Assembly (NCBI RefSeq): GCF_900155385.1
Contig: NZ_LT699744.1
Location: 577,562 to 641,561 of the forward strand
Origin: Vreelandella massiliensis
GTDB taxonomy: Bacteria > Pseudomonadota > Gammaproteobacteria > Pseudomonadales > Halomonadaceae
Length of the DNA: 64,000 nt
Reading direction: 5' to 3'
Positions within the stretch are counted from its first letter, which is position 1, and each line of letters begins with the position of its first letter. Below, in pieces: positions 1-64,000 of the stretch. The position numbers were made by a program, and so were the translations under genes. The notes under the pieces were generated by a model, which saw only the letters and a program-made list of their open reading frames with translations, did not search any database and was not told where the DNA came from.

Positions 1-1
1 T

Positions 2-1120
<1,119 letters not shown>

Positions 1121-1126
1121 CCCCTG

Positions 1127-3382
1127 ATGACCATGGATATTCAAGTCGCCGAGGGCGACGTCGAACGCCTCTCCCTGCGTGACTACACCGAAAAAGCGTA
1201 TCTCGACTACTCGATGTACGTGATTCTGGATCGCGCCTTGCCTAATATCGGCGATGGCATGAAGCCCGTTCAGCGGCGTATCGTCTACGCCATGCGCGAG
1301 TTGGCGCTACACGCCAACGCCAAGTACAAAAAGTCGGCGCGCACCGTCGGCGACGTACTGGGTAAATTCCACCCTCACGGCGATAGCGCCTGCTACGAAG
1401 CCATGGTGCTGATGGCGCAGCCGTTCAGCTACCGCTACCCCTTGGTGGATGGTCAGGGTAACTGGGGCAGCCCCGATGACCCCAAATCCTTCGCGGCCAT
1501 GCGCTACACCGAGGCCAAGCTCTCCAAGTTTGCCGAGGTGCTCCTAAGCGAGCTGGGCCAAGGCACCGTCGACTGGACGCCTAACTTTGACGGCACCATG
1601 CAAGAGCCGGTCGTGCTGCCCGCGCGTTTGCCGCACGTGCTCCTTAACGGTGGCAGCGGTATCGCCGTGGGGATGGCGACCGATATTCCGCCCCACAACG
1701 TGGCGGAAGTGGTTGAGGCCACCTGCCACTTGCTGCGCAACCCCGAGGCGACCACCGCCGATTTGATGGAATTTGTCCCCGCGCCGGACTTTCCCACGGC
1801 GGCGGAGATCATCACACCGCGCGCCGATCTTCGAAAGCTTTATGAGGCCGGCCGCGGCTCGGTCAAGCTGCGCGCCCGTTACGTGCGCGAAGACGCCAAT
1901 ATCGTGATTACCGCGTTGCCGTATCAGGTCAGCGGCGCCAAGGTATTGGAGCAAATCGCCGCCCAGATGCAGGCCAAAAAACTGCCCATGGTGGCCGATC
2001 TGCGCGATGAATCGACCCATGAAGCGCCCACGCGTCTGGTGATTGAGCCGCGCTCTAGTCGGGTGGACGTGGAAGCGCTGATGGCGCATCTGTTTGCCAC
2101 CACGGACTTAGAGAAAAGCGCCCGCGTCAACATGAACGTGATCGGCTTGGACGGGCGCCCGCGCGTCATGCCGCTGCCCGAACTGCTCGGTGAGTGGCTG
2201 CGCTTTCGCCGCGCCACGGTGCGCCGCCGCCTGGAGCACCGGTTAGGCAAGGTCGAGGATCGCCTGCACATCTTGGAAGGGCTGCTCGCCGCGTACCTGA
2301 ATATTGATGAGGTGATCCGTATTATTCGCGAGGAGGACGAGCCCAAGTCTGCACTGATGGCGGCATTCGGGCTCTCCGAACGCCAGGCGGAAGCGATTTT
2401 AGAGCTGCGCTTGCGCCACTTGGCGAAACTCGAAGAGATGAAGATACGGGGCGAGCAGGATGAGCTGGAGAAAGAGCGCAAGCGGCTCCAGGCACTGCTC
2501 GGCAGCGACGCCAAACTCACTACGCTGATCGAGAAAGAGATCCGCGCCGCGGGCAAAGAGCACTTTGATGCCCGCCGCTCACCGCTGGTCGAGCGCGAAG
2601 ACGCCAAAGCGCTCTCCGACGTCGAGCTGCTGGGCGCCGACCCGATTACCGTGGTGCTGTCCGAAAAAGGCTGGGTCCGCGCCGCCAAAGGCCACGATAT
2701 CGACCCCGAAGGGCTCTCTTATAAAGCCGGTGACCGTTTCCATCTCGCCGCCCGGGGTAAAACCAACCAGCCGTTGGTACTTTTGGATGATACCGGGCGT
2801 GCCTACACGTTAACTGCGCACAACTTACCCAGTGCCAGGGGGCAGGGGGAGCCGGTGACCGGGCGCGTGAATGTCGCTGCGGGCGCGCAAATGGCCGGTG
2901 TGATGCTTGCCCCGCCCGAGCGGCGCTTTGTGCTTGCCTCCGACGGCGGCTACGGCTTTGTTGCCAAGCTCGGTGAGTTAACCGGTAAGAACAAGGCCGG
3001 CAAGGCGGTGCTCTCGGTGCCCAAGGGGTGCAGCGTCATGGCGCCGGTGGCGGTGCCCGAAGGCGATGACGTGTGGGTGGCCGTGGTCTCTAACGAAGGG
3101 CGCTTGCTGCTTTTCTCTCTTGATCAGCTGCCCGAAATGGCCAAGGGCAAAGGCAATAAAATGCTCGATATTCCCGGCCCGCGCGCGGCGCGGCGCGAGG
3201 AGTTTGTGCGCGATATGACCCTGCTTGGCGGCGACGAGGCGCTGGTGATTTACTCGGGTAAGCGCAAACTGACGCTCAAAGCGAGCGATCTGGCGTACTA
3301 TCGCAGCGAACGTGGGCGGCGCGGCAGCAAACTGCCGCGCGGCTTCCAGAAAGTTGATCGACTACAAGCGGGTGAATCATGA
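1127..3382 (+). CDS. parC: DNA topoisomerase IV subunit A
   Basis: A 751-residue breakage-reunion subunit of topoisomerase IV. The N-terminal part has the winged-helix core with the catalytic tyrosine in [10 protein letters not shown] (Tyr127). The quinolone-resistance-determining segment reads [10 protein letters not shown], so the positions equivalent to E. coli Ser80 and Glu84 (here Ser87 and Glu91) are the susceptible residues. A coiled-coil tower follows around residues 370-480, then a C-terminal beta-pinwheel. No GyrA-box is evident, which favours ParC over GyrA. The start is the first ATG after parE; a second ATG six bases later is possible. Its stop overlaps the serB start by four bases (ATGA). 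Confidence 0.96.
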
Positions 3383-4581
3383 AACGCTGTTTAATTCGCG
3401 CCACCGGCGTGGCGCGCCCGGGGCAGCTCGCCGGATTGGGGAGGGCACTGGCCAAAAGTGGTGCGCGCCTTCTGGATATCAACCAGAGCGTGACCTTTGG
3501 CATGCTCTCGCTTGAGGCGCTGGTGGGGCTAGATCACGATAGCGCCTTGGAAGCCGCGCTCTCTGAGGCGGGCGATGCGCTAGGCTTGGACGTGCAGGCG
3601 ATTACCGTCAGTGCCGAGGAGTACCATCGCTGGAGCGAGCAGGCAAGCGCTCCGCGCTTGATTTTGACGCTGTTGGCGCCGCGTTTACCGGCGGGGATTC
3701 TCGCCGAGGTGGGGGGACTCACCGCCGAGTTTGGCTTAACGGTAGAGCTGATTCATCGCCTTTCCGGTCGCGAGCCGCTCGACGGGGAGGCGCCGGAGTC
3801 GGGGGCGTGTGTTGAGTGCTGGCTGCGCGGGGAAGAAACCGACCTGGAAGCGCTGCGTGAAAAAGCGCTGGCGCTAGGCGCGCAGCACGGCGTGGATATC
3901 GCCCTGCAGGAGGACTCTATCTGGCGTCGCCACCGCCGCCTGGTGTGCTTCGATATGGATTCGACGCTGATTAAAACCGAAGTGATCGATGAGTTGGCGC
4001 GTCGCCACGGCGTGGGCGACGAAGTGGCCGAGGTGACCGAGCAGGCGATGCGCGGCGAGCTGGATTTTCAGGAGAGTTTTCGCGCTCGCATGGCAAAGCT
4101 AGAAGGACTGGATGAGTCGGTGCTGGTGGATATCGCCGCGAATCTGCCGCTGATGGATGGCGTTGAACGGCTAATGGTCAACCTGAAGCGTCTCGGGTAT
4201 CGCACGGCGATAATTTCCGGCGGCTTTACTTACTTTGCCCGCCACCTGCAAGAGCGGCTCGGGTTTGATGAGGTCCACGCCAACGAGCTTTTGATCGAGA
4301 ACGGCAAGGTGACCGGCGAGGTGCGCGAACCGATTATCGACGCCGAACGCAAAGCCGCCCTTTTAGAGCAGATCGCCCTGCGCGAGGGGTTGACGCTGGA
4401 TCAAACCATTGCCGTGGGCGACGGGGCCAATGACCTGAAAATGCTGGCGCAGGCGGGGCTGGGGATTGCCTTCCGCGCTAAGCCGCTCGTGCGCGCCCAG
4501 GCGCGGCAGGCGATCTCCACGCTGGGCATTGACGCGGTGCTGTATCTGATTGGCTATCGGCAGATCGATTTGCTGGAGTAA
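3379..4581 (+). CDS. serB: Phosphoserine phosphatase with N-terminal ACT domains
   Basis: Catalyses the last step of serine synthesis, O-phosphoserine to L-serine. The 400-residue protein has about 180 N-terminal residues resembling paired ACT domains, then a HAD phosphatase core. HAD motif I is [11 protein letters not shown] (nucleophile Asp192, general acid Asp194). Motif II is IISGG, and motif III/IV is [10 protein letters not shown]. The length matches the long SerB form of pseudomonads and Halomonas, rather than the 322-residue E. coli enzyme. The ACT domains suggest amino-acid binding, but that is inference. Its ATG overlaps the parC stop, so translational coupling is likely. It converges with the antiporter operon. 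Confidence 0.95.
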
Positions 4582-4593
4582 CGCTAGCGAGAA

Positions 4594-4629
4594 GTAGGGC
4601 GCTGGGTTTTCTTCGCCAAGCGCCCCTAC
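4594..4629. terminator. Possible bidirectional terminator hairpin between serB and phaG
   Basis: GTAGGGCGCT (4594-4603) pairs with AGCGCCCCTAC (4619-4629) with a one-base bulge, leaving a 15-base loop. It lies in the 62-base gap between the convergent ends of serB and phaG. There is no run of T on either side, so termination strength is uncertain. Confidence 0.4.
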
Positions 4630-4643
4630 GCCATTTGCGAGGT

Positions 4644-5030
4644 TTAGCCGTGCCCTTTGTCGGGGTGGGGTACCGGCTTTTGCGCCACTTCTTCAGCTCG
4701 CAGCTCCACCGGATCGCCTTCGGTGATATCGATATGTTTCAAGCGCATGTGCAGACCCGCTTTGGAGAGCAGGTGCGCGCTAACCGGCGCGGTGATAAAC
4801 AGAAACAGTGTGATCAGCATTTCCTGAATATCGGGCTTGCCGTCTTGGCTCCAAAAATAGAGCGTTGAGGCAATCAGCATGCAGCCGATGCCTAGCGTGG
4901 TGGCCTTGGTGGGGCCGTGAAGCCGCATATAGAAATCGCGCAGATGCACCATTCCCATCGAGCCAATAAAAAGAAAAATCCCGCCAGCGATTAGGAGCAG
5001 TGATGCCAGCGCTTCAACGATCCAAGACAT
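4644..5030 (-). CDS. phaG: Na+/H+ antiporter subunit G (Mrp/Pha type)
   Basis: A small membrane subunit of the multi-protein Mrp (Pha/Mnh) cation/proton antiporter; 128 residues with three predicted transmembrane helices, as is normal for the family. An in-frame start 51 bases upstream (5081) would overlap phaF. The ATG at 5030 (MSWIVEAL) is preceded by CAGGAGTTATC, a good ribosome site, and is preferred. It is the last gene of the six-gene operon, 14 bases after phaF. The subunit is required for assembly of the complex in characterised Mrp systems. The hydrophilic C-terminal tail, rich in Glu and Lys, faces the convergent serB end. Confidence 0.93.
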   Translation of the reverse strand: MSWIVEALASLLLIAGGIFLFIGSMGMVHLRDFYMRLHGPTKATTLGIGCMLIASTLYFWSQDGKPDIQEMLITLFLFITAPVSAHLLSKAGLHMRLKHIDITEGDPVELRAEEVAQKPVPHPDKGHG

Positions 5031-5044
5031 GATAACTCCTGCGT

Positions 5045-5314
5045 TTACTCGATGATGTCGCCGCGCAAAATGTATTTGCACACGGCCACCGTGCTAATAA
5101 AGCCCAGCATGGCGATCAAAAGCGCCGACTCAAAATAGGTTTTGGTGTTTAGCCATAGCCCTAACAGCACAATCAACGCGATGGAGTTGATATACATGGT
5201 ATCAAGCGCCAGTACCCGGTCGGGTAAATCAGGCCCCACCGTGAGCCGATAGAGATTAAACAAAAGCGCCATGATCACAAGCGCGAGGGTGATATAGAGC
5301 GCAACGGTCAGCAT
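5045..5314 (-). CDS. phaF: Na+/H+ antiporter subunit F (Mrp/Pha type)
   Basis: An 89-residue, three-helix subunit of the Mrp antiporter. It contains the family-typical stretch VGPDLPDRVLALD followed by hydrophobic helices. It overlaps the 3' end of phaE by seven bases and precedes phaG by 14 bases, consistent with a single transcript. MrpF is needed for assembly and activity of the complex in other bacteria; nothing unusual is seen here. Confidence 0.93.
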   Translation of the reverse strand: MLTVALYITLALVIMALLFNLYRLTVGPDLPDRVLALDTMYINSIALIVLLGLWLNTKTYFESALLIAMLGFISTVAVCKYILRGDIIE

Positions 5315-5805
5315 TCGTAAATCTCCTTAAGCGGCTGCTCGTAGCGTTGACGGATCTGCTCGATCAGCGCTTCTTCGTCGTCTACATCGAGGGCGTGAAT
5401 TAAGAGAGATTTGCCGTCCATGCGCAAGTTGGCCGACACGGTACCCGGCGTTAGGCTGATGGTGCTGGCCAGCATCGTAATGGTGAAACGGTCCTCCACC
5501 ATCAGCGGATACTCAATAAAGTGCGGGCGCAATTTGCGCCACGGGTTGGCGATTAAGTAGGCCACTTCAAAGTTGGCGACCACGATGTCCTTGAGCACAC
5601 GTAGAACAAAGCGTAGCAGCAGCAGTGGCTTGCCGATGCGGGGTTTGGCATCCCAGAAGCGGTAGGTGGCCAAGGGAATGATAATCGCCAATGCACCGCC
5701 TAGCACGATGTGGCCAAAGGCGGTGCTGCGTACCAAGAGCAGCCAGACAAAGAGCAGCAGCAGGGATAAAACCGGCGTGGGTAACCACGAGCGCGGTGCA
5801 ATCAT
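5308..5805 (-). CDS. phaE: Na+/H+ antiporter subunit E (Mrp/Pha type)
   Basis: A 165-residue MNHE-family subunit. Two N-terminal helices (residues about 10-45) are followed by a cytoplasmic domain with the motifs SLTPGTVSANL and HALDVDDEE that mark MrpE. Its start overlaps the phaD stop by four bases (ATGA), so translational coupling is expected. The start MIAPRSW is the only one that fits the overlap. Confidence 0.94.
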   Translation of the reverse strand: MIAPRSWLPTPVLSLLLLFVWLLLVRSTAFGHIVLGGALAIIIPLATYRFWDAKPRIGKPLLLLRFVLRVLKDIVVANFEVAYLIANPWRKLRPHFIEYPLMVEDRFTITMLASTISLTPGTVSANLRMDGKSLLIHALDVDDEEALIEQIRQRYEQPLKEIYEC

Positions 5806-7313
5806 GGGGTTTCTCCTGCGTCATTTAACAGCGTGTGTATCAGCGGCTGTGGGTCTTCAAGCTGAGCGGCGGTCGCTTGGGTATAGTCGCTTACCGGGCC
5901 GGCAAACACGACCATCAAAGGGGCTGCGCTTAATAGCCAGATAACGGCAAACCAGTGCTGGCGTGGCAGCACTTTGCCGCTGACGTTACCCCGATGACTG
6001 CGCCAAAATAGCGTGGAGCCCGCGCGCGAAAGGGCAATCAAAGAGCTCAAGCCCGCCAGCAGTAGCAGCGGCCACAGCCAGAGTTGCTGACTGCCCTCGG
6101 CGGCATTGAGCAGTAGCGCTTTGCCGATTGCACCTGAAAGCGGAGGGAGTCCGGCCACCGCAATGGCGCCGGCGAAGAACATAAGTGCAAGCCAGTTGCC
6201 CTGTACCATCGGGCGTCCGCGTACCAATCGGGTGCCGGCTTTACCCCGCTGCAGACCGATCATCTCCGCGAGCAAAAAGAGCCCGCCGGTAATCAGGGTG
6301 GTGTGTATCAAGTAGTAAAGAAGCGCCGATACTGCTTGCGGGGTGCGCATGCCGATGCCGGCAAGCAGCGTGCCCACCGAGACCAGCACCAAATACGCCA
6401 CCAGCAGGCGCAAATCGCGTGCCGCCATCACGCTTACGCCGGCAATGGCAAGCGTGGCGAGCGCCAACCACCACACCCACGGCTGCTCAAGCGCGGCGAG
6501 GCTTCCCGCTTGATCGCTGAAAATCAGCGAATAGACGCGCAAAATGGCGTAAATGCCGACCTTGGTCATGATCGCAAACAGCGCCGCCACCGGGGCGGGA
6601 GCGGAGGCGTAGGCGCGCGGCAGCCAGAAGTAGAGCGGCAAAATCGCGGCCTTAAGACCAAACACGACCAGAAGCATGAGCGCACCGGCGGTCACCAGAC
6701 CCTCGCGCTCGGCGGGCAGATCCCCCAGGCGCTGGGCCATATCGGCCATATTGAGCGTGCCGGTGGCGCCGTACAAAATCCCCACGGCGATCAAAAAGAG
6801 CGATGAGCCCGCGAGGTTCAATACCACGTAGTGGACGCTGGCCTGAATTCTGGCTTTGCCGCCGCCGTGCAGCAGCAGCGCGTAAGAGGCGAGCAGAAGC
6901 ACTTCAAAAAAGACAAATAGGTTGAACAGATCGCCGGTCAAAAACGCCCCGTTGACCCCCATCAACTGCCACTGAAAAAGGCCGTGGAAGTTGCTGCCCT
7001 TCTCGTCATCACCGCCGCAGGCAAAAACGACCGCGCCCACGGCGAGAATCGAGGTGACCAGGATCATCAGCGCCGAAAGTCGATCCAGTACCAGGGCGAT
7101 ACCAAACGGCGGCTGCCAGTCCCCTAGCGCGTAGTAGGTGATTTCGCCGCTGCTCGCTTTAGTGAGCAAAGCGATAGAGACCAGCAGCAACAAAAGCGTG
7201 GCGGCAACGCTGACCCACCGCTTGTAGCGCACTAGCCCCTGGCGCTGATAGAGCAGCAAAATACCCGCGACCAGCGGCAGGACAACGGGCAGGACAGTCA
7301 AGTGTTGAATCAT
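5802..7313 (-). CDS. phaD: Na+/H+ antiporter subunit D (Mrp/Pha type)
   Basis: A 503-residue, roughly 14-helix homologue of the proton-pumping subunits of respiratory complex I (NuoL/M/N). The residues of the proton path are present: Glu137 in FFEVLLLASY and Lys221 in FGLKAAILPLYFWLP. These correspond to the essential Glu and Lys known from Bacillus MrpD. PhaD and PhaA are the two antiporter-like subunits thought to carry H+ movement. It overlaps phaC by four bases at its start and phaE by four bases at its end. Confidence 0.96.
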   Translation of the reverse strand: MIQHLTVLPVVLPLVAGILLLYQRQGLVRYKRWVSVAATLLLLLVSIALLTKASSGEITYYALGDWQPPFGIALVLDRLSALMILVTSILAVGAVVFACGGDDEKGSNFHGLFQWQLMGVNGAFLTGDLFNLFVFFEVLLLASYALLLHGGGKARIQASVHYVVLNLAGSSLFLIAVGILYGATGTLNMADMAQRLGDLPAEREGLVTAGALMLLVVFGLKAAILPLYFWLPRAYASAPAPVAALFAIMTKVGIYAILRVYSLIFSDQAGSLAALEQPWVWWLALATLAIAGVSVMAARDLRLLVAYLVLVSVGTLLAGIGMRTPQAVSALLYYLIHTTLITGGLFLLAEMIGLQRGKAGTRLVRGRPMVQGNWLALMFFAGAIAVAGLPPLSGAIGKALLLNAAEGSQQLWLWPLLLLAGLSSLIALSRAGSTLFWRSHRGNVSGKVLPRQHWFAVIWLLSAAPLMVVFAGPVSDYTQATAAQLEDPQPLIHTLLNDAGETP

Positions 7314-7642
7314 TCGCGAATTTCCTTTTTGCCGTCCACGTGATCGTTACCCACTTCGCTGCGTGCGCGCATGGCCAGAATCACCACAAAAGCGGTCATG
7401 GCGAAGCCAATCACAATGGCGGTGAGCACTAGGGCTTGCGGCAAAGGGTCGGCAAAGTGCCCGTCACGGTTTGCCAGGGCGGCGCCGTCGGTGGTTAAGC
7501 CGCCCATGGAGAAGAGAAACAGGTTCACGGCATACGACAGCAGCGTGAGGCCGACAACGACGGGAAAGGTGCGCCCGCGCAAGGTGAGGTAAAGCCCGCA
7601 GGCGGTCAACACTCCAGTGGTTATGGCGTATAGCATCTCCAT
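7310..7642 (-). CDS. phaC: Na+/H+ antiporter subunit C (Mrp/Pha type)
   Basis: A 110-residue NuoK-like subunit with three transmembrane helices, for example GVLTACGLYLTLRGR and LVLTAIVIGFAMTAFVV. Its ATG shares one base with the phaAB stop (TAATG). The ribosome site AAGGAG lies inside the end of phaAB, so reinitiation after phaAB is likely. It overlaps phaD by four bases. This is an antiporter subunit and should not be confused with polyhydroxyalkanoate synthase, which carries the same symbol; mrpC or mnhC are safer synonyms. Confidence 0.95.
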   Translation of the reverse strand: MEMLYAITTGVLTACGLYLTLRGRTFPVVVGLTLLSYAVNLFLFSMGGLTTDGAALANRDGHFADPLPQALVLTAIVIGFAMTAFVVILAMRARSEVGNDHVDGKKEIRE

Positions 7643-10482
7643 TAGCGTGACTCCTTTTGTGGCGCGGAGGCGTCGGTCTTTGTGTCAGAAGGTTCCAGCA
7701 TGGGCCGGTGGGGCGTGGTCACTTTACCTAGATTCGCAAGAATCATCAGCGTGGCACCGACCACCGCGAGATACACCCCGAGATCAAAGAGCAGGGCGCT
7801 TGCGAGCTCAAAGGTGCCCACCAACGGCAGCGTGAAGTAGCTAAAGGTCGAGGTGAGGAACGGATAGCCGAACAGCCAGCTTCCCAGGCCGGTGAGGGTG
7901 GCGATGGCGACACCGGCCACCGCGACCGGCTGGAAAGGGAAGTTGAGCTTAGACTGCGCCCACTCCACTCCGCGAGCCATGTAGAGCAAAATAAGCGCGA
8001 CGGCGGTAATTAGCCCGGCGATAAAGCCGCCCCCGGGCAAATTGTGTCCGCGCAAGAAGATAAACGCCGACACCAGTAGCGCCAAGGGCAGCAGCGCCAT
8101 GGAAATCGAAGTCAAAATCGCCGGGTAGCGATCCGGTGACCAGACGCGCCCTTCGCCGTCACTGTGCGGCATGAAAAGCCGCAGGCGGTTGAGAAGTTTG
8201 AAAATCGCCAGGCCCGCCAAGGCCAAGACCGTGATCTCACCGAGGGTATCAAAGCCACGGAAGTCGACCAGTATCACGTTGACGACGTTATAACCGCCGC
8301 CGCCGGGCTTGCTGTTTTCGATAAAAAATTCCGAGATCGACAGCGTCTCACGGGTTAACACCGCGTAGTTAAGACTCGCCACCACCAGCCCCAGAGCGCC
8401 TGCTAGCAAGATATCGCGCAGGTTGCGCAAAGGGCTCGACTCCCGCGGTGTTTTTTGCGGGAGGAAAAACAGCGCGAGCATCAGCAGAATCATCGTGACC
8501 ACTTCCACCGACAGCTGGGTCAGGGCGAGGTCGGGCGCCGAGAAACGCGCAAAGGTCAGCGCGACAAAGAGGCCGACAACCGACAGCATTAGCAGCGAAA
8601 TAAGGCGGTAGCGGTGCGTGGCGGCTGTGGCGATACCGCCAAATATCAGCATGCCCGCACCGAGCATCACTATCGCATCTACGTCTTGATTGCCCCGCGC
8701 GCCGGTCAGGCCGGTGATCTGGACAAGGCCGACAACCCCCATGACAAAGGCGGCGAAGAGTAAAAGCCCCATGTAGCGCTGCAGGGAGTTGCCCTCGATA
8801 ATGGCAACGCAGCGCTCGGCGCGGTAGCTAAGCATCACCACCGCACGCTCAAAGACACGGCGGGCATCCACCCCGGCAAAGCTCTGGGTAAATTGGCGTA
8901 AATCGGCGTGGCGCCAGTACATCACGGTGCCCAATACCAGCGCCGCCACGCTCATCATCAGCGGCAGGTTCACCCCATGCCAAATGGAGAGATAAAAGCC
9001 AAATGGCTCGATCACCACTGCCTGAGTCGCCAGATCGAGAAGCCCCGTGGCCATCAAGCCTGGCAAAAGCCCGACCACCACGCAGAGCACTACCAGAATC
9101 TCTACCGGCAGGCGCATCAGGTGTGGCGGCTCGTGGGGCGTTTTTGGCGGAGCCTTGCGCGCGGGCTTAAAGAATACCGCATGCACCAAGCGCAATGAGT
9201 AGGCCACCGATAAAATGCCGCCAAGGGTCGCCAGTGCCGGCAACAGCCAACTGAGCCCGCCCAGTACCGGCGTGACCACTGTCTCAGTGAAAAACATCTC
9301 CTTGGATAAGAAGCCGTTAAAGAGCGGCACACCCGCCATGGCAGCGGCGGCAAGGGTGGTTAAAAGCGCCGTAACGGGCATGGTTTTCTTCAAGCCGCCG
9401 AGCTGTTTCAATTCGCGCGTTCCGGTTTCATGGTCGATAATGCCCGCGCTCATGAACAGCGCGGCCTTGAAGGTGGCGTGGTTCAAGATATGAAACAGCG
9501 CGGCCAGCACCGCCATGGGGCTACCAATGCCCAGCAGCACGGTAATCAGCCCCAGGTGGCTCACGGTGGAAAAGGCGAGAATGCCTTTTAAGTCGGTTTT
9601 AAACAGGGCGAACCAGGCGCCGTAGAGAAGCGTTGCCGTGCCCACCAGCGACACGATAACGGTCCAGAGCTCGCTGCCGGCAATGGCGGGATGCAGGCGC
9701 GCCATTAAGAAAATACCGGCTTTCACCATGGTCGCCGAGTGCAGATAAGCGGATACCGGCGTGGGGGCTGCCATCGCGTGGGGCAGCCAGAACTGAAACG
9801 GGAACTGGGCGGATTTGGTAAAGGCGCCGAGCAGGACCAGAACGAGCATGACAGGGTAGCGCGGATCAGCGAGAATCGCGTCGCTGCTTGCCAGCACCAC
9901 GTTAAGGTCAAAGCTGCCGGCGATGTTGCCCAACAGCAAAAGCCCGGCGAGCAGGGCAAGCCCGCCCGCGCCGGTGACGGTAAGCGCCATCCGGGCCCCT
10001 TTGCGGGCATCGCTGCGGTGCGACCAAAAGCCGATCAGCAGAAACGAGGAGAGGCTGGTCAGCTCCCAAAAAAGCCACAGCAGGATGAGGTTGTCGGACA
10101 TCGCAATGCCGACCATGGACGCCATGAATAGCAGCAAAAACGCATAGAATCGCCCATAAGGCTCTTCAGGGCTCAAATAGAAGTGGGCATAGAGTAAAAT
10201 GAGTAGCCCGATTCCCAAGATCAGCAGATTGAAGAGTAGCGTGAGCCCATCAAGGCGCAGGGCGAGATCAAGCCCGAGCTCGGGTAGCCAGGTGGCGGAG
10301 AAGCGCAGCGTTTCGCCGTCCACCAGGGCAGGAATTTGGCCCAGTGTGAGCAGCAGGGCAAGGGCGGGCGCAATGGCGGTCGCGCGAGTGCAAACGGCGC
10401 GACCTCGCTGCCCGAGCAGAGCAGGCACCACGACGCCCAGCAGAGGCAGTAGGGCTATCCACAGCAGTATCATGGGAATCAT
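7642..10482 (-). CDS. phaAB: Na+/H+ antiporter subunits A and B fused (Mrp/Pha type)
   Basis: A 946-residue fusion. The first 500 or so residues are the NuoL-like antiporter module with Glu140 in [11 protein letters not shown] and Lys223 in [10 protein letters not shown], the same numbers as in Bacillus MrpA. A small-helix region around 610-700 matches the complex-I J-like part of MrpA. The last 130 residues are an MnhB domain with [14 protein letters not shown]. Fusion of A and B defines the six-gene group 2 Mrp operons of proteobacteria such as Rhizobium, Pseudomonas and halophiles. It is the first gene of the operon, divergent from the cation channel. Likely role: Na+ (or K+) efflux and pH and salt tolerance. 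Confidence 0.95.
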
Positions 10483-10575
10483 CCAATGAAAAATGTCTAA
10501 AGTCGCATTGCATCGATTTCAAATGCGATGAAGCAACGTAGGATACATCAGTCAGTTTAGAGAGTATCAGCTCTG

Positions 10576-10604
10576 TTGAGATTTTGAAGATATTGCCTTC
10601 TAAC
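10576..10604 (+). promoter_or_regulatory. Candidate sigma70 promoter of the cation channel gene
   Basis: TTGAGA (10576-10581) and TCTAAC (10599-10604) are separated by 17 bases, matching 5/6 and 4/6 consensus positions. The predicted transcription start near 10611 falls about 25 bases before the channel ATG, and a GGAGAGAG stretch lies between them. The same 153-base region must also hold the promoter of the divergent antiporter operon, for which no clear match was found. Confidence 0.45.
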
Positions 10605-10635
10605 GCCTTTCCCCGGAGAGAGTTGTACAAAACGC

Positions 10636-11502
10636 ATGAGTGAACCGTTTAATACCTGGCAGTCGCGCTTTGAAGCGCTGCGCTCCAATAAAATTTTTGA
10701 AGGCGTGGTGATCACCATCATCGTGGTTTCCGCCTTGGCCATTGGCGCTAAAACCTACGAAGAGACGTCGCGTTTCGAGCAGTGGTTGCTGTATCTCGAT
10801 GTCGGCGTGACGCTGTTTTTCTTGGTGGAAATCCTGATTCGCATGGCCGCCGAGCGTAATCTGCGAAGCTTTTTTAAGCGCGGCTGGAACGTGTTTGATT
10901 TTATCATCGTCACCGCCAGCTTAATTCCGCTTGATGACTCTGAAATGGTGCTTCTGGCGCGACTATTACGTATTTTCCGGGTACTGCGCTTGGTGTCGAT
11001 GATTCCCGAGCTGCAAATGCTGCTGGTGGCGCTGGTGAAATCGATCCCACGGATGGGGTATGTGGCGCTTTTAATGTTTATTATTTTCTATATATACGCC
11101 GCGTTCGGCAGCTTTCTGTTCGCCGATATCGATGAGTTTTTGTGGGGTAATATCTCCATTTCTATGCTCACTCTGTTTCGCGTCGCCACCTTTGAAGACT
11201 GGACGGACGTGATGTATGCCACGCAGGAGGTGTACGCTTGGAGCTGGCTTTATTACCTCACCTTCATCTTTTTGACCGCGTTTATTTTTCTCAACATGAT
11301 GATTGGGATCGTGTTGGATGTGATGCAAAAAGAGAGCGACAAGCAAGCGCTGGAAAAGGGTGAGGGCGATACGGCCGAGATGCACAGCATGCATGACGAT
11401 ATCCGCCGGCTGCAAACCCAGTTGGATCGCATGGAGGCGACGCTTACCGCTGCAAATGGGCATGAAACGCCAAAGGGCATTGACAAACAGCGCCCAGACT
11501 GA
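10636..11502 (+). CDS. Voltage-gated cation channel, single-domain BacNav type
   Basis: A 288-residue ion-transport protein with the plan of prokaryotic voltage-gated sodium channels: six helices that form a tetramer. S4 carries four arginines at three-residue spacing (R109, R112, R115, R118). The pore loop reads TFEDWTD (185-191), aligned with the TLESWSM filter of NavAb, so the high-field-strength Glu is kept and two further acidic residues are added. S6 ends in FLNMMIGIVLDVM. A C-terminal coiled coil (about 253-273, heptads in DDIRRLQTQLDRMEATL) fits the known tetramerisation helix. The added acids suggest Ca2+ permeation or mixed selectivity; this is inference. It is divergent from the Na+/H+ antiporter operon and ends 12 bases before the leu leader peptide. 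Confidence 0.88.
   Translation: MSEPFNTWQSRFEALRSNKIFEGVVITIIVVSALAIGAKTYEETSRFEQWLLYLDVGVTLFFLVEILIRMAAERNLRSFFKRGWNVFDFIIVTASLIPLDDSEMVLLARLLRIFRVLRLVSMIPELQMLLVALVKSIPRMGYVALLMFIIFYIYAAFGSFLFADIDEFLWGNISISMLTLFRVATFEDWTDVMYATQEVYAWSWLYYLTFIFLTAFIFLNMMIGIVLDVMQKESDKQALEKGEGDTAEMHSMHDDIRRLQTQLDRMEATLTAANGHETPKGIDKQRPD
11480..11485 (+). promoter_or_regulatory. Possible -35 element of the leu transcript
   Basis: A perfect TTGACA inside the last codons of the channel gene, 30 bases before the leader peptide ATG. At a 17-base spacing the -10 would be TTTTCT (11503-11508), a poor match (3/6), and transcription would begin almost at the leader ATG. It is offered only because a leu promoter must lie in or before the channel gene. 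Confidence 0.25.
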
Positions 11503-11514
11503 TTTTCTAGGGGC

Positions 11515-11574
11515 ATGAATACACCGATGACGCACCTTGCACTAGACCTACGACTACTTAGCGCCCGTCTCTGA
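11515..11574 (+). CDS. leuL: leu operon leader peptide
   Basis: A 19-codon reading frame, [19 protein letters not shown], with a Shine-Dalgarno-like AGGGG five bases upstream. Six of the last twelve codons are leucine, and three of them are CTA, the codons clustering as CTA-GAC-CTA-CGA-CTA-CTT. That pattern is what a ribosome-stalling leucine sensor needs. It starts 12 bases after the channel gene and is followed by hairpins and an intrinsic terminator just before leuA. Ribosome stalling when leucyl-tRNA is scarce would be expected to favour readthrough. The peptide itself probably has no other role. Confidence 0.85.
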
Positions 11575-11589
11575 AGTTTCAGGGTCGGG

Positions 11590-11613
11590 CAATGCTAAAT
11601 GCTGCTGGCATTG
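11590..11613 (+). promoter_or_regulatory. Leader hairpin of the leu attenuator
   Basis: CAATGC (11590-11595) and GCATTG (11608-11613) are perfect complements around a 12-base loop, placed 15 bases after the leader-peptide stop. It could be the early pause or antiterminator-competing stem. Which alternative structure excludes the terminator cannot be settled by eye. Confidence 0.5.
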
Positions 11614-11729
11614 TCGTTGGTTTTCTATTGCGAGGTCGTCATGGTTTTACACATTATCTACCCCCAAACATCTCAGCACCGCTGCCGTACCGCCTTTGAT
11701 GCGGCACAAAGTGTTGCGAGTATTACCAG

Positions 11730-11764
11730 CGCCCCTTGGCCGTTTACGGCAAAGGGGCGTTTTT
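11730..11764 (+). terminator. Intrinsic attenuator terminator before leuA
   Basis: CGCCCCTT (11730-11737) pairs perfectly with AAGGGGCG (11752-11759). An inner GCC/GGC pair and a small loop complete the stem, and TTTTT (11760-11764) follows directly. It lies 18 bases before the leuA ATG and downstream of the leucine-rich leader peptide, so it is best read as the attenuator. I recall a published structured-RNA candidate named leuA-Halomonas at this position in related genomes; identity with it needs a covariance search. Confidence 0.88.
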
Positions 11765-11782
11765 CGTTCTAGGAGAGCCGCC

Positions 11783-13489
11783 ATGATGTTGTCTGATCCC
11801 GCCAAAAAATACCGTCCCTTTGTGGCTGTCGATCTGCCCGATCGTCAGTGGCCCAATCGCCGTATCGAAAAAGCGCCGATCTGGACCAGCGTTGATCTAC
11901 GTGATGGCAATCAGTCGCTGATTGATCCGATGGATCACGAACGTAAACAGCGTCTCTTCGATATGCTGGTCAATATTGGGTTCAAAGAGATTGAAGTCGG
12001 CTTTCCTTCCGCCTCGCAAACCGACTATGACTTTGTGCGTGCGCTGATAGAGCAGGACAAAATCCCCGACGATGTGACCATTCAAGTGTTGACCCAGGCG
12101 CGTCCACACCTGATTGAGCGCACCTTCGAAGCCCTTAAGGGCGCCAAAAACGCCATTGTTCACGTCTATAACGCCACTGATCCCATGTTCCGTCGCGTGG
12201 TGTTTCACGTCGACAAGGAGGAGTGTATCCAAATTGCCGTGGACGCGACGCGCCAGATTCGCGACCTGATGGAAGCTAACCCAGAAACCCACTGGACGTT
12301 CCAGTACTCACCGGAGCTTTTTTCCACCACGGAGATGGATTTTGCCGTGGAGATTGTCGAAGCGGTCATGGATACCTATGCACCGAGTATCGACAACCGC
12401 ATGATCGTCAATCTGCCCGCCACGGTGGAGGTGGCAACGCCCAATAACTACGCCGACCAGATTGAGTGGTTCTGCCGCCATGTGAAACATCGCGATAGCC
12501 TGATTGTCAGCGTTCATCCGCATAACGACCGCGGTACCGGCGTGGCCGCCGCGGAATTGACCCTGATGGCCGGCGCTGACCGCGTGGAGGGCACGCTGTT
12601 TGGTAACGGCGAGCGCACCGGCAACGTCGATATCGTGACCTTGGCGATGAACATGTATACCCAGGGGGTGCATCCGGGCCTCGATTTCTCCAACATAACC
12701 CCGGTGATGCGCGAAGTGGAGTATTGCAACCAGTTGCCGGTGCATCCGCGCCACCCTTACGTGGGTGATCTGGTATTTACCGCTTTCTCGGGCTCGCATC
12801 AGGATGCGATCAAAAAAGGCATGGCCGATCGTCGCGCCAATCCCGAGGCGGTGTGGGACGTGCCGTATCTGCCCATCGATCCGCTCGACGTGGGTCGCAG
12901 CTACGAGGCGGTGATTCGCGTGAATAGCCAGTCGGGCAAGGGCGGCGTCTCCTACCTGCTGGAGCAGGAGCACGGCATTGAGCTGCCGCGCCGGCTCTCC
13001 ATCGAGTTCAGCCAGGTCGTTCAGGAAGTGGCCGATCGCACCGGGCGCGAGATCACTTCACAAATGATCTATCAGGCCTTTGCCGATGAGTACCTGGAGC
13101 AGACATCACCCTTTGCGCTGATCAATCACCGCCTCTCCTCCGAGCCGGATAGCCCCAAGGTTCTGCTGGAAGCAGTGATCGAGGAGAACGGCGAGCGCCA
13201 AACGCTCAAAGGCGAAGGTAACGGCCCGCTGGCCGCGTTTATCAAGGCGCTTGCAGCCGCCGGTCACGATGTCGAAATTATCGACTACCACGAGCACTCC
13301 CGTGGGCAGGGCGCCGATGCTGAAGCCATCGCCTATGTGGAAGTCCGCATTGATGGCGAGGCCATCTTTGGTGTGGGCACTGACGAAAGCATCACCAGCG
13401 CCTCAATGAAAGGCGTGCTCAGCGCCATCAACCGCCACCACTCCACCCAGGCGCCTGCGCCCAACGTGACGGCGGAAACGCTGGCTTAG
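11783..13489 (+). CDS. leuA: 2-isopropylmalate synthase
   Basis: Condenses acetyl-CoA with 2-oxoisovalerate, the first committed step of leucine synthesis. The 568-residue protein is the longer LeuA form. The catalytic TIM barrel carries [11 protein letters not shown] near the N-terminus and the metal-binding HPHNDRG and GNGERTGN motifs. The C-terminal 130 residues form the leucine-binding regulatory domain, so feedback inhibition is expected in addition to attenuation. Reading frame continues upstream to 11696, but that would run through the terminator. The ATG at 11783, with AGGAGAG 6 bases ahead, is chosen; the next ATG is the following codon. No other leu genes are nearby. Confidence 0.95.
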
Positions 13490-13505
13490 AAAACTCCGCG
13501 TAAAC

Positions 13506-13527
13506 CCTCGCCCGATTCAGGGCGGGG
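13506..13527 (+). terminator. Weak terminator-like hairpin after leuA
   Basis: CCTCGCCC (13506-13513) pairs with GGGCGGGG (13520-13527) through one G-T wobble around the six-base loop GATTCA. No T-run follows. It lies 17 bases after the leuA stop, in the 112-base gap before the convergent RES gene. Confidence 0.35.
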
Positions 13528-13601
13528 ATACGAGCATCACTCTGACCCTCACCACCAGGAGACAAGTTATCCGCCTTGACCTCTCCAGGCTCAGTTCGCA
13601 G

Positions 13602-14051
13602 CTAGTCCAACAGTCTGCGGTCGAGAGGAAATTGCTCAACTGAAAGTTGAGCAAGGCTTGCTTCCGGGTGGTACGGGTTAAAAAGGTAGTTGCCATTATG
13701 CGGCACAATCACCGTGGGCACTTTGAGTAGTAAAGAGCTACCTTCATTCAGCCAAGTTGTGGCGAGCGAGCGGGTCAGGTTCTGTTGCTGATGCCAGTTT
13801 TCTGGCAAGTCATTATAAATAGATTCTTCGCTGATAGTTGGCGGTAGCTCAACGCGTAGTAGTGTAAATTGATCAGGTAGCTCATCGATGCTCATTTCGA
13901 AGTGAACGAGCACTTCAAGCAGCGCGGTGGCGGGTGAGTCGGCTAGATACACGACCGGCTGGCCTTTATGATGCCAGCGGCCCGCAGTGATCGTGCCCCC
14001 TATACCAGAGAGATCCCTGTAGTTGGATATACGCCACGCTACTTTGCTCAC
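13602..14051 (-). CDS. RES-domain toxin
   Basis: A 149-residue RES protein. The family-typical N-terminal Arg is in AWRISNYRD, and the Glu is in ATALLEVLVH. The late PHNGNYLFNPYHP segment is also typical. Characterised RES toxins (ParT, MbcT) modify substrates with, or degrade, NAD+, which stops growth. Its ATG overlaps the stop of the upstream Xre gene by four bases, so the antitoxin is made first. Base composition looks more AT-rich than the flanking core genes, fitting acquisition by transfer. Activity is inferred from the family. Confidence 0.9.
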   Translation of the reverse strand: MSKVAWRISNYRDLSGIGGTITAGRWHHKGQPVVYLADSPATALLEVLVHFEMSIDELPDQFTLLRVELPPTISEESIYNDLPENWHQQQNLTRSLATTWLNEGSSLLLKVPTVIVPHNGNYLFNPYHPEASLAQLSVEQFPLDRRLLD

Positions 14052-14464
14052 GCCGATAATCCATAGTGCAGTTGCTGAAGTAGCTCCTCTACGGCTTCAT
14101 AGCCTGGAGTCGTGGTGACAGCCGTCAACGCATTGATTCCACCGAGCGTACGGCGAGGCTTCTCTAGCCAACGAATGGCTTTCTCGCGATTGCCGAAAAC
14201 CTCTTCGGCGAGGATAACGATTTTGCTGGTCCGGTAGAGTCGATCTCCCTCGTCAGGCGTCAAAGGCCTTCCTTTTAAGCGTCGGTGATCATGCGTGCGG
14301 CGATTAATGATCCCTACACCATAAGCATCAATGCCGTGCTCGTTACGCAGTCGCTCTAGGGCATCTAGCGGTACGCCTTCGCGGATGAGCTTATCCGAAC
14401 GTGTGCCTATCGAGCCGCCCATTAGCGCGATGACTTCACTTTCAACCACATCGGTACCTTCCAT
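14048..14464 (-). CDS. Xre/ParS/MbcA-type antitoxin (DUF2384)
   Basis: A 138-residue partner of the RES toxin. The N-terminal part (about 25-80) resembles the Xre-like helix-turn-helix of this family, with KLIREGVPLDALERL. The C-terminal part (about 80-138) is the DUF2384 toxin-binding domain with EEVFGNREKAIRWLEKPRRTL, including the WL and GG (LGGINAL) features. In characterised pairs this domain plugs the toxin active site and the protein represses its own promoter. The promoter region here holds a matching palindrome. Confidence 0.9.
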   Translation of the reverse strand: MEGTDVVESEVIALMGGSIGTRSDKLIREGVPLDALERLRNEHGIDAYGVGIINRRTHDHRRLKGRPLTPDEGDRLYRTSKIVILAEEVFGNREKAIRWLEKPRRTLGGINALTAVTTTPGYEAVEELLQQLHYGLSA

Positions 14465-14497
14465 TTAAGCACTCCCTTTCATCAGGCATGTCACCGA

Positions 14498-14526
14498 AGT
14501 ATAGGTTTGATTGTGTTCTTCGGCAA
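14498..14526 (-). promoter_or_regulatory. sigma70-like promoter of the RES/Xre module
   Basis: On the minus strand TTGCCG (14526-14521) and TATACT (14503-14498) are 17 bases apart, with 4/6 and 5/6 consensus matches. The predicted transcript would start about 40 bases before the antitoxin ATG at 14464. The -35 hexamer is part of the inverted repeat at 14521-14555. Confidence 0.65.
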
Positions 14527-14555
14527 TTTGCTTGTCATGTCTGCGCAAATTGCCG
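14521..14555. repeat. Inverted repeat, likely operator of the RES/Xre module
   Basis: Perfect 11-base arms CGGCAATTTGC (14521-14531) and GCAAATTGCCG (14545-14555) with a 13-base spacer. The arm centres are 24 bases apart, a little over two helical turns, as expected for two dimers or a large complex bound on one face. One arm contains the -35 of the module promoter. A transcript terminator for epmB is less likely because no T-run follows on the minus strand. Confidence 0.65.
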
Positions 14556-14578
14556 ATTTTGATATGTGTTCTTCTGTG

Positions 14579-15604
14579 TTAAAGCGGCGTTTTACTTGCC
14601 TCGCCGGGAATTTCACGCACCAAGCGGGGTAGCAGAAAACCCGGCAATCTCTCACGCAAGCCCGCGATCAGTTCGCGGGCTTTTGCGTCGCAGACATCAA
14701 AGTGCGCAGCGCCTTGTACTGGGTCGAGCACGTGCAGGTAGTAGGGCAGCACGCCGGCCTCGAACATTCGCTCGGAAAGTGTCGCCAAGGCATCAACGCT
14801 GTCGTTGATGCCTTCTAGCAGCACGCTTTGATTCAGCAGGGTCACGCCGGCGTTTTTTAGCCGCGCACAGGCTTGTTCCACCGAGGCGTCGATTTCGTTG
14901 GCGTGGTTGATATGCAGCACCATCACTTTCTGCAGCCGCGTGTCGCCCAGCCACTCAAGCAGTGCGGTATCGATACGGCCGGGAATTACCACCGGCAATC
15001 GAGTGTGAATGCGCAGCCGCTTAAGGTGCGGGATTTTTTCCAGTTCGCCGACCAGCCACGCCAGTTGACGGTCATTGGCGGCGAGGGGGTCGCCGCCCGA
15101 GAGTATGACTTCCTGAAGGGAGGTGTCGGCGCGCAGGTAGTCAAGCGCTTCCTGCCACTGTGCGCGTGAAGGGCGGTGTTCATCGTAGGGGAAGTGGCGG
15201 CGAAAGCAGTAGCGACAATTCACCGCGCAGTTGGGGCTGGCGATCAGCAGCACCCGTCCCGCGTATTTATGAATGACTCCTTTGGCTGGCTGATGATCGG
15301 CCTCGGCCAGCGGATCGGCGACGAAGCCAGGCGGCGTCAGGGTCTCTTCGTTTAGGGGGAGAACCTGCCGTAGTAGCGGATCATGGGGGTCGCCGGGCGT
15401 GATGCGGTGTAAAAAGGCTTCCGGCACGCAGATAGTAAACAGCGCGTGCCCGGCGCTGGCGCCCGGCAGCCATGTCGCGGGTAAGTCGAGCCGGGAGCAG
15501 AGCTCGGCAGGGTCGCGAATGGCGTTTGAGAGCTGCCGCTGCCAGGAGGCCTGCTGAGTCGCCGCGCCTGACGATGCGTCGGCGAAAATGATCTTATCCT
15601 GCAA
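14579..15604 (-). CDS. epmB: EF-P beta-lysylation protein EpmB (lysine 2,3-aminomutase)
   Basis: A radical-SAM enzyme that converts L-alpha-lysine to (R)-beta-lysine, the group EpmA attaches to elongation factor P. The iron-sulfur motif CAVNCRYCFRR is present (CxxxCxxC), as is the PLP-enzyme region GGDPLAAND. An in-frame ATG occurs at 15637, but the best ribosome site, AGGAGG, sits inside that extension and is six bases before a TTG at 15604. Starting there gives 341 residues, equal to the 342 of E. coli. It is divergent from efp. Confidence 0.92.
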   Translation of the reverse strand: MQDKIIFADASSGAATQQASWQRQLSNAIRDPAELCSRLDLPATWLPGASAGHALFTICVPEAFLHRITPGDPHDPLLRQVLPLNEETLTPPGFVADPLAEADHQPAKGVIHKYAGRVLLIASPNCAVNCRYCFRRHFPYDEHRPSRAQWQEALDYLRADTSLQEVILSGGDPLAANDRQLAWLVGELEKIPHLKRLRIHTRLPVVIPGRIDTALLEWLGDTRLQKVMVLHINHANEIDASVEQACARLKNAGVTLLNQSVLLEGINDSVDALATLSERMFEAGVLPYYLHVLDPVQGAAHFDVCDAKARELIAGLRERLPGFLLPRLVREIPGEASKTPL

Positions 15605-15672
15605 AAACGTCCTCCTTCGGGTTATCATGCGGCACACTTTTCGACATTTTGAACGGATAATCGAGAGACAGT

Positions 15673-16239
15673 ATGGCGAACTATTCTACCAACGAATTCA
15701 AGGGCGGTTTAAAAGTGATGCTAGATGGCGACCCGTGCGCCATTCTGGAGAACGACTACGTCAAGCCCGGCAAGGGGCAAGCGTTTAACCGCGTGAAGCT
15801 GCGCAACTTGATGACCGGGCGTGTCTGGGAGCGTACGTTCAAGTCCGGCGAGTCGCTGGAGGGCGCCGATGTCATGGAGCTGGAGATGGAGTATCTCTAC
15901 AACGATGGCGAAATGTGGCACTTCATGAAAACCGATGGCTCCTTTGAGCAGTACGCGGTGGAAAAGAAAGCGCTAGGCGAGACGGAAAAATGGCTCAAAG
16001 AGCAGGCTCCCTACACCGTGACGCTGTGGAATGATAACGCCATTCACGTAGCGCCGCCGAACTTTATCGAGCTGGAAGTGGTGGAAACCGATCCGGGTCT
16101 AAAAGGTGATACGGCACAAGGGGGCTCCAAGCCGGCCACGCTCTCCTCCGGTGCGGTGGTACGCGTACCGCTTTTTATTAATCAGGGCGAAGTCTTGAAA
16201 ATCGATACCCGCAGCGGCGAGTACGTTAGCCGCGCCTGA
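15673..16239 (+). CDS. efp: Elongation factor P
   Basis: A 188-residue, three-beta-barrel translation factor that rescues ribosomes stalled at proline runs. The modified lysine is in [10 protein letters not shown] (Lys34), the lysine-type EF-P that EpmA/EpmB act on rather than the arginine-type rhamnosylated form of Pseudomonas. The C-terminal domain ends in [12 protein letters not shown]. Its TGA shares a base with the epmA ATG. With epmB divergent next door, the factor and its two modifying enzymes are together. Confidence 0.97.
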
Positions 16240-17213
16240 TGGATGACTGGCAACCCACCGCCGATATCGGCACCTTGCGCGAACGGGCGCGGCTGCTGGC
16301 CGAAGTGCGCGCCTTTTTCGCGGCCCGCGATGTGCTGGAGGTGGAGACGCCGGTGCTAGGGCAGGGCGGCAGCACGGATACGCACCTGGCGTCGCTTGCG
16401 ACCCAAGCGCAAACCGATCGCGGTGAACAGCGGCTGTGGCTGCAGACGTCGCCGGAGTTCCACATGAAGCGGCTGTTGGCTGCCGGCAGCGGGCCGATTT
16501 TTCAGCTAGCGAAGAGCTTTCGCGATGGCGAAGTGGGCCGGCGCCACAATATCGAGTTCACCATGCTTGAGTGGTATCGCCCGGGTTTTTCGCTGGATCA
16601 GCTGCTGGAGGAAACCACGGCGCTCATTCAGCGGCTGATACCGCATGCAATGCCGATTAGGCGCTACCGCTACCGCGCGCTATTTCACGCGTGTTTAGAC
16701 GTGGACCCCTTTACCGCGCCGGTTGAGGCGCTACGGACGCTGGCTGCCCAAAACGCCGAAATGCCGGCTCAGGCGCTTGCAAACGAGCCGCGCGATGTGT
16801 GCCTTGACCTACTGATGGGGGCAGTTATCGAGCCGACGCTGGGTCAAGGTGAACTCAGTGCCGTGGTGGAGTACCCGGCAAGCCAGGCGGCCCTCGCTCG
16901 CCGTCATCAAGACCCTGACGGCGACTGGGTCGCCTCGCGCTTCGAGCTTTATTTCCAGGGCGTGGAACTCGCCAACGGTTACGATGAACTCACCGACGCC
17001 AATGAACAGCGCCAACGCTTTGAGGCAGATAATGCCGCACGTGTCGCCCTGGGGTTGCCCCAAGTGGATGTAGACACCCACTTGCTTGCCGCCCTTGAGC
17101 ATGGCATGCCCGATGGCGCCGGCGTGGCGCTAGGCATTGATCGGGTGATTCAGCTGGCGTTGGGTAAACGCCAGCTTTCCGAGGTGCTGAGTTTCGCTAC
17201 GCCTAACTGCTAG
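16239..17213 (+). CDS. epmA: EF-P--(R)-beta-lysine ligase EpmA
   Basis: A 324-residue paralogue of the lysyl-tRNA synthetase catalytic core, without the anticodon-binding domain, that transfers beta-lysine to Lys34 of EF-P. Class II motif 2 is [14 protein letters not shown] followed by TMLEWYRPG, and motif 3 is [14 protein letters not shown]. It starts at the ATG overlapping the efp stop (TGATG). Its last 11 bases overlap the 3' end of the convergent psd gene. Confidence 0.96.
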
Positions 17214-18054
17214 CCTGCTCCGGGAAACGGCCAAGCGAGCGCCCCATGTACACCTTGCTTCCGAGAGTGAGGTCGGCAAAATCGACGGGCTCGGCAAAGG
17301 TCATCACCACGGTCGAACCGAGCTTGAAGCGTCCCATTTCAACGCCTTTTTCCAGCGTGATCGGCTGATCAAACCGCGTACGCTGAGGCGTACCGGCAAG
17401 GGGAGTGATCTGCCCGGCCCACACGGTTTCGATCGCGGCGACAATCATCGCGCCCACCAGCACCATGGCAAAGGGGCCACGCTCCGTGTCGAAGATACAC
17501 ACCAAGCGCTCATTGCGCGCGAAGAGGTTGGGCACGTTTTTGGCGGTTGCTTCGTTGACCGAAAAAATCCTCCCCGGCACGTAAATCATCTCGCGAAGAG
17601 TGCCGGTTATCGGCATGTGAACACGATGGTAATTGCTGGGTGAGAGGTAAACGGTGGCAAAGCTGCCGCCAAGAAATTCCTCGGCGAGTTCGGCATCGCC
17701 GCCGAGCAGCGTTTGGGCCGAGAAGGTGTGGCCTTTGGCCTGAACCAGTTGCCCGGCACGCAGTTCGCCGTATTGCGATAGCGTGCCGTCGGCGGGATTC
17801 GCGATGCCTTCGTCGATGGGGCGTGCGTCGGCTTTCAGCGCTCGGGTAAAAAAGTCATTGAACGTGGCGTAGGCGGTAGGGTCGGGCTCGAGCGCTTCGC
17901 TCATGTCCACCTTGAAGCGCTGGATAAAGGCTTTGATCAGCGCGTTCTTCAACCACGGTATACGGCACTCGGCGAACATGCCCACCAGGCGCGAAAGGCC
18001 GTGGTGGGGCAGTGGGTATTGCAGCAGTGCAAAAGCTTTTTGGGAAACGGTCAC
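17203..18054 (-). CDS. psd: Phosphatidylserine decarboxylase proenzyme
   Basis: Makes phosphatidylethanolamine from phosphatidylserine at the inner membrane. The 283-residue proenzyme has the self-cleavage motif LGST (245-248). Cleavage between Gly246 and Ser247 would yield a long beta chain and a short alpha chain with the pyruvoyl cofactor. The conserved [14 protein letters not shown] and HRVHMPITG segments are present. It lies 27 bases after rhdA in the same direction, a pairing often seen in related bacteria. Confidence 0.96.
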
Positions 18055-18081
18055 GGTCGTTTGATCACTTTAAGGAAGAAA

Positions 18082-18936
18082 TTACGTCTCGATCGGGGTG
18101 TCGTCGCGGTTGCCCCACTCGCCCCAGGAACCGGCATAGCCGCGCATGTTAAAGCCTAACGCTTTGCCAACCAACCAGGTAAAGCTGCTGCGGTGGTGGC
18201 TTTGGCAGTGGGTGGCAATCTCCATCTCCGGCGTTAAGCCCATCGCCTCAAGCTCGGTAATGAGCTCCGCATAGTCGCGGATGCGCAGATCGCGCTGTCG
18301 ATCCATGGCATCGAGCCAATCCATGTTGACCGCGCCAGGAATATGGCCTAAATGCTTGTTATTGCCCATTTGGCCGCTGTATTCGGCGCTTGAGCGCGCG
18401 TCCCAAACAGCGAACTGTGGGTCGTTAAGCCGCTCTTTGATTTCGTCGCAGGTAATACGCACCTGGGGGTTGAGAATCTCGGCGTGGTATTCGCTGGGTG
18501 TCGGTGCGCTGGGCTCGGTGCTCTCGGGCAGGCTCGCGCCGCGCCAAGCATGAATGCCGCCGTTTAAGTAGGAGTAGCGGGTATGGCCCATCAGCTCCAG
18601 TGTCCACAAAAGCCGCGCTGCCCAGCCACCGCCCTCGTCGTCGTAGGCCACGACGTGGGTATCGCGGGTGAGGCCAAGGGCGCTAAATAACCTTGAGAGT
18701 GTCTCCACCTCGGGTACGTCGCTTGGCACCGGGCCGGCACCGCGCATCAGATGGCGAAAATCGAGAAAAATCGCCCCCGGCACATGGCCTTCAGCGTAGC
18801 TATCGGCGTTAACCGGCACGTCGATGATTAAAAGCTCGGGCTGATCAAGGTGCTCAAATAGCTGCTCGGGCTCGACAATCAGCGGTAAAAGGTTGGCTTC
18901 TGAGCTGTGCTGGGCGGAGGAAGAGGGGGCGGTCAT
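18082..18936 (-). CDS. rhdA: Thiosulfate sulfurtransferase (rhodanese, RhdA-like)
   Basis: A 284-residue tandem rhodanese that moves sulfane sulfur from thiosulfate to thiophilic acceptors. The first domain (about 20-140) is inactive, with Asp99 region AYDDEGGGWAARL in place of the cysteine loop. The second carries the active loop CQSHHRS with Cys244. That loop resembles the CQTHHRS of Azotobacter vinelandii RhdA and differs from the CGSGVT type of 3-mercaptopyruvate sulfurtransferases, hence the symbol. It is 12 bases after rsgA and before psd. Confidence 0.9.
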   Translation of the reverse strand: MTAPSSSAQHSSEANLLPLIVEPEQLFEHLDQPELLIIDVPVNADSYAEGHVPGAIFLDFRHLMRGAGPVPSDVPEVETLSRLFSALGLTRDTHVVAYDDEGGGWAARLLWTLELMGHTRYSYLNGGIHAWRGASLPESTEPSAPTPSEYHAEILNPQVRITCDEIKERLNDPQFAVWDARSSAEYSGQMGNNKHLGHIPGAVNMDWLDAMDRQRDLRIRDYAELITELEAMGLTPEMEIATHCQSHHRSSFTWLVGKALGFNMRGYAGSWGEWGNRDDTPIET

Positions 18937-18948
18937 GACGGGCTCCTT

Positions 18949-19989
18949 TTAGCGATCGGTATCCAAACTGGCAAGAATGCGCCGGTAGCTGGCAAAACGG
19001 TGTGGATGAATCTTGCCTTCCTCTACGGCGTCGAGTAAAGCGCAGCCGGGTTCGTTGATATGACGGCAGTCGCGAAAACGGCAGTGGCCAAGAAAGGGAC
19101 GAAATTCGACAAAGCCGTCGGTCACCGTCGCTTCGTCGAGGTGCGTCAGCCCAAATTCGCGGATACCCGGGGAGTCGATGAGTTCGCCGGTGGGCACGCG
19201 CTCGCCTTTGGCGTCAAGGCGATACATGATGTAAAGGCGCGCGGTGGTGGTGGTGTGTGTCCCTTTGCGCGACTCCTCCGAGAGCGCGCCGATGCGTAGC
19301 GTCTCTTCCGGCAGTAAGCGGTCTATCAGCGATGACTTCCCCACGCCGCTTTGGCCGACAAAGGCAGACGTTCGTCCGGTAAGCTGTTCGCGCAGGGCTT
19401 CCAGGCCCGCTTCTGAAGCCGTGGTGGTGCGCACCACAGGGTAGCCTAATGCTTGGTAGCGCGCTAACAGCTCGCTCAGTTCGCCGCCGTCTTTCGGTAG
19501 CAGATCGACTTTGTTGAGCACTAGCACCGGGGCAATGCCCGTGGCTTCGGCGGCGACAAGGTAACGGTCGATGAGGTTGGCGTGGGGGGCAGGCTCGGCG
19601 GCGAAGACCACGAGAATCTGGTCGATATTGGCGGCCACCGGTTTGAGCTGCCCGCGGGCGTCGGGGCGCGTCAGCACGCTGTCACGCTCGCTGCGTGCGA
19701 CCACGACACCCGTGCCCTCTTGGCCGGCGCGCCAAATCACCCTATCGCCAGTCACCAGGCCCTCAAGGTTGGCGCGTAGATGGCAGCGTACTGGGGTGCG
19801 GTGGGTATCCTGCACTTCAAGGGTGCGACCAAAGTGGGCCACTACGCGGCCACGCTGCTCGTCACCGTACTCTCCCGCGGCGAGTTTCTCTGCCTCGTCA
19901 GCGCCGCGCTTTTGGGCGCGTTTCTCCCGCTCGGCTTGAATCTTCTCGACCCGCCAGCGCTGCTGCCGGCTCAGTTTACGTTTGCTCAT
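18949..19989 (-). CDS. rsgA: Small ribosomal subunit biogenesis GTPase RsgA
   Basis: A circularly permuted GTPase that checks late 30S assembly. The order of motifs is as expected for the permutation: NKVD (G4), then GQSGVGKSSL (G1), then DSPG (G3). An N-terminal OB-fold precedes it, and a C-terminal zinc knuckle follows (CRFRDCRHINEPGC). The N-terminal 30 residues are basic and bind rRNA in homologues. A GTG two codons upstream is possible; ATG at 19989 (MSKRKLS) matches the E. coli start. The orn gene, also an RNA-metabolism gene, is divergent. Confidence 0.96.
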   Translation of the reverse strand: MSKRKLSRQQRWRVEKIQAEREKRAQKRGADEAEKLAAGEYGDEQRGRVVAHFGRTLEVQDTHRTPVRCHLRANLEGLVTGDRVIWRAGQEGTGVVVARSERDSVLTRPDARGQLKPVAANIDQILVVFAAEPAPHANLIDRYLVAAEATGIAPVLVLNKVDLLPKDGGELSELLARYQALGYPVVRTTTASEAGLEALREQLTGRTSAFVGQSGVGKSSLIDRLLPEETLRIGALSEESRKGTHTTTTARLYIMYRLDAKGERVPTGELIDSPGIREFGLTHLDEATVTDGFVEFRPFLGHCRFRDCRHINEPGCALLDAVEEGKIHPHRFASYRRILASLDTDR

Positions 19990-20058
19990 GGCCACCTGAT
20001 TATCGCTGCCGCTTGTTGATGCGTGTCGAGGAACACGTATTCAAACGGGTATTCATAG

Positions 20059-20079
20059 GTACAATAGCGCGTATTGTAC
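20059..20079. repeat. Inverted repeat in the rsgA-orn divergent region
   Basis: GTACAATA (20059-20066) and TATTGTAC (20072-20079) are perfect 8-base complements around GCGCG, giving a 21-base near-palindrome. It is central in the 150-base region between the two divergent genes. TACAAT occurs on both strands and could act as a -10 in either direction. No good -35 was found, so promoter function is only possible. Confidence 0.45.
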
Positions 20080-20139
20080 GGATTTTTGTTTTGACGGTGG
20101 GGCTAAATCGCCGCTACCGCGCGTAAAGGGGAGTTGAGC

Positions 20140-20724
20140 ATGAGTGAAACGGGCACGCCACGCAAAGACTTACTGGTCTGGATCGATTTGGAAATGACCG
20201 GCCTTGACCCGGAGAAAGAGCGCATTATCGAAGTCGCGACACTCATTACCGATGCCGATCTGAACGTCGTGGCGGAAGGGCCGGTGATCGCGGTGAAGCA
20301 GCCGGATAGCCTACTCGACAGCATGGATGAGTGGTGCACCAAAACCCACGGCGCCTCGGGGCTCACGGCGCGCGTGAAAGAGAGCGATGTGGATACCGCA
20401 ACCGCCGAGCGCCAAACGCTTGCGTTTCTGCGCCAATATGCCGTGCCGAACTCCTCGCCGATGTGCGGCAACAGCGTGCATCAAGACCGGCGCTTTTTAG
20501 AGCGCGAGATGCCGGAGTTGCTGGCGTTTTTCCACTATCGCAACCTAGATGTATCGACGCTTAAAGAGCTGGCCACGCGCTGGAACCCCGGCGCCAAGGC
20601 GGGCTTTAAAAAGCGTAACGTGCATCTGGCGATGGATGACATTAAAGAGTCCATTGATGAGCTGGCGCACTACCGTAATACCTTCTTACGCCTGGATAAC
20701 GCTTCTGCCGACGAGGAGGAGTAA
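20140..20724 (+). CDS. orn: Oligoribonuclease
   Basis: A 3'-5' exoribonuclease that degrades RNA di- to pentamers, including pGpG from c-di-GMP turnover. The 194-residue protein has the DEDDh signature: Asp16 and Glu18 in [24 protein letters not shown] with the next Asp, and [10 protein letters not shown] near the C-terminus. The ATG at 20140 has AGGGGAG seven bases ahead; an upstream TTG two codons earlier is less likely. Essential in several gammaproteobacteria. Confidence 0.97.
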
Positions 20725-20740
20725 GCGGGAAAGCGAAGGG

Positions 20741-21892
20741 CTAGGCTGTCGCGATACGAGCGAGGCGTTTTTGGCGCTGCTCGGCCAGCGCCCAGGCGAC
20801 GTGCTCGCGTACTAAGGCATCGGGATAGGCGCGCCTAGCGAGCAGGGCGGCTTCGACTTTTTCGCTCCAGGGCGCATTACCCAAAGCCACGGCGATATTA
20901 CGCAGCCAGCGGGCATAGCCAATGCGGCGAATCGCGCTGCCGGCGGTGTTGTCGAGAAAGGCCTCTTCGCTCCAGGCGAACAGGCTCAACAGTTCCGCGC
21001 GGTCAAAGTCGTGACGGGGATAAAAATCCGCTTCTTGAGTGGCAGGCGCGAAGCGGGTAAAAGGGCAAAAAAGCTGGCAGTCGTCGCAGCCGTAGATACG
21101 ATTCCCCATGGCGCGGCGATATTCGACCGGAATCGCTCCGTGCAGCTCAATAGTAAGATACGAAATGCACTTGCGTGAATCGATGACTTTGTCGGCAACG
21201 ATGGCCCCGGTGGGGCAGGCGCGCTGACACGCATCGCAGCTACCGCAGTGTTCATTCGCAAACGGTGGGTCCACCGGTAGCGGCAGGTCGGTATAAAGCT
21301 CACCCAGAAAAAACAGCGACCCGGCTTTGGGGTTGAGCAGCATGGCGTTTTTGCCGAACCAGCCGAGCCCGGCTTTTTGTGCCAAGGCGCGCTCCATGAC
21401 CGGCGCCGAATCGACAAACGCGCGGTAGCCGAAAGCCCCCGCTTTTTGCTCGATGTTTCGTGCCAGCTGCGCTAAGCGCTTGCGCATTAACTTGTGATAA
21501 TCGCGCCCTAGCGCATAGCGTGATATATACGCGCCTTCAGGTGTCTCGAGCTGCTTGACGTTTTCGATGTCAGCCGGAAGATAGTCCATACGCACGCTGA
21601 TCACGCGCTGTGTGCCGGGCTCTAGCTCAGCAGGACGGGTACGCTTGGTGCCGTGCTTGGCCATAAAACCCATCTCGCCCTGATAGCCGTGATCGAGCCA
21701 GTGATTAAGATGGTCTTCGTGCGTGGCCAGCTCGGTATCGGTGATGCCGACCTGCTGAAAGCCCAGCTCCAAGCCCCAGCGCTTGATGTCGTCGCGCAGG
21801 CTCTCAAGCGTTTCGATGGAAAGGGTGTCAGACGCAGATTGAGGGGTATCAGCGTCAGGAGTCTTAGAGTGAGACGCGGGGAGTTTGGGCAT
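20741..21892 (-). CDS. queG: Epoxyqueuosine reductase
   Basis: Reduces epoxyqueuosine to queuosine in tRNA, using cobalamin and two [4Fe-4S] clusters. Cluster motifs are CGSCDACQRACPTG and CDDCQLFCPF. The N-terminal LGFQQVGITD and ALGRDYHKLMRKRL segments are typical. The start is uncertain: ATG 21892 gives MPKLPAS, while GTG 21922 and ATG 21910 are in frame, and none has a good ribosome site. The first 40 residues look unconserved. It converges with orn and is divergent from nnrD. Cobalamin need fits the presence of cobO at 35.1 kb. Confidence 0.94.
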   Translation of the reverse strand: MPKLPASHSKTPDADTPQSASDTLSIETLESLRDDIKRWGLELGFQQVGITDTELATHEDHLNHWLDHGYQGEMGFMAKHGTKRTRPAELEPGTQRVISVRMDYLPADIENVKQLETPEGAYISRYALGRDYHKLMRKRLAQLARNIEQKAGAFGYRAFVDSAPVMERALAQKAGLGWFGKNAMLLNPKAGSLFFLGELYTDLPLPVDPPFANEHCGSCDACQRACPTGAIVADKVIDSRKCISYLTIELHGAIPVEYRRAMGNRIYGCDDCQLFCPFTRFAPATQEADFYPRHDFDRAELLSLFAWSEEAFLDNTAGSAIRRIGYARWLRNIAVALGNAPWSEKVEAALLARRAYPDALVREHVAWALAEQRQKRLARIATA

Positions 21893-21964
21893 AATAAGCG
21901 CTACAGCCATCAACGTGAGCACGTTATGCTAACGCTAACGTGACAGCATGCGAAAGGAGATTCC

Positions 21965-23458
21965 GTGAGCTTGTTAAGATCTTCAACGCTTAGGCCGCTC
22001 TACACGGCCGAGCAGGTAGGTGAGCTGGACCGCCGCACGATCGCCAGCGGCATCGATGGCTTCGCGTTGATGCAGCGCGCGGCGTCGAGCGCCTGGCACA
22101 GTTTTCGCGCTCGCTGGCCCCAAGCCCGCACGGTGAGCGTGCTATGCGGCGGTGGCAACAACGGCGGCGATGGCCATGTGTTTGCCGCATTGGCCGCGCA
22201 GTCGGGGCTAAAGGTGCAGCGCGTTACGCTCAAGCCGATCGACGAACTCAAAGGCGATGCCCTAAAAGCGGCTCAGCTTGCCACCGCCGCGGGCGTGGGT
22301 GACGAGCCGTGGCAGGAAGAGCTGGAGCTAACCGGTGAGGTCATGGTCGATGCGCTTTTGGGTACCGGGCTGAACGGAGAAGTCGCCGGGCGCTTTCGTC
22401 AAGTGATCGAGGTGGTGAATGCCTTGGGTAGACCAACGCTTGCCATTGATATTCCCTCGGGGCTTGCCGCGGATACGGGCGCGGTGCTTGGGGTGGCGAT
22501 TCGGGCGTCATGCACGGTGACTTTTATTGGCGATAAAGTCGGTCTACATACCGGCGATGCACCCGCGTATATTGGCGAGATCGACTTCCGCCCGTTGGGT
22601 GTGAAATCGCAAGCCTACTTTGATATCCCGCCAACGGCGTGGCGCCTGAGTGAAAGCCTGCTGACGGAAGTATTCACGCCGCGCAAGCGGACCGCGCATA
22701 AAGGGGATATGGGCCATGTGCTGGTGCTGGGAGGGGGCCCGGGGCTTGGTGGGGCGGCACTTTTGGCCTCGCAGACGGCCGCGCGGCTTGGCGCGGGTAA
22801 AGTGAGCTTGGCCACGGCGCCCGAGCATGTGGTGGCAAGCCTTGTACGCTGTCCGGAGGTGATGGCCCACGGGGTGCGCGGGACAGCAGAGCTTGGTGAG
22901 TTGCCAAGCCAAAGCGATGTCATCGTGGTAGGGCCAGGCCTGGGTCAAGGGAGCTGGGGGCAGGCGATGCTGCAAAGCGCTCTGGATAGCGATAAACCGC
23001 TTGTTATCGATGCCGATGGACTTAATCTGTTGGTCAGCCACTGGCCCGATACCCGTCGCGATGACTGGGTGTTAACTCCGCACCCGGGCGAGGCGGCGCG
23101 GTTGCTGGGGATTAGCCCGGCCGAGGTTCAAGCGGATCGCCCCGCTGCGGCGCGTGCGCTGCAACGCCAACGTGGCGGTACGGTGGTGTTAAAAGGCGCT
23201 GGTACGCTGATCGCCGGCCCAAGCGGGCTTTTGGTCTGCCCTTACGGCAACCCGGGAATGGCCAGCGGCGGTATGGGCGATGCCTTAAGCGGCATGCTGG
23301 GGGCGCTCATTGCTCAGCGTCGTGAGAGCGAGCAGAGCGCATGGCTTGCGACGCTGTTACATGCACTGGCCGCTGATGCAGGTGCTGCTGAGTGCGGCGA
23401 GCGTGGCTTGCTTGCCAGTGATCTGGCATCCTATGCACGCTCATTAATCAATCCGTGA
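21965..23458 (+). CDS. nnrD: Bifunctional NAD(P)H-hydrate epimerase / ADP-dependent dehydratase
   Basis: Repairs hydrated NADH and NADPH. The N-terminal half (1-215) is the YjeF_N epimerase with GGGNNGGDGHVFA. The C-terminal half (about 225-497) is a ribokinase-like dehydratase with the NPGMASGGMGDALSG motif. At 497 residues it matches the fused E. coli YjeF/Nnr. The GTG start at 21965 is preceded by AAGGAGA at good spacing. Its stop lies within the ribosome-site region of tsaE, and the pair is conserved in gammaproteobacteria. Confidence 0.95.
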   Translation: MSLLRSSTLRPLYTAEQVGELDRRTIASGIDGFALMQRAASSAWHSFRARWPQARTVSVLCGGGNNGGDGHVFAALAAQSGLKVQRVTLKPIDELKGDALKAAQLATAAGVGDEPWQEELELTGEVMVDALLGTGLNGEVAGRFRQVIEVVNALGRPTLAIDIPSGLAADTGAVLGVAIRASCTVTFIGDKVGLHTGDAPAYIGEIDFRPLGVKSQAYFDIPPTAWRLSESLLTEVFTPRKRTAHKGDMGHVLVLGGGPGLGGAALLASQTAARLGAGKVSLATAPEHVVASLVRCPEVMAHGVRGTAELGELPSQSDVIVVGPGLGQGSWGQAMLQSALDSDKPLVIDADGLNLLVSHWPDTRRDDWVLTPHPGEAARLLGISPAEVQADRPAAARALQRQRGGTVVLKGAGTLIAGPSGLLVCPYGNPGMASGGMGDALSGMLGALIAQRRESEQSAWLATLLHALAADAGAAECGERGLLASDLASYARSLINP

Positions 23459-23469
23459 GGTCTGCTCCC

Positions 23470-23961
23470 ATGCAGGTGTCGCTGCCTAATGAAAGTGCTC
23501 ATATTGCCTTTGGGGAAATGCTTGGCCGCGTGCTGAAAGGGCGCGGTCGTGTGTACCTGGAAGGGGACTTGGGCGCGGGAAAAACCACGCTGGCCCGAGG
23601 GGTATTGCGTGCGTACGGCTATCAAGGGGCGGTAAAAAGCCCAACGTATACCCTGATCGAGCCTTACGAACTTAACGATCAGCGGCTTTACCATTTGGAT
23701 TTATACCGCCTTGGCGACCCCGAGGAGCTAGAGTTTATCGGCGGGCGCGATGTGCTTGATGACGACGCGTTATGCCTGGTGGAGTGGCCAAGCCGCGGCG
23801 AGGGCTGGCTCCCCGAGGCGGATTTGCGCCTTCACTTGGCCGTGGCTGATGCCGGCCGCATGGCTAGGCTAAGCGCCGAAACGCCGCGCGGGCAGCAGTG
23901 GCTGAGCGCGTTGGAAAATGCCTGGCAACAGCGGGTGACACACCATAGCGAGCCGTTATGA
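23470..23961 (+). CDS. tsaE: tRNA threonylcarbamoyladenosine biosynthesis protein TsaE
   Basis: The P-loop ATPase of the complex with TsaB and TsaD that makes t6A37 in ANN-decoding tRNAs. The Walker A is GDLGAGKTTLARG, with KSPTYTLIEPY and HLDLYRL following as in E. coli TsaE. A GTG at 23455 overlaps the nnrD stop and is in frame; the ATG at 23470 has GAGG nine bases ahead and gives the usual N-terminal length (163 residues). Its TGA overlaps the amidase start by four bases. Confidence 0.95.
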   Translation: MQVSLPNESAHIAFGEMLGRVLKGRGRVYLEGDLGAGKTTLARGVLRAYGYQGAVKSPTYTLIEPYELNDQRLYHLDLYRLGDPEELEFIGGRDVLDDDALCLVEWPSRGEGWLPEADLRLHLAVADAGRMARLSAETPRGQQWLSALENAWQQRVTHHSEPL

Positions 23962-25442
23962 CAAGGCGACGTGCAGGTAGTACAAGCCGAGTATGGCGAA
24001 AAGCGCTGGCCCTCTTGGTGCTTTGCGCTGTTAGCACCGTCAGCGTTAGCGCGAACGCGGCGAACGTTGAAGGAATGCGCCTCTGGGCGGCGCCTGATCA
24101 CGCGCGGCTGGTGTTTGACCTTTCCGGCGCCGTAGACGCCAACGTCTTCACGCTCGACTCGCCCTCCCGGTTGGTGATCGATATCGACGCTAGCCAGATG
24201 GGAACAGACCCTCGTACGCTCCCTCTTGAAGGCAGTGCGATTGCCGCGGTGAGAACCGGTAAGCGCAATGGCGACGACTTACGCGTGGTGCTGGACTTAA
24301 ACCGCGAAATAGAGCCACGCCACTTTACCTTGCCACCCAACGACCAGTACGGCCACCGCTTGGTGGTGGACCTGGAGTACCCCGGCGAAAACGCCATCGA
24401 AAACCCGATCGACCCCATTGAGTCGATGATACGCGAACAGGAAATCGCCGCGCAGCGTGCCAGCGTGCAACGGAGTATTGACGGTGTGGATGGCCGTGAG
24501 CCCGCGCCGCCCGAAGACGTGGCGGCGACAAAGGCGCAGCCGCACCCCAAGCGCGACATTATTATCGCCATCGACGCCGGCCACGGTGGAGAAGACCCCG
24601 GCGCGATTGGGCCTAGCGGCACCCGCGAAAAAGACGTTGTGCTTGAGATTAGCCGGCGCTTGGCTAAGAAGGTCAACGCGGCGGCGGGCTTCAAGGCCGT
24701 GTTGATCCGCGATGGGGACTACTATATTGGCTTGCGTCAGCGCACCGAACTTGCCCGCGAGCAAAAAGCCGACTTTTTTGTCTCCATTCACGCCGATGCC
24801 TTTGCGAGCCCTCGCCCCCAGGGGAGTTCCGTCTACGCGCTGTCGCAACGCGGGGCTTCCTCCGAAACGGCACAGTGGCTGGCCAATAGTGAAAATCGCG
24901 CCGATTTGATCGGGGGAGTCGATGGCAACCTTTCGCTACGCGATAAAGACCAAGTGCTGCGTGGGGTGCTGCTGGATTTGACCATGACCGCCACGCTTAA
25001 TGACTCGCTGTCGATCGGCGGGCAAGTGCTTGATCAGCTTGGGCGGGTTAACCGGTTGCACAAATCCCGCGTTGAGCAAGCGGGTTTTATGGTATTGAAG
25101 TCTCCCGATATCCCTTCACTGCTGGTGGAAACTGGGTTTATTTCCAACCCCGATGAAGAGCGGCGTTTGAAAAGCGCAAGTCACCAAGAGCATATCGCCA
25201 CGGCGCTTTTCAATGGCGTGAAAGGGCATTTTGAGCGCTATCCACCCCCGACCAGCCTGCTTGCGTGGCAGCGCGATAATCAGCGCGGTCCGTTGGGTGA
25301 CGAATACCGAATCCGGTCGGGCGACACGCTTTCAGCGATCGCGGTGCAGCACGGCGTGCCGGTGAGCCATCTCAAGCAGGCTAACGACCTTAATGGCGAT
25401 GTGATTCGTGTGGGTCAAGTGTTACGCATTCCTAACTCGTAG
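23958..25442 (+). CDS. amiB: N-acetylmuramoyl-L-alanine amidase with AMIN and LysM domains
   Basis: A periplasmic septal peptidoglycan amidase. Residues 1-34 form a signal peptide with a basic start ([13 protein letters not shown]) and cleavage near ANA. An AMIN domain (about 36-140) for septal targeting follows. The Amidase_3 domain (about 200-423) has zinc ligands His209 ([10 protein letters not shown]), Glu224 (REKD) and His277 (SIHADAF), and the catalytic Glu390 (LLVETGF). A single LysM domain (449-492) binds peptidoglycan. This order matches AmiB/AmiC of pseudomonads. The symbol is by architecture; amiC is the alternative. Confidence 0.92.
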
Positions 25443-25477
25443 GTGATGCTTTGGGGGTTAACCGAGTTGAGGTACCT

Positions 25478-27409
25478 GTGTCAGAAGTAACCGCTAAGCA
25501 TGCATCCCGTATTCATGTTCTCGACCCACGCCTGGCCAACCAGATTGCCGCCGGGGAAGTGGTGGAGCGCCCCGCGTCGGTCACCAAGGAGCTGCTCGAA
25601 AACGCTATTGACGCGGGAAGCCGACGTATTGAGGTGGATGTCGAGCAGGGCGGCGCCCGATTGATCAAAGTGCGCGATGACGGCGTGGGAATCGGCGAGG
25701 CGGATCTTCCCTTGGCGCTTGCCCGCCATGCGACGAGTAAAATCGAAAGCCTGGAGGATTTGGAGGGCGTCAGCTCATTGGGCTTTCGCGGTGAGGCGCT
25801 GGCATCGATCAGTTCGGTATCGCGTTTGGAGTTGATCTCCAACGCCTCAAATGATCCGCGCGATGGCTGGCGCGTGGTGGCGGAAGGTCGCGGTATGGAA
25901 GCGCGCGTGACGCCCGCACCGCATCCGCGCGGAACCAGCGTGAGCGTTCGCGATCTCTTTTTCAACACCCCGGCAAGGCGCAAGTTTCTGCGCACCGAAA
26001 AGACCGAGTTTGCCCACGTGGAGGAGGCGTTTCGCCGCCAAGCGCTCTCGCGCTACGACATTGCCTGGGTGCTGCGGCACAATCAGAAAACCGTGCATCA
26101 GCTACCCCCGGGGGATTCGCCCGCTGCCCGCGAACGGCGTATTGCATCACTTTTGGGCAAAAATTTTATCGAGCACGCGCGCTATATCGAGCGCGAAGCG
26201 GGTGCGCTGCGCCTTTCCGGTTGGGTGGGCTTGCCCACACACTCGCGCGCGCAAGCGGATCAGCAGTACTTTTTTGTGAATGGACGCGTGGTGCGGGACC
26301 GTTTAGTGGCGCACGCGGTGCGCCAGGCCTACCGCGATGTGCTTTATAACGGGCGCCATCCGGTGTTTGTCCTTTATTTGGACTTGGACCCCGACGTGGT
26401 GGACGTCAACGTGCACCCCACCAAGCATGAAGTGCGCTTTCGCGACGGGCGCATGGTGCATGATTTTTTGTATTCCAGTTTGCACCACGGTCTGGCGCAT
26501 ACGCAGCCGGCTGCCGAGGGCGCAGCCATAGAAGCAGCAGCCTTTCCCGCCAGCGACGAAAAGCCACGCGAGGCAAGCGAGGCCTCGTCGGCGCCCAGCG
26601 CTGAGCGCCACCGCTGGGAGCAGCAGGGTATCGCGCTTGCTCCCGCGTCCGAGGGGCACCCTGGGGCCGCGCGAGTGCGCCGCTTCATGCAGGGCTATCA
26701 GGCGCTTCATCCCGATCACGAAGAGACGCTCCTGACCCCACAAACCTCTGTCGATACCGGTTCCGGCAACGCCGTGCGCGAGGCCGCGATATCCCCCTTC
26801 ATGCCAGCGCAAGACCCGACGGCACCGCCGCCGTTGGGCTATGCGTTGGCTCAGCTGCACGGCGTGTATATTCTGGCGCAGAATAGCGAGGGGCTCGTGT
26901 TGGTGGATATGCACGCCGCCCACGAGCGCATCGTCTATGAGCGTATGAAGCAGCAGTGGGCGCAAAACGGCATCGATACACAGCCGCTTTTAGTGCCAGT
27001 GTCGCTCGCGGCCAGCCGCGCGGAAGTGGCCACGGTGGAGGCTGAGTGTGATGCCATCGCCAAACTGGGCGTGGAGCTTGATATCGCCGGCCCCGAAACC
27101 CTGCTGGTACGGCAGTTGCCAGCGCTGCTGGCCCAGGCTGACCCCGAACCGCTGGTGCGCGGGATGCTGGATGAGCTGGCGCAATTTGGCCGCTCCCAGC
27201 AAGTCGAAGCGCGTATTCATACGCTGCTTTCCACTATGGCGTGCCACGGCAGCGTGCGCGCCAACCGGCGTCTCACCCTCGATGAAATGAACGCCTTGCT
27301 GCGCGATATGGAGCGCACCGAGCGCAGTGATCAGTGTAACCATGGTCGCCCCACCTGGACGCTAATGGATATGCATGCGCTAGATAAACTCTTTTTACGT
27401 GGACAGTAA
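25478..27409 (+). CDS. mutL: DNA mismatch repair protein MutL
   Basis: A 643-residue MutL. The N-terminal GHKL ATPase has [21 protein letters not shown] and [13 protein letters not shown] low-complexity linker (about 350-460) leads to the C-terminal dimer domain, which has [12 protein letters not shown] (from residue 477), fitting the endonuclease motif D(Q/M)HA(X)2E(X)4E, plus ACHGSVRAN and CNHGRP. This predicts a nicking MutL as in MutH-less bacteria. The GTG at 25478 with GAGG ahead is favoured; a TTG at 25451 is in frame nine codons earlier. The gene sits between the amidase and miaA, the E. coli order. Confidence 0.95.
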
Positions 27410-27476
27410 CCGGCATGCTCAAGGCGAAGGTAGTGGCGACGGTATTGGTGAAGGTATGAATGAACAAGGTGCCGCG

Positions 27477-28415
27477 ATGAGCGATGCGCGCCCTTTGGCT
27501 ATCTTTTTGATGGGGCCAACCGCCGCGGGTAAAACCGATGCCGCGATTGCGCTTCACGAGCAGTTGGGCTGTGAGCTAATCAGCGTTGATTCGGCCATGG
27601 TGTATCGCGGTATGGATATTGGCAGCGCTAAGCCCAGTGCTCGGGAACTAACACGCGCCCCACACCGTCTGATCGATATCCGAGACCCGGCTGACCCTTA
27701 CTCGGCAGCGGATTTTCGTCACGATGCACTCAACGAGATGCGCCAAATTAGCGCGATGGGCGGGGTGCCACTGCTCGTCGGCGGCACCATGCTGTACTTC
27801 AAGCAGTTGGTTGAAGGTGTGGCGAACCTGCCGGCGGCCTCCCTGGCGATTCGCGCGCACTTGGCGCAGCGTATGAAAGATGAAGGGCTTAGTGCGCTCC
27901 ATCGCTCGCTATGCGAGGTGGACCCCCAGGCCGGTCAGCGCATACACCCCAATGACCCGCAGCGTACGCTGCGTGCGTTAGAGGTCTATTACGCCAGTGG
28001 GCGGCCAATGAGCGAGCTCTGGGCTGAGCAAGAGGCAACGCTTTTCCCCTGGCGAGTGGTGTCAATCGCGCTGGCGCCTGAAGACCGTAAAGTGCTGCAT
28101 CAACGCATCGCGCAGCGCTTCGCCTTAATGCTAGAAGAAGGGCTTATTGACGAGGTGGCCGCTCTGAAGCAGCGTGAAGATTTGCACCTAAACTTGCCGG
28201 CAATGAAAAGTGTTGGCTATCGTCAGGTGTGGGAGTACTTAGATGGCGAGCTGGACCGTGCGGCGCTTGTTGAGCGCGGGATCATCGCGACTCGCCAACT
28301 TGCCAAGCGCCAACTAACGTGGTTAAGGCGTTGGCAAGATCTTCACTGGGTCGATTCGCAACAGCCCACCGCGCTAGATAAGGTGCTGAAACTCGTGCGT
28401 GAAAGCGGTGCTTAG
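27477..28415 (+). CDS. miaA: tRNA dimethylallyltransferase
   Basis: Adds a dimethylallyl group to A37 of tRNAs reading UNN codons. The 312-residue protein starts [10 protein letters not shown] just before the P-loop GPTAAGKT, as in E. coli MiaA. The conserved [20 protein letters not shown] and GYRQVWEYL segments are present. In-frame starts at 27456 (ATG, ribosome site too close) and 27399 (GTG) are less likely. The gene is followed by hfq after 104 bases, which probably include an additional hfq promoter as known in other bacteria; none was identified here. Confidence 0.95.
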
Positions 28416-28519
28416 CGTAAGATAGGTGGTTCTTAGTGAGTGTTTTCGAGCGGCCGGCCTACCGGGCCTTTCGGGTAACAATGTTAACCAACCCCAACGA
28501 CAGTTTTAGGGAGAGCAAC

Positions 28520-28768
28520 ATGTCCAAAGGGCAGTCCCTTCAAGATCCATACTTGAATATTTTGCGCAAGGAGCGCATTCCGGTCTCCATCTTTTTGGTG
28601 AACGGCATTAAGCTGCAGGGCCAGATTGAGTCATTTGACCAGTTTGTGATCCTGCTCCGTAACACCGTCAGTCAGATGGTTTACAAGCATGCCATTTCGA
28701 CCGTGGTACCCTCTCGCAACGTTCGTCTGCCGGCCCAAGACCCCGCAGCGGCCGATGCCGAGGTTTAA
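28520..28768 (+). CDS. hfq: RNA chaperone Hfq
   Basis: An 82-residue hexameric Sm-like protein that pairs small RNAs with mRNAs. Sm1 covers [22 protein letters not shown] and Sm2 has the YKHAIST motif. The proximal-face residues Gln8, Phe42 and Lys56-His57 equivalents are visible. The C-terminal tail is only about 15 residues (APAQD-type, ending DAEV), like Pseudomonas Hfq and much shorter than in E. coli. The ATG follows GGGAGAG at good spacing; an open frame extends further upstream but begins in poorly conserved sequence. Confidence 0.97.
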
Positions 28769-28807
28769 TGCCACACGAAGCAGGCAGAACAGTCCATGAG
28801 GTATTGA

Positions 28808-30118
28808 TTGTTTTTTGAGCGCCCCGATGCCGGTGAAACGGCAGTACTCGTGCACGTCGATTTTCACGACGAGCGCGAGCGTGAAGACGCAGGTGAATTC
28901 CTGGAGCTTGTGCGTTCTGCCGGCGCAGTGCCGGCGACGCTGCTCACCGCTAGTCGTCATCGCCCCGACTCGAGAACGTTTATCGGGTCGGGCAAGCTTG
29001 AGGAGCTGCGGGCGATGCTTGCGGCTCATCAAGCGGAGCTTGTGATCTTCAATCACGGCTTAAGCCCCTCGCAAGAGCGTAATCTAGAGCATGAGCTTAA
29101 GTGTCGCGTGCTTGATCGCACGGGACTGATTCTGGATATTTTTGCTCAGCGAGCCCGAACGCATGAGGGGAAGCTGCAGGTTGAGCTTGCCCAGTTGGAG
29201 TATATGTCCACGCGCCTTGTGCGAGGCTGGACGCACCTTGAACGGCAGAAGGGCGGGATTGGTCTGCGCGGCCCGGGTGAAACACAGCTTGAAACTGACC
29301 GGCGTCTGCTGCGCGCGCGGATCAAGGCCATTCATAAGCGCCTCGACAAAGTGCGCAGCCAGCGCGAGCAGAATCGTCGTGCCCGTTCTCGCGCCGAGAT
29401 CCCCAGTATTTCACTGGTGGGTTACACCAACGCGGGCAAGTCAACGCTGTTTAACTCGCTGACCGACTCAGAGGTGTATGCAGCGGACCAGCTTTTTGCC
29501 ACGCTAGACCCAACGCTCCGGCGCATGGAGATTGACGACGTTGGTCCGGTGGTCATGGCCGATACGGTCGGCTTTATCCGTCATTTGCCGCATAAACTGG
29601 TCGAGGCCTTTCAAGCCACGCTTCAGGAAGCCGCCGACGCCACGCTTTTGGTGCATGTGATCGATGCCGCCGATCCCGATCGTGATCTCAACGTGGAGCA
29701 GGTCGAGAACGTGTTGAAAGAGATTGGCGCCGATGATGTGCCTATGCTCAAGGTCATGAATAAAATCGACCAGCTGGATAGCGCTCCCCGCATTGAGCGT
29801 GACGGTGATGGCAAGCCTGAAGTGGTATGGCTATCCGCGCGCGAGCAGCGCGGTTTGGATCTTTTACAGCAGGCGTTAAGTGAACGCCTCGCGGATGATG
29901 TCATCGATTTTTCCATGACACTGGCGCCCGAGCAGGGCAAGCTACGGGCGGGGCTGCATGCCCTCAACGCCGTGCGTGAAGAGTCTTTTGATGAGCATGG
30001 GCATTCGGTTTTGGACGTGCGCTTGCCGCGGCGTGACTTTAATCAGCTGATGGCGCAGCTTGGCGAGCGTGCCAGCACGTATTTGCCCGAAACACTGCAA
30101 GAGCCTGCGGAGTGGTAG
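28808..30118 (+). CDS. hflX: Ribosome-associated GTPase HflX
   Basis: Splits stalled 70S ribosomes, notably under heat stress. The 436-residue protein has the N-terminal HflX domain (HVDF, GSGKLEEL, NHGLSPSQERNLE), a helical linker and a GTPase domain with GYTNAGKST (G1), DTVGFIRHLP (G3) and NKID (G4). There is no ATG near the expected start. The TTG at 28808, six bases after GAGG, gives MFFERPDAGE, which matches the E. coli beginning MFDRYDAGE. It is part of the hfq-hflX-hflK-hflC block. Confidence 0.95.
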   Translation: MFFERPDAGETAVLVHVDFHDEREREDAGEFLELVRSAGAVPATLLTASRHRPDSRTFIGSGKLEELRAMLAAHQAELVIFNHGLSPSQERNLEHELKCRVLDRTGLILDIFAQRARTHEGKLQVELAQLEYMSTRLVRGWTHLERQKGGIGLRGPGETQLETDRRLLRARIKAIHKRLDKVRSQREQNRRARSRAEIPSISLVGYTNAGKSTLFNSLTDSEVYAADQLFATLDPTLRRMEIDDVGPVVMADTVGFIRHLPHKLVEAFQATLQEAADATLLVHVIDAADPDRDLNVEQVENVLKEIGADDVPMLKVMNKIDQLDSAPRIERDGDGKPEVVWLSAREQRGLDLLQQALSERLADDVIDFSMTLAPEQGKLRAGLHALNAVREESFDEHGHSVLDVRLPRRDFNQLMAQLGERASTYLPETLQEPAEW

Positions 30119-30236
30119 GCTGCCTTTGTACGTGTTATCCCATAGGATTTTATAGGTTTTCGCAGCAACAGTAGCTACTAGCACAACGATTTTTTAAGTC
30201 GCAGGTGCAGCTGAACACCTTAGTGGAGAAAAACGT

Positions 30237-31481
30237 ATGGCCTGGAATGAGCCCGGTGGTGGCAACCAGCACGACCCTTGGAGTGGCGGTGGCCGACGCG
30301 GTGGCAAAAGCGACGGCGGCGGCAACGGTGGTGGTAATAATGGAGGTAACAACCAAGGGCCTCCGGACCTTGATGAAGCGCTGAAAAAGTTTCAGGACAA
30401 GCTCAACCGGATGGTGGGCGGTGGCGGCAAAAAAGGCGGCGGCGGTAAAAAAGGAGGGGGTGGCAACAAACCGCGCAACACCTTCGCCTTGCCGGGCCTT
30501 CTTATTATCGTTGCGCTGGCGATTTGGGCGGCGTCGGGTTTCTACCTAGTGGATCAATCCGAGCGTGGTGTCGTGCTGCGTTTTGGTAAATTCCAAGAGA
30601 TCGTAACGCCCGGTTTGCAGTGGAACCCGCCGCTGGTCGATGATGTGCGTATGGTGAACGTCACCCGTGTACGCTCTATAACGCAAACGCAGTCGATGCT
30701 AACTCGCGATGAGAACATCGTTGAGGTGGAAATTTCGGCCCAGTATCAAGTGGCTAATCCGCGCGATTTTGTTATCAACCTGCGCGACCCCAATCTCTCG
30801 ATTGAAAACGCTCTCGACTCTTCGTTGCGTCACGTGGTGGGGGGAACGGATATGATCGAGATTCTGACCTCAGGGCGTGAAATCTTAGGTAGCTCTGTGG
30901 CGAGCCGCTTGCAATCCTACTTGGATAGCTATGGTGCCGGTATCCGCTTGCAAACGATCAACATCGAGTCAACCTCCGCGCCTGACCCCGTCATTGATGC
31001 CTTCGACGACGTTATTCGGGCGCGCGAGGACAGGCAACGGATCATCAACCAAGCTATCGCGTATGCCAATTCGGTCATCCCCGAAGCGCAAGGCCAGGCG
31101 CAGCGCATTATTGAGCAGGGCCAGGGCTACCGCGAATCGGTGGTCGCCGAAGCGCAGGGTCAAGCCAACCGTTTCAACTCCCTGCTTGGCGAGTACGAAA
31201 ACTCACCCGAGGTCATGCGTGAGCGGATGTATCTTGACGCTATCCAAGACGTCTTTGGTGGCACGCCAAAAGTCCTTTTGGACGTAAGCGAAAATGCCCC
31301 GCTGATGTATCTGCCTTTGGATCAAATGCGTGGTGGTAGTAGCGGCGGCAGCTCTTCTAACCAAAGCGGCAATGAGAATCTCGATCCACGCGTGCTTGAA
31401 CGCTTAAGCAGTGGTCAAAGCAGCCAGAGCAGTGGCTCATCATCAAACAGCAGTAACTCTATTCGCAGGGAGGGCCGGTAA
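30237..31481 (+). CDS. hflK: FtsH protease regulator HflK
   Basis: A stomatin/prohibitin-family membrane protein that with HflC forms a large periplasmic-facing cage around FtsH. Of 414 residues, the first 80 are cytoplasmic and unusually rich in Gly, Asn and Lys, including repeated GGGGKKGGGG units (residues about 60-78). One transmembrane helix (about 84-105) and the prohibitin (SPFH) domain follow. A Ser/Gln/Asn-rich tail runs from about 365. GGAG lies eight bases ahead of the ATG. It ends directly against hflC with no gap. Confidence 0.96.
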   Translation: MAWNEPGGGNQHDPWSGGGRRGGKSDGGGNGGGNNGGNNQGPPDLDEALKKFQDKLNRMVGGGGKKGGGGKKGGGGNKPRNTFALPGLLIIVALAIWAASGFYLVDQSERGVVLRFGKFQEIVTPGLQWNPPLVDDVRMVNVTRVRSITQTQSMLTRDENIVEVEISAQYQVANPRDFVINLRDPNLSIENALDSSLRHVVGGTDMIEILTSGREILGSSVASRLQSYLDSYGAGIRLQTINIESTSAPDPVIDAFDDVIRAREDRQRIINQAIAYANSVIPEAQGQAQRIIEQGQGYRESVVAEAQGQANRFNSLLGEYENSPEVMRERMYLDAIQDVFGGTPKVLLDVSENAPLMYLPLDQMRGGSSGGSSSNQSGNENLDPRVLERLSSGQSSQSSGSSSNSSNSIRREGR

Positions 31482-32369
31482 ATGATTAATAATCGTTCCC
31501 TGCTGATCGTTGGTGGCTTGGCTGCAGTCGCCTGGTTGGCCAGTAACAGTTTGTATGTCGTGGATGAAACCGAACGCGCGGTGAAGTTGCGCTTCGGTGA
31601 AGTCATCGAAGAGAACATCCAGCCGGGTCTGCATGTGAAAGTGCCGATCACGCAAACGGTGCGTAAATTTGATACGCGCTTGTTGACGCTGGACACCGAC
31701 ACGAGCCGTTACCTCACGCTAGAGCAAAAAGCGGTGATCGTGGACTCCTACGTCAAGTGGCAGGTGGTGAACCCCACGCGTTACTACGAGGCAACCTCGG
31801 GTGACGAGATGGTGGCGGTACGCTTGATTCAGCCGCGTGTTGACGAGAGTTTACGTAACGAGTTTGGGCGTTTGAACCTGCAGGAAATCATCGCTGAGCG
31901 CCGCGATGACTTGATGACAGGGCCAACGCAAGAGCTTGACGAGTTGATGCGCGAGGAGCTGGGCGTTGCAATACGCGATATCCGCATTAAACGAATTGAT
32001 CTTCCCGATGACGTTTCCGCTGCGGTGTTTGAGCGTATGCGTTCCGAGCGTGAGCGAGAAGCCCGCGAGTGGCGCGCCCAAGGTCAGGAAGAGGCCGAGC
32101 GCATTCGGGCCAACGCCGACCGTCGCCGCCAGGTGCTGATTGCGCAAGCCAATGAACGGGCTGAAACGCTGCGCGGTGAAGGGGATGCCCAGGCCGCGGC
32201 GGTCTACTCGCAGGCATACGGCCAGGACCAGGAGTTCTTCTCCTTCTGGCGCAGCCTGAATGCCTACCGCGAGAGCTTCTCGGACAACGGCAACCTGCTG
32301 GTGCTTGAGCCCGACAGCGAGTTCTTCCGCTACTTGCGCAGTCCTTCAGCGACTAGCGACGCTGAATAG
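31482..32369 (+). CDS. hflC: FtsH protease regulator HflC
   Basis: The 295-residue partner of HflK. A single N-terminal helix (about 5-22) is followed by the SPFH domain (VVDETERAVKLRFGE) and a long charged helix around 185-245 with REREAREWRAQGQEEAERIRA. That helix forms the cage wall in known structures. The start is the ATG immediately after the hflK stop. A strong terminator lies about 80 bases after its stop, so the hflK-hflC message probably ends here. Confidence 0.96.
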   Translation: MINNRSLLIVGGLAAVAWLASNSLYVVDETERAVKLRFGEVIEENIQPGLHVKVPITQTVRKFDTRLLTLDTDTSRYLTLEQKAVIVDSYVKWQVVNPTRYYEATSGDEMVAVRLIQPRVDESLRNEFGRLNLQEIIAERRDDLMTGPTQELDELMREELGVAIRDIRIKRIDLPDDVSAAVFERMRSEREREAREWRAQGQEEAERIRANADRRRQVLIAQANERAETLRGEGDAQAAAVYSQAYGQDQEFFSFWRSLNAYRESFSDNGNLLVLEPDSEFFRYLRSPSATSDAE

Positions 32370-32389
32370 GATGGGGTAATGCGGTAGCG

Positions 32390-32421
32390 CCGGGTGAGCC
32401 TCGAATGCGGGGTTCACCCGG
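32390..32421 (+). repeat. Hairpin in the hflC-hisZ gap
   Basis: CCGGGTGA (32390-32397) and TCACCCGG (32414-32421) are perfect 8-base complements with a 16-base loop, about 20 bases after the hflC stop. No T-run follows; it may stabilise the 3' end of the hflC message ahead of the true terminator. Confidence 0.5.
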
Positions 32422-32445
32422 AGGCTAAACGTGATAGACTTTGTT

Positions 32446-32469
32446 AACCGGGCGTTGCCCGGTTTTTTT
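32446..32469 (+). terminator. Intrinsic terminator after hflC
   Basis: CCGGGC (32448-32453), loop GTT, GCCCGG (32457-32462), then seven T residues (32463-32469), with AA/TT extending the stem. A textbook rho-independent terminator that separates hflKC from hisZ-purA. Confidence 0.9.
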
Positions 32470-32587
32470 GTGGCCCGGCTTTTGTGACACAGGCTAAGCG
32501 ATGCAGGCTTTTGTGGCCCGCTTTTTGTCGTCTGATGTTTGTCGCTAGCGCCGTGAGCTTTTATTGTCGTCTCGCAGGATTGTTCCT

Positions 32588-35094
<2,507 letters not shown>

Positions 35095-35101
35095 GTGCGC
35101 C

Positions 35102-35701
35102 TCAATAGTCGATACCGCGCCGTGCCTGAATGCCGTTATTGAAGGCATGGCGCACTTCCTGCATTTCGGTCACGGTATCGGCCATGGCGATCAAATCACG
35201 ATGGGCATTGCGCCCGGTTATAATCACCGTCTGCTCACGCGGGCGGTTCTCTAGTGCTTGCTTGACCGTTTCGATATCCAGGTAGCCAAACTTCAGCATG
35301 TAGGTGATTTCATCGAGCACCACCAGGTAGACCTCGGGGTCTGCCAGCATGCGGGCGGCTTCGTTCCACACCTCTTGGCAAGCGCGGGTGTCCTCTTCGC
35401 GATTTTGCGTCTCCCAGGTAAAACCTGTTGCCATGATGGCGACTTCAAGGTTGGCATCCTCTTCCAAGCGGTTGCGTTCACCGCACTCCCACAGGCCCTT
35501 GATAAACTGCACGACGCCTACCTTGTAGCCATAACCCAGCGCCCGGGTGACGGTGCCCCAGGCGGCGGTGGTTTTGCCTTTGCCATTGCCGGTGTTGATC
35601 AAGAGTAGCCCGCGCTCCTCGGTGGCGCTGGCGACTTTTTCGTCGACGTGCGCTTTGAGTTTCTGCATCGACGCTCTGTGACGCGAGTCGCGATCGCTCA
35701 T
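35102..35701 (-). CDS. cobO: Cob(I)alamin adenosyltransferase
   Basis: Converts cob(I)alamin to adenosylcobalamin or acts in the corrinoid pathway (BtuR/CobA/CobO family). The 199-residue protein has a P-loop variant NTGNGKGKTTAAWG and the family segments VGVVQFIKG and VVLDEITYMLK. ATP binds in the unusual orientation in this family. No other cobalamin gene and no cobalamin riboswitch are visible nearby, so it may serve salvage of imported corrinoid. An Asp/Glu-rich first 15 residues precede the fold. Confidence 0.94.
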   Translation of the reverse strand: MSDRDSRHRASMQKLKAHVDEKVASATEERGLLLINTGNGKGKTTAAWGTVTRALGYGYKVGVVQFIKGLWECGERNRLEEDANLEVAIMATGFTWETQNREEDTRACQEVWNEAARMLADPEVYLVVLDEITYMLKFGYLDIETVKQALENRPREQTVIITGRNAHRDLIAMADTVTEMQEVRHAFNNGIQARRGIDY

Positions 35702-35925
35702 TCCTGTCTCCTAATCAGGGTAAATAGGCGGTCAGTATGCATCAGGGTAGAGGGAAAGAGAATTGGAGTGGCTAATTTTTGTATAGGTTTTTCGCCTTTT
35801 CTGTCTTTTTTGCAAAAGGTGTGTCTAGTTAAATCGATATCATCGTTTAGTGGCATGCTAGAAGGATGGCAGATAAGCGGGTAGCTGCTCTAGAATGGTG
35901 GGCTATCTTTGTCTAGGAATTGCTC

Positions 35926-36411
35926 ATGCCCTCATTTGATATTGTCTCTGAATTCGACCAGCACGAAGCGACCAATGCGGTTGACCAAGCCAACCGTGAA
36001 GTTCAGTCTCGGTTTGACTTTAAAGGCGTTGACGCCAGTTTTCGCCTTGAGGGTGATACCGTTCACCTTGAGGCCGAAGTCGACTTCCAGCTAAAACAGA
36101 TGCTCGATGTCCTGCGCAATCGTTTGATTGCCCGCGGTATCGACGCGCGCTGCATGGAAGTGCAAGAGCCGGAGCTTTCGGGTGTGAAAGCGCGCCAATC
36201 GGTGACGCTTAAGCAGGGGCTTGATGCCGCACAAGCAAAGGATATCGTCAAGCGCATTAAGGCGAGTAAAGCCAAGGTTCAGGCGCAAATTCAAGGCGAA
36301 AAAGTCCGCGTGACGGGTAAAAAGCGCGATGATTTGCAAGGTATTATCGCACTGTTAAAAAGTGAAGAAGGGCCCGACTTACCGCTGCAGTTTGATAACT
36401 TTCGCGATTAA
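35926..36411 (+). CDS. yajQ: YajQ family cyclic-di-GMP/nucleotide-binding protein
   Basis: A 161-residue protein with two RNP-like domains, starting MPSFDIVSEFD as in other YajQ. E. coli YajQ binds nucleotides, and homologues in Xanthomonas and Pseudomonas bind c-di-GMP and influence transcription. The ATG at 35926 has AGGA eight bases ahead; a TTG two codons upstream is less likely. Its conserved DFKGVDASFRLEG and KRDDLQGII segments are intact. It stands alone, with a 224-base upstream region shared with cobO in which nothing clear was recognised. Confidence 0.93.
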   Translation: MPSFDIVSEFDQHEATNAVDQANREVQSRFDFKGVDASFRLEGDTVHLEAEVDFQLKQMLDVLRNRLIARGIDARCMEVQEPELSGVKARQSVTLKQGLDAAQAKDIVKRIKASKAKVQAQIQGEKVRVTGKKRDDLQGIIALLKSEEGPDLPLQFDNFRD

Positions 36412-36473
36412 TTTCCCCTTTGCTCACGTCGAGCCCTTACATAACGCTTATGCCTAACAAGGAGTCATGCATC

Positions 36474-39104
36474 ATGTCCGCCCCCCAGCCGGTTTACCTA
36501 AGCGACTATCAGCCGCCCGCCTATCGTGTTACCCATACCGAGCTGACGTTTGATCTTGACCCTGCCCAAACGCGCGTTAGAGCACGCTTGTTCCTTGAGC
36601 GTCATGCTGATGCCGATGCCACTACGCCCCTTTTTCTCAATGGTGAAGGGCTTGCGCTCAACTCCCTAGCGATTGACGGTAAAGCGCTTGATGAGAGCGC
36701 CTACCAAGTCGATGAGTACGGTCTCACCATCGAGAGCGCTCCGGCCGCGTTTACCTTGGAGAGCGAGGTCACGATTGCACCAAAGGCCAATACAGCGCTA
36801 GAAGGGTTGTACCAGTCCAACGGCATATACTGTACCCAGTGCGAGGCGGAGGGGTTTCGACGGATTACCTTTTACCCCGACCGCCCGGATGTCATGGCGA
36901 CGTTTCGTGTCACCCTTATCGGTGACAAAACCCGGGAGCCGGTGCTACTGGCCAATGGCAATCCGGTTGAGCGGGGGGAGTTGGAGAACAACCGCCATTT
37001 CGCTACCTGGGAAGACCCGCATCCCAAACCTTGCTATCTCTTTGCTCTAGTCGCCGGTGATTTAAAACGCGTCGAAGAGCACTTCACCACCATGAGCGGT
37101 CGTCAGGTAGCGCTGCAAATTTGGGTAGAAGAGGAGAACTTGGCCAAAACCGACCACGCCATGGCGTCATTAAAGCGCGCGATGACATGGGATGAACAGG
37201 CGTATGGCCGCGAGTACGATCTGGACCTGTTCATGATCGTCGCCGTCAACGACTTCAACATGGGCGCCATGGAAAATAAGGGGCTCAATATCTTCAATTC
37301 GGCGGCCGTGCTCACCCATCCCGACACCGCGACCGATGCCGCCTTTCAACAAGTGGAAGGTATCGTGGCGCACGAATACTTTCACAATTGGTCGGGTAAC
37401 CGCGTGACCTGCCGCGACTGGTTTCAGCTCTCGTTAAAGGAGGGCTTTACGGTTTTTCGTGACCAGTGCTTCACCGCCGATACCAATTCGGCCCCGGTCA
37501 AGCGTATTCAAGACGTTTCGTTTTTTCGTACCGCGCAGTTTGCTGAAGACGCCGGCCCTACCGCGCATCCGGTTCGGCCTGATCACTACATCGAGATCAC
37601 CAACTTCTACACCCTGACGATCTACGAAAAGGGTGCTGAGGTCGTGCGGATGTTGTGCAACCTGGTGGGGTGGGAAGCATTTCGTCGTGGCAGTGATCTC
37701 TATTTCTCCCGTTTTGACGGCCAGGCGGTGACCATTGAAGACTTTGTAACCTGCATGGAAGAGGTCTCCGACGTGGAGCTTGGCCAATTCATGCGTTGGT
37801 ACGAACAGGCCGGCACCCCGGAAATTGATGCTCACGGCGAGTATGATTATGTCAATGCGGCGTACCACTTAACCTTGCGTCAGCGCACGCCGGCGACCCC
37901 TGGGCAAACGGAGAAAGCGCCGCTGCATATTCCGGTGCGCATGGGGCTTGTGGGGACCAAGTCGGGCCAAGATCTCACCCTTACCCTTGACGGCGAAAAA
38001 TTGGGTAAAGATGCCGTTGTGCATCTGCGCGAAGATGAACAGACCTTTATCTTTACCGATGTAGCGGAAGCGCCGGTACCGTCGCTTCTGCGCCACTTCT
38101 CGGCGCCGGTGAAGATGCACTTCCCTTATTCACGGGAGGATCTAGCCTTCCTACTGACCCACGATAGCGATGGCTTCAACCGTTGGGACGCCGGTCAGCG
38201 ACTGGCCATGCTCGCCTTGGATGACCTGATTGCCGCGCATCGCAACGGGGTAGAAAAAGTGATGGATAATCGCGTGATTGAGGCCTATCGCGCGCTGCTC
38301 ACAACCCCGACGGATGATAAAGCCGTGCTGGCCGAGATGGTGGCGCTGCCCACCGAGGCCTACATCGCCGAGCAGCAGCCGCTGGTGGATATTGATGCGA
38401 TCCACGCCGCTCGGGAGTTTGTGCGCCAGTCGCTCGCCATGGCACTGCGCGATGAGTTCATCGCGGTGTATGAAGCCAACCAGTCCCAAGAACCCTACTC
38501 GCCAACCCCCGAGCAAATCGGTCAGCGCAGCCTGAAAAATGTGGCGCTGTCGTACCTCATGTCGATTGAGGAGCCGCAAGCGATCGAGTTCTGCCAAGAC
38601 CAGTTCAAAGCCGATCACAACATGACCGATGTGCGTCATGCCTTGACCCTACTGGTACACAGCGACCGCGATGACCTCTCCTCACCCGCTTTGAAGGCGT
38701 TCGGTGAAAAATGGGCGCACGACCCGCTGGTGATGGATCAGTGGTTTACGATTCAGGTCACGCGACCCCAGGCAGATGCGCTCGATCGGGTGAAACACCT
38801 GATGCACCACCCCGCTTTCTCGCTTAAAAACCCCAACAAGGTGCGCGCGCTGATCGGGGCCTTCACGCAAAACCGTGTCAACTTCCATCGTCTGGACGGG
38901 GCAGGCTATGCCTTGCTAGCCGACGTCGTGATTGAGCTCAACCGTCTTAATCCTGAAATCGCCGCTCGCCTGATCACCCCGCTGACACGCTGGCAGCGCT
39001 TTGATGAAACGCGTCAAACCTTGATGAAGGAGCAGTTGGAACGCATCAAGCGTGAGCCACTGTCGTCAAATGTGTATGAAGTAGTGGAAAAGGCGCTCGC
39101 GTAA
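36474..39104 (+). CDS. pepN: Aminopeptidase N
   Basis: A broad-specificity M1 zinc aminopeptidase of the cytosol; 876 residues against 870 in E. coli. The GAMEN substrate motif (264-268) and the zinc motif HEYFHNW (His300, Glu301, His304) with Glu323 in LKEGFT are all present. An upstream in-frame start (36420) is possible, but AAGGAG lies nine bases before the ATG at 36474 (MSAPQPVYLS), matching the family start. It stands in a solo transcription unit ending 52 bases before the lipid kinase. Confidence 0.97.
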   Translation: MSAPQPVYLSDYQPPAYRVTHTELTFDLDPAQTRVRARLFLERHADADATTPLFLNGEGLALNSLAIDGKALDESAYQVDEYGLTIESAPAAFTLESEVTIAPKANTALEGLYQSNGIYCTQCEAEGFRRITFYPDRPDVMATFRVTLIGDKTREPVLLANGNPVERGELENNRHFATWEDPHPKPCYLFALVAGDLKRVEEHFTTMSGRQVALQIWVEEENLAKTDHAMASLKRAMTWDEQAYGREYDLDLFMIVAVNDFNMGAMENKGLNIFNSAAVLTHPDTATDAAFQQVEGIVAHEYFHNWSGNRVTCRDWFQLSLKEGFTVFRDQCFTADTNSAPVKRIQDVSFFRTAQFAEDAGPTAHPVRPDHYIEITNFYTLTIYEKGAEVVRMLCNLVGWEAFRRGSDLYFSRFDGQAVTIEDFVTCMEEVSDVELGQFMRWYEQAGTPEIDAHGEYDYVNAAYHLTLRQRTPATPGQTEKAPLHIPVRMGLVGTKSGQDLTLTLDGEKLGKDAVVHLREDEQTFIFTDVAEAPVPSLLRHFSAPVKMHFPYSREDLAFLLTHDSDGFNRWDAGQRLAMLALDDLIAAHRNGVEKVMDNRVIEAYRALLTTPTDDKAVLAEMVALPTEAYIAEQQPLVDIDAIHAAREFVRQSLAMALRDEFIAVYEANQSQEPYSPTPEQIGQRSLKNVALSYLMSIEEPQAIEFCQDQFKADHNMTDVRHALTLLVHSDRDDLSSPALKAFGEKWAHDPLVMDQWFTIQVTRPQADALDRVKHLMHHPAFSLKNPNKVRALIGAFTQNRVNFHRLDGAGYALLADVVIELNRLNPEIAARLITPLTRWQRFDETRQTLMKEQLERIKREPLSSNVYEVVEKALA

Positions 39105-39156
39105 GTGGTGGCACACGAGACCGCATCAATCTCGATCTCAAAAGAGGTAGCCCTAG

Positions 39157-40119
39157 GTGAGTGAAGCTGGTTCGCGTTATTTGCTCGTCGTGAATGGACA
39201 ATCATCGGATGAGCCGGCGCTTAGAGACGCTGTGGACAAGCATCGCGATGCCGGCATGGCGCTGACGGTTCGCGTCACCTGGGAAGCGGGGGACGCTGCC
39301 GATTTCACCGAGTGGGCGGCATCCAAAGGCTTTACGCATGTTATTGCCGGTGGCGGCGATGGCACGGTTAACGAGGTAGTGAATGGCATGATGCGGTTGC
39401 CCAAAGCGAAACGCCCGATACTGGGTATCGTTCCGCTCGGTAGCGCCAATGATTTTGCTACCTCAATAGGCGTGCCTTTGGCTTCGGAAGCCGCACTGAA
39501 GGCGGTGAGCCAATGGGAAGGGCAGAGCATTGATGTAGTGCGGGTGAGTGCCACAAAGGAGAATGCTAAGCGTGGTGATCAATACTATATCAATATGACC
39601 ACCTGTGGATTTGGCGCTGAAGTGACGTCATCCACACCTAAAAGGTTAAAGCGTCTATTTGGCGGTGGCGCCTATTCGGTCATGGGTGCATTGAAGGCTT
39701 GGCGTCACACCAGCTATCGCGGCATGTTGGATTGGGGGGAAGGCAAAGAGCAAGCGTCGCTTCTGCTCTTAGCGTTAGGCAACGCCCGCCAAGCGGGTGG
39801 GGGGCAAGTATTGGCCCCTAAAGCAAAGCTCAATGATGGTTTGCTGGACGTACTGTTGGTGCGCGATCTGCCCTCCATCGGTTCGCTCTCTCAGTTACGC
39901 AAAGAGCTGCGCCAATTCCCGCATGACGGTCAATTGGTCCGCTACTTCACCACCCAAAAAATAGATATCACCACGTGCGCTGAAGACCCTGCTTGGCCGG
40001 TGACCCTGGACGGGGAGGCGCGACGCTTCAAAGCGTTCAGCGCCGAAGTGGTGCCATTGGCGGTCACGGTGGCCATGCCCGCGGACTCTCCGCTCCTGGC
40101 TACATCAAAGTCGCAGTAA
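39157..40119 (+). CDS. yegS: YegS-like lipid kinase (DAGK family)
   Basis: A 320-residue diacylglycerol-kinase-like protein. The catalytic DAGKc domain has the nucleotide-binding loop GGGDGTVNEVVNG (about 64-76) and the PLGSANDFA motif. E. coli YegS phosphorylates phosphatidylglycerol in vitro; physiological substrate here is unknown. The GTG start follows AGAGG by nine bases. A good alternative in the same family, a sphingosine-kinase-like protein, cannot be excluded. It is followed after 85 bases by an acidic lipoprotein. Confidence 0.9.
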   Translation: MSEAGSRYLLVVNGQSSDEPALRDAVDKHRDAGMALTVRVTWEAGDAADFTEWAASKGFTHVIAGGGDGTVNEVVNGMMRLPKAKRPILGIVPLGSANDFATSIGVPLASEAALKAVSQWEGQSIDVVRVSATKENAKRGDQYYINMTTCGFGAEVTSSTPKRLKRLFGGGAYSVMGALKAWRHTSYRGMLDWGEGKEQASLLLLALGNARQAGGGQVLAPKAKLNDGLLDVLLVRDLPSIGSLSQLRKELRQFPHDGQLVRYFTTQKIDITTCAEDPAWPVTLDGEARRFKAFSAEVVPLAVTVAMPADSPLLATSKSQ

Positions 40120-40204
40120 AAAAGTGCGTAAAAGTGGGTCGTGAACGTAAAAGCAAGCTTGAAAAATCGAGCGTCAACGTAGGCAACTACAGCGTAAGGA
40201 GATA

Positions 40205-40954
40205 ATGATGATGGCAAACCGTTTCTGGATCCCTACCCTCATGGCGGCGGCTCTGCTGCTAAGTGCGTGTGGGGATAGCGAAGAGAGTGCGGATGCTCCC
40301 GCAGATGACGCTGCCCCCGTGAGTGAAACTGCCGAACAAGAGGGCGCCACTGAATCGACCGATGAGCAGGTCGGTGCTACCACCGAGCAGCCCTCGCAAG
40401 CCGATCAAGCGCAGGAGGCCAGTGGCGAGGTAGATACAGCTACCACTACCACGGAAGATGTCGACGCAGACCAAGACACGCTTACCGCCGACCCGTCAGA
40501 CGCCCTTGAGGAAGAGGGTGGCCTTCCCGGCGAAGTTTCCTCATCCGATGTGGATGACATTATTGCCGAAACCGAACGCCGTTTTGAAGAGGCTCAGCAA
40601 CGCTTAGACGAGCAGTTTGAAGAAGTGGAAAACCAAGCGGAGGCGCTCGCGCCGGAAGAGTTGAATAGGGACGAGTTAGATGAAGATATCTCGTCCGACT
40701 TGGAGTCTGAAATGGACTTGCCGGAAAGTAGTCTCTCGGAAGGCAATCGACGGGAGGGAGAGTTAGGCCAGGATGACGTGCAAGCGTTGATTGAAGAAAC
40801 CGAGCGGCGCTTTGAAGAAGCACAGCAACGCCTCGACGAGCAGTATCAGGCGTTAGAGGGAGAGAGGGGCGCTAGCCAAGAGGCAATGGAGGAAGTACCC
40901 GCCGGCACCTCGGGTGAAAGTACGGAAGAGGCAGAGGAGAGCGATTCACCTTAA
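40205..40954 (+). CDS. Acidic repeat-containing lipoprotein of unknown function
   Basis: I do not recognise a family. The 249-residue protein begins with a lipoprotein signal: basic start, hydrophobic stretch, lipobox LLSAC with Cys22. The rest is strongly acidic and low in hydrophobic residues, so probably extended in the periplasm or on the surface. ETERRFEEAQQRLDEQ occurs twice (122-137 and 198-213), each within a longer predicted helix. Three consecutive ATGs open the gene (40205, 40208, 40211). With AAGGAG at 40196-40201 the second or third is better spaced. A strong terminator follows 20 bases after the stop. A halophile-type acidic composition is consistent with exposure to salt. Confidence 0.8.
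   Translation: MMMANRFWIPTLMAAALLLSACGDSEESADAPADDAAPVSETAEQEGATESTDEQVGATTEQPSQADQAQEASGEVDTATTTTEDVDADQDTLTADPSDALEEEGGLPGEVSSSDVDDIIAETERRFEEAQQRLDEQFEEVENQAEALAPEELNRDELDEDISSDLESEMDLPESSLSEGNRREGELGQDDVQALIEETERRFEEAQQRLDEQYQALEGERGASQEAMEEVPAGTSGESTEEAEESDSP
40568..40843 (+). repeat. Duplicated 48-base helix-coding unit in the acidic lipoprotein
   Basis: Bases 40568-40615 and 40796-40843 encode the same 16 residues, ETERRFEEAQQRLDEQ. The DNA copies differ mainly at third codon positions, so the duplication is old and the protein sequence is under selection. The span given covers both copies and the 180 bases between. Confidence 0.85.
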
Positions 40955-40973
40955 CGCGACTCGACAACGTAAA

Positions 40974-41002
40974 CAGGCCCGCGAATGCGGGCCTGGCTTT
41001 TT
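40974..41002 (+). terminator. Intrinsic terminator between the lipoprotein and cold-shock genes
   Basis: CAGGCCCGC (40974-40982), loop GAAT, GCGGGCCTG (40987-40995), then GC and TTTTT (40998-41002). It is perfect on the plus strand for the lipoprotein message. The minus strand, serving the convergent cold-shock gene, has no T-run. Confidence 0.88.
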
Positions 41003-41062
41003 CCGTAGAGACTCGCCTGGGAGGCGATCGCCTAATTGATCACGGAAGATTCATATCCGCGC

Positions 41063-41266
41063 TTATTCAGGGCGGATATTGGAGGCCTGAAGGCCCTTCT
41101 TGCCTTGCGTAACCTCGAAGGAGACTTTTTGGCCATCTTGCAAAGACTTAAAGCCTTCAGCCTGAATTTCGGAAAAGTGGGCAAACAGATCGTCACCGCC
41201 ATCGTCCGGAGAGATGAAGCCGTAACCTTTCGTGTCGTTGAACCACTTAACTGTACCAGTTGCCAT
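41063..41266 (-). CDS. Cold-shock domain protein
   Basis: A 67-residue single-domain cold-shock protein, GTVKWFND at the start, RNP1 as KGYGFI and RNP2 as DLFAHF. It binds single-stranded nucleic acid and may act as an RNA chaperone or growth-phase regulator. AAGGAA is eight bases ahead of the ATG. The 200 bases upstream, shared with the LysE-family gene, presumably hold a leader of the sort cold-shock mRNAs carry, but I cannot identify a conserved cold box. The exact Csp type (A, C, D) cannot be assigned. Confidence 0.93.
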
Positions 41267-41468
41267 TATCGATTTCCTTGCATGCTTGATAGTAAAACGG
41301 GCTTGGCGTTTACCTGCCCGCCATCTTCAATGTAGATGCAAAAAAAACTGACGTCCAGGGCTAAGCAGATGAATTTTGCCCAAGGCGAAGGCTGCTTTCA
41401 TTAGCGCTAAGCGGTATGTTGTCAGCTACGATAGAGTGTCCAGTCATGAAACAGCCGGGGGAGACAAG

Positions 41469-42125
41469 ATGGCCGAGTGGGGCTTGATTGATAGCCAGTT
41501 TTTGCCTTTTTTGATTGCCATCACGCTGCTTTCGTTAAGCCCCGGGGTGGATACGCTGCTGGTGATTCGCAATACCGCACGCGGAGGCGTCGGCGACGGG
41601 GTGATGACCAGCGTGGCTATTTGTTGCGGGCTTTTTGTACACGCCACGATTTCAGCGCTGGGTATTTCGCTCATACTCTTGCAATCCGCCTGGGCGTTCC
41701 ATGCCCTCAAAATGGTAGGGGCTGCCTATTTGATTTGGCTGGGTATCAAAAGCTTGTTGGAGGCAAGGCGCGGGCAGGGGCTTCCGGTGGCGGGGGTGTT
41801 GCAATCACGCTCGCGGGTAGCATGGTGGCAGCCAATGAAGGAGGGGTTGCTCTCTAATGTACTCAACCCCAAAACGGTGGTGTTCTATATGGCGTTTTTG
41901 CCACAGTTTATCGCCCCCAGTGATCCGGCCCTGCTTAAATCGCTGTGGTTGGCCGGTGTTCACTTTGTGATCGCTAACCTATGGCAAATCAGCGTGGTAT
42001 GGATGGTGGGCGGCGCCAGCAAGTGGCTTGCGAGCGCGCGCTTTGCGCAGTGGCTCAATGGGCTAACAGGTGGCGTGCTGGTGCTGTTTGGCATCAAGCT
42101 CGCGCTTGAGCAGCGCCCGAGCTAG
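41469..42125 (+). CDS. LysE/RhtB family amino-acid exporter
   Basis: A 218-residue membrane protein with six hydrophobic segments and the family start SPGVDTLLVIRNTARGG, plus GAAYLIWLGIKSLLEA. The substrate cannot be told from sequence; relatives export homoserine, threonine, leucine or cysteine derivatives. The ATG at 41469 follows GGGGGAG by five bases; the open frame extends upstream without a ribosome site. It converges with slt with an 18-base gap and no clear terminator. Confidence 0.9.
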   Translation: MAEWGLIDSQFLPFLIAITLLSLSPGVDTLLVIRNTARGGVGDGVMTSVAICCGLFVHATISALGISLILLQSAWAFHALKMVGAAYLIWLGIKSLLEARRGQGLPVAGVLQSRSRVAWWQPMKEGLLSNVLNPKTVVFYMAFLPQFIAPSDPALLKSLWLAGVHFVIANLWQISVVWMVGGASKWLASARFAQWLNGLTGGVLVLFGIKLALEQRPS

Positions 42126-42143
42126 GCGCTGCGGTCAAAGCGG

Positions 42144-44111
42144 CTACTGTTTGGCCAGAAGGGAGTTGTCGTAGCGCACGGCTTGTTCACCGGCGCTTAG
42201 CAGCGAAATGCCCGAGGTATCTCCCCCTTGTGCGAGCGCGGCATATATGACCCGATAGCTCAGAACTGCCTGAACGTATTCGCGGGTTTCGCGATAGGGA
42301 ATGCGCTCCACAAACAGATCGAAGGCCTCCACTCCCTGTTCTTCAAGCCAGCTGTCGACACGGCCTGGCCCGGCGTTGTAGGCGGCTGTGGCGGCTAGGC
42401 GGTTGCCACCGTAACGTGTCAGTTTATCGCGTAAGTAAGTGCTGCCCAGGCGAATATTGACCTCGGGGTCAAGAACACCATACGGCCCAGGGTCGGAGAG
42501 CCCGATTTCTTGGCTTACCTGAGCGGCGGTACCGGGCATGAGCTGCATTAACCCGCGTGCGCCGGCCGGTGAAAGCGCCTCGGGATTATATGCACTCTCG
42601 CGGCGGGCTATCGCCATCAATAAATAGGGGTCGACGCCGCTTAAACGCCCCCAGTGTAAGAACTGATCCGCATAGGCTTGGGGGAAGCGCCACTCAAGGG
42701 CATCCCAGAGCTCGCCGGCAATGGTGGTCTGCACGAGTAGCGCATGCCACTGCTGGTGATCGGCGTAGTCCGCCATGGCCAGCGCCTGCTCACGCGGGGC
42801 ATGGCGCACGGTGTGTAGCCACTCGCTATAGGCTAAGCCTTTTTCACCGATTCTCATCAGCGCTTCGGTTCGCTGAAGGGCGGGTAGGGCCGCAAGCTGT
42901 TCGCGTGAGGTGTCATCAAAGCGATACTGCGCTAATTCCAAGCGAAAAGGCTGGCCAATACGCTCGGCGGCGGCGAAGCCGTAAAAATTGCGTTCGCTGG
43001 CGGCGTTTTGGAAGTGCGTTTGTGCCATCTCGGCGTTGCCGAGTTGTTCATTGGCCCGGGCAAGCCAGTATTGCCAACGGCTGGAAGCTTGCCGTTCGCT
43101 CGACATTTCACCGATCCAGCGAAGTGCTTCTTGCCATTGGCGTTGCCCCAGCGCACGGCGGACCCGCAGTTCGAGGACGCGCTCGCTGTCGATTTGAGCC
43201 AACGTGCGGTCTACCCAGTCGATAGTATCCGGTGTTTCTCTTACCAGGGCGTAAAACGCGAGTTCCTCTTCGATGGCGTGTCGCGTGGCGGTGGGTAGCG
43301 TCAGCGCTGGGATAATGGCGCGCCAGACGTTCAGCGCGGCAGCGGTATCGTCGCGGGTAAGCCGATACATGGCGGCGCGGTAGAAGCTAGGGGTGGCCGC
43401 GCAGCGCGGCCCAAGACAAGCGGGCGCTTGGCGCAGCGCCGCGGCATTATCCAGCTCGCTGACCGTCTCTTTGGCGCTCTGCCAATTGTCATCGAGTAGG
43501 CCGCTAAGGTACGCCATTAAGCGTGTTTCGTCTGCTTGCCAGGCGAGCATTTTGCGCTCCCAGATGGCGGTGGCGTCAATCACGCCGTTGGCGCGCAGCC
43601 GCTCGAACAGCGTATCGCAGGCACTTGGCTGGGAGTGGCCGACCTGCCATAGCGCAAGGCCGCCTGTGAAGGCGCGTTCGGGGTCGGTTTGCAAAAGCGC
43701 GGTGTAGTAGTGACAGCGCCGCTCACCGCCGCTGGGTTCACCGCTGGCCACCGCGCGCAAGTCGGCCCACTGCTTGGCCTCGCCGTACTGGGTGATCGCT
43801 TGGCCGCGAAGCCACTCGCTTAACGGGGAGTCGCGGTGGGTGTCGATATAGGCGTTGACACGCTCGGGAGAGACGCGGGGGAGTTCGTCGCGTAGCCGGT
43901 GGTAGTGGATATAGCCGTTTAAGAGGTGGTCGTTCACGGCGTCAAAATCGATACGCTCAAAGCGCTGCTCTCGCGCATCGGCCAGCGCTTGGCGCATCTC
44001 GCTATCGGAGAGTGCCCAGCTGCTTAAGGGGGCGCAGAGCAACACGATCGCGGTTAGCCGTAGCGCCCAGCGATCAAGGCTCAACAGAAAAGTGAAGCAT
44101 GAGAGGCGCAT
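42144..44111 (-). CDS. slt: Soluble lytic murein transglycosylase
   Basis: An exo-acting periplasmic enzyme that cleaves peptidoglycan to 1,6-anhydro products. The 655-residue precursor has a signal peptide (about 1-33, ending SSWA) and the long alpha-superhelical U-ring of Slt70. The catalytic Glu505 is in ARRESAYNP, with the family motifs GLMQLMPGTA and AAYNAGPGRVDSW. GAGG eight bases ahead of the ATG supports the start. Its tail after the catalytic domain is about 30 residues. It is divergent from the YkvA-like gene. Confidence 0.95.
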   Translation of the reverse strand: MRLSCFTFLLSLDRWALRLTAIVLLCAPLSSWALSDSEMRQALADAREQRFERIDFDAVNDHLLNGYIHYHRLRDELPRVSPERVNAYIDTHRDSPLSEWLRGQAITQYGEAKQWADLRAVASGEPSGGERRCHYYTALLQTDPERAFTGGLALWQVGHSQPSACDTLFERLRANGVIDATAIWERKMLAWQADETRLMAYLSGLLDDNWQSAKETVSELDNAAALRQAPACLGPRCAATPSFYRAAMYRLTRDDTAAALNVWRAIIPALTLPTATRHAIEEELAFYALVRETPDTIDWVDRTLAQIDSERVLELRVRRALGQRQWQEALRWIGEMSSERQASSRWQYWLARANEQLGNAEMAQTHFQNAASERNFYGFAAAERIGQPFRLELAQYRFDDTSREQLAALPALQRTEALMRIGEKGLAYSEWLHTVRHAPREQALAMADYADHQQWHALLVQTTIAGELWDALEWRFPQAYADQFLHWGRLSGVDPYLLMAIARRESAYNPEALSPAGARGLMQLMPGTAAQVSQEIGLSDPGPYGVLDPEVNIRLGSTYLRDKLTRYGGNRLAATAAYNAGPGRVDSWLEEQGVEAFDLFVERIPYRETREYVQAVLSYRVIYAALAQGGDTSGISLLSAGEQAVRYDNSLLAKQ

Positions 44112-44220
44112 GGGTGTGTCCTCGGTGGGGTAATTGAGTCAAGAGAGTGAACGAAATCAGTCGCCGCGTTTCTTAGTGGCCAATGGCAAAGCGCGTAATG
44201 ACATAGGCGAAAGAGTGAAT

Positions 44221-44565
44221 ATGAACCCATTATCGACTTGGTGGCTAGTGCGTCGACTCAAATCGCGTGCTTGGGTGTTGAAGCGGATAGTCCGCGCCTT
44301 GAAGTGGTTTGTGCCCATGACCCGCGACGTGCTGCGCGGCAATTTTCGCCCCGTGCCCTGGCGCGCGTTTGGGCTAATGGCGTTGGCCCTAGGCTACCTG
44401 ATACTGCCCTTTGATCTCATCCCTGATTTTCTGGTGTTGCTCGGCGTGCTGGATGACGTCATGATCGTGGGTTGGCTGCTCAATCGTATTGATGGGCAGT
44501 TGGAGGCCTATCGCTTATGGAAGCAGCATAAAGACACGCAAGACTCTCCCCCCTCTGCCGCTTGA
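44221..44565 (+). CDS. YkvA-like membrane protein (DUF1232)
   Basis: A 114-residue protein with the DUF1232 core: hydrophobic segment YLILPFDLIPDFLVLLG followed by VLDDVMIVGWLL. Function is unknown for the family. The ATG at 44221 is chosen because the preceding codons look unconserved; a GTG at 44215 and a TTG at 44134 are in frame. It precedes htpG by 133 bases, and no operon link is evident. Confidence 0.85.
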   Translation: MNPLSTWWLVRRLKSRAWVLKRIVRALKWFVPMTRDVLRGNFRPVPWRAFGLMALALGYLILPFDLIPDFLVLLGVLDDVMIVGWLLNRIDGQLEAYRLWKQHKDTQDSPPSAA

Positions 44566-44698
44566 AAAGCGCCGACTTAGCCCCATATTGGCTTTCACTT
44601 AACGCATTGAGCACCACGTGATGGTGGTTTGTCATGTGCTGCCTGTACTGAAAAAACCGTATTGAAAACCAACACCTTGATTGTTGAGGGCTAAGAGA

Positions 44699-46603
44699 AT
44701 GACCACCGCGACACACGAAGAGACACTGGGTTTCCAGACGGAAGTCAAACAGCTGCTGAATTTGATGATCAACTCGCTCTACTCCAACCGGGAAATTTTC
44801 CTGCGCGAGCTGATCTCCAACGCGGCCGATGCGTGTGACAAGCTGCGTTATGCCGCGCTCGACAACGACGCGCTCTATGAGGGCGACAGCGAACTGCGTA
44901 TCGAGATCGAGCACGATGCCGAGGCCGGCACCGTGACCGTTCGCGATAACGGCATCGGCATGAACCGCGATGACGTTATCGCCAATCTAGGCACGATCGC
45001 GCGCAGCGGCACGGCCGAGTTCCTCAAGCAGCTCTCCGGCGAGCAGCAAAAAGACGCCAAGCTGATCGGCCAGTTCGGGGTAGGTTTTTACTCTGGCTTT
45101 ATCGTTGCCGACGAAGTGACAGTGCGCACGCGTAAAGCGGGTGCCCACGCCAATGAAGGCGTTGAGTGGCGCTCGCAGGGCGAAGGCGAGTTCACCGTCG
45201 CCGATATTGAGCGCCTCAAGCACGGCACCGAGATCGTCTTGCACTTAAAAGAGGACGCCAAAGAGTTCGCCGATGACTTCCGTCTGCAAAACTTGGTACG
45301 CAAGTACTCCGACCACATCGAAGTGCCGGTACGCATGCCCAAGACCGAGACCGCCAAGGATGACGAGGGTAACGAGATCGAGGGCAGCGAGGTCACGACC
45401 TGGGAAACCGTCAACGAAGCGACAGCGCTTTGGGTACGCCCGAAAAGCGAGATTTCCGATGACGAGTATAAGGCATTCTACAAACACGTCGCCCATGACT
45501 TCTCTGACCCGCTGACCTGGAGCCACAACAAGGTAGAGGGCAAGCTGGAGTACACCAGCCTGCTTTACGTGCCCAGCCGCGCCCCGTTTGATCTTTACGA
45601 GCGCGACGGCTCGCGCGGGGTGAAGCTCTACGTGCAGCGGGTGTTCATCATGGATGACGCTGAGCAGTTCCTGCCGCTCTATCTGCGCTTTATCAAGGGC
45701 GTGCTCGACACTCGCGACCTGTCGCTGAACGTCTCCCGCGAGATTTTGCAGCAAGATCCCAAGGTCGAAAAGATCAAGTCCGCGCTCACTAAGCGCGCGC
45801 TGGATATGCTCAAAAAGCTCGCCAAGGATAGCGAGAAGTACCAGACCTTCTGGAACCATTTCGGCAGCGTACTCAAAGAGGGGCCGGGCGAGGACTTTGC
45901 TAACCGCGAGACCATCGCGGGGCTCTTACGCTTTTCGACGACCCACACCGATAGCACGACCCAGGATCAGTCGCTGGCCGAGTACGTCGAGCGCATGAAA
46001 GAGGGCCAGAAGAAGATTTACTACATCGTGGCCGATGGCTTCAATGCGGCAAAAAACAGCCCGCACCTGGAGATCTTCCGGAAGAAGGGCATCGAAGTCC
46101 TGCTACTCAATGACCGCATCGACGAGTGGTTGATGAGTCACCTGACCGAATTCGACGGCAAGGCGTTCGCCGATGTCGCCAAAGGCGAGCTCGATCTGGG
46201 CGATGTCGAGGATGAAGCGGAGAAGAAAGCGCAGGAAGAGACCGCGAAAGCGAAAGAGGATTTGGTGAAGCGTGTGCAAGAAGCCCTTGGCGATGGCGTT
46301 CAAGAGGTGAAAGTCACCCACCGCTTGACCGATTCCCCCGCTTGCGTCGTGCTTCCCGAGCACGAGATGGGCTTCCAGATGCGCCGCATCATGGAGGCCG
46401 CTGGCCAGCCGCTACCCGAAGTGAAGCCGATTTTGGAGCTTAATCCCGAGCACGCGCTGGTATCGCGTCTGGAAAGCGCCGAAGGCGAAAGTTTCGATGC
46501 GCTCGCGCATATCTTGCTGGATCAAGCGATCATCGCCGAAGGCGGCCACCTTGATGATCCGGCCGCTTACGTCAAACGCCTCAACAGTGTCTTAACGGCA
46601 TAG
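44699..46603 (+). CDS. htpG: Molecular chaperone HtpG (Hsp90)
   Basis: A 634-residue Hsp90. The N-terminal GHKL ATPase has [19 protein letters not shown] and [13 protein letters not shown]. The middle domain has the catalytic-arginine region [11 protein letters not shown], and the dimer domain runs from about 510. It starts at ATG 44699; an in-frame start six codons earlier lacks a ribosome site. Heat-shock control is expected, but I could not find a convincing sigma32 promoter upstream. A terminator follows. Confidence 0.97.
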
Positions 46604-46637
46604 CTTTTGATGGCTTAATACACGCCGGCTCCACGTT

Positions 46638-46674
46638 CGGCCCGTTAGGTTCTCCTGGCGGGCCGTTTGTTTTG
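46638..46674 (+). terminator. Intrinsic terminator after htpG
   Basis: CGGCCCG (46638-46644) pairs with CGGGCCG (46659-46665) with a 14-base loop, followed by TTTGTTTTG. It is 35 bases after the htpG stop and ends before the gpsA ribosome site. Confidence 0.8.
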
Positions 46675-46736
46675 TTAAAGTGGGCATCAACGACACGAAC
46701 ACCTCACAACGATTAGGCTTGAGTCAGGGCGTTTTT

Positions 46737-47807
46737 ATGGCAGAACAACAGATAAAAGTGGCGGTGCTGGGGGGCGGTAGCTTCGGGACGGCGCTGGCGA
46801 GTATTGCCGCCGACAACGGCGCACAGGTTCGGCAGTGGATGCGCGACGAAGCGTTGGTGGAGCAGATCAACCGCGAGCACCGAAACGGGCGCTACCTGCC
46901 GCACTACGCCATGAACCCGGCGGTGCAAGCGTCCACTGAGATGGCCGAGGTGCTAAAAGAGGCGGAGTTGGTGCTCATTGCCATCCCATCGAAGGCGTTT
47001 CGCAGCGTTGTTCAAGCCGCCAAGCCTTGGCTGACCGCCGAGCAGATACTGGTGAGCACCACCAAAGGCATTGAGCAGGAGAGCTTTATGCTGATGAGCG
47101 ATGTGCTGGCGCAAGAGACGGGCTCTGCCCATATCGGCGTGATCGCCGGGCCCAACCTTGCTTCGGAAATCGCCGACAAGCAGCTAACCGCCACGGTCGT
47201 GGCAAGTGGCGATGCGCTGACGCGAACCCGGGTGCAGCAAGCGCTCGGATGCCGCTATTTTCGCGTGTATGCCAGCAACGACCGTCACGGCGTCGAGCTA
47301 GGCGGCGCCCTGAAAAATATTTACGCCATCGCGGCCGGCATGGCTGCTGCCTTAGGCATGGGGGAAAATACCCGCAGCATGCTGATGACCCGGGCCTTGG
47401 CGGAAATGAGCCGTTTTGCCGTGGCCCACGGGGCAAATCCGATGACCTTTCTCGGTCTGGCGGGCGTGGGCGATTTGATCGTCACCTGCTCATCGAATCT
47501 GTCGCGCAACTACCGTGTGGGCTACGCCATGGGCGAGGGTCGCACGCTCGAAGAGGCCGTCGATGCGCTGGGCCAGGTGGCCGAAGGCGTCAACACCGTG
47601 AAGCTGGTGTGCGCCAAAGCCGCTGATATCGGTGTTTATATGCCACTGGCCGAAGGGCTTTACCACGTGCTCTTTGATGGCGTGCCGGCACAGGATATGG
47701 CGCGGATGCTGATGATGGGAGAGCAGAGTAGCGACGTGGAGTTCGTCCTGCCGCGTGAAGCCGTTCAGCAAGCCCACCGTGAAACCGGAGGCTGGCATGA
47801 GCCCTAA
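46737..47807 (+). CDS. gpsA: Glycerol-3-phosphate dehydrogenase [NAD(P)+]
   Basis: Makes sn-glycerol 3-phosphate from dihydroxyacetone phosphate for phospholipid synthesis. The 356-residue protein has the dinucleotide-binding [11 protein letters not shown] near the N-terminus and the substrate/catalytic Lys in [15 protein letters not shown]. The ATG at 46737 gives the usual start; a frame continues 57 bases upstream without support. Its last 11 bases overlap the start of sixA, so the two are translationally linked. Confidence 0.96.
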
Positions 47808-48279
47808 CCTGTTCATCATGCGCCACGGCGAGGCCGCCCCCGGCGTGCCCGACAGTTCTCGGCGTTTAACCGCGCAAGGCGAACAGGAAGCCATCACCAT
47901 GGCAAGTTGGATGGCCCGCCGCCAAAGCCGCGGGCAGTTAGAAGCGCTGCGGGTCATCGCCAGCCCCTATACCCGTGCTCAGCAAACCGCCAACGCCGTG
48001 GCCCAAGCGCTCGGCACTCGCGTGGCGACTCACCCAGGCATTACGCCGGAGGACGCGCCCCAGGCCGTGTGTGATTGGCTGGTGGCGCAAGAGGGCGATC
48101 TGCTGCTGGTGAGCCATATGCCCCTTGTGGGCGCGCTCACCGGGCTTTTGGTGGAAGGGCGTGCGGATCGTGGTTTCGGCTTTCCCACTGCCGCGATCGC
48201 AGAGTTAGAAGCCGATGTCTGGGCCGCCGGCTGTGCGCGGCTAACCCGCTTTACAGAACCCCGGCAGTTGCAGGGCTAA
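47797..48279 (+). CDS. sixA: Phosphohistidine phosphatase SixA
   Basis: A 160-residue histidine phosphatase of the RHG superfamily, with catalytic His10 in RHGEAAPG and the second His in SHMPLVG. E. coli SixA dephosphorylates the nitrogen-related phosphotransferase NPr. That is notable here because NPr (ptsO) is 15 kb away in the same window. The ATG lies inside the gpsA end and has GGAGG five bases ahead. Confidence 0.93.
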
Positions 48280-48294
48280 AGCCTTTATTGATAC

Positions 48295-48329
48295 GCCAAG
48301 GCCCCGCTGCCGTCGCAGGGGGCCTTGGC
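48295..48329. terminator. Strong hairpin between convergent sixA and gatB
   Basis: GCCAAGGCCCC (48295-48305) and GGGGCCTTGGC (48319-48329) pair perfectly, and CTGC/GCAG continues the stem inward to a four- to five-base loop. It is symmetrical in the 65-base gap between two converging genes and could serve both. There is no long T-run on either side, so it may also act to protect 3' ends. Confidence 0.65.
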
Positions 48330-48344
48330 TAACGCTTTGTGGGC

Positions 48345-49799
48345 TTAGAGCTTGGCGTCGAGCTTCTCTTTCAACAGCTGATTGACCTGCTGCGGGTTGG
48401 CGGTGCCGCGCGAGGCTTTCATCACTTGGCCGACAAAGTAGCCAATCATCTTGCCGCGCTTTTCCGGTTCGGCGTCGCAGTACTGCGCCACCTGAGCGGG
48501 GCTCGCGGCAATCACCTCATCGATCATCGCTTCGATGGCGCCGGTGTCGGTGACCTGTTTCAAGCCTTTGGCCTCGATCACTTCATCCGCGCTTTCCCCC
48601 TGGTTATTCCAGAGAGCCTGGAACACCTGCTTGGCGGCCTTGCCGTTGATGGTGTCGTCCATGACGCGGGTGATGAGTTCGCCGAGCTGGCGAGCGTTGA
48701 TCGGGCTCTCTTCGATGCTGAGGTTTTCGCGGTTTAGTGCGCCGGAAAACTCGCCTTGAACCCAGTTCGCGGCCTGCTTGGCATCGCCGCAGGTGTTTTT
48801 CACTTCTTCAAAAAACTCCGCCATGGGGCGGCTGGCGGAGAGCACATTGGCATCGTAAGCCGAGAGGCCAAGCTCGCTCTGAAAGCGTTCGCGCTTATCG
48901 GCGGGAAGCTCCGGTAGGGCATCGCGCAGATGCTCGACGTAGGCTTGGTCGAGCACCACGGGCAGAAGGTCCGGGCAGGGGAAGTAGCGGTAGTCGTTGG
49001 CCTCCTCCTTGGTGCGCATGCTGCGGGTTTCATCGCGCTCCGGGTCGAAAAGCCGCGTCTCCTGCTCGACCTTGCCGCCATCCTCGATCAGCTCAATCTG
49101 GCGCTCGACTTCAAAGGCGATGGCGCGTTCCACAAAGCGGAAGGAGTTAACGTTTTTGATCTCGGCACGGGTGCCGAACTCCGGCTGCCCCGCCGGGCGC
49201 ACCGAGACGTTGACGTCGCAGCGCATGGAGCCCTCGGCCATGTTGCCGTCAGAGATGCCAAGGTAAGTGACGATCGAGTGGATAGCCTTAAGGTACGCGG
49301 CCGCCTCTTTAGCGCTGCGCATGTCCGGCTCGGAGACGATCTCCAAAAGCGGGGTGCCGGCGCGATTTAAATCAATGCCGGTCATGCCATGGAAGTCTTC
49401 GTGCAGCGACTTGCCCGCATCCTCCTCCAAGTGCGCGTGGTGTATGCGCACGCGCTTGGTGGTGTCGTCATCCAGCGTGATTTCCACTTCGCCCGGGCCG
49501 ACGATGGGATGGTACATCTGGCTCGTTTGGTAGCCTTTGGGCAGGTCGGGGTAGAAGTAGTTCTTACGGTCAAACACCGAGACTTCGGGGATTTCAGCGT
49601 GTACGGCCAGGCCAAACTGCACGGCCATGGCCACCGCTTGCTCGTTTAGAACGGGCAGCACGCCGGGGAGCCCGAGGTCAACGGCACAGGCTTGGCTGTT
49701 GGGTTCGGCGCCGAACGCCGTGGAGGCGCCGGAGAAAATCTTCGATTTAGTGGCGAGTTGAACGTGGACTTCCAGCCCAATCACGGTTTCCCATTGCAT
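48345..49799 (-). CDS. gatB: Asp-tRNA(Asn)/Glu-tRNA(Gln) amidotransferase subunit B
   Basis: The tRNA-binding kinase subunit of GatCAB, which amidates mischarged Glu-tRNA(Gln) and/or Asp-tRNA(Asn). The 484-residue protein has the N-terminal GatB cradle ([28 protein letters not shown]) and a C-terminal YqeY-like tail domain ending [10 protein letters not shown]. The ATG shares one base with the gatA stop (TAATG) and has GAGGAG ahead. Last gene of gatC-gatA-gatB. Confidence 0.97.
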
Positions 49800-51259
49800 T
49801 AGGCGGTCTCCTCAGCGAAAGCGGGGCGTTTCTGGTGCCAATCGGTGGCTTGCTGGAACTGGTGCGCGACGTTTAAGAGCTGCGCTTCGGCAAAGTGAGT
49901 GCCGAGAATCTGAAGGCCGACGGGGCGGTTGCCGACAAAGCCGGCGGGGACGCTGATACCGGGAATGCCGGCGAGGTTTACCGCGATGGTGTAGATATCC
50001 TGCAGGTACATCGAGACCGGATCCTTCTTAGCGCCGAGGTCAAAGGCGGGCGTCGGCGAGGCTGGTCCCATCAGCACGTCCACATCCTCAAAGGCGTTGA
50101 GGAAGTCTTGACGGATCAAGCGGCGCACCTGCTGCGCTTTCTTGTAGTAGGCATCAAAAAAGCCTTCGGAAAGCGTGTGGGTGCCGATCAAAATGCGGCG
50201 CTTCACCTCGTCACCGAAGCCCTCGGCCCGCGAGCGTTTGTACAGATCCATCAAGTCTTCTGGGTTTTCGCAGCGGTGGCCAAAGCGCACGCCATCGTAA
50301 CGCGAAAGATTGGAGGAGGCCTCCGCCGGAGCAATCACGTAGTAGGCGGGGATGGCGTAATGGGTGTGCGGCAGGCTCACTTCGCGCACGCTGGCGCCGA
50401 GGGATTCATACACCTTGACCGCCTCAAGCACGGCGTTTTCCACTTCGGGGTCAAGGCCGTCGCCGAAATACTCGGCGGGTAGGCCGACTTTAAGCCCAGA
50501 AAGCGGTGCGTCGAGGGTTTCGGCATAGTCAGGCACGCAGCGGGCTACGCTGGTGGAGTCGCGCGTATCGTGTCCGGCGATTACGTTCAGCAGGTGGGCG
50601 CAATCCTCGGCAGTGCGGGCCATGGGGCCGGCCTGGTCAAGGCTTGAGGCGTAGGCGATGATGCCGTAGCGCGAGACGCGCCCATAGGTCGGCTTGAGCC
50701 CGGTAATGCCGCAGAAGGAGGCCGGCTGGCGAATCGACCCGCCGGTATCGGTGCCCAGTGCCGCGGGGGTGAGTCCTGCCGCAACGGCGGCGGCGCTGCC
50801 ACCCGAGCTACCGCCGGGGACCGCGCTTAAATCCCACGGGTTTTTGACCGCACCGAAGTGGCTGTTCTCATTGGAGGAGCCCATGGCGAACTCATCCATG
50901 TTGGTTTTGCCAAGGCTGACGCTGCCGGCGGCATAGAGCTTTTCCACCACGGTGGCGTTGTAGGGGGCAACAAAGTTGTCCAGCATTTTGGAGCCGCAGC
51001 TGGTCTTGACCCCTTGGGTGCAGAAAATATCTTTCAGCGCCAGGGGGACACCGGTGAGCAGGCCCGCTTCCCCGTTAGCGCGCGCTTGGTCGGCGGCGTC
51101 AGCCTGGGTAAGCGCTTGCTCGGCGGTCACGCTGATAAAGCTATTGAGCGTGATATCAGCCTTTTCAATGCGCTGAAGGTAGTAAGCCGTTAACTCTCGG
51201 CTAGAGAGCTCGCCGCTTTTTAGCGCAGCAGCGAGCTGCGTAAGCGTTTTGTCATGCAT
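49799..51259 (-). CDS. gatA: Asp-tRNA(Asn)/Glu-tRNA(Gln) amidotransferase subunit A
   Basis: The glutaminase subunit of GatCAB, releasing ammonia for GatB. In the 486-residue protein the Lys-cisSer-Ser triad is Lys75 (ALKDIF), Ser150 (PGGSSGGS) and Ser174 (TDTGGSIRQ). The 75- and 24-residue spacings equal those of the Staphylococcus enzyme. The ATG at 51259 (MHDKTLTQ) matches the family start; an in-frame start 13 codons earlier at 51298 has no support. Divergent mreB lies beyond gatC. Confidence 0.96.
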
Positions 51260-51341
51260 GACCCGGAAGCTCCGTTCGGGTGATGATTGAAGCGTCAAAA
51301 GATGACGGTCGGTTCAGTTTGCTTGGCTGATTTCCCAGCGC

Positions 51342-51629
51342 TTATTCGACGACGCGTGGCACCAAGTAGAGGCCCTCTTCAACCGCCGGGGCGCAGCGCT
51401 GGAAGGCGTCGCGCTGATCGGTTTCGGTGACTTCGTCAGCGCGCAGGCGTTGAGTGGCGTCAAGGGGATGCGCCAGTGGCGCCACACCCTGGGTATCGAC
51501 ACGCTGAAGCTGATCGACCATGTCTAAAATTTGGCTTAAGTCATCGACAAAGCGGCTGGCTTGGTCATCGCTAATCGCGAGCCGGGCCAAATGGGCGGCT
51601 CTACGTACATGGGTCTCTTCAAGCGCCAT
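51342..51629 (-). CDS. gatC: Asp-tRNA(Asn)/Glu-tRNA(Gln) amidotransferase subunit C
   Basis: The 95-residue belt subunit that wraps GatA and GatB. It has the family features VRRAAHLARLAISD, LSQILDMVDQLQRVDT and LRADEVTETDQRD. The reading frame is open far upstream to 51818, but the conserved start MALEETHV at 51629 fits the normal length. The 191-base region before it is shared with divergent mreB. Presence of GatCAB suggests that this organism makes at least one of Gln-tRNA or Asn-tRNA indirectly. Confidence 0.96.
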   Translation of the reverse strand: MALEETHVRRAAHLARLAISDDQASRFVDDLSQILDMVDQLQRVDTQGVAPLAHPLDATQRLRADEVTETDQRDAFQRCAPAVEEGLYLVPRVVE

Positions 51630-51808
51630 GATCGAAAGTCCTCTAAAATGAAAAAGCGCGCGGCGTGTGCCTGCGCGGGGAACACAAATAGCCCCAAAAG
51701 GTACCATATCTTGGCCGGCGCGGGCAGTGTTAGGCGAGACTCGTGCTTGCTGCCAGGGGGCCCGAGTGATACCGTTTGCATCCGCATAGGGTTCCCGGTC
51801 TGCACTAG

Positions 51809-52858
<1,050 letters not shown>

Positions 52859-52883
52859 CGTCAGCGGTTAATTTGCGGAGGTA

Positions 52884-53840
52884 TTGCCTATTAAACCGCT
52901 GTTTTCGCACGGTCCACTGCCGGGGTACCGCCTCTTCTTCTGCGTGCTGGCGGCCAGCGCGCTGATGTTTGCCGATCAGCACTTTACCCGTATGGATAAG
53001 GTGCGCGCCAATCTCTCCATGGTGGTGGCGCCGATCCAGTGGGTGGTGAGCTGGCCCAGCGACTTACTCAGTTGGGGCACGGTCGCACTCTCTGATCAGC
53101 AGGCCCTGGTCGACGAAAACCGCCAGCTACGCGAGCAGATATTGATGCTTTCGCATCGGGGCCAGCGCATCTCCAGCTTGCGGGCGGAAAACACCGAACT
53201 GCGTGAGCAGCTCAACGCCGCCCAGCGACGCGACATTCCGTTTATCAGCGCGGAGCTGCTGTCGCTCGACAATGACCCTTTCAGCCACCAAATGGTGGTT
53301 AATCGTGGGCACCGCCATGGCGCTTATGTGGGTCAGCCGGTGATCGATGCGTTTGGCCTTGTGGGGCAAATTACCGCGGTCTCCGCCTACTCCAGTCGCG
53401 TTCTGCTGGTCGCCGATGCGAGTCACTCGCTACCGGTACACGTGAATCGTAACGGCTTGCGTTTTATTGCCCAGGGCGCGGGAGATTATCAAACCCTGAA
53501 CGTGCTGCATGTGCCGGATACGGCGGATATTCGCGTCGGCGATTTGCTGATGACCTCAGGTCTGGCCGGACGCTTTCCGCCGGGGTATCCGGTGGCGCGA
53601 GTGACCGAGGTGGTGCACGACCCGGGTGAGCCGTTTGCCCAAGTGAGTGCCGAGCCGATGGCGCGGTTGCAGCGTTCGCGCCACTTTTTGCTGCTTTTCC
53701 CGCCGCCGCGTGAAGAGGTTGATGAGAGCGTGTGGGATGAGCACTTTGCGCTCACCTCGACCGCCCTGCGCAGTGCGCAGCAGTTAAGTGCGACCCTACG
53801 TGCCCCTTCATCGTCCCTGCAGTCAACGGAGGCTCGCTGA
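52884..53840 (+). CDS. mreC: Rod shape-determining protein MreC
   Basis: A bitopic inner-membrane protein linking MreB to the cell-wall machinery. Up to 318 residues: short cytoplasmic start, one helix (about 15-35), coiled coil (about 75-115 with RQLREQILML) and the periplasmic beta-domain. No ATG or well-placed GTG lies at the start. TTG at 52884 is only two bases after GGAGG. ATT at 52890, eight bases after it, is in frame and aligns with the Met of E. coli MKPIFSRGP. Coordinates give the TTG start; the ATT start is a serious alternative. Confidence 0.93.
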   Translation: MPIKPLFSHGPLPGYRLFFCVLAASALMFADQHFTRMDKVRANLSMVVAPIQWVVSWPSDLLSWGTVALSDQQALVDENRQLREQILMLSHRGQRISSLRAENTELREQLNAAQRRDIPFISAELLSLDNDPFSHQMVVNRGHRHGAYVGQPVIDAFGLVGQITAVSAYSSRVLLVADASHSLPVHVNRNGLRFIAQGAGDYQTLNVLHVPDTADIRVGDLLMTSGLAGRFPPGYPVARVTEVVHDPGEPFAQVSAEPMARLQRSRHFLLLFPPPREEVDESVWDEHFALTSTALRSAQQLSATLRAPSSSLQSTEAR

Positions 53841-54328
53841 TGGCTCGTGCCCCTGTCGTACCGTTAGTGGTGGTGTGGCTGACACTCCTGCTGGCTCTGT
53901 GCCTGCAAGCCATGCCGTTAGCGGAAGGCTGGCAGCTCTACCGCCCTGACTGGTTGGGATTGATGCTGATTTACTGGTGCATGCGTGTGCCTGACCGCGT
54001 CGGTGTGCTGCACGGTTTTACCCTTGGCTTACTGCTTGACCTGATTGAAGGCGTGCCGCTGGGGCAAAATGCGCTGACGCTCTCTTTATTGGCGTTTTTG
54101 TGCGCGTTGGTTTACCCGCGTTTTCGTGCCTACTCCTTAGTGCAGCAAGCGGTGCTGGTGTTGGTACTGCTGGGGATTGTGCAGTTGCTAGCGCAGTGGG
54201 TGCGCACCTTCTTGGGGGATTTTTCCATCCATTTGGCGTTCCTGATTCCCTCGCTTATCAGCGCGGTACTATGGCCGTGGCTCGCCACCATGTTTTACGC
54301 ACTGGAGAAACGCTTAGCGGCTTCTTAG
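53840..54328 (+). CDS. mreD: Rod shape-determining protein MreD
   Basis: A 162-residue integral membrane protein with five predicted helices, sharing one base with the mreC stop (TGATG). It carries the family pattern YRPDWLGLMLIYW and GFTLGLLLDLIEGVPLGQNAL. Acts with MreB, MreC and the RodA/PBP2 complex. The last gene of the three-gene mre block. Confidence 0.94.
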   Translation: MARAPVVPLVVVWLTLLLALCLQAMPLAEGWQLYRPDWLGLMLIYWCMRVPDRVGVLHGFTLGLLLDLIEGVPLGQNALTLSLLAFLCALVYPRFRAYSLVQQAVLVLVLLGIVQLLAQWVRTFLGDFSIHLAFLIPSLISAVLWPWLATMFYALEKRLAAS

Positions 54329-54391
54329 TGCAAAAACGGACTAATGTTAAATGGCACTGACGTTAAAGGGTACTTGTGAGCTAAGGGCGCT

Positions 54392-54985
54392 ATGAGCAAA
54401 GAGTCACCTGTTTTATGTTTGGCCTCCGCCTCGCCGCGCCGGCGGGATTTACTGGCAGCGATAGGGGTAAGCGTCGACGTTCACCCTTGCGATATCGATG
54501 AAACACCGTATGCAAGCGAGCCGGCCCGCGACTACGTCGTGCGCTTGGCCCGCGAAAAAGCGCTGGCTGCTGCATCGTCAACATCGCTGCCAACGCTAGG
54601 CTCTGATACCGCCGTGGTGCTCGACGGTGACATTTTGGGCAAGCCCACGGATCAAGAGCATGCGGCCAGCATGCTCAAGGCGCTATCCGGGCGAACGCAC
54701 CAGGTGCTCACCGGGGTAGCAGTGAGTGGGCCGCACGGCGTGCTCACCCAATGCGTGGAAACGCGTGTCACCCTGCGTGCGCTAAGCGAGGCAGAAATCA
54801 GCGCCTACTGGGAGACCGGCGAGCCGGTGGATAAAGCCGGTGGCTATGCGATTCAGGGGTTAGCTGCGGTTTTTGTGGCCTCCCTTGAGGGGAGTTATTC
54901 GGCTGTGGTCGGGTTACCCTTGTATGAAACCGCCGCGCTTTTACGTCGGCAAGGCGTAGCGCTGTGGGAAGGTAAACTCAGGTAA
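54392..54985 (+). CDS. maf: Maf family nucleoside triphosphate pyrophosphatase
   Basis: Hydrolyses (d)NTPs, probably dTTP and UTP, to monophosphates. The 197-residue protein begins with [13 protein letters not shown] and contains [16 protein letters not shown] with the metal-binding Asp. It is of the YhdE type by its place between mre genes and rng, as in E. coli. Roles in septum inhibition or house-cleaning of modified nucleotides are known for the family. AAGGG precedes the ATG. Confidence 0.93.
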
Positions 54986-55018
54986 AGCATCCACGTACCA
55001 ATCAATAAGGAAATGGGC

Positions 55019-56482
55019 ATGAGTGGTGAGGTTCTCATCAATTTAACACCGATGGAAACCCGCGTGGCGCTGGTCGAAAACGGTGTCCTACAGGAAGCGT
55101 TGATCGAGCGTTCTCGTCGTCGCGGCATCGTAGGCAATATCTACAAAGGTAAAGTGGTGCGCGTTTTGCCTGGCATGCAGGCTGCCTTTGTCGATATTGG
55201 CCTGGAGCGCGCGGCCTTTATTCATGCTCACGAAGTGATGCCCTCGGGAACGCCAACCGAGGAGCAGCAGACCATCGGGCAGCTTTTGCACGAAGGGCAG
55301 GCCTTGGTGGTGCAGGTCACGAAAGACCCCATCGGCACCAAGGGCGCGCGGCTGACCACGCACCTTTCGGTGCCGTCGCGCTATCTGGTGTATATGCCCG
55401 ACTCGCCACACCACGGTGTGTCTCAGCGCATTGAGGACGAAGGCGAACGCGAACGGCTCCGGGGTCTTTTAGAGCAAGGGGTGGCGCAACAAACGCTGGA
55501 GGTCACGGGGGGCTTTATCGTGCGCACGGCAGCCGAAGCCGTGAGTGAGGAGGAGCTTTCCAGCGATATGCACTTTCTTCTGCGCCTCTGGCGCAAAGTC
55601 AGCGAGCGCAAAATTACCGCGACTCCGCCCACGGTGATTTATGATGACCTGCCGCTTTTTATGCGCACATTACGCGATGTGATGCGCGACGATATCGAGA
55701 AGGTAAGAATCGATTCGCGGGAAAACTTCGCCAAGCTCGTCGAGTTTGCCGAGGAATTTATGCCTAGCGCCGTCGAGCGCATTGAATACTACCCCGGTGA
55801 GCGGCCGATTTTTGATCTCTACAGCGTTGAGGATGAGATCCAAAAAGCGCTGGGGCGCAAAGTGCAGCTCAAATCCGGCGGATACCTCGTGATAGACCCC
55901 ACTGAGGCGATGACCACCATTGATGTCAATACCGGTGGCTATGTGGGACATCGCAATCTTGAAGAGACGATCTTCAAAACCAACCTAGAAGCCGCCACGG
56001 CCATCGCCCGTCAGCTGCGGCTGCGCAATCTAGGCGGTATCATCATTATCGATTTCATCGATATGGAGGATGCCGAGCACCAGCGCCAAGTGCTAAGGGT
56101 GCTGGAGAAAGCCTTGGAGCGCGATCACGCTAAAACCAAATGTACCGGCGTCACCGAGTTGGGGTTAGTCCAGCTCACCCGCAAGCGGACCCGAGAAAGC
56201 CTGGAGCAAACCCTTTGCGAAGCGTGCTCCACCTGCTCGGGCCGCGGCACGCTGAAAACGCCCGAAACGGTGTGCTATGAGATCTTCCGCGAAATACTGC
56301 GTGAAGAGCGCGCCTACAGCGCCGAAACGTACATGGTGCTAGCGTCTCAGGCGGTGGTCGACCGGCTGCTGGACGAGGAGTCGGCGGCGGTGGCCGATTT
56401 GGAGATGTTTATTCACAAAACCATTCGCTTTCAAGTCGAGCAGCACTATTCTCAAGAGCAATACGACATCGTACTGATGTGA
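55019..56482 (+). CDS. rng: Ribonuclease G
   Basis: An endoribonuclease that matures the 5' end of 16S rRNA and degrades some mRNAs. The 487-residue protein has an N-terminal S1 domain (about 35-120, RRRGIVGNIYKGKVVRVLPGMQAAFVDIG-like), catalytic Asp residues in the TIDVNTGG and IIIIDFIDM motifs, and the zinc-link cysteines of CEACSTCSGRG. The tail of RNase E is missing. AAGGA is eight bases before the ATG at 55019; an ATG two codons earlier is too close to it. Confidence 0.96.
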   Translation: MSGEVLINLTPMETRVALVENGVLQEALIERSRRRGIVGNIYKGKVVRVLPGMQAAFVDIGLERAAFIHAHEVMPSGTPTEEQQTIGQLLHEGQALVVQVTKDPIGTKGARLTTHLSVPSRYLVYMPDSPHHGVSQRIEDEGERERLRGLLEQGVAQQTLEVTGGFIVRTAAEAVSEEELSSDMHFLLRLWRKVSERKITATPPTVIYDDLPLFMRTLRDVMRDDIEKVRIDSRENFAKLVEFAEEFMPSAVERIEYYPGERPIFDLYSVEDEIQKALGRKVQLKSGGYLVIDPTEAMTTIDVNTGGYVGHRNLEETIFKTNLEAATAIARQLRLRNLGGIIIIDFIDMEDAEHQRQVLRVLEKALERDHAKTKCTGVTELGLVQLTRKRTRESLEQTLCEACSTCSGRGTLKTPETVCYEIFREILREERAYSAETYMVLASQAVVDRLLDEESAAVADLEMFIHKTIRFQVEQHYSQEQYDIVLM

Positions 56483-56486
56483 GCCC

Positions 56487-59400
56487 ATGACGCTTTCGAT
56501 GCTGCGCAAGTGGTTGCTTTTAGGGCTGGCGTGCTGCCTCGGCACGCTCGCCGTCATCTTGCTGTTGGTGCGCTTGCTGATGAGTCAGGCAGAGCAACTG
56601 ACACCACAAATAGAAGCGCTGCTTGAAGCCCGTATCGGGGCGCCGGTGACGATTGAGGGAATTTCCCTGTCCCTGGCGCGCAGTGATCCGCAGTTAAGCC
56701 TCACCGGGGTGAGTGCCACCACAGAGGCGGGTGAGCGTCTTTTTAGTCTTGAACGACTTCACTTGCGCCTAGATAGCTGGGCTTCTCTCTCAACCCGTGC
56801 CCCCGTGTTTCGTAACGCTTACATGCGCGGCTTTGCGGTACACTTCTATCAAGGCAGTGGTATGGAGTGGCGGTGGCCTAGACCGGCCTCGCTTCCGTTT
56901 GAGCTTGGTGCTGATCCCACCCTTGACCTAGAAACGCTGGATGCGTGGATAGGCCTGTTGCTGCAACAGCACTTGCAGGTGGAGGAGACTCGCATTGTGC
57001 TGCACGCCCGCGAGGAGAAGGCAACGCTTAAGGCACCGTCACTGGTGCTGACAGGGGATGCCCGACGCACACGGTTGGAAGGCCAAGTGACCATCGATTC
57101 AGGTGCGCTTGATGAGCGCGCGGATGCGCCACCGGCGGCGCACATGCGCGCGGAAATGCAGCCCGGACAGCAGGGACTGCGCGATTTCTCCGCCGCGTTG
57201 CAGCTCGATATGCAACTCGACCATTTATCGACCCTGATGGAAATTCTGCGCCCGGTCGCAGCACCGCAGCTGGCGGATATTAATGGCAATGTGCGCCTGT
57301 GGGGCCGCTGGGGAGAGGGCGTTCTGCAGGAGGCGCGGCTGTCGGCCGATATTCCTGAACTCACCCTGCTTCAATCCCATCAGCTGGCGCTGCTGCGCAA
57401 TATCAGCGCGCAAGGGGTTTGGCAACGTAGCGGCGAGGGTGGGCAAGCCTGGCTGAGTGGGGATGCCGAAAGCGTAGAGTGGGCGAGCCCGGAGCAAGTG
57501 GGGAATCGCCCGGCGCTGCCACACCACTGGTACTTCTCCCATCAGCCAGGGGAGTGGGAACTGCGAACCAGTGGGTTTGAGCTGGCCTCACTGGCGGCCT
57601 GGCATCGTTATATCAAGCTGCCCGAATCGCTTACCCGCGTATTAAATACGTTAAGCCCACGCGGCAATGTCGAAGGCTTTAGCCTGGGGCAAAAGGCGGG
57701 AGATTGGCGGGTTGATGCGGCAGTGCGCGACCTCAAAGCTTCGCCTTGGGGCAGAGCGCCTGGCGGTGGCCCCTTTGATGCCTGGGTTCAGGCGCGTAAC
57801 CAGCGTGGGCGCGTGCTCTTTTCAGACTCAGGCGAGAGCTCACTGGAATTCCCCGATCTTTTTGCTGAGCCGCTAACGCTCGACCACGCCCAAGGCGAGG
57901 TGGAGTGGGTCTACGACGGTCCTGTTGCCTTAGTCAGTGGCAAGCAGCTTGAGGTCGAGTGGAACGGGGCGTCAGTGACAGGCAATTTTGGCTTGGTTAA
58001 CGCCGCCGGGCGTGGCCGTTTCGGCTTGGACTTGGCATTTAGCGATGTCGATGCGCTAAATCGGCCGGTACAGTCTTGGTTGCCTGTGTCGATGATGGCC
58101 CCTGATCTCACCGAGTGGCTAAGTCGCGACATTAGTGGCTACGTGGAGCGCGGCGCGCTAACCGTCGGCGTTCCCTTTGGGGCGCAAATAGACGATCAAA
58201 CAGCAACCGCTGCGCTGGATTTGACCATCGAGGAAGGCGCTATCCCCATTGCCCCTGGCTGGCCGATGCTCACGGATATCCAGGGGCAGCTACGCTGGCA
58301 CTCCAGTGAAGGAGTGAGCGCGACGGCTGAGCATGCGAAAAGCGAAGGCATGACGGCAAAAGATGCCCACATCACGCTGCAGGATGAGTTACTACGGGTT
58401 GATGGCGACGTAGAAGCCACCGGCGCATCGCTACTGCGTTTTTTGCAAGCTGCACCGCTGATCTCCTCAAATGTGCTGGAGCAAATCGAAGCGCAAGGCC
58501 GTATTGACGCAGCCCTTGCGCTGACGTTACCGCTGGGAAACCCGGAAGCACTAAGTGTGGACATTGAGGCAACGCCCAAGCTCTCCACGCTGCGCTATAA
58601 GCCGTTGGATTTACCCATTCGTGATATTGGCGGCGATATTGAGTGGCGCCAGCAAGGAGCGCGCGCTGATTTGCTGGGTAACGCCACGGGGCAGTTACTG
58701 GGGCGCGAACTTAGCGCGACGTTTCAGCCGGATCAAAATATCGCTTTTACGGGCATTGTGGGCGTTCGCGACCTGCTCGCTTTACTTGGTGCTAATAGTG
58801 AGGCACTGCCGTTATCGGGGCAGGCGTCTTGGCAAGGCCAGCTGGACTGGGGCAGCGACCCGCACTGGCACATGCAGAGCGATGGGCGAGGCGTGAGGGT
58901 GGATTTGCCGTCCCCATGGGGTAAAGCCGAAGATGAGAGGTGGCCCTGGACTCTCAGCGCGGACCTTTCCCGCGCGCGAATTGAGAGCGAGCTGGGAGAG
59001 ATCGCTCACCTGCGTGCTCAGGCGATGGGAGGCACTCTGGCAGGCGCGGTAAACCTTGGCGATGCAGCCGCTAACGCGCCGCGCTGGCCAGAGCAGCCCG
59101 GGTGGCGAGTCGATGCGTTGACGGATGGGCTCAGCGGCAGGCTTCACTACGATAACGCCGCGCGCAATCCGGTCGATATTAGCGTTAGCCAGCTCAATTT
59201 GGATACGCTGTTAGCATGGGCAGGTCAGCTGCAGCGAATCTCGCCCTCCTCGGTTACCGATGAGCCTGAGGGGTGGATGCAGTCGGTGAAGACTCGGTTG
59301 CCGGCTCCCGCTACGTTTCCCGCCTGGCTGGAAAAGCTACCCGATGGGCGGCTTCGGGTGGCGGATATTGCCCTGGGGCCTGAGCGCTTTGGCCCGTTGA

Positions 59401-60143
59401 CGGCGTATTGGCAAAGCGATAGCGAAAGCCTTTCACTGGCGCCGGTAGGGCTTACCCTCGGGGAGCTTTCCGCCCGCGGCGAGATGCACTGGGAGGGGCG
59501 CCCATATATTAACGAGACGCGGGCGGATATCACCTTGCTAGGGGGCGATGTAGGCACGGCACTGGAGCGCTTGAATCAGCCGGTGGCGCTACGCAGCCAG
59601 CGCACGAATGTCGCGGCAAATCTCACTTGGCCAGGCGCGCCGTGGCAATTTTCACTAAGTCGAGCCAATGGTGACCTGGCGCTTGATCTGCGCGACGGCC
59701 GCTTTGTCACGCTGAACTCGACACCGGCACGCTTGGTAGGGCTTTTGAATCTCGACAATATCCTGCGTCGGCTGCGATTGGACTTTTCCGACGTCACCGG
59801 CGAGGGCACTGCCTTCGACCTTGTTCAAGGGCAAGCCGACGTGACAGGCGGCCAACTGTTACTGCGTGGGCCATTGGAAATAGAGGCGCCTTCGTCCTCC
59901 ATTCGTCTGACGGGTAGTGTGGATTTGCTGCAGCGTGAACTTGATCAGCGTCTTGGCGTCTCACTGCCTATTAGCCAGAGTTTACCTTTTGCCGCTATTG
60001 CCGCCGGTGCGCCTGTGGTGGGCGGTGCGCTGTTTCTTGCACACTCGCTGTTCGGTGATACGCTAAGCCAAGCAACCACGATTCACTATCGCGTGACCGG
60101 CCCCTGGGCCGCACCGAATGTTACTTTAGAAGGCTCTCGATGA
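56487..60143 (+). CDS. yhdP: YhdP-family AsmA-like protein (DUF3971)
   Basis: A 1218-residue protein with one N-terminal helix (about 8-30) and a long periplasmic repeat-beta region with the DUF3971 and AsmA-like sections typical of YhdP. The C-terminal part reads [17 protein letters not shown] and [20 protein letters not shown], as in AsmA domains. E. coli YhdP, with TamB and YdbH, helps move phospholipids to the outer membrane, as bridge-like lipid-transfer proteins. It starts four bases after rng and overlaps tldD by four bases. Confidence 0.92.
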
Positions 60144-61591
60144 CACAACACACCTCTGATCTTGATCAGGCGGTCGCCACGCTCTTAACGCCTGGCGGTT
60201 TGGATCTCAACGGATTGGAAACCGGCCTTGACCATGCGATGGGCGCGGGTATTGATTACGCCGATCTCTATTTTCAACGCACCTGGCAAGAGGGTTGGGT
60301 GCTTGAGGATGGCGAAGTCAAGGAAGCGAGCTACAACATTGACGGTGGTGTAGGTGTACGCGCGCTCGCCGGTGAGAAAACCGGTTTTGCCTACTCGAAC
60401 CAGATCACCGCGGATGCCTTAATCGATACGGGTAAAACGGCATCGGGGATTGTCCTTAGCGGTAAAAAACTGCCCGGGCAAGCGCTAAACCGGGTGAGCG
60501 CGGTCTCACGGTACGCGGGTATTGACCCGCTTGCGGGGCTAACGGCTGATGAAAAAGTCGCCATGCTCAAGGAAGCGGATCGTGTGGCACGGGCCGCCGA
60601 CCCCAGCGTGAGCCAAGTCAGCGCATCGCTATCGGGCACCTACGAAGTGGTGCTTGTGCGCGCCAGTGATGGCACGCTCGCTGCGGATATTCGCCCATTG
60701 GTGCGTTTTAACGTCAGCGTGATCGCGGTCAAAAATGGACGCCGCGAGCGGGGCAGCGCCGGCGGCGGTGGTCGCTACTCAATGGCGAAGCTGCGCGATG
60801 CGAGGGTCGCCGAGCGTTATGGTAAAGAAGCGGTGCGTCAGGCGCTGGTGAACCTGGATGCTGTTGATGCGCCGGCGGGACAGATGCCGGTGGTGCTGGC
60901 CTCAGGGTGGCCGGGTATTTTGCTCCACGAAGCCGTGGGTCACGGGCTTGAAGGCGATTTTAATCGCAAAGGGAGCTCGGCCTTTGCCGGTAAGATGGGG
61001 CAGCGAGTGGCGGCCAAAGGCATTACGGTGGTGGATGATGCCACCATCGCCGATAGCCGAGGCGCCTTGAGTATCGACGATGAAGGCACGCCGGGGCAGA
61101 ACACGCCACTGATTGAGGATGGCATCCTGACCGGTTACATGCAGGATAAGCTCAACGCGCGTTTGATGGGCATGGCGCCTACCGGCAACGCGCGGCGCGA
61201 GTCGTTTGCCCACTTGCCGATGCCGCGCATGACCAACACGGTGATGCTCGCCGGCCAGGAAAACCCTGATGACATTATCAAAAGCGTCAAGCGTGGCCTT
61301 TATGCCGTGAGCTTTGGCGGTGGGCAGGTCGATATCACCTCAGGCAAGTTTGTGTTCTCCGCCAGTGAAGCCTATTTGATCGAAGAGGGCCGGATCACCG
61401 CGCCCGTCAAAGGGGCCACGCTGATCGGTAACGGCCCAGAGGTGATGGGTCGCATCTCGATGGTCGGACACGACATGGCGCTCGACCCCGGTATTGGCGT
61501 GTGCGGTAAGGAAGGGCAGGGCGTGCCGGTGGGTGTCGGCCAGCCGACGCTTAAAATCGACGAGCTGACCGTGGGCGGCACGCAGTCTTAA
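60140..61591 (+). CDS. tldD: Metalloprotease TldD
   Basis: A 483-residue subunit of the TldD-TldE peptidase that unfolds and cleaves peptides, for example microcin B17 precursor, and helps degrade the CcdA antitoxin. The HExxxH zinc motif is present in [14 protein letters not shown] (His263, Glu264, His268). It overlaps yhdP by four bases. Its partner pmbA (tldE) is only 650 bases downstream on the same strand, across darP. Confidence 0.95.
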
Positions 61592-61614
61592 GTCGCGCTC
61601 GCGGCGGTGAGCGC

Positions 61615-62136
61615 CTAAAGCGCGGCGCTATCGCGTAGGTGTTTGAAGAGCTTGCGGGCGCTGGCGGGCGGTTTGCCTTGATCGCGTTCGCGACGGGCGT
61701 TGCGCACTAACTGGCGTAGCGTTTGGCGGTCCGCATCGGGGTAGTCGGCCATAAAGCGCTCGATGCCGCTATCACCCTCATCGATAAGGCGGTCGCGCCA
61801 CTTTTCCAAGCGGTGGAAGGCGTGGTCGCGCTGCTCGCGCTCTTGTTCGATGGCATCGAACTGCGCCTGAATGGCGGATAAATCCTCCTTGCGCATGAGC
61901 TTGCCTACGTACTGCATGTGTCGGCGACGGCCCTCGTGGGAGCGAATGCGCGCGGTTTCGTCAATGGCGCGCAGCAGGTCGTCGGACAGCGGAAAACGGG
62001 CGCGCTCGGCGGGCGACATGGCAATTAAGGTTTCGCCTAACTGCTGGAGTTCGTGCATTTCGCGTTTGAGCTGCGATTTGCTCGGACGAATGTCTTGCTC
62101 GTCCGGTTCAACGGGAGTGGGACGTTTTTTTGGCAT
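61615..62136 (-). CDS. darP: Ribosome-associated protein DarP (DUF615/YjgA)
   Basis: A 173-residue basic protein that in E. coli binds pre-50S particles and aids large-subunit assembly. It has the family start SKSQLKREMHELQQLGE and the C-terminal ADRQTLRQLVRNARRERD. ATG at 62136 (MPKKRPTPVE) is chosen; GTG at 62145 is in frame. It lies on the minus strand between tldD and pmbA, an arrangement also known from pseudomonads and E. coli. Confidence 0.92.
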   Translation of the reverse strand: MPKKRPTPVEPDEQDIRPSKSQLKREMHELQQLGETLIAMSPAERARFPLSDDLLRAIDETARIRSHEGRRRHMQYVGKLMRKEDLSAIQAQFDAIEQEREQRDHAFHRLEKWRDRLIDEGDSGIERFMADYPDADRQTLRQLVRNARRERDQGKPPASARKLFKHLRDSAAL

Positions 62137-62237
62137 GGTGCTCACAGCAAACAGTTAAATGAAGGGCGGCATTATAGCAGGCCGCCAGAGAATGACAGGG
62201 GTATCGCCCAAGCGGTGCCGGTAAAGGAGAATGACGA

Positions 62238-63578
62238 ATGGCACAGGCATTTGATGCAAACGCTCAGCAAAGCGTGCTGGCATCGCGCGCCACCGACGCG
62301 CTCGCACTGGCGAAGCGCCTAGGCGCCGATGCGGCGGAAGTGGGGGCGAGCGTGGATCAGGGCGTGGGCGTAAGCGTGCGTCTAGGTGAGGTTGAAACCG
62401 TCGAGCTTTCACGCGATCAAGGCATTGCGGTGACGGTCTACGTCGGCCAGCGTAAAGGCAGTGCCTCCTCCACCGATGCGGGCAGCGAATCGATTCGGGC
62501 GACGGTGGAAAAGGCCATGGCCATCGCCCGCTATACCGGCGAAGATCCGGCCGCCGGCCTCGCCGATGCGGCGCTAATGGCCCGCGAAGTGCCAGATTTA
62601 CACGTTCATCACCCTTGGGCATTAAGCATCGAGGAGGCGACGGCGTTGGCGCTTCGCTGCGAGCGTGCCGGCCGTGATGTCGCCGGTATTACCCATTCGG
62701 ATGGTGCCTCGCTATCCACCGGCGAGGGGGTGCGCGTTTATGCCAATAGTCATGGCTTTTTAGGCACGCAAAAAGGCAGCCGTCACTCCTTTTCGTGCAT
62801 GCTAATTGCCGAGGATGGCAATGGCATGCAGCGCGACTACGACTACTCCACGGCGCGCGACCCGCGAGAACTGCGCGACCCGGAAGATGTCGGGCGAGAA
62901 GCCGCGCGACGTACCCTGCGTCGCCTCGGAGCCAAGCGTCCGGCAACGGGGACTTTTCCGGTGCTGTTTGATCCCTCAATGGCGAGTGGGTTAGTGGGCC
63001 ATTTGATGGGTGCTCTCGCCGGTGGCGCCCTGTATCGTCAAGCCTCGTTTCTCTGTGACCGGCTCGGGACGCCGCTGTTTCCCGAGTGGTTTAGCTTGGA
63101 AGAGCGCCCCATGGAAGTTGGCGCGATGGCGAGTTCGCCCTTCGATGGTGAGGGGGTCCAAACCCGCAATAATCGCTTTATCGAACAGGGTAAGGTGGCA
63201 AGCTACCTGCTCTCTTCCTATAGCGCCCGCCGTTTAGGCATGCAAACTACTGGCAATGCGGGTGGCGCGCGCAATTTACGCCTAAGCGCACCGCTAAGCT
63301 CGTTTGAGACGCTGCTGCAGCAAATGGGGCGTGGCGTTTGGGTCACCGAGCTCATGGGGCAAGGGGTTAACGGCGTAACAGGAGACTATTCGCGCGGCGC
63401 GGCAGGCTTCTGGGTGGAAAACGGCGAGGTGCAGTATCCCATCGAAGAGTTCACGATAGCGGGGAATCTTGAACAGATGTTCGCTAACTTGCGCGCGGTG
63501 GGCAGCGATACCGACACACGCGGCAGCATCCATACCGGTAGCTGGCTGATTGATAACATGACAGTGGCGGGGAGTTAA
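62238..63578 (+). CDS. pmbA: Metalloprotease PmbA (TldE)
   Basis: The 446-residue partner of TldD. It shares the two-domain TldD/PmbA fold but lacks the zinc motif, as usual for the non-catalytic subunit. It has GNAGGARNLRLSAP and MGQGVNGVTGDYSRGAAGFWVE-type segments near the end. AAAGGAGAATGACG precedes the ATG. It converges with the NPr gene at 9 bases with no clear terminator. Confidence 0.94.
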   Translation: MAQAFDANAQQSVLASRATDALALAKRLGADAAEVGASVDQGVGVSVRLGEVETVELSRDQGIAVTVYVGQRKGSASSTDAGSESIRATVEKAMAIARYTGEDPAAGLADAALMAREVPDLHVHHPWALSIEEATALALRCERAGRDVAGITHSDGASLSTGEGVRVYANSHGFLGTQKGSRHSFSCMLIAEDGNGMQRDYDYSTARDPRELRDPEDVGREAARRTLRRLGAKRPATGTFPVLFDPSMASGLVGHLMGALAGGALYRQASFLCDRLGTPLFPEWFSLEERPMEVGAMASSPFDGEGVQTRNNRFIEQGKVASYLLSSYSARRLGMQTTGNAGGARNLRLSAPLSSFETLLQQMGRGVWVTELMGQGVNGVTGDYSRGAAGFWVENGEVQYPIEEFTIAGNLEQMFANLRAVGSDTDTRGSIHTGSWLIDNMTVAGS

Positions 63579-63587
63579 GCGGTAGCG

Positions 63588-63857
63588 CTACTTATCTTCA
63601 TCGAAGCGGGCGTCGAACAGCGCTTGAACAGCCTCTAGCGCTTGTTCGGCATCGTCCCCTTCGGCGGTGACGGTGAGTTCTGTGCCGCAGGGTGCCGCGA
63701 GCATCAAAAGCGCCATAATATTGGCGGCATCGGCTTTTTGGGCGCCTTTGTATACGTTGATTCGGGCGCTGAATTGCTGACCGCAATTGACCAATTTGGT
63801 GGCGGCGCGTGCGTGTAAGCCACGCTTATTGGTGAGGGTTAATGTTCTCTCTGGCAC
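63588..63857 (-). CDS. ptsO: Phosphocarrier protein NPr (HPr family, nitrogen PTS)
   Basis: An 89-residue HPr-like protein of the nitrogen-related phosphotransferase system, with the phosphoacceptor His15 in NKRGLHARAATK. The position of HPr Ser46 is Asn, so regulation by HPr kinase is unlikely. The position next to pmbA and, in relatives, rapZ and ptsN supports NPr rather than the sugar PTS HPr. GTG at 63857 follows GAAGGA at good spacing; the upstream TTG (63875) has none. SixA at 47.8 kb acts on NPr in E. coli. Confidence 0.92.
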   Translation of the reverse strand: MPERTLTLTNKRGLHARAATKLVNCGQQFSARINVYKGAQKADAANIMALLMLAAPCGTELTVTAEGDDAEQALEAVQALFDARFDEDK

Positions 63858-64000
63858 CCTGGTTCCTTCTTCCAAGCGGTGTCGTTTGGGTTGCTAAGCC
63901 GTCACTGTATGCCCAGCATCGACTGAGTCTCTCTGTCACATCACGCTCTCTCAATGGGGTTCAATACCGCCCTCATCGAGGGTGTATTGCAGGCCCAGCT
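63858..64000. other. Right-edge segment without an assigned gene
   Basis: These 143 bases lie upstream of ptsO. On the minus strand two short open stretches end in TGA near 63953-63944 (codons reading SWACNTPSMRAVLNPIERA and, in another frame, LGLQYTLDEGGIEPH). Either could be the tail of an upstream gene (rapZ is the usual neighbour), but neither is recognisable. Confidence 0.3.

Follow-up and report, generated by a model that had tools for sequence, protein, structure and literature searches.

NavPp from Plesiocystis pacifica, a channel with the selectivity filter TLEDWTD, is Na+-permeable with a PCa/PNa of 0.308 and shows low-affinity block by Ca2+, and its mutants TLEDWSD and TLEDWAD stayed non-Ca2+ channels (PMC7041947; statements on published work here refer to the available portions of the cited articles). 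CavMr from Meiothermus ruber, with the filter TLEGWVD, is a true Ca2+ channel in which Gly at position 4 is the key determinant, while the TLEDWTD filter of NavPp placed in the CavMr body gave a PCa/PNa of 13.8 (PMC7041947). The AnclNav of Halomonas elongata (YP_003896792), which has a NavPp-like filter, was cloned and gave no detectable current, and a Teredinibacter channel with a filter similar to that of NavPp gave no current either (PMC7041947).

Phe at the second filter position is found in some BacNav and AnclNav channels; the NavAb mutant L176F has a current that is not reduced by Ca2+, and canonical BacNavs are free of divalent block (PMC10349818). According to PMC10120453, a one-domain channel with Asp at position 4 is invariably Ca2+-selective, and NavAb with the filter TLEDWSM or TLDDWSD turns Ca2+-selective; the name NavPp is absent from the main text of that article.

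The channel and its selectivity filter

The gene considered here lies in the window, the whole stretch of 64,000 nucleotides from the salt-loving bacterium Vreelandella massiliensis that was analysed. Orthologues of its product in Halomonadaceae and neighbours have either a D-type loop, with the filter TFEDWTD as in the window channel, or an S-type loop, with TFESWAT and one additional codon. The features of the gene and its surroundings are as follows, with the basis of each in brackets.

7642..10482, minus strand: mnhA/mrpA-like Na+/H+ antiporter subunit, divergent neighbour (Pfam PF00361, MnhB, MbhE, MbhD)
10636..11502, plus strand: single-domain voltage-gated cation channel gene, 288 amino acids (Pfam Ion_trans at residues 18-237, E 9.8e-46)
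10939..11001, plus strand: S4 voltage-sensor helix, residues 102-122 (sequence; model helix 102-122)
11134..11277, plus strand: putative exchangeable pore cassette, residues 167-214 (type-separating columns, mosaic tests)
11152..11187, plus strand: P1 pore helix, residues 173-184 (AlphaFold2 model, block pLDDT 84-86)
11188..11208, plus strand: selectivity filter TFEDWTD, residues 185-191, three acidic residues per subunit (sequence)
11200..11232, plus strand: P2 pore helix, residues 189-199 (D-type and S-type models, alignment)
11242..11358, plus strand: S6 inner pore helix, residues 203-241 (model)
11368..11454, plus strand: C-terminal helix, residues 245-273 (model, block pLDDT 48-77)
11696..13489, plus strand: leuA, 2-isopropylmalate synthase, downstream neighbour (Pfam HMGL-like, LeuA_dimer)

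A second Ion_trans match in the genome is a Kv-type channel with TVGYGD, and 10636-11502 is the sole BacNav-type gene found; the window channel is single-copy, voltage-gated, and presumably homotetrameric. Its nearest named relative is from Halomonas salicampi (91% identical), and strong matches (E below 1e-100) occur in 71 of 151 sampled genomes of the family. The four S4 arginines, at 109, 112, 115, and 118, are invariant in a 34-row alignment. In the model, cassette residues 167-214 correspond to the P1 helix, the filter, the P2 helix, and the first third of S6. The AlphaFold2 models of the D-type (pLDDT 70.3, pTM 0.48) and the S-type (pLDDT 64.7, pTM 0.42, and below 50 at residues 172-183) show single subunits with moderate confidence and therefore place helices only, not pore geometry.

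The sequence-only reading had put TFEDWTD at residues 185-191 and at 11188-11208, and both positions are exact: the motif stands there in the 288-amino-acid translation and begins at base 11188. The filter TLSSWET of NavRh (PDB 4dxw) aligns at TFEDWTD, so the filter is correctly placed. The Phe at position 2, which had been called unusual, proves ordinary in the group, being present in 265 of 303 sequences. This set consists of the window and 302 loci (274 distinct proteins), mostly best matches to the window; it includes every one of the 71 strong family matches, the top 80 named loci, and, from further matches, the best together with a hand-picked portion, some genomes occurring in both collections. 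Filters were counted by motif; alignment columns hide the inserted residue of the S-type. TFEDWTD is exact in 163 of the 303 sequences and is therefore not a chance occurrence, and it is followed by TFESWAT (95), TLEDWTD (17), TLESWSM (16), TFESWTS (4), TLSSWET (2), and six types found once each. Asp at position 4 and Asp at position 7 are coupled throughout: 180 sequences have both, 123 have neither, and none has one alone.

Several rare filters deserve separate mention. TFESWTS (L125, L223, L257, and L266), TFESWTA (L113), and TFESWTQ (L112) lack both filter Asp residues and the codon insertion, and these six loci are scattered over several branches; they possibly represent a point-mutation route parallel to cassette exchange. 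TFDNWAH (L274), TLDGWSG (L301), and TMDGWRF (L306) all have Asp at position 3, and in TLDGWSG and TMDGWRF this is followed by Gly at position 4.

The window channel has the single domain, the S1-S6 helices, and the Arg-rich S4 of AnclNav channels, as well as a filter that is TLESW-like but more acidic. TFEDWTD differs from the filter of canonical BacNavs such as NavAb and NaChBac. In a 69-row quick tree, for which rows were drawn within types and in which the sequences of CavMr, NavPp, and NaChBac themselves are absent, the 16 canonical TLESWSM rows group on a separate branch (support 100), apart from the 53 others including the window. Judged by its sequence, the channel belongs to the non-canonical, AnclNav-like side of bacterial sodium channels. 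A search of NCBIfam returned no family for the D-type or the S-type.

Predicted permeation

The NavPp data and the "beacon" rule of PMC10120453 disagree on Asp at position 4, and they predict different behaviour for the window channel. Why one and the same filter should favour Na+ in one channel and Ca2+ in another is an open question; since TLEDWTD in the CavMr body gives a PCa/PNa of 13.8, the body matters and the sequence alone cannot decide. The NavPp model is favoured because, among the channels in these papers, NavPp is the recorded natural one with such a filter. By analogy with NavPp, there is a slightly better than even chance that the window channel would open on depolarisation, pass mainly Na+, be blocked by extracellular Ca2+, and allow some Ca2+ permeation. 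The S-type, by analogy with canonical BacNavs, would be a Na+ channel free of Ca2+ block.

The sequence-only reading had mentioned the TLEDWTD filter of NavPp and a true Ca2+ channel in M. ruber, and PMC7041947 agrees on both counts, though the filter of the latter is TLEGWVD with the key Gly4. It had also given CavAb (TLDDWSD) Asp at two positions; there are three, the third being at the Glu177 position (PMC10120453). Its proposal that the window channel may pass Ca2+ or be Ca2+-blocked fares better in its second half than in its first, because CavMr needs Gly4 and NavPp is Na+-preferring with low-affinity Ca2+ block.

If Asp4 and Asp7 gave Ca2+ selectivity as in CavAb, the window channel would be a true Ca2+ channel, suited to voltage-triggered Ca2+ signalling. 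The NavAb mutants TLEDWSM and TLDDWSD (PMC10120453) and the selectivity of TLEDWTD in the CavMr body (PMC7041947) speak for this reading, which is nevertheless unlikely: TLEDWTD in NavPp itself is Na+-preferring and Ca2+-blocked, neither of its two mutants is a Ca2+ channel, and the window filter has Asp at position 4, not the Gly that is the source of CavMr selectivity. A true Ca2+ channel would concern permeation only and is compatible with cassette exchange.

Two loop types at one locus

The S-type loop reads LFQVATFESWATAVLYPTMEVYP and the D-type loop LFRIATFEDWTDVMYATQEVYA. In the alignment the S-type is one residue longer, and the additional residue lies in the P2 pore helix region (the pore is poorly modelled in the S-type). 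Many orthologues with an S-type loop are about 65-77% identical to the window channel. Among 56 D and 81 S rows, 17 columns discriminate D from S at 0.6 or above, and all of these lie within window residues 167-214.

In profile comparisons, D cassettes score 102.9 bits with D-type loops of other gammaproteobacteria and 34.6 bits with canonical loops; the corresponding scores of the S cassette are 82.2 and 62.6 bits. The S cassette is thus far more canonical-like than the D loops (62.6 versus 34.6 bits). Its direct origin from a canonical NavAb-like channel is unsupported, given 82.2 bits to D-type loops versus 62.6 to canonical ones. The longer version of the S motif had no match in 274 genomes of the class, among which the family is represented by the own genome and one other, and the shorter version matched 5 of 194 genomes from the order, of which three belong to the own family and two to one other family, f37.

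The surroundings of the gene were surveyed in 85 loci with a length of 9 kb or more. Of these, 61 have a leuA homologue downstream in the same orientation and 27 an mnhA homologue upstream in the opposite orientation, each beside D-type and S-type genes alike. The place of leuA is thus widespread and that of the antiporter common to part of the group; 16 loci have none of the four neighbours sought. The mnhA-like reading frame of the window (7642-10482, minus strand) encodes 946 amino acids and combines Proton_antipo_M, MbhD, MbhE, and MnhB domains in one protein. In alkaliphilic Bacillus, a voltage-gated channel is the Na+ re-entry path for Mrp antiporters (PMC4225499). By analogy, Na+ entry through the channel might conceivably serve the neighbouring Mrp-type antiporter, a weak guess, as only some of the relatives have that gene next to the channel. 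Downstream of leuA, at 13602-14464 on the minus strand, there is a RES-domain and Xre/MbcA/ParS-type pair, likely a toxin-antitoxin module; among the 85 loci, many of which end before that point, a RES relative was seen in the own genome only.

The D and S types interdigitate both on the tree of the rest of the gene and on that of the adjacent leuA, taken as a species-tree proxy, and a single clean origin is rejected. The rest-of-gene tree (residues 170-210 removed) is a quick tree with many weakly supported inner branches; type changes 13 times across its 152 rows, and a single S-type clade is rejected on it (p-AU 0.021, lnL 212 lower). On the LeuA tree there are 13 type changes in 58 rows (22 D, 36 S), and the D-type as one clade is rejected (p-AU 2.6e-6, lnL 577 lower). 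The groups compared in the AU tests were picked once the data had been seen, as were the body and donor rows. Neighbours of opposite type on the LeuA tree are Billgrantia gudaonensis (D) beside G020 (S) with support 99, G008 (D) beside Halomonas sp. 328 (S) with support 100, and G108 (D) beside G088 and two others (S) with support 91. Type has some phylogenetic signal on this tree: its 13 changes compare with an average of 17.8 under shuffling, and 13 of 1000 shuffles gave 13 changes or fewer. In strains named Vreelandella aquamarina, a D gene (L036) and an S gene (L098) were considered as a same-species polymorphism, which was rejected because the two are only 78% identical over 5.8 kb.

Mosaic genes

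The D-type gene L008 and the S-type gene L027, from genomes G108 and G088 (a single contig each), are 93.5% identical in nucleotides upstream of the cassette, 66.7% inside it, and 93.1% downstream. The two loci are collinear over 12.4 kb with 88.8% identity. The cassette contains the least similar of 1020 intervals compared along them (0.653 versus a mean of 0.89), and similarity is almost as low (0.674) in another stretch, 5.7 kb downstream. The L008 cassette is closest to the D-type cassette of L007 (88%), while the bodies of L008 and L007 are 80% identical. In a max-chi2 test, L008 follows the L007 donor at 40 of 45 informative sites inside residues 164-218 and at 19 of 156 outside; the statistic of 99 compares with 22.6 for the largest of 500 permutations (p 0.002), and third positions alone also give p 0.002.

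The loops could also have arisen again and again by point mutation under selection, through amino acid convergence and without any exchange of DNA. Joint switches of positions 4 and 7 without the insertion do exist (TFESWTS, TFESWTA, and TFESWTQ), and the third-position or codon signal is missing for several pairs including the window. This route is nonetheless quite improbable. The L008 and L027 proteins have 3 differences in their first 166 residues, against 17 replacements and a codon insertion in their cassettes (counted on the alignment), and where they share an amino acid the codon is identical in 11 of 27 cases inside the cassette versus 134 of 166 outside (p 3.8e-5). At third positions, the cassettes of L024, L037, L007, and L035, like that of L008, follow a D donor (p 0.002-0.006), although some third-position breakpoints exceed the cassette (102-209 in L037, 137-208 in L024).

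Across the wider sample, the signal is uneven. Fewer shared codons inside the cassette are found at p under 0.05 in 8 of 14 D/S pairs, and the other six (L047/L093, L012/L117, L011/L093, L035/L031, window/L017, and L005/L017) have no significant codon dip. L012, the window gene, L005, and L014 pass the max-chi2 test with all sites (p 0.002-0.004) and fail it at third positions (p 0.06-0.50). The all-site test delimits residues 157-214 in the window gene, with 35 of 41 sites inside versus 63 of 177 outside (p 0.002), while third positions alone are not significant with either donor L012 (p 0.074) or donor L041 (p 0.437). Over all pairs, local identity correlates with outside identity at 0.75-0.83 along the gene and at 0.47-0.57 in windows of 40 codons that start at 161, 173, and 185; with third positions alone the drop at the cassette is small, to 0.67-0.70 versus 0.70-0.82 elsewhere. 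For pairs with 85-90% upstream identity, cassette identity is 89.5% between genes of the same type and 71.8% between genes of opposite type. The window gene itself likely arose by exchange, with weaker support than its relatives.

Horizontal transfer of whole genes, drawn from two orthologues long separate, would explain why the types interdigitate on the LeuA species proxy. It is very improbable, as the closest D/S pairs are about 90% or more identical in the rest of the gene and drop in the loop, the L008 and L027 loci are collinear over their 12.4 kb, and strong type-separating columns occur only in residues 167-214. Programmed switching, in which a silent second loop in the same genome would be recombined into the gene as in phase variation, is hardly credible: two discrete alternative cassettes at one locus would fit it, but no second loop was found in 11 genomes searched with both cassettes (one real copy each, other matches at E about 0.6), and the repeats found in 9900-12000, a direct pair (20 nucleotides, 80%) lying upstream of the gene and an inverted pair (72%), do not flank the cassette. 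Because each of the 11 genomes has one real copy, we infer exchange between genomes and not from a silent copy.

The proposed cassette exchange and its significance

There are two types, the strong differences between them are confined to the cassette, and several relatives are mosaics at the nucleotide level. The best explanation of the whole, recombination of a P1-filter-P2 cassette in place together with NavPp-like permeation, is given a probability of roughly 0.66. It supposes two alternative pore cassettes (P1, filter, P2, and the start of S6, with core residues 167-214), which lineages of the Halomonadaceae, and probably of neighbouring Oceanospirillales too, would have swapped between genomes through homologous recombination, the remainder of the gene and its locus staying where they were. 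Such an exchange would reset divalent sensitivity in one step, given that the S-type is presumed to be a Na+ channel free of Ca2+ block; a change of selectivity between the types would follow from the same analogies. The fuller proposition is evenly balanced: that recombination of a cassette of 45-50 codons switches selectivity between an acidic filter, Ca2+-blocked or Ca2+-permeable, and a canonical-like Na+ filter, recurrently in the Halomonadaceae, and is kept by selection under local ionic conditions.

Among the titles listed for the open-licence PMC literature, none concerned the exchange of bacterial channel filters by recombination or transfer. TFEDWTD is ordinary as a filter type, and a relative has already been cloned without current; the recombining cassette is the noteworthy part. 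The channels of G108 (D) and G088 (S) form a natural near-isogenic pair with opposite cassettes, including the insertion. With this pair, the contribution of the complete cassette could be determined in a single body, with no need for engineered mutants. Should the types prove to differ in selectivity, they would exemplify clearly how channel selectivity can evolve through cassette exchange and not through point mutation.

Comparison with known systems

NavPp shares with the window channel the single domain, the pattern T-x-E-D-W-T-D, and three acidic residues per subunit, and its filter matches at 6 of 7 positions. It has Leu at position 2 where the window has Phe, it is known by recording whereas the window channel is known by sequence, and the comparison covers the filter; cassette exchange is not described for it in the available part of PMC7041947. 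The H. elongata AnclNav comes from the same bacterial family as the window, and its filter is likened to that of NavPp by description only. The engineered CavAb has Asp at positions 4 and 7 like the window and, unlike it, also at position 3, while the native Ca2+ channel CavMr has Asp at position 7 like the window but differs in Gly4 and Val6. NavRh (PDB 4dxw) is the closest solved one-domain structure, both by sequence (216 bits) and by Foldseek (TM-score 0.82-0.85 by target length), but its TLSSWET has neither Asp of TFEDWTD. On the S side, the cassette with TFESWAT and the extra codon resembles NaChBac (TLESWAS) and the canonical TLESWSM channels in motif and loop length; unlike these channels, whose canonical rows form a separate branch (support 100), the S-type cassette sits in an AnclNav-like body.
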